Of a DNA stretch of 64,000 bases, positions 1 to 64,000 are shown one piece after another. This DNA is from Lysobacterales bacterium (lineage in GTDB: Bacteria; Pseudomonadota; Gammaproteobacteria; Xanthomonadales; Xanthomonadaceae): the NCBI GenBank assembly GCA_020442465.1, contig JAGRJY010000160.1:124001-188000 (forward strand). Reading direction: 5' to 3'. Below the pieces are notes generated by a model that saw only the letters and a list, made by a program, of their open reading frames with translations, was not told the origin of the DNA and made no database searches. Numbering within the stretch: the stretch's first letter is position 1; each line of letters opens with the position of its first letter. A program made the translations under genes and the position numbers.

Positions 1-1561
1 CGTTGTCCTTGGCCTCGTTCAGCGCGATGTCAGCCCTTCGGGCCATCGAGGCGCCGTCGATCGGCGTATCGGGAAACGGTGCAATGCCCATGGTGACGTC
101 GATCCGGAACGGCGTGCCGTCGACCTCGATCGGCATGCACAGCTCTTCGTGCAGCCGGTCGGCGCGCTGCGTACACACCTCGGGGTCGACGCCGTCGACC
201 AGCAGCAGGAATTCGTCACCACTCCAGCGCGAGACCACATCGCCCGACCGGACTGCCCGGCTCAGGCGTTCGGAGAGCGTGACGAGCAGTCGATCACCGA
301 AGGCGTGACCAAACAGATCGTTGATCTGCCGGAGGTGACGGATGTCGATGAGTACGACAGCGCCGGTCGCGGCCTGGTCGTTCTCCGGCGACAGCCTCCG
401 GTCAAGTTCGAGCAGCGCGCGCTCGCGATTCGGCAGGCCGGTCAGCGCGTCGTGCCCGGCCTGGAACACGATTTGCTGCTCGCGCTGGGCAATGCCGCGC
501 TGCATCTGGTTGAACGCACGCGACAGCTCGGCCAGTTCGTCGTGGCCGTACACCTCGAGCTCGGTGTTGTAGTCGCCCTCGATGATGCGCGCGGCGGCGT
601 CAGCCATCTTGCCCAGCGGGCGGGTGACCCGACGACCCGCGTGCCAGGCCGCAGCGAGGGCGAGCAGGGCCGCCAGCACGGAGATTTCGATCAACGTGTT
701 GCGCAATCCCATGTAGGGAGCCCAGGCCGCCTGCCTTGATGCGACCAGTGCCAGCCAGAGCGGCTTGATGCCCGGCAGGGACAGCCGAAGCAGATTGGTG
801 GGTCGATCGCTCGCGATCGCCATCGAGACCGAACTCGCCGAATCGGGCAGGTCGCGCAAGTGAGCGCAGTCCTCGGTGCCGAGGATCCATTCTCCCAGCG
901 CCTCGGTGCGAAGGCGGGTGCTGCAGTCGCGTCCATCAATCAGGGCGGCATCGACCCCGGCCAGGTCATGGAATGCCTCCAGCGACTCGCCGTTTAGGGG
1001 CTGCATCATCGCGGCCCAGGCGATCAGGTCCGGTGCAAAGACCGGCACCATGGCGATCATCTGCACCTGTTCGCCGACCTGCGCCACGCCGACGCTGAAG
1101 CCCTGTTGTGTGGCTTCGGCGCGCAACGCGGACACCAGCTCGGACAGCGCTTCGTCGTCGATGCCGGACTCGACGAGGTTGGCGACCAGCATGGCGCCTT
1201 GGGCATCCAGCGCGATCTGCCCGCTGGCACCAATCCGGTTGCCCGCGTTGGACAGTGCCGACTGCACGGTTGGCACGTCGGCCGTGCTCAGCGCTTGCTT
1301 GAAACCGAAGTCTTCCGCTAGCACCGAGGTTCGATCCATCAGCTGCTGCAGGCGCGTCAGGTGAGTCTCTTTCCAGACCCGCTCGCCGAACGCCAGCTCA
1401 CGGTCGAGCTGACGGTCGACCGCGCGCTGCACCGCGAACTGCACCGCCGCGGCCAGGGCGACGACCGTGCTCAGCACGACCAGCACGAGCAGAAGGATCA
1501 ACCGGGTGCCGAAACGCATGCCGGTTCGCAGGTTGTCGTCCCGATCGTTCGCGTCAGTCAT
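1..1561 (-). CDS. Membrane sensor with GGDEF domain (3' end cut by window edge)
   Basis: Predicted inner-membrane diguanylate cyclase, or a bifunctional c-di-GMP protein whose C-terminus lies outside the window. About 520 residues are visible. A TM helix lies near residues 20-42, followed by a periplasmic sensor region to about 265 that resembles double-Cache folds. A second TM helix (about 268-288) leads to a HAMP linker (VTRPLGKMADAA) and then a GGDEF domain. Its signature is SGDEF at about residues 447-451, and the domain is near its end (ADIALNEAKDN) where the sequence stops. An EAL domain could follow, but that cannot be seen. The ATG at 1561 overlaps the stop of the upstream cupredoxin gene by 8 bp, so the two are probably translationally coupled. 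The GGDEF assignment is firm; the ligand is unknown. Confidence 0.88.
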   Translation of the reverse strand, partial: MTDANDRDDNLRTGMRFGTRLILLLVLVVLSTVVALAAAVQFAVQRAVDRQLDRELAFGERVWKETHLTRLQQLMDRTSVLAEDFGFKQALSTADVPTVQSALSNAGNRIGASGQIALDAQGAMLVANLVESGIDDEALSELVSALRAEATQQGFSVGVAQVGEQVQMIAMVPVFAPDLIAWAAMMQPLNGESLEAFHDLAGVDAALIDGRDCSTRLRTEALGEWILGTEDCAHLRDLPDSASSVSMAIASDRPTNLLRLSLPGIKPLWLALVASRQAAWAPYMGLRNTLIEISVLAALLALAAAWHAGRRVTRPLGKMADAAARIIEGDYNTELEVYGHDELAELSRAFNQMQRGIAQREQQIVFQAGHDALTGLPNRERALLELDRRLSPENDQAATGAVVLIDIRHLRQINDLFGHAFGDRLLVTLSERLSRAVRSGDVVSRWSGDEFLLLVDGVDPEVCTQRADRLHEELCMPIEVDGTPFRIDVTMGIAPFPDTPIDGASMARRADIALNEAKDN

Positions 1562-2231
1562 GCTTGAGGTTCCGGAAGCGCTCCTGCAGGGCGCGCATGC
1601 GCTCGTCGCCGCGGGGTGGCGGTGGCGGACGGAGCTCGACGTCGAAGCTCCGGTGTTCGGTGCTGTCCTCCGCGCTCAGAATCAGGTGTTCGGGCGCCAC
1701 GCTGCCGGACAGTCGTTCGTGCCAGACGCGCAATGCGTACTCGCCGGCCGGAAGCTCGACGCGGGCCAGCCCGTTCGTGTCGGACTCGGCGAAGTAGCGC
1801 GTGTCGAGGACGACGATGTAGCCCGTCATCCAGTCGTGGATATTGCAGCCCAGCGTCACCACGCCGGGGCTGTCGAACACGATCGGCTCGGGTGGCGTGC
1901 CGCTGTACAACGGGAGCTCGAATCGCTTGGCCGCAGAGAAGGAATACACCTGATGCCGGGTCACGTCGCTGTTCGGAAAGCGCACCCGTGACCCCACCGG
2001 CACCACCAGCTGGTGCGGCACGAACTGACTCTGGATCTGGTCCAGCACGGCCTCGACCGGCTGCGGTGGTGCGCCCGGTTGGGTCGGGTGCGCGCTGAGC
2101 ACGGCGCCTTGCACGGGCTTTCCATCGTGTTGAACTTCGAGCGACAGCGTCGCCGCCCGCGCCAAAGGCACGCACAGTAACGCGCACGACAGCGCGCCGC
2201 TCAGCTGCAGCCTCCCTTTTCGACGAATCAC
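1554..2231 (-). CDS. Periplasmic cupredoxin-like protein (methylamine-utilisation-protein type)
   Basis: Exported protein of 225 residues with a signal peptide ending near residue 26 (LARA). Residues 75-140 look like a plastocyanin-type copper site, with His93 (VTRHQ), then Cys129, His132 and Met135 in GCNIHDWM. This is the His-Cys-His-Met ligand set of type 1 copper proteins. A domain of the carboxypeptidase-regulatory type (ARVELPAGEYALRVWHE) follows. Databases often label such proteins methylamine utilization protein, but no mau genes are here, so that name should not be read as function. The stop overlaps the start of the GGDEF sensor gene, which suggests a copper or redox input to c-di-GMP signalling. 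That link is inference. Confidence 0.8.
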   Translation of the reverse strand: MIRRKGRLQLSGALSCALLCVPLARAATLSLEVQHDGKPVQGAVLSAHPTQPGAPPQPVEAVLDQIQSQFVPHQLVVPVGSRVRFPNSDVTRHQVYSFSAAKRFELPLYSGTPPEPIVFDSPGVVTLGCNIHDWMTGYIVVLDTRYFAESDTNGLARVELPAGEYALRVWHERLSGSVAPEHLILSAEDSTEHRSFDVELRPPPPPRGDERMRALQERFRNLKHD

Positions 2232-2261
2232 CTGGACCGTCCCGCGCCTCGAAACCCCGGC

Positions 2262-2267
2262 ACTATA
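2262..2267 (-). promoter_or_regulatory. Putative -10 box of the cupredoxin/GGDEF operon
   Basis: On the minus strand this reads TATAGT, a 5/6 match to the sigma-70 -10 consensus, 31 bp before the cupredoxin ATG. No convincing -35 element was found at 16-18 bp. A similar context (CTATAGT) precedes the HD-GYP gene. Confidence 0.35.
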
Positions 2268-2405
2268 GGGCGCCGCGGGTGAGGAAGGCCTTGACCGAGG
2301 GTGATCCTCACAAACATGTACAAGCGTGAAGGCGATGTCACGGGGATTCGGCCCGCCGACCGGGTTGCCGGCAATCGCCCGCGATTCCGGGGTAGAGACG
2401 ATTGC

Positions 2406-3950
2406 TCAATCCGGGTGCCGGTTGCGCACCTCGAGCAGGGCGTCGAATTCCTCGAGCACGATGTCGGCGAGACGAGGGTCGAACTTCTTGCCGCGCTCCT
2501 GGCGGAAGAACTCGATCACCTTTTCATGCGGCCAGGCGCTCTTGTAGCAACGCACGCTGAGTAGCGCGTCCATCACATCGGCGACGGCGGTGATGCGGCC
2601 TTCGATCGAAATCTCCTCGCCTCGAATGCCGCGCGGGTAGCCGCCGCCCTCCCAGTGTTCGTGGTGGTCGCGGGCCAACGCCGCGGCGATCTGGAACACC
2701 TTGCGCTGTGAGCGACGCAGCATCTCGTAGCCGAGCTGCGCGTGGCTCTTCATGATCTCCCACTCTTCCGGGGTGTGCTTGCCGGGCTTGTTGAGGATCG
2801 CGTCGGGTATGCCGACCTTGCCGATGTCGTGCATCGGTGAGGCAATCTGGATGAGCTCGCACAGGCGGTCGTCGAGGCCGATGCGTTGCGCCAGATAGTG
2901 CGAGACATCGGCCACTCGTTTGACGTGGCTACCGGTCTCGTTGGAGCGGCTCTCGATCGCCTCGCCGAGCAGGTAGACCATCTCTTTCTGCGCGTCCTCG
3001 AGATCGCGCGACAGGTGGAGATTCTCGAAGGCCACCGAAACGTTGGTGCAGAACAGCTCGAGCAACTCGCGCTCGAACTCGCCCAGCGGCTCGTCGTGCC
3101 CGACGAAAAGGACGCTCTCGTTGCCCGAGGTGCTCGAGTAATACAGCACGTAGCGATCATCAAGGAAGAACGAACGCTTCTCGTCCAACGCGCGGCGCAG
3201 CTCGGCATAGACCTCGCCTGGGAGCACGCGCTCGGCTTCATGCGACACCATGGCCTCGAACCGGCCCGTCGCCGCCTCGACCAGCATGCCGCTGCCTTCG
3301 CGGGTTGCCACCAGTCCGTCCGACACCTTGACGTAGAGCGCGTCGCGATTGAGCTGCAGGAGGTGGGTCATCTGCATCAGCACCGCCGAGGCGAAGCGCT
3401 GTAGCTCACGCTGCTCGAAGATGCGGGTGGTGGCCTGGATGACCCGTTCAAGCCCCTGCTTGTTCGAGTCGATGACGAGCAGGTCGCGGTACGACCGCAG
3501 GCTGGCGTAGAGCAGCGTCTTCAGCTTCTGCGCCGACAGCTCGGTCTTTTCCTTGTAGTCGTTGATGTCGTAGTTGGCGATGACCTCGTGCTCGGGTGCC
3601 TGGCCCGGCTGTCCGGTGCGCAGCACGATGCGCACCAGCCGGTTGCCGAGCACTTCGCGAATGTGACGCACCACGGCAAGCCCGGCATCGTCACGTTCCA
3701 TGACCACGTCGAGCAGCACCAGCGCCGTGTCGGGATGCCGCTCGAGTGTGTCGATGGCGTCCTTCCCGGTGTGCGAATGCAGGATTTCGAGCGGCCGGCC
3801 GTCGAATTCGAAGCGCTGCAGCACCATCCGCGTGACGCGATGCACTTCCTCCTCGTCATCGACGATGAGGATTTTCCAGGGCTGGCGTTGCGTAGACGGG
3901 TCGCTGGATTCCCGCGACTCGGCAAACAGCCAGTCTTCCTGATCGGCCAT
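2406..3950 (-). CDS. Response regulator with DUF3369 and HD-GYP domains
   Basis: Predicted cytoplasmic c-di-GMP phosphodiesterase under two-component control, about 514 residues. The receiver domain occupies roughly residues 25-145, with the acidic pair Asp31-Asp32 and a phospho-acceptor Asp81 (VLLDVVM). A DUF3369-type linker domain follows to about 325. The HD-GYP domain shows His374-Asp375 (MHDIGKVGIPD) and Gly-Tyr-Pro at 437-439 (GGGYPRG). Start choice: an in-frame ATG lies 102 bp upstream, but the protein from 3950 (MADQEDW) begins just before the receiver domain and leaves room for a promoter. No cognate histidine kinase is adjacent. It sits beside the GGDEF sensor operon, so synthesis and breakdown functions for c-di-GMP are neighbours. 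Confidence 0.9.
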   Translation of the reverse strand: MADQEDWLFAESRESSDPSTQRQPWKILIVDDEEEVHRVTRMVLQRFEFDGRPLEILHSHTGKDAIDTLERHPDTALVLLDVVMERDDAGLAVVRHIREVLGNRLVRIVLRTGQPGQAPEHEVIANYDINDYKEKTELSAQKLKTLLYASLRSYRDLLVIDSNKQGLERVIQATTRIFEQRELQRFASAVLMQMTHLLQLNRDALYVKVSDGLVATREGSGMLVEAATGRFEAMVSHEAERVLPGEVYAELRRALDEKRSFFLDDRYVLYYSSTSGNESVLFVGHDEPLGEFERELLELFCTNVSVAFENLHLSRDLEDAQKEMVYLLGEAIESRSNETGSHVKRVADVSHYLAQRIGLDDRLCELIQIASPMHDIGKVGIPDAILNKPGKHTPEEWEIMKSHAQLGYEMLRRSQRKVFQIAAALARDHHEHWEGGGYPRGIRGEEISIEGRITAVADVMDALLSVRCYKSAWPHEKVIEFFRQERGKKFDPRLADIVLEEFDALLEVRNRHPD

Positions 3951-3981
3951 GGGGCGCACACACCCGAACGGGGGAGTGGTG

Positions 3982-3987
3982 ACTATA
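3982..3987 (-). promoter_or_regulatory. Putative -10 box of the HD-GYP regulator
   Basis: The minus strand reads TATAGT 31 bp upstream of the chosen ATG. Only a weak -35 can be proposed. The box lies downstream of the alternative upstream start at 4052, which favours the shorter reading frame. Confidence 0.35.
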
Positions 3988-4068
3988 GCGCCAGCCGAGA
4001 TGACAACTCCAGAGTCACCCGCGCCGGAGCGTACTCCGCCGCGCGGGTCCAAACGCCACTCGCTGCGA

Positions 4069-7000
4069 TCAGGCGGCGGGCCGCAGCGCGGTCAGCAGCT
4101 CCTGCGCCGCGCGCAGACGCTGTGCCGGTTCAGGCAGTTCGAGACGCAGTTTCAGTCGATCCGGCCCATCCATGCTGAACACCCGAGGTTGCTGCTGGAT
4201 TAGCTGGATGACCGCCAGCGGGTCGATCGGCGGCTTGGCGACGAACTGCACCCGGCCACCGCGCTCGCCGAGCTCGAGCTTGCGGATACCACGCCGTTCG
4301 GAGTCGAGGCGCAGCTGGTGCACCGCAAACAACTGCTTCACCGGGTCGGGCAGCAGGCCGAAGCGGTCGATCATCTCCACTTGCAGATTGCGCAGGGCCT
4401 CGCTGCTGGCAGCCGAGGCGATGCGCTTGTACAGCGTCAGGCGTGCATGCACATCCGGCAGGTAGTCTTCCGGGATCAGCGCCGGCGTATGCAGCTCGAC
4501 CTCGGTGTGGTCGCGCATGCCCGGATCGACATCGGGGATCTTGCCTTGCTTGATCGAGCGTACGGCGCGTTCCAGCAGTTCGGTGTACAGGCTGAATCCG
4601 ACCTCGGTGATCTGACCGCTTTGCTCCTCGCCGAGCAACTCGCCGGCGCCGCGGATCTCGAGGTCATGGGTGGCCAGGGTGAACCCGGCACCGAGCTCTT
4701 CGAGCGAGGCCAGCGCTTCGAGGCGCTTGTGCGCATCGGCAGTCATTGATCGCTTGTCCGGGACCACCAGGTAGGCATAGGCGCGGTGGTGCGATCGGCC
4801 GACCCGGCCGCGCAGCTGATGCAGCTGGGCCAAGCCGAAACGATCGGCGCGATGGATGATGATCGTGTTGGCGCTCGGGATGTCGATGCCCGACTCGACG
4901 ATGGTGGTGCAGACCAGCACGTTGAATCGCTGTCGGTGGAAGTCGAGCATGACCCGCTCGAGTTCGCGTTCCGGCATCTGCCCGTGGGCGACGCGGATAC
5001 GCGCGTCGGGCACGAGCTCAGCAAGCTCGCGTGCCATCCGCTCGATGCTGTCGACTTCGTTGTGCAGGAAGTACACCTGTCCGCCGCGCGCCAGCTCGCG
5101 CTGGAACGCCTCGCGCAGCTGGGCGCCGTCCCACGGCGTGATGAAGGTCTTGACCGCGAGTCGGTGCGCCGGCGGCGTTGCGATGATCGACAGTTCGCGC
5201 AGCCCGGCCATCGCCATGTTCAGCGTGCGCGGGATCGGCGTCGCCGTGAGGGTCAGCAGATGTACCTCGGCACGGAGCGCCTTGAGCGCTTCTTTCTGGC
5301 GTACGCCGAAGCGCTGTTCCTCGTCGACGATGACTAGCCCGAGGTCCTTGAAGCGGACATCCTTCTGCAGCAGTCGGTGCGTGCCGACGATCACGTCGAC
5401 CTTGCCCTCGCGCACGTGCTCCAGCGCGGCCTTGATCTCCTTCGGCGTCTTGAAGCGACTCAGCACCTCGATGCGGATCGGCCAGTCGGCGAAACGGTCG
5501 CGAAAGTTGCGGTAGTGCTGTTCGGCCAGCAAGGTGGTGGGCACCAGTACCGCCACCTGTCGCCCGGCCAGGGCGGCGGCAAACGCGGCGCGCAGGGCCA
5601 CCTCGGTCTTGCCGAAGCCGACATCGCCGCAGACCACGCGGTCCATTGGCGTGCTGGCGGCGAGATCGCCGAGCACCGCCTCGATCGCGGCAAGCTGGTC
5701 AGGGGTTTCCTCGAACGGAAACTGTGCGGAAAACTGTTCGTACAGCACGCGGTCGGGCTGCAGCGCGAGACCGGCGCGGGCACGTCGACGCGCCTGGATT
5801 TCGAGCAGCTCGGCGGCCACGTCGCGTACTTTCTCCGCAGCCTTGCGCCGCGCTTTCTCCCACTGATCGCCGCCGAGTGCGTGCAAGGGTGCCTGGTCTT
5901 CCGAGGCGCCCGAGTAGCGGCTGACCAGGTGCAGCTGCGCGACCGGCACGTAGAGCTTGTCGCCCTTGGCGTATTCGATGCACAAGAACTCCTGGGTTTG
6001 ACCGCCGGCGTCCAGCCGCTGCAAGCCCTGGAAGCGACCGACGCCATGGTCTTCGTGGACGATCGGAGCGCCGATCGACACTTCGGACAGATCGCGCAGG
6101 ATCTGTTCCGGTTCCCTTGCCACGCGCCGCCTGCGTCGCGACTGGCTGGCGCGCTCCGGAAACAGCTGGCGCTCGGTCAACACGCTCAGTCTTGCGGCAT
6201 CGAGGGCGAAGCCGTCTTCGAGCTCGGCGACGGTGAGGCAGAAGCGATGCCCGGACTGCACCGCCGCCAGCCAGGAGTCCGCCACGGCAGCCTCCAGGCC
6301 ATGCCGTTGCAAGGTCTCGTTCAGTACTTCGCGACGGCCGGCCGAATCGGCGGCGATGATGACCCTTCCCGGATAGCTGTGCAGAAAGTCGCGCAGTGGG
6401 GCAGCGGGATCATCGCCGCGTCCATGCAGCGGCAGACTTGGTACCGGCTGTGAACCCAGGTCGGAAGCCGACTCGAACCTGGCGTCGTCCTTGTCGACAA
6501 TCTCCACACGACGACGCTGATTGAGCGCCGCCCGAAGGGCATCCGGCGACAGGAAGATTTCGTCCGGCGGAAGGATCGGCCGCTCGCGGTCGTGCCGACG
6601 CTGCTCATGGCGTTCGCCGGTCTGCTGCCAGAACTGTTCTGCGGCCTGCATGGCACCGGCGTCGACGACGGCCAGGGCATCGCCAGCGAGGTAGTCGAAC
6701 AGGGTGTCGGTCTGTTCGAAGAACAGCGGCAGGTAGTACTCGATGCCCATCGGCGCCGTGCCGGCCTTGAGATCCTGATAGAGCGGGCAGCGTCGTGGAT
6801 CGATGTCGAATCGTTCGCGCAGGATGTCCTGCGCGCGTCGCGTGCCTGTCTCGTCCAGGGGCATCTCGCGCGCGGGCAGGAGCCGGACCGCCTCCACCTT
6901 GTCGGCCGAGCGTTGGGTCTCCGGGTCGAAGCTTCGGATCGAATCCACTTCATCGTCGAGCAGTTCGACCCGATAGGGCAATGTGCTGCCCATCGGATAC

Positions 7001-7521
7001 ACGTCGAGCAACGCGCCGCGGACGGCGAAGTCGCCCGGATCCATGACCTGGGGGACGTGGCGGTAGCCAGCTTGGACCAATCGCTGGCGTTCCGTCTCCA
7101 GGTCGAGGCGCTGTCCGCGTTCGACGACGAAAGCGCTGCCGGCGATGAATCGGGTCGGCGGCAGGCGCTGCAGCAGGGTGGCCACCGGCACGATCAGCAC
7201 GCCGGTGTGCAGCTGAGGCAGGCGGAACAGCGCCGAGACGCGCTGCGAGACGATTTCCGCGTGTGGGCTGAACACGTCGTAGGGCAAGGTCTCCCAGTCG
7301 GGAAACTGCACCACGGTCAGGTCGGGATACAGTGCCGCGAGCTCGGTCTCATAGCGATGCGCGGCATGGCTGTCGGCGGCCACCACCAGCACCAGGCCAG
7401 CGTGCGCTGCCGCGACCTCGGCCACCGCCACCGAGAGCACGCTGTGCACGGGCGGGCGACGCCAGTAGGCGCGCAGCTGGCCCGTACGGGGTAGCGGGGC
7501 CTTCAGCAGGGCTTTCGACAT
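4069..7521 (-). CDS. mfd: Transcription-repair coupling factor Mfd
   Basis: DNA translocase of 1150 residues, the usual Mfd length. It removes stalled RNA polymerase and recruits UvrA to template-strand lesions. The N-terminal UvrB-homology part is followed by the RNA-polymerase-interaction domain near residues 470-560. The RecG-like motor follows, with the Walker A motif GFGKTE around residue 637 and the DEEQ box at 733-736, then TATPIPRTL and a GRVGRS motif VI. A TRCF C-terminal domain ends the protein. The ATG at 7521 matches the normal family start (MSKALLKAPLP). It is transcribed alone from a short upstream region. Confidence 0.98.
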   Translation of the reverse strand: MSKALLKAPLPRTGQLRAYWRRPPVHSVLSVAVAEVAAAHAGLVLVVAADSHAAHRYETELAALYPDLTVVQFPDWETLPYDVFSPHAEIVSQRVSALFRLPQLHTGVLIVPVATLLQRLPPTRFIAGSAFVVERGQRLDLETERQRLVQAGYRHVPQVMDPGDFAVRGALLDVYPMGSTLPYRVELLDDEVDSIRSFDPETQRSADKVEAVRLLPAREMPLDETGTRRAQDILRERFDIDPRRCPLYQDLKAGTAPMGIEYYLPLFFEQTDTLFDYLAGDALAVVDAGAMQAAEQFWQQTGERHEQRRHDRERPILPPDEIFLSPDALRAALNQRRRVEIVDKDDARFESASDLGSQPVPSLPLHGRGDDPAAPLRDFLHSYPGRVIIAADSAGRREVLNETLQRHGLEAAVADSWLAAVQSGHRFCLTVAELEDGFALDAARLSVLTERQLFPERASQSRRRRRVAREPEQILRDLSEVSIGAPIVHEDHGVGRFQGLQRLDAGGQTQEFLCIEYAKGDKLYVPVAQLHLVSRYSGASEDQAPLHALGGDQWEKARRKAAEKVRDVAAELLEIQARRRARAGLALQPDRVLYEQFSAQFPFEETPDQLAAIEAVLGDLAASTPMDRVVCGDVGFGKTEVALRAAFAAALAGRQVAVLVPTTLLAEQHYRNFRDRFADWPIRIEVLSRFKTPKEIKAALEHVREGKVDVIVGTHRLLQKDVRFKDLGLVIVDEEQRFGVRQKEALKALRAEVHLLTLTATPIPRTLNMAMAGLRELSIIATPPAHRLAVKTFITPWDGAQLREAFQRELARGGQVYFLHNEVDSIERMARELAELVPDARIRVAHGQMPERELERVMLDFHRQRFNVLVCTTIVESGIDIPSANTIIIHRADRFGLAQLHQLRGRVGRSHHRAYAYLVVPDKRSMTADAHKRLEALASLEELGAGFTLATHDLEIRGAGELLGEEQSGQITEVGFSLYTELLERAVRSIKQGKIPDVDPGMRDHTEVELHTPALIPEDYLPDVHARLTLYKRIASAASSEALRNLQVEMIDRFGLLPDPVKQLFAVHQLRLDSERRGIRKLELGERGGRVQFVAKPPIDPLAVIQLIQQQPRVFSMDGPDRLKLRLELPEPAQRLRAAQELLTALRPAA

Positions 7522-7548
7522 CGGCAGGTTCTTCGGCAGCGGGCGCGC

Positions 7549-7554
7549 ATTCTA
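7549..7554 (-). promoter_or_regulatory. Putative -10 box of mfd
   Basis: The minus strand reads TAGAAT (5/6 of consensus) 28 bp before the mfd ATG, within the context GGGTAGAATGCGC. A near-identical string (GATAGAATGTGC) precedes the oxidoreductase gene at 37404. A CAGACG hexamer 17 bp upstream is a poor -35. Confidence 0.4.
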
Positions 7555-7631
7555 CCCCCCACCGCCGTGGTCGTCTGTGGCATTGGAATCGGACAGGGAG
7601 CGCCTGCCGGTGTCCGCGGCTGAAGCAGGAC

Positions 7632-8267
7632 TCAGCGCGCGCGCGCAGACCTTCGCGTGCGGCGTCGCGGTACCGCGGTTTGCAGGTCGAGGGTGACCCG
7701 GGTGACGCCCGGTTCATCATGGCGGTGGCTGCGCCGGAAGCCCAAGCGTGAGGCGAGTGCCAGCATGGCAAGGTTGTCGTCGAGCACGTCGCCGTAGAGC
7801 ACGTCGAGCCGCTTGAGCTTGGCCCAGCGGATCACGCGACGCATCAGCAGCTCACCCAGCCCCTGACGGCCGAGAAAGCGCGACACCAGAACCGCGAACT
7901 CGGCTTTTTTCTGGTCCGGATCGATCGAGGCGCGTACCACGGCGCCCACCAGGGCCTCGCCCGGTGGCAGATCTTCGGCCACGACGAGGGCGAACTCGCG
8001 ATCCCGATGCGGGCGTGCAAGTTGCCCGGACGCCTGCTCGGTGAGCTCGCGCAGTGGATGCAGGAAGCGAAATCGAACTTCTTCGGGCGAGAGCAGCTCG
8101 AACCCGATCTGCAGTGCGCGGGCGTCCTCGGGCTCGATCGGCCGCAAGATCAATTGACGTCCGTCGTCGAGCAGCAGGCGCTCGCGCCACGCACCCGGCA
8201 GTCCTTCCCGACGCACATTTTGCTTGGGCATCGTGGCCATCCAGCGATGGACTCGATCATGAAGCAT
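7632..8267 (-). CDS. GNAT-family N-acetyltransferase
   Basis: Protein of about 211 residues with a GNAT fold across roughly residues 35-190. Visible parts are the N-terminal strand RQLILRPIEPEDA, a core stretch KAEFAVLVSRFLGRQGLGELLM (acetyl-CoA loop QGLGELL) and DNLAMLALASRLGF. The layout resembles the acetyltransferase domain of the Pat/YfiQ protein acyltransferases, but the acyl-CoA synthetase-like domain is absent. The substrate is therefore unknown. ATG codons at 8240 and 8231 are alternative starts, since the first ten residues carry no conserved sequence. The C-terminus is a basic tail rich in arginine. Confidence 0.8.
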   Translation of the reverse strand: MLHDRVHRWMATMPKQNVRREGLPGAWRERLLLDDGRQLILRPIEPEDARALQIGFELLSPEEVRFRFLHPLRELTEQASGQLARPHRDREFALVVAEDLPPGEALVGAVVRASIDPDQKKAEFAVLVSRFLGRQGLGELLMRRVIRWAKLKRLDVLYGDVLDDNLAMLALASRLGFRRSHRHDEPGVTRVTLDLQTAVPRRRTRRSARAR

Positions 8268-8433
8268 GGGCGCACGTTCGCACGCCGCGACCGAGCAGTT
8301 GCTCTAGAAACCGAACCATTCCGTCCCGTCACTGAACGACCCTTCAGTGCCCGTGTGGCAGGCGGAGATGCATTCATGCCGTACACCGTTCACTATGCAG
8401 CAAGCGCTCGACGCTCCGGCGGTGGGAGGTCCG

Positions 8434-8835
8434 ATGCACGACGATGTGCTGCTGCGGCTCGCGGGGCGTTGGCCGGGGGTGACGGCCGACGTGAAATGGG
8501 ACGTCGACAGGGTGCTGTCGGTGGCGGGCAAGATGTTCTGCGCGTTGGCGCTCGAGGGGCCCAAGAAGGGACAGCTCAGTTTCAAGGTCGATCCCGATCG
8601 CTTTCTCGAGTACACCGACCGACCCGGCATCCATCCCGCGGCCTATCTGGCCCGGGCCCACTGGGTGAGCGTGGCGCCGCTGTCGCAGCCGGGCGAACCG
8701 GAAATCGCGGGCTGGCTGGCCGAATCCTATGCATTGGTCGCATCCAAGCTGCCGGCGAAGGTGCGTCGGGAACTCGGCCTGGCCCATGCCGCGGGGGACA
8801 TTGTTCGGTCCTTGTCCGGCAAACAGAACGACTAG
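8434..8835 (+). CDS. MmcQ/YjbR-family protein
   Basis: Small protein of 133 residues with the CyaY-like YjbR fold. Visible family features are GKMFCALALE, the KVDP strand and PAAYLARAHWVSV, then a C-terminal helix containing SYALVASKLP. The family has been linked to DNA binding, but its physiological role is not established. The start at 8434 is chosen because GGAGG lies 5 bp upstream. The open frame extends further upstream without conserved content. It converges on the VOC gene. Confidence 0.8.
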   Translation: MHDDVLLRLAGRWPGVTADVKWDVDRVLSVAGKMFCALALEGPKKGQLSFKVDPDRFLEYTDRPGIHPAAYLARAHWVSVAPLSQPGEPEIAGWLAESYALVASKLPAKVRRELGLAHAAGDIVRSLSGKQND

Positions 8836-8868
8836 TGCCGGCGCACAGCCCTGCTTGCTGATGCAGGT

Positions 8869-9273
8869 TCAGTCGGTGCCGGCGTCGGCCTGTTCAGGAA
8901 ACTGCGCAAACGTCACGACGTGGCCAGCCGGATCGGTGACCGCGAACTCCGTTGAACCGTAGAAGGTTTGCCGCTTCGGAAACACGCCTGGGGCGTCGCC
9001 TACCGCGCGATGCACGGCGTCGAGGTCGTCGACCTTGATGAACAGCAGGGTTCTGCTGCCCTCGGCGGCGTCGGCCAGCGCCGCGGCATCTTCGCGCAGC
9101 GATGCCCGGGTCTGGTACATGAGCTGGGTCTGGCCGTCGTCGAGGATGGCGAAGCCAAGCACCTCGCCGTGCGGCACGCTGACGGCGACGCTGAAACCCA
9201 GGCGCGACCAGAAGGCGACCACGGGTTCGATGGCCTCACACGGCAGCACGGGCGTGATGGATGCAATGAGCAC
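8869..9273 (-). CDS. VOC/glyoxalase-bleomycin-resistance superfamily protein
   Basis: A protein of 134 residues built of two beta-alpha-beta-beta-beta units: the first contains AFWSRLGFSVAVSV, the second LLFIKVDDLDAVHRAV and TEFAVTDPAGHVVTFAQF. The His and Glu positions typical of metal-binding VOC proteins are plausible in the second half. The specific substrate cannot be told. The GTG start at 9273 is preferred because GAGGAG lies 7 bp upstream. The frame continues upstream only into the antisense of the Slp gene. Confidence 0.8.
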   Translation of the reverse strand: MLIASITPVLPCEAIEPVVAFWSRLGFSVAVSVPHGEVLGFAILDDGQTQLMYQTRASLREDAAALADAAEGSRTLLFIKVDDLDAVHRAVGDAPGVFPKRQTFYGSTEFAVTDPAGHVVTFAQFPEQADAGTD

Positions 9274-9337
9274 GGCCGGACTCCTCGGCAAGTTCAGGGC
9301 GTCATCTTGGTGCGGCGCCGGGCGCCGGGCAAGTGGG

Positions 9338-9826
9338 TCAGATGCCGCCGGAAATGCCGATGGATACCGATACGCGGCTGCGCTGGAATCGATAGTCCTG
9401 AGGCCACAGCACGATCTCCCGGGCGTCGACCTCGGCAAAGCGCACGTCCTCGCCGCGCAGCCTGGCCGTGCGGTCGCCGGTGATGGGGCCGCGAAGGGTG
9501 AGATAGCGGCCCGCATAGAATGTGCCGGGGTCGAGCCTGCCGCTGCGCAGGGCGACGAAGCGTCCCTGTTCCGGTGCATCGAACAGGGGGCGCTGCGACC
9601 GGTCCAGCGGATAGGCCAGGATTTCCATTTCGGCATAGCGCTCGAACTGGCGCACGTCGACGATCGTGCCGCCCCACAGCACCTCGGTGTCCATGAACCG
9701 CTCGACGTGCTCGCCGGCGTAGTAGGGCGCCGGTGAGCGGGTGGGAGCATCGGTGAGCGGTGGCGTGGCGACGCAGCCTGCGAGCAGGGCGCACAAAACC
9801 AGACTCCATCTACTTGCGTTGACCAT
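9338..9826 (-). CDS. slp: Slp-family outer-membrane lipoprotein
   Basis: Lipoprotein of 162 residues with a lipobox LLAGC (Cys18). The body matches the Slp family: VLWGGTIVDVRQFERYAEMEI, a PLDRSQRP segment, and GRFVALRSGRLDPGTFYAGRY. In Escherichia coli, Slp is a starvation- and acid-induced outer-membrane lipoprotein of unclear molecular function. GGAGG precedes the ATG by 6 bp. The start overlaps the rlmJ stop as TAATG, so it is the second gene of an rlmJ-slp pair. Confidence 0.85.
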   Translation of the reverse strand: MVNASRWSLVLCALLAGCVATPPLTDAPTRSPAPYYAGEHVERFMDTEVLWGGTIVDVRQFERYAEMEILAYPLDRSQRPLFDAPEQGRFVALRSGRLDPGTFYAGRYLTLRGPITGDRTARLRGEDVRFAEVDAREIVLWPQDYRFQRSRVSVSIGISGGI

Positions 9827-10659
9827 TACTGCGCCTCCCGCTTCATCCATTCCAGCCGCCAGGTTCCCTGGCCCTGATCCAGGGCGTGGACCAGCTCGGG
9901 CATGCCTTCGGCGATCGACTCGGCCCATTGCCATGGCGGATTCAGTACAAGCATGCCACTGCCGTTGAGACGAAGGGGAGAGTCGTCGGGTCGCACCAGG
10001 AGTTCGATCCGCAGCATGGTCCGGGCCGGCAGTGTCGTCGCGGCACGCCACACCGGCCGCAGCGATGCGGATTGCTTGATCGGGTACCACAGGGCCCAGC
10101 TGGCCTGAGGCCATCGGCTGAGTCCCGTCTGGATCGCCGCGAACGCTGCGTCGAATTCGGCGCGCTGCGCTTCGAACGGCGGATCGATGAGCACCGCGCC
10201 GCGCCGTTCGCTCGGCGGCAGCAGCGCCTTGATCGCCTCATAGCCGCTGCGCGCGTGCACCGTGGCGCGGAAGGGCCTGAGTACCTGGCGAAGGGTGCCG
10301 ACCTCGTCGTCCTGGATGTCGCACGCAGCGAGCCGATCCTGTTCGCGCAGGCAGCGCGCGGTCAGCAGCGGCGAGCCGGGGTAGGTGTGCGACGCAAGGT
10401 CGGCAGCCACCAGGTCGACGTGGCGGCGCAGCGCCGGGTGCGTGGGCGTGCGCAGCTGCAGAAGTCCAATGCCGCTGTGCCATTCGCCGGTCTTGCCGGC
10501 CTCCTCGCCATCGAGGCGATAGCAGCCGGCACCGGCATGCGTGTCCAGCACGAACATGCCCCCCGGCTTGCGCTGCAGGGCATCGAGCAGGGAGAGCCAG
10601 ACGATGTGCTTGAACACATCGGCATGGTTGCCGGCATGGAAGGCGTGCCGATAGTTCAA
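9826..10659 (-). CDS. rlmJ: 23S rRNA (adenine-2030-N6)-methyltransferase RlmJ
   Basis: Protein of 277 residues that methylates A2030 of 23S rRNA. The N-terminus MNYRHAFHAGNHADVFKH is the family hallmark. An SAM-binding segment LDTHAGAGCYRL lies near residues 38-49, and the catalytic DPPFE box (VLIDPPFEAQ) follows near residue 155. Length and start are those of typical RlmJ proteins. It is followed in TAATG overlap by the Slp lipoprotein gene and preceded by the M23 peptidase gene only 10 bp away. Confidence 0.96.
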   Translation of the reverse strand: MNYRHAFHAGNHADVFKHIVWLSLLDALQRKPGGMFVLDTHAGAGCYRLDGEEAGKTGEWHSGIGLLQLRTPTHPALRRHVDLVAADLASHTYPGSPLLTARCLREQDRLAACDIQDDEVGTLRQVLRPFRATVHARSGYEAIKALLPPSERRGAVLIDPPFEAQRAEFDAAFAAIQTGLSRWPQASWALWYPIKQSASLRPVWRAATTLPARTMLRIELLVRPDDSPLRLNGSGMLVLNPPWQWAESIAEGMPELVHALDQGQGTWRLEWMKREAQ

Positions 10660-10669
10660 CGCGGCGCGC

Positions 10670-11599
10670 TCAAGGGCGGTGCGTCGCCGGCGCCGGAACG
10701 ACCAGGAGCGGATCGAGTCGCGTGTCGAACCAGTTCATGCCCCAATGCAGGTGCGGGCCACTGGCGCGGCCTGTCGCCCCGACCGCCGCGATCACCTGGC
10801 CCTGATCGATGCGGTCACCGACCGCGACGTCGAGTCGACTCAAGTGCAGGAACACCGAGCTGACTCCGTGACCATGATCGATAACCAGGGTGCCGCCGGT
10901 GAGATACAGATCGCGGTCGGCGAAGATCACCCGCCCTGAGGCCGGGGCGCGCACCGGCGTACCGGCGGGCGCGGCGATATCCATGCCGCTGTGCGGTGAT
11001 CCGTGCTTGCCGTTGTAGCGGCGTTCGCTGCCGAAGCGGCCGCTGATCCGACCGCTGACCGGCCAGATGAAACTCTGGCCGAAACCGTCGAGGGCAGAAT
11101 CCAGCGAGCGTGCCTCCGCCACTCGGGATTGCTCGCGGGCAATGCGCGCCGCGATGTCTGGCGGCGGGTCGACGGTCCTGGGCGGAACGCCATCAACCCG
11201 TTCGATCGGCCAGTCGCGCGGGGTGACGCGCAGTCGGTGCGTGCTGGTGTGACCATCCACATGGCGGATACGAACCGTGATGGCGCTGGCTGCGTCCCGC
11301 GCGATGCCGAACACGTACCGGCCGTCGGCGTCGACGCGCAGCGCACGGTTACCGACCCAGACCTGTTCTCCCGGCTGCACGCTGGCGACGACGAGTTGCC
11401 CCTGGGTGGCACGATCGGGGAGCGGCGTCGCGAGCGCGGGTACGATTCCGGCCGATAACACCATGGCGGCGAGAAGCGCCCACGACCCCCGCTGTCGCCC
11501 GTGGGCAAGCTGCTTGGTCACTGCGGCGACGCCTGGTTCGGCGCTCGGTGCGTGCGTGCCGAGACCTGCCGCGCGACGGCACACCGCGTAGCCCTTCAT
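10670..11599 (-). CDS. M23-family (LytM) metallopeptidase, exported
   Basis: Predicted periplasmic murein endopeptidase of 309 residues if translated from ATG 11599. The C-terminal peptidase domain has the zinc-site motifs [26 protein letters not shown] and GPHLHWGM. A beta-rich region rich in [13 protein letters not shown] precedes it. The start is chosen because this ATG overlaps the yidD stop as ATGA. A GTG at 11521 directly before the hydrophobic export segment ([18 protein letters not shown]) is an alternative. Intact zinc ligands point to an active enzyme rather than an EnvC-type activator. Confidence 0.88.
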
Positions 11600-11811
11600 C
11601 GATCGGGCACCGGGTCGTGGCCGCCCTCGCATAGCGGATGACAGCGCGCTAGACGCTTCGCAGCCAACCAACTTCCGCGCCACGCCCCAAACCGGCCAAT
11701 GGCCTCGGCAGCGTACTCGGAGCAGGTCGGGTAGAAGCGGCATCGCGGGCCAAGAAGCGGGCTCAGGAAACGCTTGTAAGCACGCAGAAGTGCTAGCAGA
11801 AGGGCTTTCAA
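11596..11811 (-). CDS. yidD: Membrane protein insertion efficiency factor YidD
   Basis: Small basic amphipathic protein of about 71 residues that helps the YidC insertase. The conserved core is [25 protein letters not shown], followed by [12 protein letters not shown]. The TTG at 11811 gives the normal family N-terminus ([14 protein letters not shown]); a longer frame reaches 11904 but overlaps the dksA promoter. In most bacteria yidD sits between rnpA and yidC. Here it is coupled by an ATGA overlap to an M23 peptidase gene and divergent from dksA. Confidence 0.85.
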
Positions 11812-11848
11812 ATGCGCTACACAGGGTGGTCGATCGATGCCGGCCGTG

Positions 11849-11877
11849 TTGCCGCGCGTCGGCGTGTAGGCTATAAC
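11849..11877 (+). promoter_or_regulatory. Sigma-70-type promoter of dksA
   Basis: TTGCCG (4/6) and TATAAC (5/6) are separated by exactly 17 bp. The -10 box ends 39 bp before the dksA GTG. This is the best-matching promoter seen in the window. It also overlaps the upstream region of the divergent yidD. Confidence 0.65.
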
Positions 11878-11916
11878 ACGCGGCCGCTCGGCCTCAAGAA
11901 ACAAGCAGGAATACTC

Positions 11917-13014
11917 GTGGCAGCGAAATCGAAAACCCCAGCTAGCAAGTCGGCCAAGGCCGCCAAGTCGTCCAAGGCTGCGAAGACTGCAGCCGCCAAA
12001 CCCGCCGCACGCAAGCCGGCGGCCAAGGCCGCGAAAGGCTCAGGCCCGGTGAAAAAGCTCACGACGGCCCTGGCCAAGCTGGTGAAACCGGCGGCCAAGA
12101 AGGCCGCCGCCAAGAAGACCAGCACCGCCAAGAAGGCGTCGGCGCCCAAGAAGGCTGCCAAGCCAGCACCGGCGAAGAAGGCCGCGGCCAAGCCGGCAGC
12201 GTCCAAGAAGCCGGCGGCCAAGAAGGTTGCGGCGAAGAAGCCGGTAGTCAAGGCGCCGACGGCCGCGAAGAAGACGGCCGCGGCGAAGAAGGTAGCCGCG
12301 CCGGTCGCTGCGAAGAAGGCGCCGGCCAAGAAGGCTATGGCGCAACCCGCTGCAGCCGCCAAGGCAACGAAGGCAACCAAGAAGAGTGTTGCGGCCACCC
12401 CCGCAGCAGCACCGAAGTCCACCAAGGCAGCCCAAGGAAAGGTCGCTGCGCCCAGCAAAGCAAGGAAAGCCATGGCCCAGCCTGCGAGCAGCAGCCCGCC
12501 CGTCGAGACCCGGTCCACCCAGAACGGACTGCGCGCCCGTGCCGTCAAGCCGGTCAAGCCGGCCGACCAATCCGACCCGCCGCCGCTGGCCCTGCCTGCG
12601 CGCGTGGAGCTGCCGGATGGCTACCGGGCCCGCACCGGCGACGGCGAGTACATGAACCCGATGCACCTCGAGTACTTCCGCCAGAAGCTGCTGAACTGGC
12701 GCAACGAATTGGTCGAAGAGTCGAAGCAGACCATCGACAACCTGCGCGAGGAAGTGCGTGATGTGGGTGACGAGGCCGAGCGCGCCACGCGCGAAACCGA
12801 GAATTCGCTCGAGTTGCGCACCCGTGACCGCTATCGCAAGCTGATCGGCAAGATTGACAAGGCACTCAAGCGTATCGACGAGGGTGCCTACGGCTACTGC
12901 GAGGAAACCGGCGAAGAGATCGGCATTGAACGTCTCGAGGCTCGTCCGATAGCCACCCTGTGTCTCGACGCACAGGAACGCTGGGAGCACCGCCAGAAGC
13001 TGATGGGCGACTGA
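11917..13014 (+). CDS. dksA: DksA with a long histone H1-like Ala/Lys/Pro N-terminal tail
   Basis: RNA polymerase secondary-channel factor working with ppGpp. The protein is 365 residues; Escherichia coli DksA is 151. Residues 1 to about 195 are dominated by AKK, KKAA and PAKK units and are surely disordered and very basic. A linker follows to about 245, then a complete DksA domain (from MNPMHLEYF). The coiled-coil tip has the DxxDxA motif as DVGDEA. The finger keeps only Cys328 (CEET) and Cys349 (CLDA), with Thr331 and Ala352 at the other two zinc positions, as in zinc-independent DksA2-type proteins. The GTG start has AGGA 6 bp upstream. A sigma-70 promoter precedes it and a strong terminator follows. 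Confidence 0.92.
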
Positions 13015-13031
13015 GCCGCACGTTGCCCCTG

Positions 13032-13070
13032 CAAACGAAGACGCCGCGCATTGCGCGGCGTCTTCGTTTG
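13032..13070. terminator. Bidirectional intrinsic terminator between dksA and tetR
   Basis: A perfect 18-bp stem (CAAACGAAGACGCCGCGC and its complement) closes a 3-nt ATT loop. It is placed between two converging genes, 17 bp after the dksA stop and 16 bp from the tetR stop. The A- and T-rich ends of the arms give a short U-rich 3' arm in both directions. Confidence 0.9.
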
Positions 13071-13086
13071 GGTCGTTGCTGCGGGC

Positions 13087-13713
13087 TCAGCGCACGTAGG
13101 CGCTCGTCAGCGTGTGTATGTGCACGCGTTCGGCATCACGCAGGAAGGGCGCGAGCATCATCATGACCTGGCGGATGCCAGTCTGGATCGCTTCGTGCTC
13201 GTCCCGTTCGCCGCGAACGCTGGAGTAGTTGAGCCAGAACGTGGCGATGACCAGCAGGTTGGTCGCCAGCGCCTGCACCTCTTCGGCGCTCGCGCGCATG
13301 ATGCCCGCGGCAACCAGGCCGCGCATGACTTCGGTCGCGTTTTCGGTGGCACGCTTGAGGATGCGGCTGAAATGCAGGCGGATCTTGCGCGAACGGCTGA
13401 GAATGTCGACCAGGTCGCGGTACAGGAACCGGTAGTCCCAGATGCACTCGTAGACCAGGTGCAACTGCAGCCAGATGTCCTCGAGATTCGGAAGCCGCCC
13501 TTCGGGCGTGAGCATGGCCTTGTCCATCCGCTCTTCGTAGCGGGCGAACAGCTGCTCGATGATGTCGTCCTTGTTGCGGAAGTGGTAGTACAGGTTGCCT
13601 GGACTGATTTCCAGCTCGTCCGCAATGTGATTCGTGGTGACGTTGGGCTCGCCCCGTTCGTTGAACAGGGCAAGACTCAGTTCGAGTATGCGTTCGCGCG
13701 TCTTTCGCGCCAC
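13087..13713 (-). CDS. TetR-family transcriptional regulator
   Basis: Repressor-type protein of 208 residues. The N-terminal helix-turn-helix reads TRERILELSLALFNERG, then HIADELEISPGNLYYHFRNK, a textbook TetR DNA-binding domain at residues 5-50. The C-terminal ligand domain (WLQLHLVYECIWDYRFLYRDL) belongs to a proteobacterial subgroup often found near lipid genes. It lies 4 bp downstream of the acyl-CoA-binding protein gene, so the two are likely one transcript. A role in controlling the adjoining acyl-CoA and fatty-alcohol genes is inference; I found no clear palindrome in the 13976-14191 gap. Confidence 0.9.
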   Translation of the reverse strand: MARKTRERILELSLALFNERGEPNVTTNHIADELEISPGNLYYHFRNKDDIIEQLFARYEERMDKAMLTPEGRLPNLEDIWLQLHLVYECIWDYRFLYRDLVDILSRSRKIRLHFSRILKRATENATEVMRGLVAAGIMRASAEEVQALATNLLVIATFWLNYSSVRGERDEHEAIQTGIRQVMMMLAPFLRDAERVHIHTLTSAYVR

Positions 13714-13717
13714 GCCG

Positions 13718-13975
13718 TCATCCCGTCAGCTTCTTGACCAGCGCGACGTATTTCTTCATCGCGTCGTCCTGCGAGGTGCCCTTGAGCTTGGCCCAGGCCT
13801 CGTACTTGGCCGTCCCGACGAAGTCGAAGAAGCCGGGCTTCGGGCCGTTCACGTCGCCCTCCGAGCCCTGTTTGAACAGTGCGTACAGCTTGAGCAGGGT
13901 GTCGTTGTCGGGGCGTTCGGAAAGTTTCTTGATGTCGTCGGAGGCTTGTTCGAACTGGGCTTTGAGGTCGGCCAT
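13718..13975 (-). CDS. Acyl-CoA-binding protein (ACBP)
   Basis: Compact four-helix protein of 85 residues that binds long-chain acyl-CoA esters in the cytoplasm. The signature LLKLYALFKQGSEGDVNG followed by KPGFFDFVGTAKYEAW covers the ligand-binding residues (Tyr, Lys and the second Lys-Tyr-Trp cluster). Length is the family norm. ACBPs are sporadic in bacteria. Its location, divergent from a fatty acyl-CoA reductase gene and co-directional with a TetR gene, suggests that it buffers or delivers acyl-CoA for that enzyme. Confidence 0.95.
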   Translation of the reverse strand: MADLKAQFEQASDDIKKLSERPDNDTLLKLYALFKQGSEGDVNGPKPGFFDFVGTAKYEAWAKLKGTSQDDAMKKYVALVKKLTG

Positions 13976-14191
13976 GGGATGTCTTCACAGGTGGCGTATC
14001 GGAGGCGGTGCTGTGATAGCACGGCACCCCCGGAGGGTCAACGAGGCATTCGCAGAAGGGCGCCATGCCGCATGTGGCTACCCTGTGTGCGTGGACTATG
14101 CCGGGCCGCACCTTCGGGCTATCTTAGGTCGGGCGGCCCGATCAGCTGCGGCCCGCACATCCAGACAATGAAGGCCTCGAGGGGAGAAGCC

Positions 14192-16180
14192 ATGACTTAC
14201 TTCGTCACCGGTGCCACCGGGTTCATCGGTCGCCACCTGGTCGCCAACCTGCTCAAGCGCAAAGGCAAGATCTACGTGCTGGTGCGCAAGGGGTCGCAGA
14301 AAAAGCTGCAGAAGCAGATCGCCGAGATGGGTTGGGATGCCGCGCGCATCGAGCCCGTGGTGGGTGACCTCGGCAAGGCGAGGCTGGGCGTCAGTCCGAC
14401 CCAGCTGAAGACGCTGACCGGCAAGGTCAAGCATTTCTTCCACCTCGCGGCGATCTATGACCTGAGCGCCGATGCGGCGAGCCAGAAAGTCGCCAACATC
14501 GAAGGCACCCGAAACGCGGTGGAGCTGGCCGCGCAGATCAAGGCCGGCTGCTTCCACCACACCAGTTCCATCGCCGTGGCTGGCCTGTACTCGGGCACCT
14601 TCCGCGAAGACATGTTCGAGGAAGCCGAGGATCTCGACCACCCGTACTTCATGACCAAACATGAGTCGGAAAAGGTGGTGCGCGAGGAATGCACGAAGAT
14701 TCCGTACCGCATCTATCGGCCCGGCATCGTCATCGGCCACTCGCAGACCGGCGAGATGGACAAGATCGACGGCCCGTACTACTTCTTCACCCTGATCAAG
14801 AAGCTGCGCTCGATGTTGCCGCCGTGGATGCCGACGATCGGCATCGAGGGCGGGCGCATCAACATCGTGCCGGTCGATTTCGTCGCCGATGCGATGGACC
14901 ACATCGCCCACAAGGCCGGGCTGGACGGCGGCTGCTTCCACCTGACCGACCCCGATCCGCAGCGCGTCGGCGAGGTGCTCAACCTGTTTGCCCGCGCCGG
15001 CCATGCGCCGCAGATGACCATGCGCCTCGATGCCCGCATGTTCGCGTTCATTCCGGCGCCGATCCGCTACTCGCTGGCCAGCTTGCCGCCGATCAAGCGT
15101 TTTGCCGGCATGATGCTGAAGGACCTCGGCATTCCGCGCGATGTGCTGTCCTTCATCACCTATCCCACCAAATTCGACTCGCGTGAGACCGAGCGCGCCC
15201 TCAAAGGCTCGAAGATTTCGGTGCCGGCGCTCGATACCTACGCCTGGCGCATCTGGGACTACTGGGAGCGGCATCTCGACCCCTCCCTGTTCCAGGACCG
15301 CTCGCTGAAGTCGCGCGTGGCCGGCAAGGTTATCGTCATCACCGGCGGTTCGGCCGGCATCGGCAGGGCGGCCGCCGAAAAGGTCGCCGCGGCCGGGGCC
15401 AAGACGATCATCGTCGCCCGCGGCGCGGAAGAACTGAACGCCACGCGCGATGAGCTGAAGAAAGCGGGCGCGGATGTGTATGCGTATCAGGCCGACCTGT
15501 CCGAGATGAAGTCCTGCGACGAGCTCGTCGCCGCGATCCTCAAGGATCACGGGCACGTCGACATCCTGATCAACAACGCAGGTCGTTCCATCCGGCGGTC
15601 GATCTCGCTGTCGTACGACCGCTTCCACGATTTCGAGCGCACCATGCAGCTGAACTACTTCGGCTCGCTGCGCCTGATCATGGGATTCCTGCCGGTGATG
15701 ACCGAGCGCAAGCAAGGCCACATCATCAACATCAGTTCGATCGGCGTGCTCGCCAGCTCGGCGCGTTTCTCGGCCTACGTGGCATCCAAGGCCGCGCTCG
15801 ACGCGTTCTCACGCTGCGCCCAGGCCGAATTCAGCGGGCACAACATCGCGTTCACCACGATCAACATGCCGCTGGTGCGCACCAAGATGATCGGCCCGAC
15901 CAAGATCTACGACAGCGTGCCCACGCTGACGCCAGACGAAGCTGCCGACATGATCGTCGAGGGCATCATCGAGCGCCCCAGTCGCATCGCGACGCGTTTG
16001 GGCATCTTTGCGGCGGTGCTCAATGCGCTGGTGCCGAAAGCCTACGAAGTGGTGCAGAACACGGCGTACCAGCTGTTTCCGGACAGCGCGGCGGCCAAGG
16101 GCGAGAAGGGCAGTGGTCCGGCCGAAGCGTCGAGCGAACAGATCGCCTTCGCGTCGGTCATGCGCGGCGTGCACTGGTAG
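14192..16180 (+). CDS. Fatty acyl-CoA reductase, two-domain SDR (fatty-alcohol forming)
   Basis: Protein of 662 residues matching, domain for domain, the Marinobacter-type fatty acyl-CoA reductase that converts acyl-CoA to fatty alcohol with NADPH. The N-terminal extended-SDR domain has TGATGFIGRH (residues 6-15), Ser125-Ser126, and Tyr152-x3-Lys156 (YFMTK). The C-terminal SDR domain has TGGSAGIG (384-391), NNAGRSIRR, Ser515-Ser516 and Tyr529-x3-Lys533 (YVASK). Segments such as FREDMFEEAEDLDHPY and FHDFERTMQLNYFGSLR are highly conserved in that family from memory. The ATG at 14192 has a GAGGGGAGAAG ribosome site; the open frame upstream to 13634 is not coding. Fatty alcohol is the precursor of wax esters; no wax synthase gene is in this window. 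Confidence 0.92.
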   Translation: MTYFVTGATGFIGRHLVANLLKRKGKIYVLVRKGSQKKLQKQIAEMGWDAARIEPVVGDLGKARLGVSPTQLKTLTGKVKHFFHLAAIYDLSADAASQKVANIEGTRNAVELAAQIKAGCFHHTSSIAVAGLYSGTFREDMFEEAEDLDHPYFMTKHESEKVVREECTKIPYRIYRPGIVIGHSQTGEMDKIDGPYYFFTLIKKLRSMLPPWMPTIGIEGGRINIVPVDFVADAMDHIAHKAGLDGGCFHLTDPDPQRVGEVLNLFARAGHAPQMTMRLDARMFAFIPAPIRYSLASLPPIKRFAGMMLKDLGIPRDVLSFITYPTKFDSRETERALKGSKISVPALDTYAWRIWDYWERHLDPSLFQDRSLKSRVAGKVIVITGGSAGIGRAAAEKVAAAGAKTIIVARGAEELNATRDELKKAGADVYAYQADLSEMKSCDELVAAILKDHGHVDILINNAGRSIRRSISLSYDRFHDFERTMQLNYFGSLRLIMGFLPVMTERKQGHIINISSIGVLASSARFSAYVASKAALDAFSRCAQAEFSGHNIAFTTINMPLVRTKMIGPTKIYDSVPTLTPDEAADMIVEGIIERPSRIATRLGIFAAVLNALVPKAYEVVQNTAYQLFPDSAAAKGEKGSGPAEASSEQIAFASVMRGVHW

Positions 16181-16187
16181 CGTGCCC

Positions 16188-16208
16188 GGCCCCGGGGCGT
16201 CCGGGGCC
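16188..16208 (+). terminator. Possible terminator of the acyl-CoA reductase gene
   Basis: GGCCCCGG and CCGGGGCC form a perfect 8-bp stem with a 5-nt loop, 8 bp after the stop codon. There is no U tract, so termination strength is uncertain. Confidence 0.4.
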
Positions 16209-16443
16209 CGACCTTTCGGCGTGATGCGCCGCTAGCGGCGGGTGCGGGCCTTGCGGAGCCAGGCCGTCATCCTGCGCCGGGAGTCGTGCTCACGGCGCGG
16301 GTAGGGCGTCTGGTCGCGCACGCGAATTCGCGACGGCTACGGCGAAGATTCGCGGTCGCATCATTCTCGACGATGAGCCCAGAACCCAGGTGAGCCCAAG
16401 GCTCCCCCGGGTCGGCATGCGAACGCAGCGCCGCAAACAAGAA

Positions 16444-16506
16444 GCCCGCCAGTCCGAAAAGCCGTAGGGGAGGGAGCTAACGGCAATTCTTGGCGGACTG
16501 GCGGGC
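16444..16506. repeat. Long-loop 13-bp perfect inverted repeat
   Basis: GCCCGCCAGTCCG at 16444-16456 is matched exactly by its complement at 16494-16506. Between them a smaller GCCGT/ACGGC pair (16461-16465 and 16480-16484) brackets an AGGGGAGGGAGC sequence. If transcribed on the plus strand this would fold as a two-tier hairpin with a purine-rich loop. Function unknown. Confidence 0.5.
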
Positions 16507-16516
16507 GTCAACCGCT

Positions 16517-16533
16517 GCCGGCTCGGGGCCGGC
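16517..16533 (-). terminator. Possible terminator of the phasin gene
   Basis: GCCGGC pairs with GCCGGC across a 5-nt loop, 29 bp beyond the phasin stop on the minus strand. The stem is short and there is no U tract. Confidence 0.3.
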
Positions 16534-16561
16534 ACTCATCTTGTTCGAGCCGCGACGGCGA

Positions 16562-17125
16562 TTACTCGGTCGCGTCGGAAATCGACGACTTCTTGGCCGG
16601 CGCCTTGCGCTTGGCCTTGGCCGGAGCCTTCTTCTTGACGGCCGGGCGCTTGGCGGCAGGCTTCGCGCTGGTGCTGCCCAGCTTGCGCAGCTCGGCGTTG
16701 AGCTGGTCGACGCGCTTGGTCAGGCCCTGCAGGTCGTCGCTCGACGGCACGCCGAGTCGGTTGAGGGCGCGCTGGACGCGCTCTTCGAACACCTTCTCAA
16801 GGCGATCCCAGGTGTCGGCAGCGCGTTCCTTGACCTGACCGACGCTGTTCTCCACCACGCCGCGCACCACGTCGGCCTTGCCGGTGGCGAGCTTGCGGGT
16901 CGATTTCTCGAGGCTCACGCCTTCGGAAACCAGCGTCTCGAACAGCTTGGTGCCTTCCTGCTGCGCGCGACCGAATGCGCCCATGCCGGCGAGCCAGATC
17001 TGCTGGGCCGACTCGACGATCGAGCGCGACAGGCCTTCGGCCTTCGACTGCAGGGTCGGGCTACCGCTCTTCGGGGACTTGCCCGCAGCGGTCTTTTTCT
17101 TGGCGCTCGACTTGAGCTTGGCCAT
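16562..17125 (-). CDS. Phasin-family PHA granule-associated protein with basic tails
   Basis: Protein of 187 residues expected on the surface of polyhydroxyalkanoate granules. The phasin core (about residues 30-135) has the typical SAQQIWLAGMGAFGRAQQEG motif and a long amphipathic helix to WDRLEKVFEERVQRALNRLG. A short coiled coil (DLQGLTKRVDQLNAELRKLG) follows. Both ends are lysine-rich: KLKSSAKKKTAAGK at the N-terminus and KRPAVKKKAPAKAKRKAPAKK near the C-terminus. This resembles PhaF-type phasins, whose histone-like tails bind DNA and help partition granules. No PHA synthase is in the window. Confidence 0.9.
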   Translation of the reverse strand: MAKLKSSAKKKTAAGKSPKSGSPTLQSKAEGLSRSIVESAQQIWLAGMGAFGRAQQEGTKLFETLVSEGVSLEKSTRKLATGKADVVRGVVENSVGQVKERAADTWDRLEKVFEERVQRALNRLGVPSSDDLQGLTKRVDQLNAELRKLGSTSAKPAAKRPAVKKKAPAKAKRKAPAKKSSISDATE

Positions 17126-17175
17126 CAGTGTTTCTCCTCGAATGGGTGATCGATCGACCAGGTCGTATCGTTGGA

Positions 17176-17186
17176 TGCACTGTGCA
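17176..17186. promoter_or_regulatory. Candidate operator upstream of the phasin gene
   Basis: The perfect palindrome TGCAC-T-GTGCA lies 51 bp before the phasin ATG and 10 bp from a possible minus-strand -10 box TATTCT (17202-17197). TGC/GCA palindromes are bound by PhaR-type regulators in some PHA producers. The assignment to PhaR is inference. Confidence 0.35.
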
Positions 17187-17353
17187 ACACGACTCTAGAA
17201 TATTCACACTATTGAGCCAGCGCGGTGCAGATCAAGCTCGACGTTCAGGCACGGCTGACGGAGACGGGCGCCCGGAAGCGTCGCCGGGGTGTGCTGCAGA
17301 ACGAATGACCACCCTGGCGACACGGCCGGGTGGGTCTCGGCTTCGGCGGTCGG

Positions 17354-18613
17354 TCAGCCCCGGTGCCGGCGCATTTTGCGCTGCAGCATGCGTCGCGATT
17401 TGACCAGCGCTTCGACGTCGTCCAGTGCCCGACGCAAGCGTGCCGTGGTGCGCGTGTGCCGTCGCCGCTGTGGCTCCAGGCTGTCGAACGCGCCGCGTTC
17501 GGGGTCTTCGAGGATCTCGTCGCGAAAGCGCATGCCGTGACGGGCGAGCATCGGCTCAAGCTCGCTGCGCCGACGGCGCAGGTCTTCCATGGTCGCCCGG
17601 TAGGCATGGTTGCAGACGCGGCGGCGTGACTTGTAGCTGAACACGCTAGTGAAGAACATTTCCGAGTCGTCGGGATTCGGCTCCAGCAGCAGCTGGTCGA
17701 CGTCCTTGTACTGGTGCGCGTACTTCGCCATGCCGACCTGCACGCGCGACTGCAGCAGGGTGCGGAAAGTCTGCGACAACACGACCGGCAAGCCACCTTC
17801 GACCAGACTCTCCGGCGCCTTGCCCTGGGCTCGCGCAAGACTGGCGTCGAACGGAACCATGGGATTGATGCCGATCAGCAGGTCGACGCCCTGCTCCAGC
17901 GCAATCGAGGCGTGCATGGTGCGTCGCAGCGCGCCGTCGACGAACTGGCGGTTGCGGATTTCCACCGGCGGGTACAGTCCCGGCAGCGCGGAACTGGCCT
18001 GCACGGCGCGCGAGATCGGGATGTCGTCCCAGCCCTGGTCGCCGAAGCGCACGGCTTCGCCGTTGTCGAGGTCCACGGCGACGATGAACAGGCGTCGGCG
18101 CAGCTCGCGGAAGTCGTTGGTGCGGCCGTGCTGGGTGAACGCGTCAGCAAGAAACTGCTCGATGGCCTCGTTGTCGAAGACGCCTGAAGGCACAAGCGCC
18201 CCGAACCGCGCGAGGAACGCGTTCACGTTGGCGTTGCCCGGGTCAAGGATCAGGTCGCGCCACCAGCGGAAGATCAGCCGCGGCAGCGCCGCGGCGCGCC
18301 GGGTGTACTCCCAGAAGGCCGGGCGGACGAACATCTCGGGATGGAAGCCGGCATCCTCGCGGTCGCCGGTGATGAATATCCGCGTCATGGTGGCGGTATC
18401 CATGCGGTTGCCCAGGCCGGCAGCCAGGAAGGCGCCGGAGCTGACGCCGACGTAGACGGAGAGGTTGGTGAGATCCAGGCCTTCGATCGCCTCCTCGAGC
18501 GCCCGCAGCGCGCCGAGCTCGTACATGCCGCCGATCGGTCCGCCGCCGGCAATGGCCAGGCCCACTCGGGCAGTGCTGGGCAAGCGGCGCGGGGCAGCCT
18601 GGATTTGGAGCAT
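17354..18613 (-). CDS. Patatin-like phospholipase
   Basis: Predicted lipid acyl hydrolase of 419 residues with a Ser-Asp dyad. The oxyanion loop is GGGPIG (residues 23-28), the nucleophile elbow is GVSSG with Ser58, and the catalytic aspartate is Asp226 in VDGA. The first Met chosen (18613) has AAGGA 7 bp upstream; an ATG 66 bp further up adds no conserved residues. The C-terminal 100 residues are highly arginine-rich. No signal peptide is seen, so it probably acts in the cytoplasm. Placed between phasin and PHA-system genes, it could act on storage lipids or membranes, but the substrate is unknown. Confidence 0.88.
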   Translation of the reverse strand: MLQIQAAPRRLPSTARVGLAIAGGGPIGGMYELGALRALEEAIEGLDLTNLSVYVGVSSGAFLAAGLGNRMDTATMTRIFITGDREDAGFHPEMFVRPAFWEYTRRAAALPRLIFRWWRDLILDPGNANVNAFLARFGALVPSGVFDNEAIEQFLADAFTQHGRTNDFRELRRRLFIVAVDLDNGEAVRFGDQGWDDIPISRAVQASSALPGLYPPVEIRNRQFVDGALRRTMHASIALEQGVDLLIGINPMVPFDASLARAQGKAPESLVEGGLPVVLSQTFRTLLQSRVQVGMAKYAHQYKDVDQLLLEPNPDDSEMFFTSVFSYKSRRRVCNHAYRATMEDLRRRRSELEPMLARHGMRFRDEILEDPERGAFDSLEPQRRRHTRTTARLRRALDDVEALVKSRRMLQRKMRRHRG

Positions 18614-18907
18614 GGATCCGTCCTTGATAGAGCATCGACGTTGACCTGGGCCATCGTCCAGCGCGCTGGGCGACGACATCGGCCGCGCGGATTCTAGCCC
18701 GTATGGTCGACCCGGTCGCGAATTCGCGCCACACCTTCAGTATCTGGGGCGGAAGTCGGGCGAAGCCAAGGCCCACGCCGGAATCGTGTGCACTGGCTTG
18801 CGCCCCATCGGCGGTGCGCCTGGCGCCGCGCGGGTTGCAGGCAGGTCGCGGGGCCTTGCTCGCCCCACAGCTCTGGCCGAAACGCTTCGGCGCTGGATAA
18901 TGGGCAC

Positions 18908-19627
18908 ATGTCCGATCGCGCCATCGACCGCCGCCTCATCCGCCTGCTTACCCTGAATCGCCGCGCTCGGGACGGCGATATCGAGCCGCGCAATCGCCTC
19001 GAGGAGCTGAAGACGCTGCAACTCTGGCAGGCGGTTCGACTGCGCGGCAGTTTCACCGACTTTCTGCAGGACCCGAAGCGGCAGCTGGCCGCTGAGTTCT
19101 TCCTGACCGACCTGTATGGCGATTTCGACGTTTCGGGGCGCGATCGCGATATCGAACGCGTGCTGCCGATCATGCGCCGCGTGCTGCCGGAGAAACTGCT
19201 CGGCGCCGCGGCCGATGCCATCGAGCTCGCCGTGCTCAGCCATCTGTTCGACCTCAGGCTGGCCAAGCTGATGTACGACATGGGCTGTGAAAGTCTCGAC
19301 GACGAACGCTACGGCGAGCTCTACCGGCGTTGCGGGCTGCCGCGGCTTCGGCAGCACCAGATTCACCTGATCGTGGTGCTGGGTATCACCCTGGACCGGG
19401 CCGTGTCGGTGCCGATGATCGGTCAGTTGCTGCGGCTGGCGCGCGGGCCGGCGCGTGCGGCCGGCCTCGGTGCGCTGCAAAGTTTCCTGGAGCGGGGATT
19501 CGCCGCCTTCAAGGCGCTTCGCGGCGCCCGCACGTTCGTCGACGAGATCGCCCGTCGCGAGGGAGAGGTCAGTCGGCGATTGTTCGAGCAGCACCCGGAT
19601 CCGTTCGGCCGCCGGCAGAAGCTCTGA
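18908..19627 (+). CDS. Uncharacterised protein with an FFLTDLYG motif
   Basis: Protein of 239 residues, mostly helical and rich in Arg and Leu, without signal peptide or TM segment. I recognise no enzyme domain. The most striking segment is the aromatic-acidic stretch FFLTDLYGDFDVSGRDRDIE at residues 60-79. Comparable hypothetical proteins carrying this motif occur in other gammaproteobacteria, to my recollection. It is divergent from the patatin gene and convergent with a PHA-system gene, which hints at a role in lipid or granule biology. The ATG at 18908 is the first start after the intergenic region. It is a good target for structure prediction. Confidence 0.75.
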   Translation: MSDRAIDRRLIRLLTLNRRARDGDIEPRNRLEELKTLQLWQAVRLRGSFTDFLQDPKRQLAAEFFLTDLYGDFDVSGRDRDIERVLPIMRRVLPEKLLGAAADAIELAVLSHLFDLRLAKLMYDMGCESLDDERYGELYRRCGLPRLRQHQIHLIVVLGITLDRAVSVPMIGQLLRLARGPARAAGLGALQSFLERGFAAFKALRGARTFVDEIARREGEVSRRLFEQHPDPFGRRQKL

Positions 19628-19637
19628 GGTTCGACGC

Positions 19638-19913
19638 TCAGCAGAACTCGCGATCGATGTGCTCGTGGATGGCCTCTTCGATGGGGCCCATGAGCGGCGT
19701 GAGCAGAAAGCTCAGGCGCGCTTCCACCGACACATTGCCCTTGCCGAGGTTGATGTGGCCGTCCACCCCGGTGCGCTCGAAGTGCAGGGTATTGCCCTCC
19801 CAGCCGTAGTCGACCGAGAAGCGTTCGGCGATGTGCTCGGCCACGCGCTCGACGGCGGCCCTGGCCTCCTTAACGCTCTTCTTGTGCGAACGGGAGATGC
19901 GGATGGTGGGCAT
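19638..19913 (-). CDS. Polyhydroxyalkanoic acid system family protein
   Basis: Small protein of 91 residues starting MPTIRISRSHKKSVKEARAA. It matches the family named for its presence in PHA gene regions (putative polyhydroxyalkanoic acid system protein). The C-terminal half alternates strands and ends in FLLTPLMGPIEEAIHEHIDREF. The molecular function is not known. The ATG at 19913 is preferred to an upstream ATG because it gives the normal family N-terminus. With the phasin 2.5 kb away, it supports PHA storage in this organism. Confidence 0.85.
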   Translation of the reverse strand: MPTIRISRSHKKSVKEARAAVERVAEHIAERFSVDYGWEGNTLHFERTGVDGHINLGKGNVSVEARLSFLLTPLMGPIEEAIHEHIDREFC

Positions 19914-20035
19914 GGATCGATTCCCTGAGGCAACCGCGACATTGTGCGCTGGCCGCGGACGCACGGCCAGAGGCGGCTTCACGAGGCGCTGCGGCGGATG
20001 CTAGAGTCCGCGCTGGGGGATCTAGGGACCGCGGC

Positions 20036-20920
20036 ATGCGCATTTGCTTTCCCAATGGCGAACACGCAGACGTAGCCTTCAACGAGGGCGAAGTCTCGAT
20101 TGGCGCCGCGGCAGGCAACAAGGTGGTTCTCGCCGGCGAGGGGGTGCATCCCCGTCACGCCGTGCTGCGCATTGAGCCGCAGCGGGGCATCCTGCTCAAC
20201 GTGATCTCGGCCGGCGCGTCGACCCATGTGAACGGTCGTCCCGTTTCCGAAGTGGCGCTTCTGCGTCTGGGCGACGTGCTCGGGTTCGGCCACGTGCAGG
20301 CCCTGCTCAAGCCGGACGACGATCGCAGCATCGACGACAAGGTGCCCAGCGGCACGGCAGCGGTCGAACATGATGCGTCGGCGCGTGCGGCCGCGTCACG
20401 GGTCGTCATTCGGGGTACCTCAGGAGCATTCCACGGTCGCAGCAAGACGCTGCAGGACACCGTGCTGATCGGTCGAAGCGCCGAGGCCTCGGTACGCATC
20501 GACGATCCGGACTTTCCGGATCGCGCAGCGTCTCTGGAAGTTCAGGGCGACCGAATTTTCCTGCGCCACCTGGGCGGTGCTGATCCGGTCGTGGTCAACG
20601 GCGTCGCGGTGAAGGACGCCGTGCTGCACCCGGGTGACCAGATTGCCCTCGATGTGCATCGCTTCGTGATCGAAGCGCCCGGCCTGCCTCAGCGCGGCTC
20701 GATCTCGGAGCCCGCGCCTGCGCCGGGGGCGCACATGGGCAACACCCAGACCATGCGCGCCGTCAAGGTCGAACCGCCGACCCCGCATCCGCCGGTCGAG
20801 CCGCAGCGCGCGGAGGAGCCGGAAGGGTCCATGCGGATGTGGTGGTGGCTGCTGCTGTCTGCGGTGGTCATCGGCGGTGGCCTCGCGGCCTTCATCTGGT
20901 TCGGTTCACCGGCAGGCTGA
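20036..20920 (+). CDS. Membrane-anchored protein with two FHA domains
   Basis: Protein of 294 residues. Two forkhead-associated folds are visible. The first spans about residues 1-90 (VSIGAAAGNKVVLAGEGVHPRHAVL, then HVNGRPV). The second spans about 125-220 (DTVLIGRSAEASVRIDDPDFPDRAASL, then VVNGVAV). FHA domains bind phosphothreonine. The usual Ser-x-x-His pair is PRHA in the first and altered to PDRA in the second, so the second may not bind. A proline-rich linker leads to one C-terminal TM helix (WWWLLLSAVVIGGGLAAFIW), anchoring both domains in the cytoplasm. No Ser/Thr kinase or type VI secretion genes are near. Confidence 0.82.
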   Translation: MRICFPNGEHADVAFNEGEVSIGAAAGNKVVLAGEGVHPRHAVLRIEPQRGILLNVISAGASTHVNGRPVSEVALLRLGDVLGFGHVQALLKPDDDRSIDDKVPSGTAAVEHDASARAAASRVVIRGTSGAFHGRSKTLQDTVLIGRSAEASVRIDDPDFPDRAASLEVQGDRIFLRHLGGADPVVVNGVAVKDAVLHPGDQIALDVHRFVIEAPGLPQRGSISEPAPAPGAHMGNTQTMRAVKVEPPTPHPPVEPQRAEEPEGSMRMWWWLLLSAVVIGGGLAAFIWFGSPAG

Positions 20921-21181
20921 CACAGCGCCGCAGCAAGCGGTGGTGAGCGACAAGCGGTGGCGTGCGGCATGCGCTGGCGACCGATGATGGGCGTGGGCAA
21001 GCTTTCGGTGGAGGTCGGCCCTTGGCTCGCCGAGTCGACGCGCTCAGCCCCCAGTCAACGCGTCAGGTGGCGGCTCCACGGCCGATTGCCTGCGTGCTCG
21101 GGTCGGGAATCATCGATTCGAAAGGGAGTGGCCCCATGGCCAGGGTCACGCACGATCCTAGTCTACCCCGGGATGAAGTGA

Positions 21182-21799
21182 TCAGCCGGCGTGGCTCGCC
21201 TTGCGACCACTCGTCCAGCGCGACACCAGCCTCGCCCCCAGCAGGATGAGCAGGATGCCCGCATAAAGCAGCGGTTCGCGAAGGTCCGCCTTGACCAACC
21301 ACCAGAAGTGCACCACCGCGCACACCCCGCAGACGTACACCAGTCGGTGCAGCTGTCCCCAGCGACGGCCCAGGGCACGCATGGCCGCGCGGGTGGAGGT
21401 CAGGGCCAGCGGAAGCATGCCGAGCCAGGCTGCGAAGCCGACCATGATGTAGGGGCGCTTGCGCAGGTCTTCGAATATCTGCGGCCAATAGCCGCCCAGG
21501 TCGAGCACCAGGTACACCGCAAAATGGGCGCTGGCATAGGCGAAGGCGTAAAGCCCGAGCATGCGCCGGTAACGAATCGGCCCAGTGTGGCCGGTCACGC
21601 GACGCAAGGGCGTCATGGCCAGACACAGCAGGAGAAATCGCAGCGCCCAGTCGCCTGAGGCGTGGGTCAGCTCCGCCACCGGGTCGGCACCGAGCTGGCC
21701 CAGGCGGATGCGATTCAGCCAGAGCAGCGCGGGAATCCAGCACAGCGCATGCGCGCCGACGCGGACCGCCGCAGCGGTCCAGCCCTTGCCCGTTGCCAT
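21182..21799 (-). CDS. msrQ: Haem-binding membrane subunit MsrQ
   Basis: Inner-membrane protein of 205 residues with about six TM helices, passing electrons from the quinone pool or flavin reductases to MsrP. It carries the ferric-reductase-like fold, with RYRRMLGLYAFAYASAHF and GQLHRLVYVCGVCAVVHFWW supplying haem-ligand histidines. The ATG lies 2 bp after the msrP stop, so the pair is one operon. Together MsrPQ repair periplasmic proteins with oxidised methionines. Confidence 0.94.
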   Translation of the reverse strand: MATGKGWTAAAVRVGAHALCWIPALLWLNRIRLGQLGADPVAELTHASGDWALRFLLLCLAMTPLRRVTGHTGPIRYRRMLGLYAFAYASAHFAVYLVLDLGGYWPQIFEDLRKRPYIMVGFAAWLGMLPLALTSTRAAMRALGRRWGQLHRLVYVCGVCAVVHFWWLVKADLREPLLYAGILLILLGARLVSRWTSGRKASHAG

Positions 21800-21801
21800 G
21801 C

Positions 21802-22770
21802 TCAGAAGTACTTCCGCAGGTCCATGCCGCTGTACAGCGAGGCGACCTGGTCCGCGTAGCCGTTGAAGGGCAGGGTGGGCACGCGGCGCGCAAAGAGCGA
21901 CTGCGTGTCGCCCGCCAAGCGGCGCTCGGTGCGCTGGCTCCAGCGCGGATGGTCCACGGCCGGGTTCACGTTGGAGTAGAAGCCGTACTCGTCGGGCTGC
22001 GACCGGTTCCAGCTGGTCGGTGGCTCCTGCTCGGTGAAGGCGATGCGGACGATGGACTTGATGCTCTTGAAGCCGTACTTCCACGGCACCAGCAGGCGCA
22101 GTGGCGCACCGTTCTGTTTGGCCAGTTCCTTGCCGTACATGCCGGTGGCCAGCAGGGTGAGTGGATGCATCGCCTCGTCGATGCGCAAGCCTTCCACGTA
22201 AGGCCACTGCAGCACCGGATAGCGAACGCCCGGCATCTGGTTCGGGTCGGCCAGAGTCGTGAACGCCACGTACTTGGCGCGCGAAGTCGGCGCGAACTTC
22301 TTCAGTACCTTGCCCAGTTCAACGCCGCGCCAGGGGATGACCATCGACCAGCCCTCGACGCAGCGCAGCCGGTACACGCGGTCTTCCACCGGCACGTCGC
22401 GGAGCACGTCCTCGAGGCGGAAGGTACCGGTGCGTTCGGCTTCGCCGGTGATCTGCACCGACCAAGGGTCGGTGACCAGGGTGTGCGCGTTGCGCCCGGG
22501 ATCATTCTTGCCGGTGCCGAACTCATAGAAATTGTTGTAGCTGGTGGCGTCGGCCCAGCGCGTTTGCGCTTCCTTGGTGCGATAGGGGTCGGTGCCGGCG
22601 ACGTCGACGAGTTCCTCGGTTGCCGCCGCCACGAGTTCCTCCTCGTCGCCGCATCCCGTCGCCGCCAGCACCGGCGCCAGGGCCATGGCGCGCAGTACGC
22701 TTCTTCGCCGGTAGACGCTCTCCGCGGTGATCTCGCGCGTGGGGATGATCGGCAATGGGAGTCGGGGCAT
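21802..22770 (-). CDS. msrP: Periplasmic methionine sulfoxide reductase MsrP (molybdenum-dependent)
   Basis: Catalytic subunit of 322 residues. An N-terminal twin-arginine signal is visible as YRRRSVLRAM at residues 20-29, fitting Tat export after molybdopterin insertion. The molybdenum-ligand cysteine is Cys137 in LRCVEGWSM. The downstream RYPVLQWPYVEGLRIDEA and PWKYGFKSIKSI motifs are characteristic of MsrP (YedY). ATG 22770 is chosen because it places the Tat motif as in homologues; an in-frame ATG at 22800 is possible. It is followed by msrQ. Confidence 0.95.
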   Translation of the reverse strand: MPRLPLPIIPTREITAESVYRRRSVLRAMALAPVLAATGCGDEEELVAAATEELVDVAGTDPYRTKEAQTRWADATSYNNFYEFGTGKNDPGRNAHTLVTDPWSVQITGEAERTGTFRLEDVLRDVPVEDRVYRLRCVEGWSMVIPWRGVELGKVLKKFAPTSRAKYVAFTTLADPNQMPGVRYPVLQWPYVEGLRIDEAMHPLTLLATGMYGKELAKQNGAPLRLLVPWKYGFKSIKSIVRIAFTEQEPPTSWNRSQPDEYGFYSNVNPAVDHPRWSQRTERRLAGDTQSLFARRVPTLPFNGYADQVASLYSGMDLRKYF

Positions 22771-22955
22771 CGGGGTCACCAGGCTTCGCGATGGAATCAT
22801 TGTGCGCGGTCTGTCGTGAACAGACCAATCAGTTTCATGCTCAACCAATTCTGCTCGGCCGTCGGGCGCCGAAAAACACGCTGTGCCGCGGGTTTCGGGC
22901 CTTTCTTGCTGCACTGCGACATGCTAGTGTCGATCGCAGTTTATTGGAGTCACCC

Positions 22956-24041
22956 ATGAGCCGAGCCTTCAACTTCAGCGCCGGTCCGGCGGCGCTGCCG
23001 GAACCCGTTTTGCAGCAAGCCCGGAATGAACTGCTGGAATGGCGTGACGAGCGCGCGAGCGTCATGGAGATCAGCCATCGCGGCAAGGCCTTCGTGGCCT
23101 GCGCCGAAGAGGCCGAGGCGGACCTTCGCACGTTGCTCTCGGTGCCCGACGACTACGCAGTGCTGTTCCTGCAGGGCGGCGCCACCCAGCATTTCGCACA
23201 GATCCCGATGAACATCGCCGATCCCGGACAACGGGCCGGCTATCTGGTCACCGGCGCGTGGAGCCAGAAGGCGGTATCGGAAGCGAAACCGTATGTTCAG
23301 GCGGACGTGCTCGCCAGCACGGAAGCCGGTTCGTTCACCGACGTTCCCGATGCCGGCTCGTTCGCCGCTACCAGCGACCTGGCCTATCTGCACTACACGC
23401 CGAACGAAACCATCCACGGCGTCGAGTTCAACGAAATTCCGGACGCAGGCGCCGTGCCGCTGGTGGCCGATTTCAGTTCGTCGATCCTGTCGCGCCCGAT
23501 CGACGTGGCGCGCCACGGCATCATCTACGCCGGTGCGCAGAAGAACATCGGTCCCTCAGGGCTGGTGGTGCTGATCGTGCGCAAGGACCTGCTCGAGCGT
23601 GGCGGCCATCCCAAGGCCAAGGTGCTGACTTACGCGGCTCAGGCGAAGGACGGCTCCATGCTCAACACGCCGCCGACGCTGTCCTGGTATCTCGCCGGCC
23701 TGGTGTTCAAGTGGCTGAAGGACCAGGGTGGCCTTGCCGCGATGGAGCAGCGCAACCGGGCAAAGGCCGAACTGCTGTATGGCGCCATCGAATCTTCCGG
23801 CGGCTTCTATCGCAATCCTGTGGCTGTGCGTGCACGCAGTCTGATGAATGTGCCGTTCACCCTGGTCGACGCCGCGCTCGACAGTGCGTTCCTCAAGGAG
23901 TCGGAGGCTGCCGGGCTGCTGGCACTGAAAGGACATCGCGCGGTCGGCGGCATGCGCGCTTCCATCTACAACGCGATGCCGATCGAGGGCGTCCAGGCCC
24001 TGGTGTCGTTCATGCGCGACTTCGCGCAACGCCACGGCTGA
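22956..24041 (+). CDS. serC: Phosphoserine aminotransferase SerC
   Basis: PLP enzyme of 361 residues making phosphoserine in serine synthesis and acting in pyridoxal phosphate synthesis. N-terminal FNFSAGPAALPEPVLQQA and MEISHRGKAF are family hallmarks. The Schiff-base lysine is Lys196 in GAQKNIGPSG. TTGGAG lies about 6 bp before the ATG. It is the first gene of the long amino-acid supraoperon running to rpsA-ihfB. The reading frame extending from 22755 lies upstream of the real start. Confidence 0.97.
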   Translation: MSRAFNFSAGPAALPEPVLQQARNELLEWRDERASVMEISHRGKAFVACAEEAEADLRTLLSVPDDYAVLFLQGGATQHFAQIPMNIADPGQRAGYLVTGAWSQKAVSEAKPYVQADVLASTEAGSFTDVPDAGSFAATSDLAYLHYTPNETIHGVEFNEIPDAGAVPLVADFSSSILSRPIDVARHGIIYAGAQKNIGPSGLVVLIVRKDLLERGGHPKAKVLTYAAQAKDGSMLNTPPTLSWYLAGLVFKWLKDQGGLAAMEQRNRAKAELLYGAIESSGGFYRNPVAVRARSLMNVPFTLVDAALDSAFLKESEAAGLLALKGHRAVGGMRASIYNAMPIEGVQALVSFMRDFAQRHG

Positions 24042-24088
24042 GGCTGGCCGATCGCCGCATACCGATTTCTTCGTTCCCCGGGTTGACC

Positions 24089-25249
24089 ATGTTCAAGATC
24101 CAGACGCTCAACAATATTTCCCGCACCGGGTTGTCCCGGCTGCCGCCTGCGCAATACACCGTGTCCACCGAGCTCGAGCACCCCGATGCGGTGCTGGTGC
24201 GTTCGGCGGACATGCACGGCCGGCCGATTCCGGACAGCGTGCTCGCCGTGGCGCGCGCCGGCGCCGGCACCAACAACATTCCCGTGGCCGACCTCAGCAA
24301 GCGCGGCGTGCCGGTTTTCAATGCCCCGGGCGCGAACGCCAATGCAGTGAAGGAGCTGGTGATTGCCGGCATGCTGCTGTCGGCGCGCAATTTGCCCGAA
24401 GCCCTGGGTTTTGTGGCCGGTCTCGGCGATCACGCTGATCCGCATCACGCCGTCGAAGCGGAGAAGAAGCGCTTCGTCGGTTCGGAAATCGCTGGCAAGA
24501 CCCTCGGCGTGATCGGTCTGGGCGCGATCGGCGTGCGCGTGGCCAACGCCGCGCACGCGCTCGGCATGCGCGTGGTGGGTTTCGACCCGCACATGACCGT
24601 CGAGGGCGCCTGGCAGCTGTCCTCGGACGTGATCAAGGCGGGCAGCCTGAATGAACTGTTCGCAGCCTCCGACTACATCAGTTTTCACGTGCCGCTGAAT
24701 GACGCGACCCGCGGTCTGTTCTCGCACGCTTCGCTCGGCGTCCTGCGGCGCGGCGCGGTGCTGCTCAACTTCTCGCGTGAGGGCATCATCGATGCGTCGG
24801 CCCTGCGCGAAGGTCTGGCGTCGGGTGCGGTGGGGCGTTACGTCAGCGACTTCCCGCCTATCGATCTGCTGGGCTCCGGCCAGGTGATCGCCATGCCGCA
24901 CCTGGGTGCATCCACGGCCGAAGCCGAGGAAAACTGTGCCGTGATGGTTGTCGATCAGCTGCGCGACTTCCTCGAGAACGGCAATGTGCAGAACTCGGTG
25001 AACTTCCCGAACACGCGCATGGCGCGCGAAGGTGTGGCGCGCCTGTGCATCGCCAACGAGAACCGTCCGGGCATGATCGGCCATCTGTCGCAGGTGCTGG
25101 GCGAGGCCGGCTTGAACATCACGCAGATGCACAACGCATCGCGCGGCAATCTCGCCTATACCCTCGTCGATATCGACACGCCGGCCAACCAGGCAGCGCT
25201 CGACCGGCTTTCCCAGGTCGAGGGCATCCTCAGCCTTCGCGTCGTCTGA
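24089..25249 (+). CDS. serA: D-3-phosphoglycerate dehydrogenase-type enzyme
   Basis: NAD-dependent 2-hydroxyacid dehydrogenase of 386 residues with a C-terminal ACT domain. The NAD motif is GVIGLGAIG (140-148), the substrate arginine is in NFSREGIID, and the catalytic histidine is in MPHLGAST. The usual Glu of the FPxEP box is replaced by a DFPPID context, as I recall in a short SerA subgroup. The ACT domain starts near residue 315 (ANENRPGMIGHLSQVL) and ends in GILSLRVV. Placed directly after serC, it supplies the first step of the same pathway, so the phosphoglycerate assignment is well supported by context. Confidence 0.9.
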   Translation: MFKIQTLNNISRTGLSRLPPAQYTVSTELEHPDAVLVRSADMHGRPIPDSVLAVARAGAGTNNIPVADLSKRGVPVFNAPGANANAVKELVIAGMLLSARNLPEALGFVAGLGDHADPHHAVEAEKKRFVGSEIAGKTLGVIGLGAIGVRVANAAHALGMRVVGFDPHMTVEGAWQLSSDVIKAGSLNELFAASDYISFHVPLNDATRGLFSHASLGVLRRGAVLLNFSREGIIDASALREGLASGAVGRYVSDFPPIDLLGSGQVIAMPHLGASTAEAEENCAVMVVDQLRDFLENGNVQNSVNFPNTRMAREGVARLCIANENRPGMIGHLSQVLGEAGLNITQMHNASRGNLAYTLVDIDTPANQAALDRLSQVEGILSLRVV

Positions 25250-25264
25250 TCGGAAGCATCATCG

Positions 25265-26506
25265 ATGAAGAAGTCGAAGCCGGATCAGGGCCCAGGCAAG
25301 TCGTCGGCCTCCCGCGGCACGAGGCCGGGCAAGCCTTCGGCGAAGTCGAGCCCGAAGGCTGCCCCAAAGAGCTCGGCCCCAGCCAGGGCCGCAGTCAAGG
25401 CGTCGGTGAAATCGGCGCATGATGCTTCCGCACCCAAACTCGAAGAAGCACGATCGCGCATCGACGGCATCGACCGTTCGATCCAGGACCTGATCGCCGA
25501 GCGCGCCCAATGGGCGCGTCAGGTGGGGCAGGCGAAAGGACCGCTGAAGCCGGCGCTCGACTACTACCGGCCTGAGCGCGAGGCCCAGGTATTGCGCCGC
25601 GTCGTCGACCGCAACGACGGTCCCCTGGCCGACGACGTACTGGTGCGGCTGTTCCGCGAGATCATGTCTGCCTGTCTGGCCCAGCAGGAGCCGCTGAAGA
25701 TCGGCTTTCTCGGGCCCGAGGGCACGTTCTCGCAGCAGGCGGTGTTCAAGCATTTCGGCCACTCCGCGCACGGACTTCCCTTGACCTCGATCGAAGAGGT
25801 GTTCCAGGAAGTCGAGTCCGGTCACGCCGACTTCGGCGTGGTCCCGGTGGAGAACTCCGGACAGGGCACGATTCAATCGACGCTGGACATGTTCCTCACT
25901 TCGGGTCTGAAGATCTGCGGCGAAGTCGAGCTGCGGGTGCACCAGTACCTGCTGTCGCGCTCGGGACATCTCGAGGACGTCGAGCGGGTGTACTCGCATC
26001 CGCAGTCGCTGGCCCAGTGCAAAGCCTGGCTTCGTCAGCATCTGCCCGAGGCCGAGCGGCTGCCGCTGGTCAGCAATGCCGAGGCGGCACGACGCGCGCG
26101 GTCCTCGGACGATGCGGCAGCCATTGCCGGCAAGTCGGCGGCACACGTCTATGGGCTGAAGGTCATTGCCGGCCCGATCGAGGATCGCCCCGACAACACC
26201 ACACGTTTCCTCGTGATCGGGCGCGAGCTGTTTCCCCCTTCGGGCACCGACCGCACGTCGGTGCTGGTCTACGTGCACGACAAGCCGGGCGCCCTGTTCA
26301 ATGTGCTGCGCCCGCTTGCCGACCACGGTCTCAGCATGAACCGGATCGAATCGCGCCCGGCCCATCAAGGGCTCTGGCGCTACGCGTTCTTCATCGACTT
26401 CGAAGGGCACGTCGACGACGAACCGGTACGTCGGGCGCTGGCAGAGATCGCGGCCGATGCCTCAGAGGTCAAGATACTCGGCTCGTATCCCTGCTCGGTG
26501 CTGTGA
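25265..26506 (+). CDS. pheA: P-protein: chorismate mutase / prephenate dehydratase with basic N-terminal tail
   Basis: Bifunctional enzyme of 413 residues for phenylalanine synthesis. The AroQ-type chorismate mutase covers roughly residues 58-145 (EARSRIDGIDRSIQDLIAER). The prephenate dehydratase follows from 147 (KIGFLGPEGTFSQQAVFKHF, later NTTRFLVIG). An ACT regulatory domain with the ESRP motif (NRIESRPAHQG) binds phenylalanine. The first 55 residues are an unusual Lys/Ser/Pro/Ala-rich stretch. ATG 25265 lies 15 nt after the serA stop; an in-frame GTG at 25406 with AAGG upstream would remove most of the tail, so the true start is open. Confidence 0.94.
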   Translation: MKKSKPDQGPGKSSASRGTRPGKPSAKSSPKAAPKSSAPARAAVKASVKSAHDASAPKLEEARSRIDGIDRSIQDLIAERAQWARQVGQAKGPLKPALDYYRPEREAQVLRRVVDRNDGPLADDVLVRLFREIMSACLAQQEPLKIGFLGPEGTFSQQAVFKHFGHSAHGLPLTSIEEVFQEVESGHADFGVVPVENSGQGTIQSTLDMFLTSGLKICGEVELRVHQYLLSRSGHLEDVERVYSHPQSLAQCKAWLRQHLPEAERLPLVSNAEAARRARSSDDAAAIAGKSAAHVYGLKVIAGPIEDRPDNTTRFLVIGRELFPPSGTDRTSVLVYVHDKPGALFNVLRPLADHGLSMNRIESRPAHQGLWRYAFFIDFEGHVDDEPVRRALAEIAADASEVKILGSYPCSVL

Positions 26507-26510
26507 CGCC

Positions 26511-27620
26511 GTGAATCGCTTCGAGGATCGTGCGGTACCCGCCGTGCGCACCTTGCGCGCCTATGATCCGGGCCACGATCTGGTGGCGCTGCGTCGTGCA
26601 GCACACGCCCGGGGTCTGGTGGAGTTGGGCTCGAACGAGAATGCCTACGGATGCAGTCCTGCCGTGCGGCGGGCCGTCGAATCGTGCCTGAACGACCTGT
26701 ACCGCTATCCGGATCCGCTGGGCGGTGACCTGAAGCGGGCCCTGGCGGCCCGGCTCGGTGTCCAGGTCGGGCAGTTGCTCCTCGGCAACGGTTCGCACGA
26801 AATCCTGATGCAGTGCGCCCAGGTCTTCGCCGGCCCCGGCGACGAAGTGCTGATGGCGCAGTATGGTTTCGCCGTGTACGCGATCGCCGCACAGTGCAGC
26901 GGTGCGCGGTTGGTGATGGCGCCGGCGCTGCCGGCGGATGCTGCCATGCCGCTGGGTCACGACCTCGATGCCCTGTTGCAGCGCGTCGGACCGGCGACCA
27001 AGCTGGTGTATCTCGCCAATCCGAACAACCCCACCGGCACGGCGTTCTCCCGCGACGACCTGGCTGGCTGGCTCTCGGCCTGTCCTGCTCACGTCATCGT
27101 GGTGGTGGACGAGGCGTATCACGAGTATCGCCATGAAGCCGGCTCGGCAGTGGATCTGCTCGAGGCCCATCCGAACCTGATCGTCACCCGGACTTTCTCC
27201 AAGGCGCATGGTCTGGCTGCGCTGCGCGTCGGCTACGCCGCAGCGCACGCCGAGGTCATCGCGTTGATGGAACGGGTGCGTGAGTCGTTCAACGTCAACA
27301 TGCTCGGGCTGGCTGCGGCCGAGGCCGCGCTCAGCGACGACAACCACGTCGCCTCGGTTCGTGCACGCAATGCCGCCGAGCGGAGCAGGCTCGCCGCCGC
27401 GCTGCGTGACCTCGGCTACGACAGTTTGCCGTCGCACACCAATTTTCTGCTCGTACACGTCGGAGCACACTGCGAAACGGTCGAGCGCCAACTGCTCGCG
27501 GCGGGCGTCGTGCCGCGTCCGATGGGCGGCTACGGCCTCGCTGAGTACCTGCGCATCACCGTCGCCACGGCAGCGGAGAACGAGCGGCTGATCGAAGCGT
27601 TGACGGAGATCTCTGCGTGA
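26511..27620 (+). CDS. hisC: Histidinol-phosphate aminotransferase
   Basis: PLP aminotransferase of 369 residues, class I/II fold, of the HisC2 type usually found beside pheA and aroA. It has LGSNENAYGCSPAV near the start, the YLANPNNPTGT loop, DEAYHEY, and the PLP lysine Lys231 in RTFSKAHGLAALRVGYA. The GTG start lies 4 bp after the pheA stop. Enzymes in this position may also transaminate aromatic keto acids, which fits the pathway context. Its stop overlaps the aroA GTG (GTGA). Confidence 0.93.
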   Translation: MNRFEDRAVPAVRTLRAYDPGHDLVALRRAAHARGLVELGSNENAYGCSPAVRRAVESCLNDLYRYPDPLGGDLKRALAARLGVQVGQLLLGNGSHEILMQCAQVFAGPGDEVLMAQYGFAVYAIAAQCSGARLVMAPALPADAAMPLGHDLDALLQRVGPATKLVYLANPNNPTGTAFSRDDLAGWLSACPAHVIVVVDEAYHEYRHEAGSAVDLLEAHPNLIVTRTFSKAHGLAALRVGYAAAHAEVIALMERVRESFNVNMLGLAAAEAALSDDNHVASVRARNAAERSRLAAALRDLGYDSLPSHTNFLLVHVGAHCETVERQLLAAGVVPRPMGGYGLAEYLRITVATAAENERLIEALTEISA

Positions 27621-28924
27621 GCACCTGGAGGAGCCGACCCGGCGGTGTGCTGCGTGGCGTGGTCCGCGTTCCCGGGGACAAGTCGATTTCGCACCGATCC
27701 ATCATGTTCGCCGCGCTGGCCGACGGCACGAGCACGATCCGCGGCTTCCTCGAAGGCGAGGACACGCGCGCCACCGCAGCAGCCTTTGCCGCGATGGGTG
27801 TGCGCATCGAAAGTCCGGAGCCGGGCGTGCGCGTCGTCCACGGTGTGGGCATCGATGGCCTGAGGGCGCCGGGCCAGGACATCGACTGCGGCAATGCCGG
27901 CACCGGCATGCGGCTTCTGGCCGGCGTGCTCGCCGGACAGCCGTTCGGCAGTCGGCTGATTGGCGACGCGTCGTTGAGCAGACGTCCGATGCGTCGCGTG
28001 ACCGAGCCGCTGGGCTTGATGGGCGCCCGTATCGACACCGCGTCGGGCGCGATGCCCCCGCTCCAGGTTCATGGTGGGCGCGCACTGCAGGGCATCCACT
28101 ACAGCACGCCAATGGCCAGCGCGCAGGTCAAGTCTGCGGTGCTGCTGGCCGGGTTGTTTGCCGAGGGGGAGACCGAAGTCACCGAACCGCAGCCGACCCG
28201 GGACTACACCGAGTCGATGCTGCAGGCGTTCGGTTGGCCGATCGAGTACGGACCGGGGTGGGCGCGGTTGTCGGGAGGTCATCGGTTGCAGGCAAGGGAC
28301 ATCGATGTGCCGGCGGACTTCTCCTCGGCGGCGTTTTTCCTGGTTGCCGCGTCGATCTGCCCGGGCTCGGACCTGACCCTGCGTCAGGTTGGATTGCATC
28401 CGCGGCGATCCGGCCTGCTGCGCGCGCTTCGACTGATGGGGGCGGATATTGAAGTCGGCGCGAGTACCGATGCCGGCTTCGGCGAGGTGGCCGATGTGCG
28501 CGTACGCTACGCGCCGCTGCGGGGCATCGATGTGCCGCAGGATGTCGTTCCCGACATGATCGACGAATTTCCGTCCCTGTTCGCCGCCGCATCCGTCGCT
28601 TCGGGCACGACCCGCGTGCGTGGTGCAGAGGAACTGAGAGTCAAGGAGTCTGACCGGATTGCCGGGATGGCGTCGGCGCTTCGAAGCGTCGGCGCGCACG
28701 TGGTAGAGGCTCCCGACGGTGCGGACATCCACGGTGGCGCCCTGGAGGGTGGCGAAGTCGACAGCCTGGGTGATCACCGTCTGGCGATGAGCATGGTGGT
28801 CGCGGGGCAGGTGGCTTCGGCGCCGGTGAAGATCCGCGACTGTGCCAATGTGGCGACGTCCTTTCCCGGGTTTCTCGCCGTGGCTGAGCAGTGCGGCATG
28901 CGTGTGGACGTGCTGGCGGACTGA
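27617..28924 (+). CDS. aroA: 3-phosphoshikimate 1-carboxyvinyltransferase (EPSP synthase)
   Basis: Enzyme of 435 residues catalysing the sixth step of the shikimate pathway. Conserved elements are [18 protein letters not shown], the phosphoenolpyruvate loop [24 protein letters not shown], and the C-terminal [12 protein letters not shown] and GDHRLAMS. The GTG start overlaps the hisC stop by 4 bp. In pseudomonads a tyrA domain is fused to or placed before aroA; here neither is present. Confidence 0.97.
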
Positions 28925-28961
28925 CAGGGCGGGATGAGCGCCCGGAGTCGCTATGCTTGGT

Positions 28962-29009
28962 CCGCACAGGTCGGCCATTGTCCGTCAACGGCGGCGTCGG
29001 CCTGTGCGG
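28962..29009 (+). repeat. Structured element upstream of cmk
   Basis: CCGCACAGG (28962-28970) and CCTGTGCGG (29001-29009) are perfect complements, with an inner CCG-TCAA-CGG mini-hairpin at 28982-28991. It lies in the 140-bp aroA-cmk gap, the largest in this run of genes, and could be a processing or attenuation structure. Confidence 0.45.
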
Positions 29010-29064
29010 CCGGATGCGGCTGAAACATCGATTTCCCCACCCAGACAACGCGAGGAGCCCAGGG

Positions 29065-29793
29065 ATGACAGCCGAATCGCAGCAGGTCGATGGCGCGGGA
29101 GAGCCGGTACCGGTGCTGACCGTGGATGGTCCGTCGGGCTCCGGCAAGGGCACGATCAGTCGCGCCGTGGCTGCGCGTCTGGGCTGGCATTTTCTTGATT
29201 CCGGGGCCCTGTATCGGGCGGTCGGTGTGGCGGCGGGGTGGGAAGATGCCGATCTGGGAGACACCGAGGGCCTGGTCGCGCTGACCCACCGTACCCAGGT
29301 GCAGTTCGTGGATGATCCGGGCGGCGAGCCCCATGTGCTCATCAACGGCGTGGAGGCCACCTCGGAACTGCGCACCGAGACCGCAGGCGCCGCGGCGTCG
29401 GCCATCGCGGCCATACCGGAAGTGCGCGCAGCCCTGGTCGAGCGTCAGCGTGCGTTTCGACAGTCGCCGGGGCTGGTTGCCGACGGACGCGACATGGGCA
29501 CGGTCATTTTTCCCGACGCAGGGGTGAAGGTGTTCCTGACCGCGAGCGCTGAGGAGCGTGCCCAGAGACGCCATAAGCAGTTGAAAGACAAGGGGCTCGA
29601 CGTTACACTTGACGGTCTGCTGCGCGAGATTGTCGCGCGCGATGCCCGAGACGCGCAGCGTCCGGTGGCCCCGCTCAAGCCTGCAGATGATGCAGTCACG
29701 GTCGATTCCACCGGCGTGCCGATCACCACGGTCGTCGAGCAGGTGCTCGCCTTGGTTCCGGAATCGTTCCGCAAGTCGCACACCCCCGACTGA
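29065..29793 (+). CDS. cmk: Cytidylate kinase
   Basis: Nucleotide kinase of 242 residues phosphorylating CMP and dCMP. The P-loop is [10 protein letters not shown] (residues 21-30), followed by [11 protein letters not shown], and [19 protein letters not shown] segment [10 protein letters not shown] and the conserved [13 protein letters not shown] end the protein. ATG 29065 has CGAGGAG upstream; the frame extending left to 28891 overlaps aroA and is not conserved. The cmk-rpsA-ihfB order is standard for gammaproteobacteria. Confidence 0.96.
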
Positions 29794-29842
29794 CCCGAAC
29801 TCTAGCACCGCGTTTGCGCCGCTCGCCCGGTGGAAAGGGCGT

Positions 29843-29922
29843 CGATGCGTCGTGCATCGGCTTATTCATCCAAACCAGGCGCCTCGTGCGCCGCACAAAG
29901 GTGGGTTCGCTTCGCGCAACCC
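29843..29922 (+). promoter_or_regulatory. rpsA leader with three consecutive hairpins
   Basis: Three stem-loops follow one another: CGATGC/GCATCG (29843-29859), GGCGC/GCGCC (29878-29892) and GGGTT/AACCC (29903-29922). The ribosome site before the rpsA ATG is poor (only GGAAATC). The Escherichia coli rpsA leader also has three hairpins and a weak Shine-Dalgarno and is autoregulated by S1. The parallel is inference from layout. Confidence 0.5.
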
Positions 29923-29946
29923 GTGTGTTCAACGGAAATCAACCTC

Positions 29947-31620
29947 ATGACTGAAAGTTTTGCCGAACTGTTCGAGCAGAGCGAAAAGCTCTCCAAGCTC
30001 AAGCCCGGCGCCATCGTGACCGGCGTAGTGGTCGACGTGCGTTCCGACGTCGTCCTCGTGCACGCGGGTCTCAAGTCCGAATGCCCCATTCCGATCGAGC
30101 AGTTCCGCAATGAAGCGGGCGAGATCGACGTCGGGGTCGGCGACGAAGTGAAGGTGGCGCTGGATGCGCTGGAAAACGGTTTCGGCGAAACCGTGCTGTC
30201 GCGCGAGAAGGCCAAGCGCGCGATGGTGTGGGACGAACTGGAAGAGGCGATGGAAGCCTCGGCCACCGTGATCGGCCGCATCAGCGGCAAGGTCAAGGGC
30301 GGCTTCACCGTCGACATCAAGGACGTCCGCGCATTCCTGCCGGGCTCGCTGGTCGACGTGCGTCCGGTGCGCGACCCGGTGTACCTCGAGGGCAAGGAAC
30401 TCGAGTTCAAGATCATCAAGCTCGATCGCAAGCGCAACAACGTCGTGGTCTCCCGCCGTGCGGTGGTGGAGAGCGAGTTCAGCGCCGAGCGTGAGCAGCT
30501 GATGGAGCGGCTGCAGGAAGGTGCGATCCTGCCGGGCGTGGTCAAGAACCTCACCGATTACGGTGCGTTCGTCGACCTCGGCGGCATCGACGGTCTGCTG
30601 CACATCACCGACATGGCGTGGAAGCGCGTTCGTCACCCGTCCGAGGTCGTGGAAGTCGGTCAGGAACTGCAGGTGCGCGTGCTCAAGTTCGACCGCGAGC
30701 GCAATCGCGTGTCGCTGGGCCTCAAGCAGCTGGGTGAGGATCCGTGGGACAACATCGCCCGCCGCTATCCGAACAACACCCGCCTGTTCGGCAAGGTCAG
30801 CAACGTCACCGATTACGGCTGCTTCGTCGAAATCGAGCCGGGCGTCGAAGGCCTGGTGCACGTCTCCGAAATGGACTGGACCAACAAGAACGTCAACCCG
30901 TCGAAGGTCGTCCAGGTCGGCGACGAGGTCGAGGTCATGGTGCTGGATGTCGACGAAGAGCGTCGCCGCATTTCGCTCGGCATGAAGCAGTGCCACCAGA
31001 ACCCGTGGGAAACCTTCTCGCAGAACTTCAAGAAGAACGACCGCGTCTCCGGCCAGATCAAGTCGATTACCGACTTCGGCATCTTCGTCGGTCTCGACGG
31101 CGGTATCGACGGTCTGGTGCATCTGTCCGACATCAGCTGGAACGCGACGGGCGAAGAGATCGTCCGCAACTTCAAGAAGGGCGACGAAGTCGAGGCGGTT
31201 GTGCTGGCGGTTGATCCTGAGCGCGAGCGCATCTCGCTGGGCATCAAGCAGCTCGAGCAGGATCCGTTCGGTCAGTACATGGCCGCGAATCCGAAGGGCA
31301 GCATCCTCAACGGCACGGTCAAGGAAGTCGACGCCAAGGGTGCGACGATCGAGCTGGCCGACGGTATCGAGGGCTATATCCGCGCCTCCGACATCGCCAA
31401 GGAGCGCATCGACGACGCCACCCAGCACCTGAAGGTCGGCGACGCTGTCGAAGCCAAGTTCATGGGCATGGATCGCAAGGGTCGCACCCTGCAGCTGTCG
31501 ATCCGCGCCAAGGACGAGGCCGATCTGCGTGAAACCCTGGAGGAATACTCCAACGCTTCGGGCGGCACCACCAAGCTGGGTGCGCTGCTCCGCGAGCAGC
31601 TCGGCAGCAAGTCCGAGTAA
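29947..31620 (+). CDS. rpsA: 30S ribosomal protein S1
   Basis: RNA-binding ribosomal protein of 557 residues, as in Escherichia coli. Six S1 repeats are visible, at approximately residues 21-87, 105-171, 192-260, 277-347, 364-434 and 451-520, with repeated [21 protein letters not shown] and [21 protein letters not shown] type segments. It unfolds structured mRNA leaders on the ribosome. ATG 29947 gives the family start [13 protein letters not shown]. It is followed by a strong hairpin and ihfB. Confidence 0.98.
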
Positions 31621-31627
31621 GATGCAC

Positions 31628-31655
31628 CCCGGTGCAGGCATTTGCCTGCACCGGG
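31628..31655 (+). terminator. Intercistronic hairpin between rpsA and ihfB
   Basis: CCCGGTGCAGGC pairs perfectly with GCCTGCACCGGG around a 4-nt loop, 7 bp after the rpsA stop. No U tract follows, so partial termination or 3'-end protection of rpsA mRNA is more likely than full termination. Confidence 0.6.
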
Positions 31656-31682
31656 TACTCGCTTCCAGTCGGGTGGGGTGGC

Positions 31683-31973
31683 ATGACGAAGTCTGAGTTG
31701 ATCGAAGCGCTGTCGGCCCGTCAGACACATCTGAAGTCGGACGACGTCGACATGGCGGTGAAGACCATCCTCGAGCAGATGGGTGATGCCCTCGCTGACG
31801 GCGGACGTATCGAGATCCGCGGCTTCGGCAGCTTCTCCCTGCATTTCCGTCCGCCGCGCATGGGCCGCAATCCCAAGACCGGCCAGACCGTGGCGCTGCC
31901 CGGAAAGCACGTTCCGCATTTCAAGCCGGGCAAGGAGCTCCGCGAACGGGTCAACAGCGGATCCAGCCGCTGA
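31683..31973 (+). CDS. ihfB: Integration host factor subunit beta
   Basis: DNA-bending protein of 96 residues that pairs with IhfA. The signature [19 protein letters not shown] and [10 protein letters not shown] (with the intercalating proline) is complete. The N-terminus [14 protein letters not shown] is typical. It is placed after rpsA as in most gammaproteobacteria. Confidence 0.97.
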
Positions 31974-32001
31974 TCCGGCGGGTCGTACGGCACGGAAGTC
32001 G

Positions 32002-32280
32002 ATGCGCACTCTCTCCTACCTGATGCTCGCGGTGATGGTCCTGCTCGGACTGTTGTTCTCCGCGCTCAATGACAGCGAAGTGGCTGTCGATCTGTATTTC
32101 GTCCAGTGGTCTGCGTCGCTCGGCGGTGCCCTCGTGGCGGCGCTGGTGATTGGCTTTGCGCTTGCCGGCCTGGTGCTGTGGCTGCTCGTGATCTGGCCGC
32201 AGCAGCGACAGCTGGCCAATGCGCGGCGCGCGATAGCGTCGCCCAAGACCCCGAGTCGCCACGACACGGTCGACCGGTGA
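32002..32280 (+). CDS. lapA: Lipopolysaccharide assembly protein LapA
   Basis: Inner-membrane protein of 92 residues, DUF1049 type. Two TM helices are seen: residues 3-21 (LSYLMLAVMVLLGLLFSAL) and about 38-63. The short loop NDSEVAVDLYFVQW is the family marker. LapA partners LapB in controlling LpxC turnover and LPS level. The stop overlaps the lapB GTG (GTGA). Confidence 0.92.
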   Translation: MRTLSYLMLAVMVLLGLLFSALNDSEVAVDLYFVQWSASLGGALVAALVIGFALAGLVLWLLVIWPQQRQLANARRAIASPKTPSRHDTVDR

Positions 32281-33449
32281 TCGAATACGGTTTGCTGGTT
32301 CTGCTGCTGCCTGTCGCCGCGGTGTCGGGCTGGTATGCCGGACGGCGAGGCAGCGCCCGACACGCAGGGCAGAAGGTCAGTCGACTCTCGACGACCTATT
32401 TCCGCGGTCTGAACTACCTGCTCAACGAGCAGCCCGACAAGGCCATCGAGGTCTTCCTCAAGATCGCCGAGGTCGACAAGCGCACCGTCGAGACGCAGTT
32501 TGCGCTGGGCAATCTGTTCCGCCGTCGCGGTGAGGTCGATCGTGCGATTCGCGTGCATCAGAACCTGATCGCCCGGCAGGGACTGACCGACGAGCACAAG
32601 TCCCAGGCTCTGCTCGAACTCGGCGAGGACTACATGCGCGCCGGCCTGCTCGATCGCGCCGAAACCCTGTTCTGCGACCTCGTTGCGGTGTCCCATTGTG
32701 CGCCCGACGCGCTGCGCCACCTGATCGCGATCTATCAACAGGAGCGTGATTGGCACAAGGCCATCGAACACGCCAGCCGGCTGGAGGAGGTCACCGGCGA
32801 ATCGTCGGCGCGCATGGTGGCGCAGTTCCACTGTGAACTGGCCGAGCAGGCACGTATCGCCGGCCGCATCGAAGAAGCGCGGGATCAACTCAAGTCGGCG
32901 TTCGAGGTAGAGGCCAACTGTGTCCGCGCCGGACTGATCGAAGGCAAGCTCGACATTCTCGAAGGCCAGGACGCCGCGGCCATTCGCTCGCTGGAACGGG
33001 TGGCTCGCCACGATCCAGACATCATCCCGGAGCTGCTCAAGCCGCTGATGCAAGCCTACGAGCGGCGGGAGGACTGGCACCGCGCCCGTGCGTTCCTGGC
33101 CGAAACGCTCGAACGTCACCCCGGCGTGTCGGTGCTGCTGGCGTTGACTCGATTGATCGAGCGTGAAGATGGCGCCGATGCGGCGATCGACTTCCTCACC
33201 AACCAGCTGCGTCGCCGTCCGTCGGTGCGCGGGCAGGGCGCGCTGATCGAGCTGTCACTCGCCAAGCGCCCGCAGGAAGAACGCGATGTGTTGCTCGTGC
33301 TGCGCCAGCTCTGTGACCAGCTGGTCGCCGGCGCGCCTGCCTACCGCTGCGGGCACTGCGGATTCGGTGCCCGCAGCCACCACTGGCAGTGTCCCAGCTG
33401 CAAGAACTGGGGCACCGTGAAGCCCATCCACGGGGCCGCCGGTGAATGA
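32277..33449 (+). CDS. lapB: Lipopolysaccharide assembly protein LapB
   Basis: Protein of 390 residues, formerly YciM. An N-terminal TM helix (YGLLVLLLPVAAVSGWYAG) precedes TPR repeats (YFRGLNYLLNEQPDKAIEVF and others). A C-terminal rubredoxin-like zinc ribbon has Cys358-x2-Cys361 and Cys372-x2-Cys375 (YRCGHCG and QCPSC). It acts as adaptor for FtsH degradation of LpxC, the committed step of lipid A synthesis. The GTG start overlaps lapA by 4 bp. Confidence 0.96.
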   Translation: MIEYGLLVLLLPVAAVSGWYAGRRGSARHAGQKVSRLSTTYFRGLNYLLNEQPDKAIEVFLKIAEVDKRTVETQFALGNLFRRRGEVDRAIRVHQNLIARQGLTDEHKSQALLELGEDYMRAGLLDRAETLFCDLVAVSHCAPDALRHLIAIYQQERDWHKAIEHASRLEEVTGESSARMVAQFHCELAEQARIAGRIEEARDQLKSAFEVEANCVRAGLIEGKLDILEGQDAAAIRSLERVARHDPDIIPELLKPLMQAYERREDWHRARAFLAETLERHPGVSVLLALTRLIEREDGADAAIDFLTNQLRRRPSVRGQGALIELSLAKRPQEERDVLLVLRQLCDQLVAGAPAYRCGHCGFGARSHHWQCPSCKNWGTVKPIHGAAGE

Positions 33450-34461
33450 CGGCTGGATGCTTCCCGCGACGACCGGTCTGCTGTCGCTCGCGCTGACGGC
33501 CGCGTCGATCGTCTATGCGCGGCGACGCGCCTTGCTGGATCATCCGGGGCAACGCAGATCGCACACCGTCGCCACGCCGCGCGGCGGTGGCATCGGAGCC
33601 GTGCTCGCCGTCCTGTGTGTCTGGGCGCTGGGTCACGCGACGAGTCTGCTGCCGGCGGCCGCGCCGTGGCCCTGGTCATTCCTGCTCGGGCTGCTGCTCA
33701 TCGCCGGCATCGGCTGGTGGGACGACCATCGACCGCTCTCTCCGATTTCCCGATTGGCCGTGCACGCGATCGGTGCAGCCTGTCTGGCCCTGGGCTGGGT
33801 CGAAGGCCTCGGCCCGAGCTCGTCAGTGTGGGTCCTGGGCCTGGTCGCCGTAGTGGTCACGATGGTCGCGGTGAATGCCTGCAATTTCATGGATGGCATC
33901 AACGGTCTGGCGTCGACACAGGTGGCGCTGTGCGGTGTCGCCATCGCTCTGGCGGGAACCGGCGGGCCAGGCGAGCCCAGCCTGGCGGTGCCTTTCTCGA
34001 CGGCCATGGCAGCCGCCGCGCTGGGTTTCCTGCCGTTCAACTTTCCGCGCGCCCGGATCTTTCTGGGAGATGTGGGCAGCGGATTCTTCGGCGCCGCCGT
34101 CGCGTTGATGCTGCTGCTTGCCTGGGGAGAGGATCTGGCGCCACCGGCTCTGTTGCTCTTGCTGCCATCGGCATTTCTGCTCGACGCCGGGCTGACCCTG
34201 ATGCGCCGAGTGTTCGCGGGTCGTCGCTGGTATCGTGCGCACCGGGAACACCTGTACCAGTGGCTGGTCCGAAGCGGCATGACGCACACCCGGGTTACGC
34301 TCATTTACGCGCTGTGGACGGCTTCGATGGCTGCACTTCTGCTGGCGGCGCCAGCCCAGGCCTGGCTTTGGGCAGCCGCGGCGTACGCGTTGGGCGTGGC
34401 CCTGTGGTGGCGGGGCAAACGCTGGTGTCTCGTTCGCGCGGCCCAGGGGCGCATCGCATGA
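33442..34461 (+). CDS. MraY/WecA-family glycosyl-1-phosphate transferase (WbpL-like)
   Basis: Polytopic membrane enzyme of 339 residues, with about ten TM helices, that transfers a sugar-1-phosphate to undecaprenyl phosphate and so starts a surface glycan. The family motifs are WWDDHRPLSP, NACNFMDGINGLA and ARIFLGDVGSGFFGA, plus the HxHxH-region equivalent YRAHREHLYQWL. The next gene is WbpM-like, so this is most likely the WbpL type starting O-antigen. The GTG start overlaps lapB by 8 bp, an unusual tie between LPS-control and O-antigen genes. Confidence 0.92.
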   Translation: MNDGWMLPATTGLLSLALTAASIVYARRRALLDHPGQRRSHTVATPRGGGIGAVLAVLCVWALGHATSLLPAAAPWPWSFLLGLLLIAGIGWWDDHRPLSPISRLAVHAIGAACLALGWVEGLGPSSSVWVLGLVAVVVTMVAVNACNFMDGINGLASTQVALCGVAIALAGTGGPGEPSLAVPFSTAMAAAALGFLPFNFPRARIFLGDVGSGFFGAAVALMLLLAWGEDLAPPALLLLLPSAFLLDAGLTLMRRVFAGRRWYRAHREHLYQWLVRSGMTHTRVTLIYALWTASMAALLLAAPAQAWLWAAAAYALGVALWWRGKRWCLVRAAQGRIA

Positions 34462-36356
34462 ACCTGGCCAACTGGGTCGGGCGCATCCACCCGCGTATCG
34501 CCGTGGTGTTGCACGACCTCGCCATGGTCTGGCTTTCCTGGGTGCTCGCCAGCCGACTGCGCTGGTCGCTGATGCCCTGGCCGCGCGAGACGCCCTGGTG
34601 GAGCGAAGAGGTGGCACTCGTCCTGTGTGCCCAGGCACTGGTGTTCTGGTGGACCGGCCTGTACCGGGGCTTGTGGCGCTTCGCCAGCCTGCCGGACCTG
34701 TGGAACATCGGTCGCGCTGCGGTCGTCGGGACGTTGACCGTGACCCTCGCGCTGTTCCTGTTCAGCCGACTCGAAGACGTGCCGCGTGGCGTGCTTGCGC
34801 TGTATCCGATCTTCCTGTTCTTTGCGCTGGGCGTGCCGCGCATGGCCTATCGCTATTGGAAGGACAGCCGCAATCAGGGCGTGGACCGCTCGCGCCAGCG
34901 TCGTGTGCTGATCCTCGGCGCGGGCAGCGCGGGCGAGACCCTGGTGCGCGATCTCAAGCGCGAGTCGCTGCTCAGCCCGGTGGGTTTCCTGGACGACAGC
35001 CGTGCCCTGCGCGGCGCCCGCGTGCACGGCGTGCCGGTGCTCGGCGAGATCTCCAGACTGCCTGAGATCGCTCGAGGCGTCGCCGCGGAGATGGTGCTGA
35101 TCGCGATGCCTACCGCCACCAACCAGCAGATGCAGCGCGTGGTCGAGCTGTGTGAGTCGATCGGCATCGCGTTCCGCACCGTGCCGCGCCTGCAGGACGT
35201 GGTCGAGGGCAAGGCCAGCTTCACCGCGCTCAAGGAAGTGGCGATCGAAGACCTGCTCGGGCGCGATCCGGTTTCACTGGACTGGTCTGCGATCCGTCTC
35301 TCGATCCAGGGCAGAAGGGTGCTGGTGACTGGCGGGGGCGGCTCGATCGGCAGCGAGCTCTGCAGACAGGTGGCCCGTCTGGGTGTCCAGCAATTGGTGG
35401 TGCTGGAACTCTCCGAGTACAACCTCTATCGCGTCGAGCAGGAACTGGGCGAGGAATTTCCGCAGCTTGATCTGGTTTGCGTGCTCGGCGACGCCGGTGA
35501 CGTCGCCCTGGTCGATCGCGCGCTGGCCGAGTACGCCGTGCAGTTGGTCTTCCATGCCGCGGCGTTCAAGCACGTGCCGCTGCTGCAGCGACAGCTTCGC
35601 GAGGCCATGCGCAATAACGTGCTGGCCACCCACACGCTGGCGAGCTGCTGTGCACGCCGAGGTGTTGAACGCTTCATCCTGGTGTCGACCGACAAGGCCG
35701 TGAATCCGGCGAACGTGATGGGGGCTAGCAAGCGGCTGGCGGAAATCGCCTGCCAGGCGGTATTCGAGCCCACGTCCACACGTTTCGTCACCGTGCGATT
35801 CGGCAACGTGCTGGGCTCGGCAGGCAGTGTCGTGCCGCTGTTCCGCCAGCAAATCCGTCGTGGCGGGCCGGTCACTGTCACCGATCCGGATATCACGCGC
35901 TACTTCATGACGATTCCCGAGGCCTGCCAGCTGATTCTGCAGGCCATGACGCTGGGCGAGGGCGGCGAGGTGTTTGCGCTCGATATGGGCGAGCCGGTTC
36001 GAATCCGCTATCTGGCGGAGCAGATGATCCTTCTCGCCGGCAAGGTGCCTGGCCGCGACATCCAGATCGAATACACCGGGCTGCGTCCGGGTGAAAAGAA
36101 GTTCGAGGAACTGTTTCATCCGCAGGAGGACTACCAGACCACCAGCCACCCGAAGATCTGGCGCGCCCAGTCTCGCGCGGTCCACGGCGAGCGCCTCGGT
36201 CGCGCCATCGAAGACATGCGCGGCTGGATCGCGCGATACGAAGAGCAACATCTCGACGCTATGCTGCGCGACTGGGTGCCCGAACTCGCCGAATCGGTCG
36301 TGGCGTCCGAAACATCGGCACTCGAAGGTGCCATCCAGGGACAGGAGAACGCTTGA
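34458..36356 (+). CDS. Membrane NDP-sugar 4,6-dehydratase (WbpM/CapD-like)
   Basis: Protein of 632 residues. Four N-terminal TM helices (about residues 10-125) lead to a first Rossmann domain (LGAGSAGETLVRDLK) and a catalytic SDR domain with TGGGGSIGSELCRQ from residue 291. The active-site region STDKAVNPANVMGASKR has Met421 in place of Tyr and Lys425, as in WbpM and FlaA1-related dehydratases. It likely converts UDP-GlcNAc to the 4-keto-6-deoxy sugar used for O-antigen. ATGA overlap with the upstream transferase and TGATG overlap with galU indicate one operon. Confidence 0.94.
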   Translation: MNLANWVGRIHPRIAVVLHDLAMVWLSWVLASRLRWSLMPWPRETPWWSEEVALVLCAQALVFWWTGLYRGLWRFASLPDLWNIGRAAVVGTLTVTLALFLFSRLEDVPRGVLALYPIFLFFALGVPRMAYRYWKDSRNQGVDRSRQRRVLILGAGSAGETLVRDLKRESLLSPVGFLDDSRALRGARVHGVPVLGEISRLPEIARGVAAEMVLIAMPTATNQQMQRVVELCESIGIAFRTVPRLQDVVEGKASFTALKEVAIEDLLGRDPVSLDWSAIRLSIQGRRVLVTGGGGSIGSELCRQVARLGVQQLVVLELSEYNLYRVEQELGEEFPQLDLVCVLGDAGDVALVDRALAEYAVQLVFHAAAFKHVPLLQRQLREAMRNNVLATHTLASCCARRGVERFILVSTDKAVNPANVMGASKRLAEIACQAVFEPTSTRFVTVRFGNVLGSAGSVVPLFRQQIRRGGPVTVTDPDITRYFMTIPEACQLILQAMTLGEGGEVFALDMGEPVRIRYLAEQMILLAGKVPGRDIQIEYTGLRPGEKKFEELFHPQEDYQTTSHPKIWRAQSRAVHGERLGRAIEDMRGWIARYEEQHLDAMLRDWVPELAESVVASETSALEGAIQGQENA

Positions 36357-37255
36357 TGTTCAAGGTGCGCAAGGCGGTATTTCCGGTGGCGGGTCTGGGA
36401 ACCCGGTTTCTGCCGGCGACGAAGACGGTGCCGAAGGAAATGTTGCCGATCGTTGACCGGCCGCTGATCCAATACGCGGTGGACGAGGCGATCGAGGCGG
36501 GGTGCGACACACTGGTGTTCGTGACCAATCGCTACAAGCATGCGGTGGCCGACTATTTCGACAAGGCCTACGAACTCGAGCAGAAGCTGGAAAAATCCGG
36601 CAAGACCGAACTGCTGGCGATGATCCGGGATGTGCTGCCGGCCGACGTCCGCGCCGTATTCGTGACCCAGGCGGAAGCGCTCGGCCTCGGTCACGCGGTG
36701 ATGTGCGCCGAGCCGGTCGTGGGCAATGAGCCGTTCGCCGTGCTGCTTCCGGACGACCTCATCTGGAACAACCGCCTGGGGTCCACGGGCCGCGGAGCAC
36801 TCGGACAGATGGTCGACATCGCCCATCGCGATCGCAGCAGTGTCATCGCCGTGCAGGATGTCCCGCGCGAGCAGACCGGCAGCTACGGCATCGTTGACGT
36901 GAATGGCGTCACCGACAACCCCGCGGATATCCGCGGTATGGTCGAGAAGCCGCATCCCGAAGTGGCGCCGAGTACTCGGGCCGTGGTGGGGCGGTATGTG
37001 CTCAGCCCGAGGATTTTCGAACTGCTGCACCAGACACGCCCGGGCAAGGGCGGCGAGATCCAGCTCACCGATGCCATCGCCGCGCTGCTGGGCGAGGAGC
37101 GCGTGCAGGCCTATGAGTTCGAGGGGCGTCGCTTCGACTGTGGCAGTCGCGTCGGTCTGGTCGAAGCCACCATCCAGTTCGCGCTCGATCACGATGACCT
37201 CGCGGGACCGGTGCGGGCCTATCTCGAGCAGGCGCTGGCCGAACCGCGGCGCTAG
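36356..37255 (+). CDS. galU: UTP-glucose-1-phosphate uridylyltransferase
   Basis: Enzyme of 299 residues making UDP-glucose. The nucleotide-binding start KAVFPVAGLGTRFLPATKT is complete, and so are VLLPDDLI and GRYVLSPRIFELL, followed by GGEIQLTDAI. ACAGGAG lies 9 bp before ATG 36356; a TTG one codon earlier is less likely. It closes the envelope glycan operon that begins with lapA. Confidence 0.96.
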   Translation: MFKVRKAVFPVAGLGTRFLPATKTVPKEMLPIVDRPLIQYAVDEAIEAGCDTLVFVTNRYKHAVADYFDKAYELEQKLEKSGKTELLAMIRDVLPADVRAVFVTQAEALGLGHAVMCAEPVVGNEPFAVLLPDDLIWNNRLGSTGRGALGQMVDIAHRDRSSVIAVQDVPREQTGSYGIVDVNGVTDNPADIRGMVEKPHPEVAPSTRAVVGRYVLSPRIFELLHQTRPGKGGEIQLTDAIAALLGEERVQAYEFEGRRFDCGSRVGLVEATIQFALDHDDLAGPVRAYLEQALAEPRR

Positions 37256-37367
37256 GCCACACGGTCGCGCGAAGGGATTTCGCCATGCGATGGCGTGATG
37301 CGACGGCACGATCAGTGGGCAGACGCCAAGCGCCCTGAAGGCAAATCCCGAAGCGCGTGCCGACGGA

Positions 37368-37373
37368 TAGAAT
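37368..37373 (+). promoter_or_regulatory. Putative -10 box of the FAD oxidoreductase gene
   Basis: TAGAAT (5/6 of consensus) in the context GATAGAATGTGC, 30 bp before the chosen ATG. No clear -35 element. Confidence 0.35.
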
Positions 37374-37403
37374 GTGCCCCCCGACCCTGTCCGCGTGAGG
37401 CGC

Positions 37404-38699
37404 ATGCAGGACGCCACAGCGACCTACTACCGTTCGACCCTCGGTGAGGCATCGAGCGGCGCGGCCAGCCTGTCGGACAACGTCGAGACGCGCGTGTGCG
37501 TGGTGGGCGGCGGCTTTGCCGGTCTTAACACGGTGCTTGGTCTGGCCGAGCGCGGCATGCGCGATGTGGTGTTGCTTGAGGGCTCGGAGATCGCCCACGG
37601 GGCGTCCGGACGCAATGGCGGATTCGTATTTGGCGGGTTTTCCCTCGGTCCGGGGAAGCTGGCTGCCGGCCTCGGGGCGGAAACGGCCCGGGCGATGTAT
37701 CGCGGCACGGTCGACGCGGTCGATCTGATCCGACGACGCTGCCACGAACTGTCGATCGACTGTGACCTGGTCGATGAGGGTGTGTACTGGGCCCACTGGT
37801 TTCGCGACCCTGGCCCGATGCTGCGTTTCCGTGACGCCCTGGCCTCGGGATTCGGCCAGCACTGGGACTGGATCGAGCCCGAATCGTTCCGCGGCATGGT
37901 TCGAAGTCGGCGCTATCACGGCGCGCTGTTCGAACGTAACGCGATGCACTTCCATCCGCTCAAGTACGCGCTGGGACTGGCTCGGGCATGCGTGGCGGCT
38001 GGCGTGCGCGTGTTCGAACACGCTCCGGCCACCGCGATCCACCGCGATGGACAGGGCTGGCGCGTCCAGTCCGGCGAACACGTGGTGCGATGCGAACAGG
38101 TCGTGCTGGCCTGCGGCGGCTATCTGGCTGGACTGCGTCAGGCGGTGGACGCGAGCGTCCTGCCGATCGCCACTTATGTGCTGGTGACCGAGCCGCTCGG
38201 TGCGCGCATGGGAGACGTACTGGGCACGCGTTCGGCCATCTACGACTCGCGTTTTGCCTTCGACTACTACCGCCCGCTGATCGACAGCCGGCTTTTGTGG
38301 GGAGGGCGGATCTCCATTCGCGACCGCAGCCCGCTCGAAGTCGAGCGTCTGCTGCGCCGCGATCTTCTGCGTGTATATCCGCAGTGCGAGGGGATTGGCA
38401 TCGACTTCGCCTGGTCGGGTCTGATGAGTTACGCGCGCCACGAAATGCCGCAACTGGCCAACCCGGAGCCGGGACTCTGGGTGGCCCAGGCATTCGGCGG
38501 CCACGGCGTCGCGCCGACGACCCTGGCCGGCGAAGTGCTGGCCGCGCGGATTCTGGACGACCACCCCCTGTGGGCGCCCTGGCAACGCTATGGCCTGGTC
38601 TCGGCATTCAAGCCGTTGGGGCTTTGGGCGGCCCAGCTGAACTATTGGTGGTTGCAGGCCCGGGACGCCTGGCACGAACGCATGGATAGATTGCGATGA
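37404..38699 (+). CDS. FAD-dependent amine/amino-acid oxidoreductase (PuuB/DadA-like)
   Basis: Protein of 431 residues of the DAO superfamily. The ADP-binding motif VVGGGFAGLNT is at about residues 33-43, and ASGRNGGFVFGG is the flavin-pyrophosphate region typical of gamma-glutamylputrescine oxidoreductases. The C-terminal part has WSGLMSYARHEMPQL and FGGHGVAPTTLAGE. Likely substrates are secondary amines or D-amino acids; this cannot be fixed from sequence. ATG 37404 with GTGAGG upstream is preferred to a GTG 30 bp earlier. No other polyamine genes are near. Confidence 0.85.
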   Translation: MQDATATYYRSTLGEASSGAASLSDNVETRVCVVGGGFAGLNTVLGLAERGMRDVVLLEGSEIAHGASGRNGGFVFGGFSLGPGKLAAGLGAETARAMYRGTVDAVDLIRRRCHELSIDCDLVDEGVYWAHWFRDPGPMLRFRDALASGFGQHWDWIEPESFRGMVRSRRYHGALFERNAMHFHPLKYALGLARACVAAGVRVFEHAPATAIHRDGQGWRVQSGEHVVRCEQVVLACGGYLAGLRQAVDASVLPIATYVLVTEPLGARMGDVLGTRSAIYDSRFAFDYYRPLIDSRLLWGGRISIRDRSPLEVERLLRRDLLRVYPQCEGIGIDFAWSGLMSYARHEMPQLANPEPGLWVAQAFGGHGVAPTTLAGEVLAARILDDHPLWAPWQRYGLVSAFKPLGLWAAQLNYWWLQARDAWHERMDRLR

Positions 38700-38708
38700 G
38701 CGGGCGGT

Positions 38709-38762
38709 CCGCCCTTTGTGCCGGGCGATCGGCATGGCGGCAACTCCGGCATGAAAGGGCGG
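38709..38762 (+). repeat. Large imperfect hairpin between oxidoreductase and DDAH genes
   Basis: CCGCCCTTT (38709-38717) pairs with AAAGGGCGG (38754-38762). Inside, TGCCGG (38719-38724) pairs with CCGGCA (38746-38751). Together they form a 15-bp two-part stem. It starts 10 bp after the oxidoreductase stop. It could be a terminator lacking a U tract, or a REP-like element. Confidence 0.5.
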
Positions 38763-38856
38763 GGGACCGCATGCGGATCGACCACCCCGATGGGGCGCAG
38801 CGCGGAACGCGTCACCGGTACGGTCGCGCAAGCCTGTTTCAGCGGAGAGTGAAATC

Positions 38857-39639
38857 GTGAACTACCAAGCCTGGGTCAGGCCGGTCAGCGCCTCGCTGGC
38901 TCATTGCGAATTGTCCTTCGTGGACCGCGATACACCCGATGTCTCTCTCGCCGTGCGCCAGCATCAGACGTACGTTGAAGCGCTCCGTCAGCTGGGCTGC
39001 ATCGTCCACACACTTCCAGCGCTCGACGCGCAGCCCGATGCGGTGTTCGTCGAGGACACTGCGATCATTGTGGACGAGCTTGCCGTCATCACCCGGCCCG
39101 GTGCAGAATCGCGTCGCGCGGAATCGGCGAGCACGCGGCAAGCGCTTGCTGCGCACATGCCCGTGGTCGAGATGTGTGCACCGGCCACCCTGGACGGCGG
39201 CGACGTCCTGCGCATCGGGCGCACCCTGTTCGTCGGTCAGTCAGCCCGCACGAATGCCGACGGCCATGCGCAGCTCGCGACGCTTGTTGAACCGCTCGGC
39301 TACGACGTGGTGGCCATGCAGACCCGCGACTGCCTGCATCTCAAGTCGGCCGCGACCGAAGTGGCTGAGGGTGTCGTGCTGGTGCAGCCGGCGTGGTTGG
39401 CCGACGAGGCTCTGCAGCGACTGGCAAGCCGGTATCGGCTTGTCGAAGTCGACCCGAGCGAGCCGCATGCCGCGAACACGGTGCGACTGGGTGGTTCGGT
39501 GATTCATCCGGACTGCTTCCCGCACACCACGGCCAGATTGCGCGACCTCGATATCCAGGTGCTGACCGTCGACGTGAGCGAGCTGCAGAAGGCCGAAGGT
39601 GCCGTGACCTGCTGCAGTTTGATCCGGCGCTCGGATTGA
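38857..39639 (+). CDS. Dimethylarginine dimethylaminohydrolase-type amidinotransferase-fold hydrolase
   Basis: Protein of 260 residues of the guanidine-modifying superfamily. Catalytic positions are visible: Glu66-Asp67 (VFVEDTA), Asp113/Asp116 in LDGGDVL, His161 (CLHLKS) and Cys252 in GAVTCCSL. Length and motifs fit bacterial DDAH, which splits methylarginines into citrulline and methylamine. An arginine deiminase-like role on another guanidino compound is possible. The GTG start has GCGGAGAG upstream. It is converging with the thiolase gene. Confidence 0.88.
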   Translation: MNYQAWVRPVSASLAHCELSFVDRDTPDVSLAVRQHQTYVEALRQLGCIVHTLPALDAQPDAVFVEDTAIIVDELAVITRPGAESRRAESASTRQALAAHMPVVEMCAPATLDGGDVLRIGRTLFVGQSARTNADGHAQLATLVEPLGYDVVAMQTRDCLHLKSAATEVAEGVVLVQPAWLADEALQRLASRYRLVEVDPSEPHAANTVRLGGSVIHPDCFPHTTARLRDLDIQVLTVDVSELQKAEGAVTCCSLIRRSD

Positions 39640-39689
39640 CTTCCGTCTGGCGGCAATGAAAGCGCGGCGCTGAATCGTTTCGTTCAGTA

Positions 39690-39723
39690 CGACGCGGGCT
39701 CGAATTTTCGATGGCCCGCGTCG
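39690..39723. terminator. Bidirectional hairpin between DDAH and thiolase genes
   Basis: CGACGCGGGC pairs with GCCCGCGTCG as a perfect 10-bp stem. Within it TCGA-ATTT-TCGA extends the helix, with a TG bulge. It sits between two converging stop codons. Confidence 0.6.
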
Positions 39724-39734
39724 CCGAAGCGGGG

Positions 39735-40946
39735 TCAGAGGCGTTCGAAGATGCCAGCCGCCCCCATGCCGGTGCCGATGCACATGGTCACCATGCCGTA
39801 CTTCTGTTGGGTGCGCTGCAGCCCGTGCACCAGCGTGGCCGCCCGGATGGCGCCAGTCGCCCCCAGTGGGTGACCCAGCGCGATCGCGCCGCCCAGCGGG
39901 TTGACCTTGGACGGATCGAGCTGACTGTCGCGAATGACCGCCAATGCCTGGGCGGCGAAGGCCTCGTTGAGTTCGATCCAGTCGAGCTGATCCTTGCTCA
40001 GTCCGGCCAGCTTCAGGGCTTTGGGAATGGCCTCGATCGGGCCAATGCCCATCACCTCGGGGCGAACCCCGGCGACGGCAAAACTGACGAATCGCGCCAG
40101 CGGCGTGAGGCCGTAGTCCTTGATGGCCTGCTCGGAAGCGAGCATGACCGCGCCGGCACCGTCGGACATCTGTGACGCATTGCCCGCCGTCACCGAGCCA
40201 CCGGCGCGGAACACCGGGCGAAGCTTCGCCAGGCCTTCGAGCGTGGTGTCGGGGCGCGGCCCTTCATCGGTATCGACCAGCAACTGCTGCAGTCGAATCG
40301 TGTTGCCACCCGGATCGGGCAGGTGGGCGGTCACCTCGTAGGGGGTGATCTCGGCCTTGAAATGGCCGGCCTGGATCGCCGCGATGGCCTTTTGGTGCGA
40401 GGCCAGGGCGAACGCATCCTGGTCTTCACGCGAGACCTTCCATTCCTCGGCGACCTTCTCCGCGGTGATGCCCATGCCGAACGCGATGTTGACGTGATCG
40501 TCGTTGAATACCTTGGGGCTCATCGCGACCTTGTGGCCCATCATCGGCACCATCGACATCGACTCGGTGCCGCCGGCCAGCATCAGGTCGGCCTCGCCCA
40601 GACGGATCTTGTCGGCCGCCAGGGCAATCGCCTGTACGCCCGACGAGCAGAAGCGGTTGATGGTCTGCGCCGCCACCGAGTTCGGCAATCCGGCCAGCAG
40701 CACACCGATGCGCGCCACATTCATGCCTTGCTCGCCCTCGGGCATGGCGCAGCCGATCACCGCATCGTCGATGCGCGAGAGGTCGATGCCAGGCGACTGC
40801 GCGACCACGGCCTTGAGCACGTGCGCGAGCATTTCGTCCGGACGGGTGTTGCGGAACACGCCGCGCGGCGCCTTGCCAACCGGCGTGCGGGTGGCGGCGA
40901 CGATGTAGGCGTCCTGGACTTGCTTGTTCGAAGCGGGCTTACTCAT
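39735..40946 (-). CDS. Acetyl-CoA C-acyltransferase (thiolase, FadA/FadI-type)
   Basis: Beta-oxidation thiolase of 403 residues. The nucleophile is Cys100 (NRFCSSGVQ); the second pair is His359 (GHPLGATG) and Cys389 (CIGTGMG). NEAFAAQALAVI completes the set. It cleaves 3-ketoacyl-CoA to acetyl-CoA and a shortened acyl-CoA. GGAG lies 8 bp before the ATG. It follows the FadB-like gene on the same strand after a 164-bp gap containing two hairpins, so it is likely the third gene of the TetR-led operon. Confidence 0.95.
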   Translation of the reverse strand: MSKPASNKQVQDAYIVAATRTPVGKAPRGVFRNTRPDEMLAHVLKAVVAQSPGIDLSRIDDAVIGCAMPEGEQGMNVARIGVLLAGLPNSVAAQTINRFCSSGVQAIALAADKIRLGEADLMLAGGTESMSMVPMMGHKVAMSPKVFNDDHVNIAFGMGITAEKVAEEWKVSREDQDAFALASHQKAIAAIQAGHFKAEITPYEVTAHLPDPGGNTIRLQQLLVDTDEGPRPDTTLEGLAKLRPVFRAGGSVTAGNASQMSDGAGAVMLASEQAIKDYGLTPLARFVSFAVAGVRPEVMGIGPIEAIPKALKLAGLSKDQLDWIELNEAFAAQALAVIRDSQLDPSKVNPLGGAIALGHPLGATGAIRAATLVHGLQRTQQKYGMVTMCIGTGMGAAGIFERL

Positions 40947-41013
40947 TGCGATGCTCCACTATGGATTCGCGAAGTGCCGGGGAGCGAGGCCCCCAGCACA
41001 GGGATGTGCTGGC

Positions 41014-41071
41014 GCGCCATCACCGGAGGGATGGCGCGGCTGACGGCGAGAACGACGCTTTTCGCCGTCAG
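41014..41071 (-). repeat. Tandem hairpins between the fadB-like and thiolase genes
   Basis: Two stem-loops occur in the intercistronic gap: GCGCCATC/GATGGCGC (41014-41021 with 41030-41037) and CTGACGGCGA/TCGCCGTCAG (41040-41049 with 41062-41071). Neither has a U tract. They may adjust the relative amounts of the two mRNAs. Confidence 0.5.
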
Positions 41072-41110
41072 CGAAGAAGTTGCGGCAGGATGCCCAATCC
41101 TCTTCAAGAG

Positions 41111-43480
41111 TCAGTTCCTGAGCGGTTTGCCGGTCTTGAGCGTGTGCATGATGCGTTCCTGCGTCTTGGGCATCTGTGCCAACGCCACGAAGTGTTCGCG
41201 CTCGAGGCGCAGCAGCCAGTCCTCGTCGACCAGCGTGCCGCGATCGACGGCGCCGCCGCACAGTACGGTGGCGATACGCGAGGAGACCTCATAGTCGTGC
41301 TCGGAGATGAAACGTCCCTCGAGCATGTTCACCAGCATCATCTTGAAGGTGGCGATGCCGACATCTCCGGCGACAGGAATCTGCCGGGCCGGCATCGGCG
41401 GACGATAGCCGGACTCCGAGAGCGCACGCACCTGGGCCTTCGCCACGTGCAACAGTTCGTGGGCGTGGAACACAACGTTGTCGCCCTGGCGGAGCAGTTT
41501 GAGGTCTTTGGCCTCGAGAGCCGAAGTCGAGACCTTGCCCATGGCGACTGCCTCGAAATAGGGCTTGAGCCCGGCGAACACGTCGCCGCCGGCGCCCACC
41601 TCCAGACCCACCCGGGTGGCGATTTCCTTCAGGCCGCCGCCTGCTGGCAGCAGGCCGACGCCCGCCTCGACCAGTCCGACGTAGCTCTCGAGTGCCGCTA
41701 CCGTGCGTGCGGAGTGCATCTGGAATTCGCAGCCGCCGCCCAGCGCCATGCCGCGAACTGCCGCCACCACCGGCACGAGCGCGTACTTGATGCGTTGGCT
41801 GGTGCCCTGGAACGTGGCGACCATCGCCTCGAATTCGTCCACCTTGCCGGCCTGCAGCGAAGCCATGGCGCCGGACAGATCGGCGCCGGCCGAGAACGGC
41901 TCTTTGTTCTGCCACAGGACCAGTCCGGTGAACTGCTTCTCGGCGATCTCGATCGCCTGCTGGATGCCGGCCAGGACGCCGTCCGACACGGTGTTCATCT
42001 TGGTCTTGAAGCCGAGCACGGCGACACCGTCGCCGTCGTGCCAGCAACGCACGGCATCGGTTTCGAACACCGTCTCGCCGTTGCCGTAAACCTCTCCCAG
42101 CACCGGGTCCGGGAAGCGCTGTCGGCAGTACACGGCGAGGCTGGAGCGAGGCATCTGCTTGCCGCTCGCCGGAGCGAAGCTGCCCTCGGCGCTGTGTACG
42201 CCCTCGCGGCCATCGGTGGCCCAGGCGGGAAGGGTGCTCGGACTCATCGCCTTGCCAGCCGCGATGTCTTCGGCGATCCAGGCCGCGATTTGCTGCCAGC
42301 CAGCCGCCTGCCAGGTCTCGAAGGGCCCCTGCTGCCATCCGTAGCCCCAGCGGATCGCCAGATCGACGTCGCGCGCCGTGTCCGCGATGTCGCTGAGGTG
42401 GAACGAAGTGTAGTGGAAAAGGTCACGGAAGCAGGCCCACAGGAACTGCGCCTGCTTGTGCTCCGAGGCGCGGAGTCGGGCGAACTTCTCGGCCGGATTC
42501 CTGAGCTTGAGAATCTCCAGCACTTCGGGCGCAACCTCGGCTGCCGCCGGTCGATAGTCCTGCTTGCCCAGGTCGAGCACGACGATTTCCTTGCCGCGCT
42601 TCATGAACACGCCCGCGCCCGTTTTCTGCCCGAGCGCACCCTTGCCGATCAGGGCCTGCAGCCAGGCCGGTGCCTTGAAGTACGCGTGCCAAGGATCTTC
42701 CGGTAGCGTGTCGGCCATGGTCTTGATGACGTGGGCCATGGTGTCGAGACCGACCACGTCCGCGGTGCGGTAGGTGGCCGACTTGGGGCGTCCGAGCAAC
42801 GGTCCGGTCAGTGCATCGACTTCGTCGAAACCCATGCCGAACTGTTCGGTGTGGTGCATCACCGCCAGCATCGAGAACACGCCGATGCGATTGCCGATGA
42901 AGTTCGGCGTGTCCTTGGCGTAGACCACGCCCTTGCCGAGCGTCGTCGTGAGGAAGGTCTCAAGACCCTCGAGCACGCCGCGGTCTGTGTTGCGGCAGGG
43001 GATCAGCTCGGCGAGATGCATGTAGCGCGGCGGATTGAAAAAATGCACGCCGCAGAAGCGCGGCTGCACCTCGGCCGGCAAGGTGTCGGCCATGGCGTTG
43101 ATCGACAGCCCGGACGTGTTCGAGGCCACCACCGCGTGCGGCGCGATGTGCGGCCCGATCTTCCGGTACAGGTCGAGCTTCCACTCCATGCGCTCAGCGA
43201 TGGCCTCGATGATCAGATCGCAACCCTGGAGCTGATCCAGATGCTGGTCATAGTTGGCTGCCGTGATGGCCCCCTGGAGCGACTTGCTGGCGAAGGGGGC
43301 GGGCGAGAGCTTGGCCAGCCCGGCGATCGCCTTGTTGACGATACCGTTGGGGTTGCCTTCCTTGGCGGCAAGATCGAACAGGATGGTATCGACGCCGGCA
43401 TTGGTGAGGTGGGCGGCAATCTGCGCGCCCATGACGCCCGCGCCGAGGATGGCGACGCGACGGATGGAAAGCTGTCCCAT
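41111..43480 (-). CDS. 3-hydroxyacyl-CoA dehydrogenase / enoyl-CoA hydratase fusion
   Basis: Bifunctional beta-oxidation enzyme of 789 residues. The dehydrogenase half comes first: NAD motif ILGAGVMGAQIAAHL at residues 11-25, then SNTSGLSI and GVHFFNPPRYMHL. The crotonase-fold hydratase half is C-terminal, with SAGADLSGAM and VRGMALGGGCEFQMH. This order is reversed relative to Escherichia coli FadB and matches the FadN/FadB2-type fusion. GGAG precedes the ATG by 7 bp. It lies 27 bp downstream of a PsrA-like regulator and upstream of a thiolase, forming a complete fatty-acid degradation module except for acyl-CoA dehydrogenase and ligase. Confidence 0.95.
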   Translation of the reverse strand: MGQLSIRRVAILGAGVMGAQIAAHLTNAGVDTILFDLAAKEGNPNGIVNKAIAGLAKLSPAPFASKSLQGAITAANYDQHLDQLQGCDLIIEAIAERMEWKLDLYRKIGPHIAPHAVVASNTSGLSINAMADTLPAEVQPRFCGVHFFNPPRYMHLAELIPCRNTDRGVLEGLETFLTTTLGKGVVYAKDTPNFIGNRIGVFSMLAVMHHTEQFGMGFDEVDALTGPLLGRPKSATYRTADVVGLDTMAHVIKTMADTLPEDPWHAYFKAPAWLQALIGKGALGQKTGAGVFMKRGKEIVVLDLGKQDYRPAAAEVAPEVLEILKLRNPAEKFARLRASEHKQAQFLWACFRDLFHYTSFHLSDIADTARDVDLAIRWGYGWQQGPFETWQAAGWQQIAAWIAEDIAAGKAMSPSTLPAWATDGREGVHSAEGSFAPASGKQMPRSSLAVYCRQRFPDPVLGEVYGNGETVFETDAVRCWHDGDGVAVLGFKTKMNTVSDGVLAGIQQAIEIAEKQFTGLVLWQNKEPFSAGADLSGAMASLQAGKVDEFEAMVATFQGTSQRIKYALVPVVAAVRGMALGGGCEFQMHSARTVAALESYVGLVEAGVGLLPAGGGLKEIATRVGLEVGAGGDVFAGLKPYFEAVAMGKVSTSALEAKDLKLLRQGDNVVFHAHELLHVAKAQVRALSESGYRPPMPARQIPVAGDVGIATFKMMLVNMLEGRFISEHDYEVSSRIATVLCGGAVDRGTLVDEDWLLRLEREHFVALAQMPKTQERIMHTLKTGKPLRN

Positions 43481-43507
43481 GCAAGACTCCAGAGAAGGGT
43501 GGATCGA

Positions 43508-44134
43508 TCAGAGGGGTTTGGCGCTCAGTCCGGCGGCAGCGAACCCGACCAGTTCGGCGCAGGCGCGCTGCACGTGTTCCTTGTCGCTGACGCCTTGAGG
43601 GCGCTTGATCTGGCCGACGTCAGCCATCGCGTAGGTGAGGGCGCCGGCAATGAAGTCGAACCGCCAATAGAGCTGTTCGCGGCTGATGTCGGGTAGCGCG
43701 CGATGCAGCGCCTGCGCGAACTCGCGCATCACGTGGCCGTAGTTGTCGGACAGGAACTTGCGCAGCCGCTCATCCTTTTCCGCGTAGGCACGCGCGATCA
43801 CGCGCACGAACGCGGCGCCGCCGTGCCGGTCGATGCTGAGCTGCAGCGCCGGTTCGATGAAGGCGCGCAGGGTGCCCGGTAGGTCGTCGTCGCCATGCTC
43901 GCGAACCTTGGCCAGCTGTTCGAGACGCATGGCCGAGAGTTCGTCCAGGCGGCGGCGGAACACTTCGCTGATGAGGTTGCCCTTGGAACCGAAGTGGTAG
44001 TTCACCGCGGCCAGATTGACGTCTGCGCGGCTGGTGACCTGGCGAAGCGAGGTTTCGGCGAATCCGTGCTGGGCGAACAGGGCTTCGGCCGCATCGAGGA
44101 TGCGGTCTTTGGTCGAGAAGTGGGGGGACGTCAT
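43508..44134 (-). CDS. PsrA-like TetR-family regulator of fatty-acid genes
   Basis: TetR-family protein of 208 residues. The HTH is TKDRILDAAEALFAQHG, then SLRQVTSRADVNLAAVNYHFGSK, close to the N-terminus of Pseudomonas PsrA. PsrA senses long-chain fatty acids or acyl-CoA and represses beta-oxidation genes. The 44160-44175 palindrome 25 bp upstream matches the known PsrA site pattern, which supports both identity and autoregulation. It heads the fadB-like/fadA-like operon. Naming it psrA is likely but unproven. Confidence 0.88.
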   Translation of the reverse strand: MTSPHFSTKDRILDAAEALFAQHGFAETSLRQVTSRADVNLAAVNYHFGSKGNLISEVFRRRLDELSAMRLEQLAKVREHGDDDLPGTLRAFIEPALQLSIDRHGGAAFVRVIARAYAEKDERLRKFLSDNYGHVMREFAQALHRALPDISREQLYWRFDFIAGALTYAMADVGQIKRPQGVSDKEHVQRACAELVGFAAAGLSAKPL

Positions 44135-44159
44135 GCGGTCCGAACGTGCTGTGAAGATT

Positions 44160-44175
44160 TCAAACGACTGTTTGA
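44160..44175. promoter_or_regulatory. PsrA-type operator
   Basis: TCAAAC-GACT-GTTTGA is a perfect 6-4-6 palindrome. It fits the pseudomonad PsrA motif (G/C)AAAC-N2-4-GTTTG(C/G). It lies 25 bp upstream of the PsrA-like gene, in the divergent space shared with ndk. Confidence 0.75.
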
Positions 44176-44236
44176 GACACCTTAGGGCGGCCCCGCCGAG
44201 CGGTCAAGTAGGTCCGCCGGAATGCGACGCCGGCCC

Positions 44237-44265
44237 CGGTTCTGGAGGGGAATTCCCAAGAACCG
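44237..44265. promoter_or_regulatory. Inverted repeat overlapping the presumed ndk -35 region
   Basis: CGGTTCT (44237-44243) and AGAACCG (44259-44265) are perfect complements, and the interior holds the palindrome GGGAATTCCC. The right arm lies where a -35 box would stand for the -10 at 44281. It may be an operator or an RNA stem. Confidence 0.45.
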
Positions 44266-44277
44266 CGGAGATTTATC

Positions 44278-44286
44278 TGATATTCT
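44278..44286 (+). promoter_or_regulatory. Putative extended -10 of ndk
   Basis: TGATATTCT fits an extended -10 (TGnTATnnT). It would start transcription near 44293, directly at the terminator-like hairpin of the ndk leader. Confidence 0.4.
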
Positions 44287-44292
44287 TGAGAG

Positions 44293-44330
44293 CCCGCCGA
44301 TCCAATCGGTCGGGTCTTGTTCTTTTTTCT
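44293..44330 (+). terminator. Intrinsic-terminator-like hairpin in the ndk leader
   Basis: CCCGCCGAT pairs with ATCGGTCGGG (one bulged T, CCA loop) and is followed by TCTTGTTCTTTTTT, the only classical stem plus U tract before a coding start in this window. It ends 38 bp before the ndk ATG. A downstream ACCGATT (44343-44349) can also pair with the 3' arm AATCGGT. Confidence 0.7.
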
Positions 44331-44367
44331 CGATTTCTTTCCACCGATTCTCACGGAGCAGAACCCC

Positions 44368-44793
44368 ATGGCGCTGGAGCGCACCATTTCCATCATCAAG
44401 CCCGACGCGGTCGCAAAGAATGTGATCGGCCAGATTTATGCACGTTTCGAGCAGGCGGGCCTGAAGGTCGTTGCAGCCAAGATGAAGCACCTGTCGCAGA
44501 AAGAGGCCGAAGGCTTTTACGCGGTGCATCGCGAGCGCCCGTTCTTCAAGGATCTGGTCAGCTTCATGACTTCCGGGCCGGTGATGATCCAGGTGCTCGA
44601 GGGTGACAACGCTGTGGCCAAGAACCGCGAGCTGATGGGCGCCACCAATCCGAAGGAAGCCGCGCCAGGCACGATTCGTGCCGACTTTGCGCAGAGCATC
44701 GATGCCAATGCGGTGCACGGTTCCGACTCGCTGGAGAATGCCGCCATCGAAACGGCGTACTTCTTCTCGTCCACCGAGCTCTGCCCGCGCTGA
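44368..44793 (+). CDS. ndk: Nucleoside diphosphate kinase
   Basis: Enzyme of 141 residues that balances nucleoside triphosphate pools by phosphate transfer. The phospho-histidine is His117 in [23 protein letters not shown] and [16 protein letters not shown] are family hallmarks. CACGGAG lies 8 bp before the ATG. It starts the ndk-rlmN-pilF-rodZ gene run common in gammaproteobacteria. Confidence 0.98.
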
Positions 44794-44800
44794 GTACGAC

Positions 44801-45982
44801 ATGACCGGCATCGCACTGAAGCTGGATCCCAACGCGGCCCAAACGGTCGCGCCGGCCTCGTCCGATGCCCGCGTCAACCTCTTCGAGCTCGACCGGGTCG
44901 GGCTCGAAGGACTGTTCGAGAGCCTGGGCGAGAAGCGCTTCCGCGCGCACCAGGTGATGAAGTGGATCTACCACCGCCACGTCACCGAGTTCGCCGAGAT
45001 GACCGATCTCGGCAAGTCGCTGCGCAACAAGCTCGAGGCAGCGAGCGTGATCCGTCCGCCGAACATCCTGTTCGAGAAGGACGCCGCGGACGGTGTGCAC
45101 AAGTGGCTGCTCGGCATGGACGGTGGCAACGCCATCGAAGCCGTGTTCATTCCTGACAAGGGGCGCGGCACGCTGTGCGTCTCGTCGCAGGTGGGCTGCG
45201 GGCTGAACTGCCAGTTCTGCTCGACCGCCACGCAGGGCTTCAACCGCAACCTCTCCACCGCGGAAATCATCGGTCAGGTGTGGGTGGCTGCCCGGCACCT
45301 CGGCAACGTGCCGCATCATCAACGCAAGCTGACCAACGTCGTGATGATGGGCATGGGTGAGCCCTTGCTCAACTTCGAGAACGTGGTGCGCGCGATGTCG
45401 ATCATGCGCGACGACCTCGGCCTGGGCCTTGCCAACAAGCGCGTGACCCTGTCCACCGCCGGGCTGGTGCCGATGATCGATCGCCTGTCCGAAGAGAGCG
45501 ATGTCTCGCTGGCGGTTTCCCTGCATGCGCCCGTGGATGACCTGCGAACCGAGCTGGTGCCGCTGAACAAAAAGTATCCGATCGCCGAGCTGATGGCCGC
45601 GTGTCAGCGCTACGCGGCGAAGCGTCCGCGTACGTCGATCACGTTCGAGTACACCTTGATGAAGGATGTGAACGACCGTCCGGAGCACGCGCGGGCGCTC
45701 ATCAAGCTGATGCGCAAGGTGCCGAGCAAGGTCAATCTCATCCCGTTCAATCCGTTTACCGGAACCCGGTTCGAACGCTCCGACGAGCACGCGATCCGCG
45801 GTTTCCAGAAGATTCTGCTCGACGCCGGCGTGCTCACCATGGTGCGCCGGACTCGGGGCGATGACATCGATGCGGCCTGTGGTCAGCTCAAGGGCCAGGT
45901 GCTGGATCGCACCCGGCGTCAGGCCGAGTTCAAGCGCAAGCTCGAGCAGGGCAGTGAAGGAGAACAGCATGCGGCGGCTTGA
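44801..45982 (+). CDS. rlmN: Dual-specificity RNA methyltransferase RlmN
   Basis: Radical-SAM enzyme of 393 residues that methylates A2503 of 23S rRNA and A37 of some tRNAs. The iron-sulfur ligands are Cys133, Cys137 and Cys140 (CGLNCQFC). The methyl-shuttle cysteine is Cys360 in [28 protein letters not shown] is typical. It begins 7 bp after ndk; its last 14 bp overlap the pilF start. Confidence 0.97.
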
Positions 45983-46763
45983 CTTGCGGTGCGGGTGGGC
46001 GCTTTGCCTCGTCGTCACCGGCGCACTCGTGGGCTGCGCCTCGACGCCCAAGCAGGCACAGCCGGAAGAGACCCGGGAGCAAAGCGCCGCGGCGCTGCAG
46101 GTGCAGCTGGGGCAGCAGTACCTGATCAATGGAGACCTCGAGAAGGCGCAGGACAAGCTCAAGCGCGCGCTCGAACTCGATCCGCGCTCGGTCGACGCGC
46201 ATACCTTGGTCGCGGTGCTGAACGAGCGCATCGGTCGGCCTGAGATTGCCGAGACGCATCACCGCAAGGCGCTGGCGATCAAGCCGGACGATGGCGCGCT
46301 GAACAACAATTTCGGCGTGTTTCTTTGTGGGCAAGGCCGCTACGCCGAATCGCGCACCTATTTCGACAAGGCGACGAGCGACCCCTTCTACAAGACCCCG
46401 GGGGCAGCCTTTGCCAATGCGGGCGTCTGCGCCCGCAAGAGTGGCGACCTGACCGCCTCGGAAACGAACTTCAGACGCGCGCTGGATCTCGATCCGCGCA
46501 ATACCGTGGCCCTGTACGAATTGGCGCGTGTCGCCCACGAGCGCGGCGAGTACCTGAGGGCCCGCGCGTTCATCCAGCGCTACGAGGCGCTGGCTCCCCC
46601 GGACGCGGCGCTGCTGTCCCTGGCCGCCGACGTCGAGAGCAAGTTGGGCGACCAGGCGCATGCGGAGAAGTATCGCGAACGCCTGCAGCGTGATTTTCCC
46701 GACTACGCGGACCCCGGCCAAGCGACGGAGCCCGCGCCCAGCAAGGAAACGAGTTCGTCATGA
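45969..46763 (+). CDS. pilF: Type IV pilus biogenesis lipoprotein PilF/PilW
   Basis: TPR lipoprotein of 264 residues (lipobox LVGC, Cys23) that helps assemble the PilQ secretin in the outer membrane. TPR units are seen at [22 protein letters not shown], then [18 protein letters not shown] and others. The pair [10 protein letters not shown] and [17 protein letters not shown] is the PilF signature, with two cysteines likely forming a disulfide. It overlaps rlmN by 14 bp and rodZ by an ATGA. Confidence 0.94.
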
Positions 46764-47677
46764 CCGACCCGCCGACATCGCAAGATTGCGCGCTGCTGCG
46801 GCTCGCGCCGGCGCTGAAACAGGCGCGCGAGGAGCGCGGCCTCAGCCTGGCCCAGGTCGCCACAGACCTGAAGCTTCCGCAGCATGTGCTGGAGCACCTT
46901 GAGCATGGTCAGTTCGAGCAGCTCGGTGCGGCGGTCTTCGCGCGCGGCTACATGCGCTCCTACGCGCGGCATCTGGGCGTCGACGAAAGGCTCTGTGACG
47001 ATGAGTACACCGTGCTCGCAGGGGCACTGCCGCCGCTGACGTCGCGGCAACATACGCCGAGGCTGCGCGTCTGGACCGATCGGTATGCGGTCAAGGCAGT
47101 CTATGTCGTGCTGACCCTGGCCATCGTGGTGCCAGCGTTGTTCGTGGCGAAGCAGTTTGCACCGGGGTCGCTGCTGCGACCGCAGCACTCGCTGGACGAG
47201 CCGTCGACCTCCAGCCTTGACCTCTCGGCACACCGCGCCTCGCCGGCGTCGGCTCCGGCCGGTTCGGCCGGCGACGACGTCAACACGTCCGCGCAGCACG
47301 AGAACGTCGAGGCCGTTCGGGCAAGCCTGGCGCCCCTGTTCGACAGTGCGCCAAGGGTGGCCGAGCTGAGCGCCCCGGCGGCCGCAGGCCCGACCTCGTT
47401 GCCGGTGGCGTCGAACGGCTGGGTATTCGAGTTCCGCGGTGACAGCTGGGTCGAGATCGTCGATGCGGCGGGTCAGCGACTGGAGTTCGGTATCGTCAAG
47501 TCGGGCAGGCAGCTCCGGTATGGCGACGATGAGCTCGGCCGAATTGCCATCGGCAACGCCGAGGCGGTGCAAATCCGCTATCGGGGCGAAGCTGTCGACA
47601 TGACGCCGTTCAGGCGGGCGAACGTGGCTCGCTTTAGGGTATCCTCCGGCGGCGAACTTGCGCCCGCTGGCGGTTGA
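46760..47677 (+). CDS. rodZ: Cytoskeletal cell-shape protein RodZ
   Basis: Bitopic protein of 305 residues linking MreB to the cell-wall machinery. The cytoplasmic HTH spans about residues 15-80 (LKQAREERGLSLAQVATDLK, FARGYMRSYARHLG). One TM helix (VYVVLTLAIVVPALFVA) follows, then a long Ser/Pro/Ala linker. A periplasmic DUF4115 domain (EFRGDSWVEIVDAAGQRLEFG) ends it. ispG and hisS, which usually follow in this order, are absent here. Confidence 0.95.
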   Translation: MTDPPTSQDCALLRLAPALKQAREERGLSLAQVATDLKLPQHVLEHLEHGQFEQLGAAVFARGYMRSYARHLGVDERLCDDEYTVLAGALPPLTSRQHTPRLRVWTDRYAVKAVYVVLTLAIVVPALFVAKQFAPGSLLRPQHSLDEPSTSSLDLSAHRASPASAPAGSAGDDVNTSAQHENVEAVRASLAPLFDSAPRVAELSAPAAAGPTSLPVASNGWVFEFRGDSWVEIVDAAGQRLEFGIVKSGRQLRYGDDELGRIAIGNAEAVQIRYRGEAVDMTPFRRANVARFRVSSGGELAPAGG

Positions 47678-47714
47678 AACGGCCGATCGGCGCACAGTCG
47701 GATTTTTTCGTGGT

Positions 47715-47736
47715 CCCTGCCGAGGCCTCGGCGGGG
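47715..47736 (+). repeat. Hairpin in the rodZ-yfgM gap
   Basis: CCCTGCCGA and TCGGCGGGG form a 9-bp stem (one T-G pair) around a GGCC loop, 39 bp before the yfgM ATG. No U tract follows. Confidence 0.45.
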
Positions 47737-47774
47737 ATGTAACCGTGTTTCAGCATGTTTCGGGTTGAGTAGCG

Positions 47775-48425
47775 ATGGCGATGGAATTGATGGACGAGCA
47801 CGAACAGGGTGAACGTGTTCGGCAGTGGTTGCGTGAGAACGGAAGCGCCATTGTGGGTGGTGTTGCGCTCGGACTGGCTGCCGTCGTCGGCTACCAGTGG
47901 TGGGGTCAGTCGAAAATCGGCCATCGTGCGGATGCTTCGGCGCAGTACGCGGCCCTCGAGGCAGCCTCTGATCGCGGCGAGCGCGATGGCGTCGAGAAGA
48001 TCGCGGCGTCTCTCGCCAAGGACTTCGCCGATACGCCCTACGCGGCCCTGGCCAACCTCCAGCTGGCCGAACTGCAGCACAAGGCGGGCGAGTTCGATGC
48101 AGCCCTGAGCGCCTTGCGCCGGGCCGAGGCCAGCACCACCGATGCAGGCCTGAAAGAGTTGATCGCCAGTCGCGTGGCGCGGGTCGAACTGGCTGCCGGG
48201 CGACCGGAACAGGCGCTTACCACGCTGGCCGGTGTGACCTCCGAGGGATTCGAGGCCATCCGTGAGGACCTGCGCGGCGATGCCCTGGCCGAACTCGGTC
48301 GGCGCGATGAGTCGGTGGCCGCCTACCGCAAGGCGCACGCCGCCTACCAGGAAGGTCTGCCCGGCAAGCGCCTGGTGGAAATGAAGTTGGCGGGCCTCGG
48401 TGCCAAGGTCGAAGCTGATGCGTGA
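47775..48425 (+). CDS. yfgM: YfgM-type ancillary SecYEG translocon subunit
   Basis: Membrane-anchored TPR-like protein of 216 residues. The conserved start EQGERVRQWLRENGSAIVGG precedes one TM helix (ALGLAAVVGYQWW). A periplasmic helical domain follows, with TPYAALANLQLAELQ and ALTTLAGV. YfgM binds SecYEG with PpiD in periplasmic chaperone traffic. Its stop is overlapped by the bamB start, the normal yfgM-bamB-der order. Confidence 0.94.
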   Translation: MAMELMDEHEQGERVRQWLRENGSAIVGGVALGLAAVVGYQWWGQSKIGHRADASAQYAALEAASDRGERDGVEKIAASLAKDFADTPYAALANLQLAELQHKAGEFDAALSALRRAEASTTDAGLKELIASRVARVELAAGRPEQALTTLAGVTSEGFEAIREDLRGDALAELGRRDESVAAYRKAHAAYQEGLPGKRLVEMKLAGLGAKVEADA

Positions 48426-49590
48426 TCGCATGCCGAAGCTGGTGTGGGTGGGCGCCGCCGTCCTGCTGCTGTCGGGGTGCGGCATCTTCAAGGGCAAGAT
48501 CAACCGCGAGAACATCGAGCCGCCGACCGAACTGGCCGATTTCGCGCCAGGCGCGGACGTCGACGAGATCTGGACGGCTTCGGTGGGCGACGGCGAAGGC
48601 AAGCTTGGCCTGCGCCAGCCCGTCGCGGTCGATGGTGGCGTGTTGTACGCCGCCGACCTCGACGGCAACGTGCGCGCGATCGAAGCGGCGACCGGGCGCG
48701 AGCGCTGGCGTGTCGAATTCGAGGGTGTGCGCTGGTCCGGTGGCCCGGGTGTCGGTGAGGGCACGCTCGTCATCGGCAGTCTCGATGGCACCGTGGTGGC
48801 GCTGAACCCCGACAATGGCGCCGAGCGCTGGCGCAAGTCGGTGTCGTCCGAGGTGATCAGTTCGCCTGCAGTGGCGCGTGGATTGGCGGTGGTGCGCTCG
48901 AACGACGGCCGCGTGTTCGGCTTCTCGATCGTCGACGGCGAGCGCAAGTGGATCTACGACCGTGGTCTGCCTTCGTTGACGCTGCGCGGCAATGCACGCC
49001 CGGTCATCGCGGGAGACACCGTATACCTTGGCTATGACACCGGCGATCTGGTTGCCCTGCGGGTGACCGACGGCAGCCAGGTCTGGGAGCAGACCATCGC
49101 AGAAGGCGAGGGCCGTTCCGAACTCGATCGCATGGTCGATGTCGACGGCGAGATCGTGGTGCAGGACGCCGACGTGTTCGTCGCCAGCTTCAACGGTCAG
49201 GTGATGGCGCTGGATGCGGCGAGTGGTCGTCCGCTGTGGAACCGGGAGATGTCTTCCTTCGCCGGCGTGAGTCTGGCCGGCGAGAAGCTGCTGGTGACCG
49301 ACAAGGCCGGTACGGTGTGGGCCCTTGATCGTCGCAGCGGAGCCTCATTGTGGCGTCAGGATGGCCTGGCACACCGCTGGCTGACGACCCCGGTGGCCGA
49401 TGGAGAGCTCGTCGCCGTCGGCGACCTCGAGGGCTATGTTCACTGGCTCAAGCTTTCGGACGGGACGATGGCGGCGCGGGATCGCGTCGGCGGCGATCCC
49501 ATCCGGGCGACCCCGCAGGTCGCGGACGGCGTGTTGTATGTGCAGACCATCGACGGCGATCTGAGCGCCTATCGGGCGCGGGCCCGGTAG
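48418..49590 (+). CDS. bamB: Outer-membrane assembly lipoprotein BamB
   Basis: Lipoprotein of 390 residues with lipobox LLSGC (Cys21) and an eight-bladed PQQ-type beta-propeller. Repeated blade motifs such as [34 protein letters not shown] and [17 protein letters not shown] run through it. It is a scaffold of the BAM complex. ATG 48418 overlaps yfgM by 8 bp; ATG 48430 is an alternative with the same signal. Confidence 0.97.
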
Positions 49591-49606
49591 GTTCGGGAGA
49601 ACATCC

Positions 49607-51001
49607 GTGCTGCCGATGGTGGCCTTAGTCGGCCGGCCGAACGTCGGCAAGTCGACCGTATTCAATGCGCTGACCCGAAGCCGGGACGCGCTGGTGGCGG
49701 ACCAGCCCGGGGTGACCCGGGACCGCCAGTTCGGCGTCTGCCGCCTGCTCGACCAGCCGTTCATGGTGATCGATACCGGCGGCCTGAGCGACGAGACCGA
49801 AGCACTGGCGGTACTGACCAGCAAGCAGTCGCTGCAGGCCATCGAGCAGGCGGATGTGATCGCCCTGGTCATGGATGCGCGCGAAGGGCTGCTTGCCTAC
49901 GACCACCAGATCGTCGCCCATGCGCGCAAGAGCGGCAAGCCGCTGCTGCTGCTGGTCAACAAGACCGACGGACTCGACACCCAGACCGCGATGGCGGAGT
50001 TTTCCGTGCTGGGGCTGCAGCCGGCGTTTGCCGTCGCCGCTTCGCATCGACGTGGATTCGATCCCGTGCTCAAGGCGATCGAGGAGCGCCTGCCGGCGCC
50101 GGTCGAAGAGGCCGAGAGCGAGATCGAGCCTGATCGACTTCGCCTCGCCATCGTCGGGCGCCCGAACGTCGGCAAGTCCACTCTGGTCAATCGTCTGCTC
50201 GGCGAGGAGCGGGTGATCGCCTCCGATGTGCCCGGCACCACCCGCGATGTGATTGCCGTGGACCTCGAACGGGAAGGGCGCAAGTACCGCCTGCTCGATA
50301 CGGCCGGCATCCGACGCCGCGCGCGGGTCGAAGAAGCCGTCGAGAAGTTCAGCGTCCTGAAGACCCTGCAAGCGATCGAGTCCGCCCAGGTCGTGGTCTG
50401 CCTGCTGGACGCGCGGGAGGGTGTCACCGATCAGGATGCGACTGTGCTCGGTCAGGTGCTCGAGTCCGGACGAGGGCTCGTCGTCGCGCTGAACAAGTGG
50501 GATGGGCTCGACGAATACCAGCGCGGACAGTGCAAGGCCGATGTCGATCGCAAGCTCGCGTTCGTGGGCTACGCGGAAGTACTCACGCTCTCGGCCAAGC
50601 ATGGCTCAGGGCTCAAGGGCCTGTTCAAGGCCGTGCACAAGACCTTCGAGTCGGCGACCCGGGCATTCACCACCTCGGAGCTGACGCGCGCCGTCGAGGC
50701 TGCCTATCAAGCCCTGCAGCCGCCGGTGGTACGCGGCCATGTCGCCAAGCTGCGCTACGCCCACCCCGGGGGCAGCAATCCGCCCACCATCGTCATTCAT
50801 GGCAACCGAGTCGGCTCGTTGCCGGTGTCGTACAAGCGCTATCTCGAGAACTTCATGCGCAAGCGATTCGGCCTGGTCGGCACGCCGCTGCGTCTCGAAT
50901 TCCGCAGCGGCACCAATCCCTACGAAGGGAAGAAGAACGAGCTGACCGACAAGCAGGTCAAGCAGCGCAAACGGCTCATGCGCCACGTCAAGAAGCGCTG
51001 A
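49607..51001 (+). CDS. der: Ribosome biogenesis GTPase Der
   Basis: Tandem-domain GTPase of 464 residues needed for 50S assembly. The P-loops are GRPNVGKST at residue 9 and again near residue 184, each followed by its DxxG (DTGG, DTAG) and NKxD (NKTD, NKWD) motifs. The C-terminal KH-like domain ([20 protein letters not shown]) and a basic tail are complete. The GTG start has GGGAGAA upstream; ATG 49616 is possible. Confidence 0.98.
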
Positions 51002-51029
51002 ATCGGACGGCTCTCGCCGGACACTCTCC

Positions 51030-52184
51030 ATGCGTAGCCCACAGCCCATCGAGATCGAGTGCAGCCCGGCCGAAGCGGAGACGCTGTGTCGGGATGGCGC
51101 CGTGCTGGTGGACATCCGCGAGGCTGCGGAACGCAGTGCAGGCTGGCCAGCCCCCGCACGCCACCTGGGCGGCACGGCCCTGCGGGAGTTTCTGGAGGCG
51201 CGGACACAGCAGGCCAGCCAAGTGCTGTTGGTCTGCGCGATGGGGCAGCGTTCGCTGCGCGCGGCCAATGCTTTGCGCGAGGCTGGATTCGATCAAGTGC
51301 GCTCGGTGCAGGGCGGCTTCGCCGCCTGGCGCGCCGCGGGTCTGCCTTGCGCGCGCGCCGAGGACGCGCTCGACGAACGTGGGACCGAGCGCTATGCACG
51401 CCACCTGCAGCTGCCGCAGGTCGGGCTCGACGGACAAAGACGCCTGCTCGCCGCGCGCGTGCTGGTGATCGGGGCTGGGGGGCTCGGTTCTCCGGCCCTG
51501 TACTACCTCGCCGCGGCAGGCGTCGGAACGCTGGGCTTCGTCGACGACGATCGCGTCGACCGCAGCAATCTGCAACGGCAGATTCTGCATGCCGATGCGC
51601 GGGTCGGGACACCCAAGGTGGAGTCGGCGGCGGAGACCCTGGGCGGACTGAATCCCGACATCCGACTGGTGCCGCACGCTCTTCGACTGGACGAGCACAA
51701 CGTCGATGCCTTGATCGCCGACTACGACCTGATCGTCGACGGCAGTGACAATCTGCGCACGCGCTATCTGCTTTCCGACGCCTGTGTGCGGGGCGGGAAG
51801 GCCTGGGTGCACGCCGCCGTGCACCAGTTCGATGGTCAGGTCACGCTGTTTGCCGCCGGCGTGCGGCGCGGCGCGTCGCCATGCTACCGCTGTCTGTTTC
51901 CCGACCCGCCGGGCGCGGAGGCGATGCCCAACTGCGCGGAAGCCGGCGTACTAGGCGTGCTGCCCGGCATCATGGGACTGCTCCAGGCCACCGAGGCGGT
52001 GAAGTGGATCCTCGAACTCGGCGACGCGCTGGACGGCAGGCTGCTGTGCTTCGATGCGCTGTCGATGCGTTTTCGAGAGATCCGCGTGCGTCCCGATCCG
52101 GCCTGTCCCGCCTGCGGGCCCGAAAGGCGTGCGACGACACTTCCGCAAGCAGCCTGCCGCGTTTCAGGCGAGGCTTCGGACTGA
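51030..52184 (+). CDS. Rhodanese-ThiF/MoeB fusion sulfur-carrier adenylyltransferase
   Basis: E1-like protein of 384 residues. An N-terminal rhodanese domain (about 5-105) has the active cysteine Cys69 in VCAMGQRS. A ThiF/MoeB domain follows, with GAGGLG at 148-153 and the adenylating SNLQRQILH motif. The zinc cysteines are Cys285-x2-Cys288 and Cys359-x2-Cys362. The thioester cysteine region is NCAEAGVLGVLPG (Cys302). It activates the C-terminus of a sulfur carrier such as MoaD or ThiS and may load sulfur itself. Domain order is opposite to human MOCS3. Confidence 0.92.
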   Translation: MRSPQPIEIECSPAEAETLCRDGAVLVDIREAAERSAGWPAPARHLGGTALREFLEARTQQASQVLLVCAMGQRSLRAANALREAGFDQVRSVQGGFAAWRAAGLPCARAEDALDERGTERYARHLQLPQVGLDGQRRLLAARVLVIGAGGLGSPALYYLAAAGVGTLGFVDDDRVDRSNLQRQILHADARVGTPKVESAAETLGGLNPDIRLVPHALRLDEHNVDALIADYDLIVDGSDNLRTRYLLSDACVRGGKAWVHAAVHQFDGQVTLFAAGVRRGASPCYRCLFPDPPGAEAMPNCAEAGVLGVLPGIMGLLQATEAVKWILELGDALDGRLLCFDALSMRFREIRVRPDPACPACGPERRATTLPQAACRVSGEASD

Positions 52185-52215
52185 CCGGCGAGGCAGGCAT
52201 GGGAGAGAGGCGGGA

Positions 52216-52244
52216 TTCGGAATGGCGCCCGATTCCCGCATAAT
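52216..52244 (+). promoter_or_regulatory. Putative folD promoter
   Basis: TTCGGA (3/6) and CATAAT (5/6) are separated by 17 bp; the -10 ends 35 bp before the folD ATG. The -35 is weak. Confidence 0.4.
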
Positions 52245-52279
52245 GCGCCCCTTTCCCACCGTTTCGAGGCTTGAACCGC

Positions 52280-53158
52280 ATGACGGCGCGACTGCTTGAC
52301 GGCAAACGCATCGCCGATGAGCTGATCGAAGATCTCCGCGTGCAGGTGGAACTGATGGTGCAGGCCGGCGAATCGCCGCCCGGGCTGGCCGTCGTGCTGG
52401 TGGGCGATGATCCGGCCTCAGCGGTCTACGTCCGCAACAAGCGACGTGCGGTGGAACGCATCGGATTTCGCTCCTTCGATCACGACCTGCCGGCATCGAC
52501 CAGTGAAGAGTCCCTGCGCACGCTGATCGACCGTCTCAATGCCGACCCGAGTGTGCACGGCATCCTCGTCCAGCTGCCGCTGCCAGCACACGTCAACGCG
52601 CAGAATCTGCTCGACCGGATTGATCCGGACAAGGACGTCGACGGTTTTCATCCGACCAATGTCGGGCGTCTGGCCCTGCGGCAACTCGGCCTGCGTCCTT
52701 GCACGCCGCGCGGCATCACCACGCTGCTCGGTCACACCGACAGGCCGGTGCGCGGTCAGCATGCCGTGGTGGTCGGCGTGAGCAACCACGTGGGCAGGCC
52801 GATGGTGATGGAACTGCTGATCGCCGGGTGCACCACGACTGCCTGTCACAAGTTCACGCCATCCTCCGAGCTGAAGGCACAGATCGAACGGGCGGATATC
52901 GTGGTGGTGGCGGTGGGCAGACCGGGCATCGTTCCCGGCGAATGGATCAAGCCCGGCGCCGTGGTCATCGACGTCGGCATCAATCGTCTGGAAGACGGGC
53001 GCCTGGTCGGAGACGTCGGATTCGAGGCCGCGCGTTCGCGTGCTTCCTGGATCACCCCGGTGCCGGGTGGCGTCGGGCCGATGACGGTGGCGACGCTGAT
53101 GCAGAACACCATCGATGCGGCGCGGCGTGCCCGAACGAACACGCCGGCGTTGACCTGA
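52280..53158 (+). CDS. folD: Methylenetetrahydrofolate dehydrogenase / cyclohydrolase FolD
   Basis: Bifunctional folate enzyme of 292 residues. The catalytic lysine lies in [13 protein letters not shown]. The signature [12 protein letters not shown] and the C-terminal [16 protein letters not shown] are complete. [10 protein letters not shown] replaces the commonest GRSxIVGxP string at the NADP site, a slight departure. A TTG three codons upstream is possible. The TRAP lipoprotein gene begins 4 bp after its stop, so folD probably leads that operon. Confidence 0.96.
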
Positions 53159-53162
53159 GCAC

Positions 53163-54020
53163 ATGAGCAAGCGATCCATTCGGCGCATGGGATGGCGACT
53201 GGCGGTGCTGTTCGCCGTCGGCCTTTCTGCCTGTTCCAGCGTAGGGACGCGGCTGGGTGACGATCTGGCCTCGGGCATCGCCAACCACGACGATCCGCGT
53301 ACCGTGGCCGAAGCCTTGCCGGCCTATCTGGTGCTGCTCGACGGCTTGCTCAGCTCGCGGCCCGACAATGCGTCCATGCTGCGCGCGGCGGCCGATCTGT
53401 ACGGCCTGTATGCAGGCAGCTTTGCGGTCGAACCGGAGCGGTCGCGTCAGCTGAGCGACCGGGCATGGCGCTATGCCCGCGCTGCCGCCTGCGCCACGCA
53501 GCGCGATTGGTGCACCGCGCTGGACGGCCCGGTCGATGCATTCGTCGAGGTGATCGCCGGCGCCGATCAGGACGAAGTGCCTCAGCTGTTCAATCTGGCC
53601 GCTGCCTGGACCACCTACATCCGCGCGCATGGCGACGACTTTCGGGCCATCGCGGCGCTGCCCAAGGCGCAGGCGTTGATCGTGCGCGTCACCGAGCTCG
53701 ACCCGGACTACCGCGACGGCATGCCATTCGTCTATCTGGGCGTGCTGCACTCGCTGCGTCCGGCGGCGCTGGGTGGACGGCCGGATCTGGGGCTCGAAGC
53801 CTTCCAGCGCGCCATTGCGGCGTCGAACGGTACCAACCTGATGGCGATGACCCTTCAGGCCGAGTTTCATGCGCGTCTGGTATTCGATCGCGAAGAGCAC
53901 GACGCACTGATCGATCGTGTGCTCGCCTCGGAGGCGCAGGCGCCGGGCATGACCCTGTCGAACGTGCTGGCCAAGCGGCGCGCGCAGGAACTGAAGGACG
54001 AAGCTGATGACTATTTCTGA
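53163..54020 (+). CDS. TatT-type TRAP-associated TPR lipoprotein
   Basis: Lipoprotein of 285 residues with lipobox LSAC (Cys24). The body is all helical with degenerate TPR units (ALPAYLVLLDGLLSSRPDNASML, AWRYARAAACATQRDWCTAL). This matches the TatT component family (Treponema Tp0956), which forms a periplasmic complex with a TRAP solute-binding protein. It is directly upstream of dctP-, dctQ- and dctM-type genes and overlaps dctP by 14 bp, which makes the assignment strong. The ligand of such systems is not settled; hydrophobic molecules have been proposed. Confidence 0.9.
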   Translation: MSKRSIRRMGWRLAVLFAVGLSACSSVGTRLGDDLASGIANHDDPRTVAEALPAYLVLLDGLLSSRPDNASMLRAAADLYGLYAGSFAVEPERSRQLSDRAWRYARAAACATQRDWCTALDGPVDAFVEVIAGADQDEVPQLFNLAAAWTTYIRAHGDDFRAIAALPKAQALIVRVTELDPDYRDGMPFVYLGVLHSLRPAALGGRPDLGLEAFQRAIAASNGTNLMAMTLQAEFHARLVFDREEHDALIDRVLASEAQAPGMTLSNVLAKRRAQELKDEADDYF

Positions 54021-55038
54021 GCGGCCCCGGCGATTCGGACCGCAGCTGCTGGCAGCAATGTTGTGGCTGGCGGTCGCTGCCGCAGGGCCGGCCTGTGCGC
54101 AGACGATCAAGGTGGCCACCTTGGCACCCGAGGGGTCGGGATGGATGACCCAGATGCGTGCCGCAGCCAAGGCCTCGGAGGAGCGCACCGAGGGCCGGGT
54201 GACGTTCAAGTTCTATCCCGGCGGCGTGATGGGCAACGATGCCATCGTGCTGCGCAAGATTCGCCTGGGGCAGCTGCAAGGCAGCGCGTTCACCGGTTCC
54301 GAGGCAAGCACGATCTATCCCAGCGCCCAGCTGTATAGCCTGCCGTTTCTGTTTCGCGAGCGCGGCGAGGTCGATGCCGTGCGCGCGGCCTTCGACGACA
54401 AGCTTCGCGCCGGCTTCGAAGCCAAGGGTTTTCAGGTGCTGTCGATCAGCGGCGTCGGCTTCGCACTGATGATGTCCAAGTCGGATATCGCCCAGCGTGC
54501 AGCCCTGCAGCAGCGCAAGGTGTGGGTGCCGAACAACGACCTGATCGCCGAGCGCACGTTTCGCGGCGGTGGCATCACGCCGATTCCGCTGCCGTTGGCC
54601 GATGTGTTCACTGCCTTGCAGACCGGGCTGATCGATACCGTGGCCAATACGCCGGCCGGGGCCGTGGCACTGCAGTGGCACGGTTCGCTGCGTCAGGTGC
54701 TGGACCTGCCGCTCAGCTACGTGATCGGCTACGTACTCGTGGATCGACGCAGCTGGTCCAAGCTCTCGCCAGCGGATCAGGCGGCCGTGCTCGCAGCATT
54801 CGCGTCGAGCAGCGAGCTGATCGATCGGGGCAACCGCGAATCCGACCAGCAGGCACTCGAGGCCATGCTCTCGATGGGTACCAAGCTGGTCAAGCCCGAT
54901 GCCCAGGAAGTGACGGCGTGGGAAGGCGTGGGAAGAGACATCGTCGACACCCTGGTCGCGGAGGATCGGCTCGATGCGTCGCTGGTGTCGGGCGTGCGCT
55001 CGCTGCTCGCCGAGCGACGCACGCGCTCCGATCACTGA
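54007..55038 (+). CDS. TRAP transporter solute-binding protein (DctP/TatP family)
   Basis: Periplasmic binding protein of 343 residues with a signal peptide ending near residue 31 (ACAQ). The start of the mature part, IKVATLAPEGSGWMTQMR, and RVTFKFYPGGVMGND are typical of the DctP7-type subgroup. YSLPFLFRERGEVDAVR and the DTVANTPAG stretch lie in the ligand-cleft region. The usual conserved cleft arginine for carboxylate binding is not evident to me at this alignment level. It works with the TatT lipoprotein and the membrane QM subunits downstream. Confidence 0.92.
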   Translation: MTISERPRRFGPQLLAAMLWLAVAAAGPACAQTIKVATLAPEGSGWMTQMRAAAKASEERTEGRVTFKFYPGGVMGNDAIVLRKIRLGQLQGSAFTGSEASTIYPSAQLYSLPFLFRERGEVDAVRAAFDDKLRAGFEAKGFQVLSISGVGFALMMSKSDIAQRAALQQRKVWVPNNDLIAERTFRGGGITPIPLPLADVFTALQTGLIDTVANTPAGAVALQWHGSLRQVLDLPLSYVIGYVLVDRRSWSKLSPADQAAVLAAFASSSELIDRGNRESDQQALEAMLSMGTKLVKPDAQEVTAWEGVGRDIVDTLVAEDRLDASLVSGVRSLLAERRTRSDH

Positions 55039-55041
55039 TCG

Positions 55042-55584
55042 ATGGCAACTTCGACCGGCAGCAGTCGACTGCGCCGCGCGCATCGGCTGCTGACGCGCGT
55101 TGAAGACGGGCTGCTCGCCACGCTTCTGCTCAGCCTGACCCTGATTGCCGGTGCCCAGGTCGTGCGCCGCAATCTGTTCAACGAAGCCTGGATCCATGCG
55201 GATACGTTTGGGCGGGCGTTGGTGCTGTGGATTGCGATGCTCGGCGCCTGGTCGGCGGTGCGTTCGGGCCAGCACGTCGCCATCGATTTTCTCAGCCGCA
55301 CCGTAGGCCCCGGCTGGCAGCGCGCCATGCGCGGCGTGACGGCCCTGTTCGCGGCCATATTCTGTGCCGGCATGGCATGGCTGAGCTATACCCTGATCGT
55401 GCTCGATGTCGAATCCGCCATGGAGTGGATTCCGGGCGTTTCCGTGGCCTGGCCGTTCGGTATCGTGCCGGTGGGATTCGCGCTCATGGCGTTCCGTTTC
55501 CTGTTCAGCGTGGCGGTGCCGCCGCCCCTGCCGGGGCAATCGTCCACGGCTCGTGCCGCCTCCGATGGCAGCGGAGCGGACTGA
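55042..55584 (+). CDS. TRAP transporter small permease (DctQ)
   Basis: Inner-membrane protein of 180 residues with four TM helices, at about residues 24-42, 58-75, 99-118 and 138-160. The motif DTFGRALVLWIAMLGAW and the GQHVAIDFL stretch are DctQ hallmarks. It lies 3 bp after dctP. It couples with DctM to form the sodium-driven transporter. Confidence 0.93.
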   Translation: MATSTGSSRLRRAHRLLTRVEDGLLATLLLSLTLIAGAQVVRRNLFNEAWIHADTFGRALVLWIAMLGAWSAVRSGQHVAIDFLSRTVGPGWQRAMRGVTALFAAIFCAGMAWLSYTLIVLDVESAMEWIPGVSVAWPFGIVPVGFALMAFRFLFSVAVPPPLPGQSSTARAASDGSGAD

Positions 55585-55589
55585 ACAGC

Positions 55590-56855
55590 ATGTTCGTCTG
55601 GCTGCTTGTCGTGATGGCCGTGCTGGGGGCGCCGCTGTTCGTGCTGCTTGGTGGCGCGGCCATGCTCGGCTTCCACGCGATCGACTATGACCCGGCGATC
55701 GTCGCGGCCGAGTTCCAGCGGATCGGGCAGATGCCCGGCCTGGAGGCCATCCCGCTGTTCGCGTTGGCGGGCTACCTGCTCGGCGCCGGGCAGGGACCGA
55801 AGCGGCTGGTTGAGGTGTCCGAGGCGTGGCTGGGCTGGCTGCCGGGTGGATTGGCCGTGGTGGCGGTGGTCAGCTGTGCGCTGTTTACCGCCTTCACCGG
55901 CGCCTCCGGCGTCACCATCGTTGCGCTGGGTGGCCTGCTGTATCCGGCCATGCTCAGCGCAGGCTATCCGCGGCCGTTCGTACTCGGCCTGCTCACCGCC
56001 GCGGGCAGCCTCGGGCTGTTGTTTGCGCCTTCGCTGCCGTTGATCCTGTACGGCTTCGTCGCCGCACAGATGGGCAGCCAGCCGCCGGTGGCGGTGGCCG
56101 ACCTGTTCTGGGCCGGACTGTTGCCGGGCACGCTGATGGTCGTTGTGCTCGCGGCGTTGTGCATGCGCCAGGGCTGGAAGCTGCCCCGCGGCGAGCAGTT
56201 CTCGCTGGCGCGCGGACTGGCAGCCATTCGTGGCGCCGCCTGGGAGCTGCCGCTGCCTGTGCTGGTCCTGGGCGCCATCTTCTCCGGCTGGCTTGCCGTG
56301 TCCGAGGCCGCAGCGATGACGGCGTGCTACGTGCTGGCGGTGACCTGCGTGATCCGTCGCGAGTTGAGCTGGCGCCAGTTCATCGATGCGGCGTCCGACG
56401 CCGCGCGCATGGTCGGTGTGTTGCTGATCGTGCTGGGCATGGCGCTGGCGCTGTCGAACTTCATGATTGATCAGGAAGTGCCGGCACGGCTGTTCGACTG
56501 GGTCAGCCGGCACGTCGACAAGCCCTGGCTGTTCCTGCTCTGTCTCAACGTGTTCCTGCTGCTGGTCGGCATGCTGCTGGATATCTTTTCGGCCATCGTG
56601 ATCCTGGTGCCGATCCTGCTGCCGCTGGCGCAAGGATTCGGCATTCACCCGGTGCACCTCGGCATCGTCATGCTCGCCAACCTGCAGCTCGGCTACTTCA
56701 CTCCACCGGTCGGCATGAACCTGTTCATTGCCAGCTTCCGCTTTGGCGAGCCCGTGCTCTCGCTGGTACGCCACAGTTGGCCATTCCTGCTCGCCTTGCT
56801 CGCCTGCTTGCTGGCGATCACCTGGCTGCCCTGGCTGAGCCTCGCGCCGTTGTAG
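55590..56855 (+). CDS. TRAP transporter large permease (DctM)
   Basis: Polytopic protein of 421 residues with about 12 TM helices. Family strings are IPLFALAGYLLG, FTAFTGASGVTIVALGGLLYP, and the C-terminal GIHPVHLGIVMLANLQLGYFTPPVGMNLF. It is the substrate-translocating subunit. ATG 55590 is 5 bp after dctQ. The operon ends here, converging on the sulfatase gene. Confidence 0.95.
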   Translation: MFVWLLVVMAVLGAPLFVLLGGAAMLGFHAIDYDPAIVAAEFQRIGQMPGLEAIPLFALAGYLLGAGQGPKRLVEVSEAWLGWLPGGLAVVAVVSCALFTAFTGASGVTIVALGGLLYPAMLSAGYPRPFVLGLLTAAGSLGLLFAPSLPLILYGFVAAQMGSQPPVAVADLFWAGLLPGTLMVVVLAALCMRQGWKLPRGEQFSLARGLAAIRGAAWELPLPVLVLGAIFSGWLAVSEAAAMTACYVLAVTCVIRRELSWRQFIDAASDAARMVGVLLIVLGMALALSNFMIDQEVPARLFDWVSRHVDKPWLFLLCLNVFLLLVGMLLDIFSAIVILVPILLPLAQGFGIHPVHLGIVMLANLQLGYFTPPVGMNLFIASFRFGEPVLSLVRHSWPFLLALLACLLAITWLPWLSLAPL

Positions 56856-56867
56856 CGGGGCACGGAT

Positions 56868-58712
56868 TCAATCCTGCGGATCGGCGGCGCGCTCGCGGTC
56901 GTAGCCGAGCAGCCCCCACAGGTATTCGAGGCGGTTTGCCCGAACCGGGCCGCGATCGATGCGATCGAGGCTCCAGGCAGCAAGCAGCTCGTCTGCATAC
57001 GGGGGAGGCACATCCTCCCAGCGCGTGTCGTCGCCATCCAGCACCAGCCTGCCTTGGCCGCGGGCGCTGAAAACCTGAACCTGCTCACGATTCAGCCCGC
57101 TTGCGTGCGCGGTCACTTCCGCCGGCTGCGGCGGCTGCGCAAACAGCAGGCCCTGGGTCGGACTGATGCAGACCTCGGAATCGGCCAGCTGAAGTATCGA
57201 GGGCAGCAGGTCGGTGTGCTGGAAGCGACCCTCGATCGGCGCCGCGGGCGAACCCTCGGGGCCGATGATCACCATCGGCACGCGCGCGAAGGCGGTATCG
57301 CCGAAACGCGCACGTTCGCCCGGCTTGAGCGGCGTCATGCTGCGGTGGTCACCGCTGACGATCAGCATGCCGTGGCGGAAGAAGCCGCGTTCGGCCAAGG
57401 TGTCGTGAAACTGCTTGATCAGTGCGTCGACGTGACGAAAAGCACGCTCCTCGTCGAGCGTGCCGGTGCCCGGCACCACGAAGGGCGGGTGCGTGTGCAC
57501 GGTGAGGATGCCGGCAAAGAACGGGCGCGAATCCTGCCGGGCCGCGTGCCAGTCGAGCACCCGCCGGAGCAGGGCAGCATCCTCCGGCGCACCGAACTGG
57601 CCGCGCGGCAAGTCGCCGTACACGGGTGATTCGCCGCCCTCGGCGTAGTCGAATCCCAGCGCCGAAGACCATCGGTCCTTGCCGAGAAAGCCGAGCTCAC
57701 CGCCGGTGAAGAACAGCGTTTCGTAGCCGAGGCCGCGCATGCGTGCGTAGTAGTCGTCGGCTGCGTTCTCGAATCCGACGAACGCGTCGATGCTCGACAT
57801 ACGGTTGATGGCCGGAATGGGCACCCGCCCGTTGAACACGGAGATCAGTCCGCCGTCGGAATGGAAGCCGTTGGCGATGAAGGCGGGCACATAGCGATTC
57901 GCCCGGGCCAGCTCGTCGAGCTGCGGCGTGGCGTCCATGATGCCGGCGTGCAGATGGCTGTGATACGCAGACAGCGATTCGACCAGCAGAACGATCACGT
58001 CGGGCCGCTGCTGCTGCCCCTGAAGGCATGTCGAGGGCAGCGCCGGCGCGTTGCGCCAGGCGGCCACCTGGTCGGCGGAGTAGGGGCGATCCAGCGGTGC
58101 AGGGCGATTCACCTCGAGCACGTTCTGCCACGACTCGCCCAGCACGTAGTCGGGCTCGGGCACGGCGAAGCCCAGCAGCGGCAAAGCCAGCGCCGGCGCG
58201 AGCGCGGAGGCGAGCATCCGGTTCGAGGGACGACCGCCAACCAGGCAGGCCAGCAGCGCAGCGACGGGCGCCAGGACGGCGAGCAGCAGCAAGGCTGCAT
58301 CCGGCCACTGTCCGAGCAGATCGGCAGCGACGGTCCACGAATGCTTCGACTCGCCGGCAAAGCGCAGCACTTCCTGCAGGTACATGCGCTGATAGAGCAG
58401 GCGAAACACCACGGTGTCGATGGCCATCGCCGCAAGCAGAAGGACGGTCGGCAGGGCGATGAGTGCACGTCCGGCACGGGACCGCGGCAGCCTGCTGGCG
58501 AGCAGGAGCAAAGCCACGAGGCTGATGGGAGCCAGATCGTGGGCCAGTGAGGCCATGTGCAGGCAGCCGCTGCAGGCGGAGTACTCGGCGTACGAGCGCT
58601 CGACGAGCAGGGCGCGCCATCCCGCCAGGCCAGCGGCGCAGAGCAGGGTCAGGGCGCCGAGGGCGAACCAGAGGCGGGCGGGCCGATTGCCCGTCCGGGT
58701 GCTTGGGGACAT
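56868..58712 (-). CDS. LTA synthase-like membrane sulfatase-fold protein
   Basis: Protein of 614 residues with about five N-terminal TM helices (to about residue 215) and a periplasmic alkaline-phosphatase/sulfatase domain. The nucleophile region is VIVLLVESLSAYHS, and metal-binding strings are LIVSGDHRSM and VHTHPPF. The fold resembles lipoteichoic acid synthases and MdoB/phosphoethanolamine-type transferases. In a Gram-negative the product is more likely a phosphoglycerol or phosphoethanolamine decoration of glycan or lipid; this is inference. The start is uncertain: ATG 58712 lacks a clear ribosome site, and the open frame continues left into the antisense of guaB. Confidence 0.82.
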   Translation of the reverse strand: MSPSTRTGNRPARLWFALGALTLLCAAGLAGWRALLVERSYAEYSACSGCLHMASLAHDLAPISLVALLLLASRLPRSRAGRALIALPTVLLLAAMAIDTVVFRLLYQRMYLQEVLRFAGESKHSWTVAADLLGQWPDAALLLLAVLAPVAALLACLVGGRPSNRMLASALAPALALPLLGFAVPEPDYVLGESWQNVLEVNRPAPLDRPYSADQVAAWRNAPALPSTCLQGQQQRPDVIVLLVESLSAYHSHLHAGIMDATPQLDELARANRYVPAFIANGFHSDGGLISVFNGRVPIPAINRMSSIDAFVGFENAADDYYARMRGLGYETLFFTGGELGFLGKDRWSSALGFDYAEGGESPVYGDLPRGQFGAPEDAALLRRVLDWHAARQDSRPFFAGILTVHTHPPFVVPGTGTLDEERAFRHVDALIKQFHDTLAERGFFRHGMLIVSGDHRSMTPLKPGERARFGDTAFARVPMVIIGPEGSPAAPIEGRFQHTDLLPSILQLADSEVCISPTQGLLFAQPPQPAEVTAHASGLNREQVQVFSARGQGRLVLDGDDTRWEDVPPPYADELLAAWSLDRIDRGPVRANRLEYLWGLLGYDRERAADPQD

Positions 58713-58764
58713 GCCGGTGCTGGCGGAGCAGTAAGGCCAGCAGGTATCATTGCGTGTTTCCTGA

Positions 58765-60234
<1,470 letters not shown>

Positions 60235-60346
60235 TTGAGGCCGGGACTCGCGACCCGGTTCTCGCTGCAGCATGCTTCGCCAGTGGATTTCCTCCGCAGG
60301 TGCGGGCCGTCGCGTGAATCAAGGCCACCGCCACGGATGACGGAAC

Positions 60347-60389
60347 CGAGTCCGGAGTCCCGAATCAAAAGCCACCAGTCCCGAGTCCC
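60347..60389 (+). repeat. Degenerate heptad repeats just upstream of guaA
   Basis: Imperfect copies of CCGAGTC/CCGAATC (CCGAGTC, CGGAGTC, CCGAATC, then CAGTCCCGAGTCCCG) abut the guaA start codon region. Similar gagtccc-type intergenic repeats are, from memory, frequent in Xanthomonadales genomes. They displace any normal ribosome site for guaA. Confidence 0.5.
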
Positions 60390-60391
60390 GC

Positions 60392-61960
60392 ATGCACGAT
60401 ATCCACAGCGACAGAATCCTGATTCTCGACTTCGGGTCGCAGTACACCCAGCTGATCGCCCGGCGTATCCGTGAGATCGGCGTCTACTGCGAGATCTGGG
60501 CCTGGGACCATGATCCCGAGGCGATTCCCGGGTTCGGTGCCAACGGGGTGATTCTCAGCGGCGGTCCGGAGTCCACCACGCTGGCCGATGCGCCGCGCAT
60601 TCCGCAGCAGGTGTTCGATCTGGGTGTACCCCTGCTGGGCATCTGCTACGGCATGCAGAGCATGGCTGCACAGCTCGGAGGCATCACGGTACTGGGCGAT
60701 GAGCGCGAGTTCGGCTATGCCGAAGTCGAGGTCGAGGCACCCTGCGCCCTGCTCGACGGCATCCACGACCAGGCGGGTCAACCGGCGAAACTCGATGTGT
60801 GGATGAGCCACGGCGACCGTGTCGAGGAGGTGCCGCCGGGATTCAGCATCACCGCCTGCACCGGCAGTGTGCCGATCGTCGCCATGGCCGACGACGCGCG
60901 ACGCTGGTACGGGGTGCAGTTTCATCCCGAGGTCACCCACACCAAGCAAGGCGAAGCGATCCTGCGTCGCTTCGTGGTCGATCTGTGCGGCTGCGCCACC
61001 CTGTGGGACGCGGCACACATCATCGAGGACCAGATCGCCCGCGTGCGCGAACAGGTCGGCGACGACGAAGTGCTGCTGGGTCTCTCCGGCGGCGTCGATT
61101 CCTCGGTCGTCGCAGCCCTGCTGCATCGCGCGATCGGCGAACAGCTGACCTGCGTGTTCGTCGATACCGGCCTGCTGCGCTGGCGCGAAGGCGACCAGGT
61201 GATGGAAATGTTCGCCCGCCACATGGGCGTCAAGGTCATACGCGTGAATGCCGCCGAGCGCTATTTCGAGGCGCTGCGCGGTGTGTCCGACCCCGAAGCC
61301 AAGCGCAAGATCATCGGCCGCCTGTTCGTCGAGATTTTCGAGGAGGAGGCGGGCAAGCTGCGCAACGTCAAGTGGCTGGCGCAGGGCACGATCTATCCCG
61401 ACGTCATCGAATCGGCCGGCAGCAAGACCGGCAAGGCGCACGTCATCAAGAGCCACCACAACGTGGGCGGCCTGCCGGCACACATGCGCCTCGGCCTGGT
61501 TGAGCCCTTGCGTGAACTGTTCAAGGACGAGGTCCGGCGCATCGGCGTCGAGCTCGGACTGCCGCACGACATGGTGTACCGCCATCCCTTTCCGGGGCCG
61601 GGCCTGGGCGTGCGCATCCTCGGCGAGGTCAAGCCGGAATTTGCCGACCTGCTGGCGCGCGCAGACGCCATCTTCATCGACGAACTGCGTCGGTACGACC
61701 TGTACGACAAGGTCAGCCAGGCGTTCGCGGTGTTCATGCCGGTCAAGTCGGTCGGCGTGGTCGGTGACGCGCGGGCGTACGAATGGGTCGTGGCGCTGCG
61801 TGCCGTGGAGACCATCGATTTCATGACCGCACACTGGGCGCATCTGCCCTACGACTTTCTCGGCCACGTTTCGACCCGAATCATCAACGAACTGCGCGGC
61901 ATCTCGCGCGTGGTGTACGACATCTCCGGCAAGCCGCCGGCGACCATCGAGTGGGAATGA
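60392..61960 (+). CDS. guaA: GMP synthase (glutamine-hydrolysing)
   Basis: Enzyme of 522 residues converting XMP to GMP. The class I glutamine amidotransferase domain has Cys85 in GICYGMQ and the HPEVTHT histidine-glutamate pair. The ATP-pyrophosphatase domain has the P-loop LSGGVDSSV near residue 231, and the dimerisation domain ends in [11 protein letters not shown]. Distance from guaB is 157 bp with a heptad-repeat leader. The stop overlaps the tadA ATG as ATGA. Confidence 0.98.
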
Positions 61961-62472
61961 GCGGCGAAGCCGATCGCCCCCGCACGGCCGACCACGCGCC
62001 GGAGTCGTGGTCCGAGATCGATTTCAGAAGTATGCAGCTGGCGCTTGAGCAGGCACGCGCCGCCGAACTGATCGGCGAAGTGCCGGTCGGTGCGGTGGTT
62101 GTCGATGCATCGGGCGAGTTGGTGGGCGTGGGGCACAACCGCGTCATCACCGACAGTGATCCCACGGCGCATGCCGAGATCGTGGCGATGCGCCGGGTTG
62201 GCGCACTGCTCGAGAACTACCGCATGCCGGGGTTGCGCGTGTACGTCACGCTCGAGCCCTGTGCGATGTGCGCGATGGCGATGATCCACGCGCGCATTGA
62301 GGAAGTGACCTACGCCACTGCCGATCCCAAGACTGGCGCCTGCGGCTCGGTGTTCGACCTGGTGGACGATCCCCGGCACAATCATCGCGTTCGTCTGCGG
62401 TCCGGCCTGCTTGCCGCCGAAGCCTCGCAGATGCTCAGCGGCTTCTTCCGGGCAAGACGAACGCGGGTCTGA
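61957..62472 (+). CDS. tadA: tRNA-specific adenosine deaminase TadA
   Basis: Zinc deaminase of 171 residues that makes inosine at the wobble position of tRNA-Arg(ACG). Zinc ligands are His72 with catalytic Glu74 (TAHAEI) and Cys102/Cys105 ([10 protein letters not shown]). The [16 protein letters not shown] and [14 protein letters not shown] motifs are typical. It overlaps guaA by 4 bp. The first 20 residues are a non-conserved extension. Confidence 0.96.
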
Positions 62473-62559
62473 GGCCGGTCCGCCGCCGCCATCCCATCGA
62501 ACCATTCAACACGGTCGCTGGCCGAACTTGCCGGCGCCGCGCCTCACCAGGAACCAAGC

Positions 62560-63129
62560 ATGACAGCTGAGAGCGAACGACTGATCTGGATTGATCTGGA
62601 GATGACCGGGCTCGAACCGGACACCGACGACATTCTGGAAATCGCCTGTCTGGTCACCGATGGCGAGCTGAATGTGCTGGCCGAGGGGCCCGAGCTGGCC
62701 ATTCACCACGAAGACACGCGTCTGCAGCAGATGGACGACTGGAACCGCAAGCAGCATGCTTCGTCCGGGCTGTGGCAGCGCGCCGTGGCGTCGTCGATCG
62801 ACATGGCCGAAGCCGAACGGCAGACGCTGGCCTTTCTGCGCGAGTGGGTGCCGGCGGGCACCTCGCCGATGTGCGGCAATTCGGTCAGCCAGGACCGGCG
62901 CTTCCTGCTCAAGTACATGCCTGCCCTGGAAGCGCACTTCCACTATCGGCACCTGGACGTCTCGACGATCAAGATCCTGGCCAAGATGTGGGCGCCGGGC
63001 GTGGCGGCCGGATTGAGCAAGCAATCGGCGCATACGGCACTGTCCGACATCCGCGAGTCGGTCGCCGAGCTGGCGTACTACCGCCAGTTCATGGGCGAGC
63101 TGGCGGGCGTCACCCACGCCCAGCCCTGA
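62560..63129 (+). CDS. orn: Oligoribonuclease
   Basis: DEDDh 3'-5' exonuclease of 189 residues that degrades di- to pentanucleotides, including pGpG from c-di-GMP breakdown. Asp12 and Glu14 (WIDLEMTGL) are the first metal ligands; [12 protein letters not shown] and [15 protein letters not shown] supply the rest. It is essential in many gammaproteobacteria. Its role complements the GGDEF and HD-GYP proteins at the left end of the window. Confidence 0.97.
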
Positions 63130-63276
63130 ACCGGACGGTCCGGCCAGCGCACGCAACGCCACGTTGGTCCGGGGTCGCATCGACGTACCCCTGGCGATGG
63201 ATTAGTCTGCCAGCGAGGCAGAATTCGGCTCGAAAGGGGGGCGGAAGCATGTCGCGCGGAAGCGGTGCGGCCAGGC

Positions 63277-64000
63277 GTGGATAGCGCTCCGACGCACCCG
63301 GCGATGCGTCGCTTGCCCGGCCGCTTGCTGCGGTGGGGGTGGTGGCTGTTTGTCCTCGGCTGGGCCAGCGCGATGGCGCAGCCGGTGCGACCGATCGACG
63401 GCTACTACCGAGAGTCCTGGTCGCAGCGCGACGGGCTTCCACACAGTCTGATCAACGCGATCGCGCAGACGCCCGACGGCTACCTGTGGCTGGCTACCTG
63501 GGAGGGGGCCGCACGCTACAACGGACGCGAGTTCGTCGTGTTCGACCGCGAGAGCGTGGCCGAGATGTCCGACCACGGATTTCGTGCGATGACCGTTTCA
63601 CGCGACGGTTCGCTTTGGGTCGGCGCCTCGCGGGGCGGCGTCATGCGCATGCATGACGGTGTCTGGACGCGACTCGATCGCGAGGACGGGCTCGCCCAGG
63701 ACGAAATCATGGCGCTCGGCGAAGGCCCGGGCGACGTGATGTGGGTCGCCTACGAAAGCGCGGGCGTGGGGGCGGTGGCGCCCGATGGCTCGATTCGCCA
63801 CTTCAACCGCGACGACGGCCTGCCCAGCGACGTGATGTACGCGCTTGCCGTCGACCAGACCGGACGGATCTGGCTGGGCACGGCCGAAGGGCTCGGCTAC
63901 ATCGACGCCGAGGGTCGAGCCGGCACGCTCAAGTTGTCTGCCGATGATTCCCGGCACTCGGTCTACAGCGTGCACGCGGCGCCGGGCTGGCCGCTGCTGC
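63277..64000 (+). CDS. Two-component-type beta-propeller sensor, N-terminal part only
   Basis: Truncated by the window edge after 241 codons. A signal peptide (WWLFVLGWASAMAQ) is followed by Reg_prop propeller blades: GLPHSLINAIAQTPDGYLWLAT, then GLAQDEIMALGEGPGDVMWVAY and GLPSDVMYALAVDQTGRIWLGT. In full-length relatives a Y_Y_Y domain, one TM helix and a GGDEF or histidine kinase output follow; which one applies here cannot be seen. The GTG at 63277 is chosen over ATG 63304, but both fit. Confidence 0.85.
   Translation, partial: MDSAPTHPAMRRLPGRLLRWGWWLFVLGWASAMAQPVRPIDGYYRESWSQRDGLPHSLINAIAQTPDGYLWLATWEGAARYNGREFVVFDRESVAEMSDHGFRAMTVSRDGSLWVGASRGGVMRMHDGVWTRLDREDGLAQDEIMALGEGPGDVMWVAYESAGVGAVAPDGSIRHFNRDDGLPSDVMYALAVDQTGRIWLGTAEGLGYIDAEGRAGTLKLSADDSRHSVYSVHAAPGWPLL

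Follow-up and report, generated by a model that had tools for sequence, protein, structure and literature searches.

Positions 53163–56855 of the window (the whole stretch of 64,000 nucleotides that was analysed) hold four intact genes on the + strand, for TatT, TatP, a small permease and a large permease, which form a complete and ordinary TPAT, i.e., a TRAP system for uptake, secondary (ion-driven) in mechanism, to which a TPR lipoprotein is added. In the model that we favour, TatT would pass a hydrophobic ligand to TatP, whose cleft carries a Trp, and TatP to TatQM, while the position of the genes behind folD would be ancestral; we give this explanation as a whole a probability of roughly 0.7. 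TPAT is a bacterial uptake system already known yet poorly understood, first described in the syphilis spirochete. The features are as follows:

tatT, 53163..54020, + strand: T-component, TPR-like, 285 aa, predicted lipoprotein (lipobox LSAC, Cys24, Ser at +2); PF16811
tatP, 54007..55038, + strand: DctP-type solute-binding protein, 343 aa, cleavable-type signal peptide, Trp173 at the place of the ligand Arg; PF03480
tatQ, 55042..55584, + strand: small membrane subunit (DctQ), 180 aa; PF04290
tatM, 55590..56855, + strand: large membrane subunit (DctM), 421 aa from ATG 55590; PF06808, TIGR00786
folD, 52271..53158, + strand: neighbour outside the transporter; PRK10792, E 9.4e-136 (NCBIfam)

The sequence-only reading had described a complete TPAT of four overlapping or closely spaced genes, and this was confirmed: in the sequence, tatP begins 14 bp before the end of tatT, gaps of 3 bp and 5 bp separate tatP from tatQ and tatQ from tatM, and all four products match the expected Pfam families, each above the respective curated cut-off (TAtT PF16811, E 1.6e-61; DctP PF03480, 2.4e-38; DctQ PF04290, 5.3e-23; DctM PF06808, 5e-82). 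The combination by which a TPAT is recognised, a PF16811 TatT encoded together with DctP, DctQ and DctM, is therefore present. NCBIfam matches above cut-off were TRAP_S1 (4.4e-86) and, for tatM, dctM (TIGR00786, 7.9e-106); the same search returned no match for TatT. In the assembly, of 89% completeness, no second TatT was found. A scan for terminators returned one match, with 2.2 expected by chance. As regards gene starts, the mechanical ORF 55227–56855 is too long for tatM, which has an ATG at 55590, and the folD ORF is listed from a TTG, so that its real start may sit a few codons further in.

The relationship to the Treponema system, also proposed earlier, was borne out by the TatT family, profile and predicted fold; TatP is a TRAP binding protein and a relative of Tp0957. 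The predicted TatT model (pLDDT 96.2) has the fold of Tp0956, as expected of a TPAT, with Z 27.9 and rmsd 2.3 over 252 residues against 4di3_A, Z 27.6 against 3u64, and a Foldseek E of 1.1e-9. The T. pallidum TPAT (Tp0956 TatT, Tp0957 TatP, TatQM) thus shares with ours the T-component family and fold and, as described in the available part of a review (PMC5812351), a DctP-type partner without the ligand Arg and a TRAP permease. According to the same text, the two differ in the permease, encoded there by one dctQM gene and here by two genes, and in TatP, a lipoprotein there but with a cleavable-type signal here (PMC5812351). Moreover, a Cys110–Cys117 pair occurs in 122 of 134 TatT sequences (those that passed the length filter, the window's own included), whereas Tp0956 has no Cys at the aligned places. 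The next structural relative is 8g52/8g53 (PDB, 2023), a TatT family protein entered as a 'bacterial TPAT family transporter' (profile E 3.3e-22, Z 25.8), although it is only about 22% identical to the window's TatT; a literature search found no paper on these entries. The following match was an unrelated TPR protein at 19.8. BstC of Methylococcus capsulatus (7t1s), an outer-membrane-associated sterol-binding protein, belongs to the TatT superfamily and has a lipid ligand (PMC10942540), and the TatT model matches it with Z 18.3. However, the sequence match is partial and marginal (E 0.026), and BstC has BstA and BstB as partners instead of TRAP permeases (PMC10942540), while the partners here are DctP, DctQ and DctM.

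TatT is a lipoprotein as judged from its signal sequence, another mark of a TPAT: a rule-based scan detected a lipobox in 96 of 108 loci, with A (71), S (17) or G (8) at +2. Among the 12 sequences without a lipobox by this rule, ten show by eye a Cys without a following Asp, and two are cut. The protein is probably anchored in the outer membrane, a placement to which the missing Asp at +2 lends weak support, because just 2 of 46 other lipoprotein-like proteins of the same loci have this residue.

The binding protein carries the evidence on the ligand, which the sequence-only reading had called open, in agreement with the part of the review that was available, where the question stands as it did when the T. 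pallidum structures appeared in 2012 (PMC5812351). The overall fold is of little help in this respect, since the search with the predicted TatP model (pLDDT 94.6) did not tell TPAT apart from the classical binding proteins, many of which score as high as Tp0957 or higher; similarly, the profile match to Tp0957 (3u65, 4.2e-27) was ninth among many TRAP binding proteins. The locus could also be a classical carboxylate TRAP joined by chance to a TPR accessory protein, with an organic acid as ligand: P, Q and M fall in the Pfam families of the classical DctPQM systems (SiaPQM and others), the binding-protein fold is the same, and binding proteins for dicarboxylates and sugar acids are among the matches of the TatP model, with Z near 34. 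We regard this as quite unlikely, since the residue that grips the carboxylate is lost. Classical systems also have no TatT. In the window's TatP, Trp173 stands in place of the equivalent of SiaP Arg147, so that the protein shows the missing Arg of a TPAT and not the selectivity filter of a classical dicarboxylate TRAP. Of 132 TatP sequences (those that passed the length filter, the window's own included), 130 had Trp in this column and 2 had Phe, a split that varies with the alignment and became 128/4 when the controls were aligned jointly; Trp was also found in 79/79 named TatP, i.e., the 80 named loci minus the open-ended L277. By contrast, the Arg was kept in 30 of 30 classical TRAP binding-protein controls (27 in the joint alignment; L229, L249 and L251 read separately, all Arg), a set that favours typical members, being made of the best-scoring DctP loci. 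In Tp0957 the site is occupied by Ala, as reported in the accessible part of PMC4646407.

Charged residues nearby are lost as well: among the 27 aligned controls, position 153 is Lys/Arg in 23, position 213 Glu in all and position 236 His in 23, while in TatP these are mostly Ala, mostly Ala/Gly/Met and mostly Leu/Val, respectively. The loss of the Arg together with these columns argues against a dicarboxylate and agrees with the published model of a hydrophobic ligand. The column comparison leans toward a hydrophobic cleft, and the lost acid-gripping residue points to a greasy cargo rather than to a dicarboxylate. On the other hand, the lack of the Arg could also suit a polar molecule that is small and either uncharged or cationic, such as an amine or a polyol: the arginine-free TRAP binding protein Csal_0678 binds ethanolamine, a small polar non-carboxylate, as reported by Fischer et al. 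(PMC4646407). This seems unlikely to us here, since the available part of that article mentions no TatT partner for Csal_0678, and at several conserved positions, which may line the cleft, TatP departs from the controls with an aromatic or aliphatic residue (F95, W173, L236). A hydrophobic ligand thus remains our preferred reading, and the near-invariant Trp with the lost Arg offers a sharp mutational test of hydrophobic versus carboxylate cargo.

TatP is probably soluble, as suggested by its signal sequence: an AxA-type site was recognised in 92/132 sequences and in 54/79 of the named set, a lipobox in 11/132 and 2/79, and neither site in 29/132 and 23/79. Most of the 11 sequences flagged for a lipobox have, by eye, the Cys within the signal core and an AxA-like site later.

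On this basis, TatT, lipid-anchored to the periplasmic side of the outer membrane and possibly a trimer, by analogy with the reviewed T. pallidum work and the TRAP family, would admit to its pore a ligand of hydrophobic or long aliphatic nature. The soluble TatP would dock on TatT, receive the ligand in the cleft where Trp replaces the carboxylate-binding Arg, and deliver it to the TatQ–TatM permease, which would import it with a cation; docking, ion coupling and import direction are modelled on the same sources. The hydrophobic nature of the ligand and the outer-membrane location of TatT are deduced from sequence. In the available part of the review, the TatT pore and the TatP cleft are described as hydrophobic, and a lipid relay from the outer to the inner membrane is proposed (PMC5812351). 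A more speculative and rather doubtful extension is that proteobacterial TPATs may be an ion-driven retrograde lipid shuttle, the TRAP counterpart of Mla, in which TatT would extract, TatP with its Trp ferry and TatQM import; since many TPAT genomes are without strong FadL, the cargo might be a breakdown product of the cell's own membrane. The window's genome encodes MlaA, so TPAT is no substitute for Mla there. Squalene/hopene cyclase (PF13249) had no match in 32/32 family genomes, which makes a self-made hopanoid unlikely as ligand in the family, and this candidate was set aside.

We also considered that TPAT takes the place of FadL as a route of long-chain fatty acid uptake. The idea was first suggested by 32 genomes and appeared strong in the order: in the window's family, strong FadL (PF03349, E <= 1e-30) was found in 0/12 TPAT-plus against 116/117 TPAT-minus genomes, and across the order the odds ratio was 0.077 (p 6e-24). 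In these counts, weaker FadL-like matches (e.g., G000, G371, G270, G091) were scored absent, and genomes with a weak or divergent TatT match were scored TPAT-minus (G055, G099, G188 and G370 in the order, and six in the class). However, 14 of 16 TPAT-plus genomes of family f12 also have FadL, and among the 369 genomes sampled from the class the association was gone (odds ratio 1.12, p 0.71). For the order, a clade effect is the best explanation of the negative association, and the replacement of FadL, which we now hold to be very improbable, was rejected. FadL lies near TPAT in one genus (G552, G662).

The link to folD had been put forward as either a clue or a coincidence. It proved to be no clue to the ligand, but a conserved position of the lineage. 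Among 158 wide stretches (L117, L149 and L150 skipped beforehand), the ten without a tblastn match to the window's TatT were left out, and the neighbours of 148, window included, were analysed, six of them having no upstream gene called. folD was directly upstream of TPAT in 50 of 108 loci of the order Lysobacterales, with extrapolated folD–tatT gaps from −55 to 137 bp (median near 5 bp), and in none of the 40 from other orders. It could be argued that TPAT serves folate or one-carbon metabolism, a likely co-transcription with folD being hinted at by the 4 bp between the folD stop at 53158 and tatT, by the similar median over the 50 loci, and by the absence of a promoter-like site in 52000–57100 (0.4 expected by chance). 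Nevertheless, folD was not directly upstream in those 40 loci, nor in order families f2, f4, f7 and some f11 loci, and of 20 family genomes that lack TatT, 19 have the start of guaB no more than 500 bp from folD. Since the link is tight in Lysobacterales and missing elsewhere, and guaB lies beside folD where TatT is absent, we consider the folate reading highly improbable and folD as a functional clue was rejected as lineage-bound synteny; the adjacency looks like an old shared gene order. The survey of neighbours in other genomes, which had been recommended, gave no ligand clue: outside the folD lineage they were mixed housekeeping genes (named by eye), with no functional theme found. Within order family f7, some neighbours are found repeatedly.

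The T, P and M genes co-occur and are co-inherited. Of the 80 best named loci with TatP, 78 also had TatT; in the remaining two, TatP begins 73 and 206 bp from where the stretch ends, the loci being cut near contig ends. Pairwise distances of T, P and M track those of folD (Spearman 0.83, 0.84 and 0.79; n 43, 42 and 48), values reached by 0/500 permutations; the correlations with guaB were lower (folD–guaB 0.49, n 22; M–guaB 0.50, n 21), so that the guaB side is less clean. Strong TatT was found in 86 of 369 Gammaproteobacteria genomes of the class sample, and, TPAT being common in this class, cultivable relatives such as Arenimonas are open to study.

In the window, four genes of a TPAT (TPR-protein-associated TRAP transporter) follow folD after a gap of 4 bp, and a sulfatase-family gene lies beyond them:

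53163-54020, + strand: tatT, TPR lipoprotein
54007-55038, + strand: tatP, DctP-type binding protein
55042-55584, + strand: tatQ, DctQ-type permease
55590-56855, + strand: tatM, DctM-type permease
56868-59189, - strand: sulfatase-family (PF00884) gene, between tatM and guaB

tatT and tatP overlap by 14 bp, the tatP-tatQ and tatQ-tatM gaps are 3 and 5 bp, and all four products exceeded the cut-offs in a Pfam profile search, in agreement with the complete transporter claimed in the sequence-only reading. The sulfatase ORF as listed overruns into guaB, and its real start is likely further in. The assembly (89% complete) holds a single TatT; its second DctP is a fragment at a contig edge, and a second full-length DctM match lies on another contig, with weaker ones besides. 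The Treponema type, also claimed, was borne out by TatT: Tp0956, the TatT of Treponema pallidum, matched the window protein weakly by single sequence (8e-6) and the TatT profile clearly (3.1e-20). In structure comparison, the predicted TatT model (pLDDT 96.2) matched 4di3_A (Z 27.9), 3u64 (Z 27.6) and 8g52 ('Crystal structure of a bacterial TPAT family transporter', Z 25.8), followed after the TPAT entries by a general TPR protein (Z 19.8). The predicted fold of TatP (pLDDT 94.6) is that of a TRAP binding protein, and Tp0957, the T. pallidum TatP, was only one among its many good matches by profile and fold. The window's system is a well-formed TPAT, of a kind already known.

As reported in the accessible parts of the sources, an Arg required for carboxylate specificity is conserved in 96.8% of 6142 TRAP binding proteins (PMC5812351; PMC4646407), and Tp0957 has Ala at this site and a hydrophobic pocket (PMC4646407). 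Differently from Tp0957, the window TatP carries Trp173 here (KVWVP), within a predicted strand. Of 132 TatP, 130 have Trp and 2 have Phe at this site (128 and 4 in a second alignment), and Trp stands there in 79/79 TatP of the 80 best TatP loci, whereas all 30 classical TRAP controls of the same class kept Arg. Of these controls, 27 could be aligned directly: 23 have Lys/Arg at position 153, all have Glu at 213 and 23 have His at 236, where TatP have mostly Ala, Ala/Gly/Met and Leu/Val, respectively. The Trp and the changed columns argue against a dicarboxylate ligand, and the site would fit the published hydrophobic-ligand model, without naming a ligand. In one of the two alignments Phe occurs in the TatP of loci L119, L147, L221 and L224; that of L119 is closer to Tp0957 than the window TatP (1.7e-32 vs 8.6e-15), so that, judged by sequence, the class holds at least two TatP types.

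A scan with the window TatP gave at least 556 relatives in named genomes. The best 80 loci came mostly from Lysobacterales and the rest of the Gammaproteobacteria, and some from Desulfobacterota and Myxococcota; the name Lysobacterales for the window's order was deduced from them. TatT was present in 78 of them; in the other two, TatP begins 73 and 206 bp from the stretch end. Counting weak matches, TatT was found in 108/398 sampled genomes of the order and 92/369 of the class. In 148 wider loci a simple caller, which missed some genes, called TatT in 136, TatP in 134 and TatM in 137; since these loci were picked by TatT presence, the count is informative for P, Q and M alone.

Whether folD is a clue or a coincidence had been left undecided, and the survey of neighbours divides the answer: the position is shared within the order, where folD lies directly upstream on the same strand in 50/108 loci (window included), but in other orders this was so in 0/40 loci (one without a called upstream gene), and a pointer to folate did not stand. 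In TatT-free genomes of the window's family, moreover, folD and the start of guaB are at most 500 bp apart in 19/20 stretches (neither TatT nor guaB was seen in the twentieth), and the folate link was dropped on these two counts. The folD-tatT gaps in the order extend from -55 to 137 bp (extrapolated), with sulfatase and guaB genes often next beyond tatM. The folD site was found in 12/12 TPAT loci of the window's family; it was not found in loci of families f2, f4 and f7, nor in some of f11, some loci being cut by contig ends. Among the best 80 TatP loci, 25 had folD within the stretch examined. The T, P and M distances track those of folD (Spearman 0.83, 0.84 and 0.79), near the folD-der reference (0.87, n=23). 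Given the lineage-bound site and these folD-like distances, we read the TPAT beside folD as vertically inherited at one site and lost in many relatives.

We also considered the TPAT as a replacement of FadL. FadL was taken as strong at E <= 1e-30, and genomes whose TatT match was strong, 104 in the order and 86 in the class, were counted as TPAT-plus. In the window's family the two were mutually exclusive, with strong FadL in 0/12 TPAT-plus and 116/117 TPAT-minus genomes, and in the order the odds ratio was 0.077 (20 both, 84 TPAT only, 222 FadL only, 72 neither). The replacement was rejected, because in family f12 both occur in 14/16 TPAT genomes, and the association is absent in the class sample (44 both, 42 TPAT only, 137 FadL only, 146 neither; odds ratio 1.12, p 0.71). 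In both genomes of one genus (contigs G552:C37 and G662:C25), the distance between the TatT gene and a FadL-family gene is no more than about 5 kb.

Lipoprotein sorting is read from the residue after the lipobox Cys (+2), Asp being the telling one. The window TatT has a lipobox, with Ser at +2; by rule, 96/108 order loci have Ala, Ser or Gly, never Asp, and 66/78 TatT read in the best 80 loci lack Asp. Since Asp is rare (2/46) also in the other lipoprotein-like proteins of these loci, its lack in TatT is weak evidence of location. The window TatP has a predicted cleavable-type signal, whereas the T. pallidum TatP is described as a lipoprotein in the accessible part of PMC5812351. An AxA-type site was read in 92/132 TatP (54/79 in the best loci), and neither signal site, by rule, in 29/132 (23/79).

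A Cys pair, 110/117 in TatT, is kept in 122/134 proteins, and a disulfide is possible. Neither the near-invariant Trp nor the Cys pair nor the folD site turned up in the literature searched, the original 2012 papers aside; they may be in print. Several f9 genomes encode a second, divergent TatT-family protein (L109, L114, L115, L118, L153, L154, L155). One of them is:

L109:7989-8954, - strand: divergent TatT-family protein (PF16811, 2e-21)

It adjoins pdxJ and a response regulator, and none of the nine neighbouring frames scanned matched a TRAP family. By analogy with BstC, which is TatT-like without a TRAP partner, it is perhaps a TRAP-free TatT.
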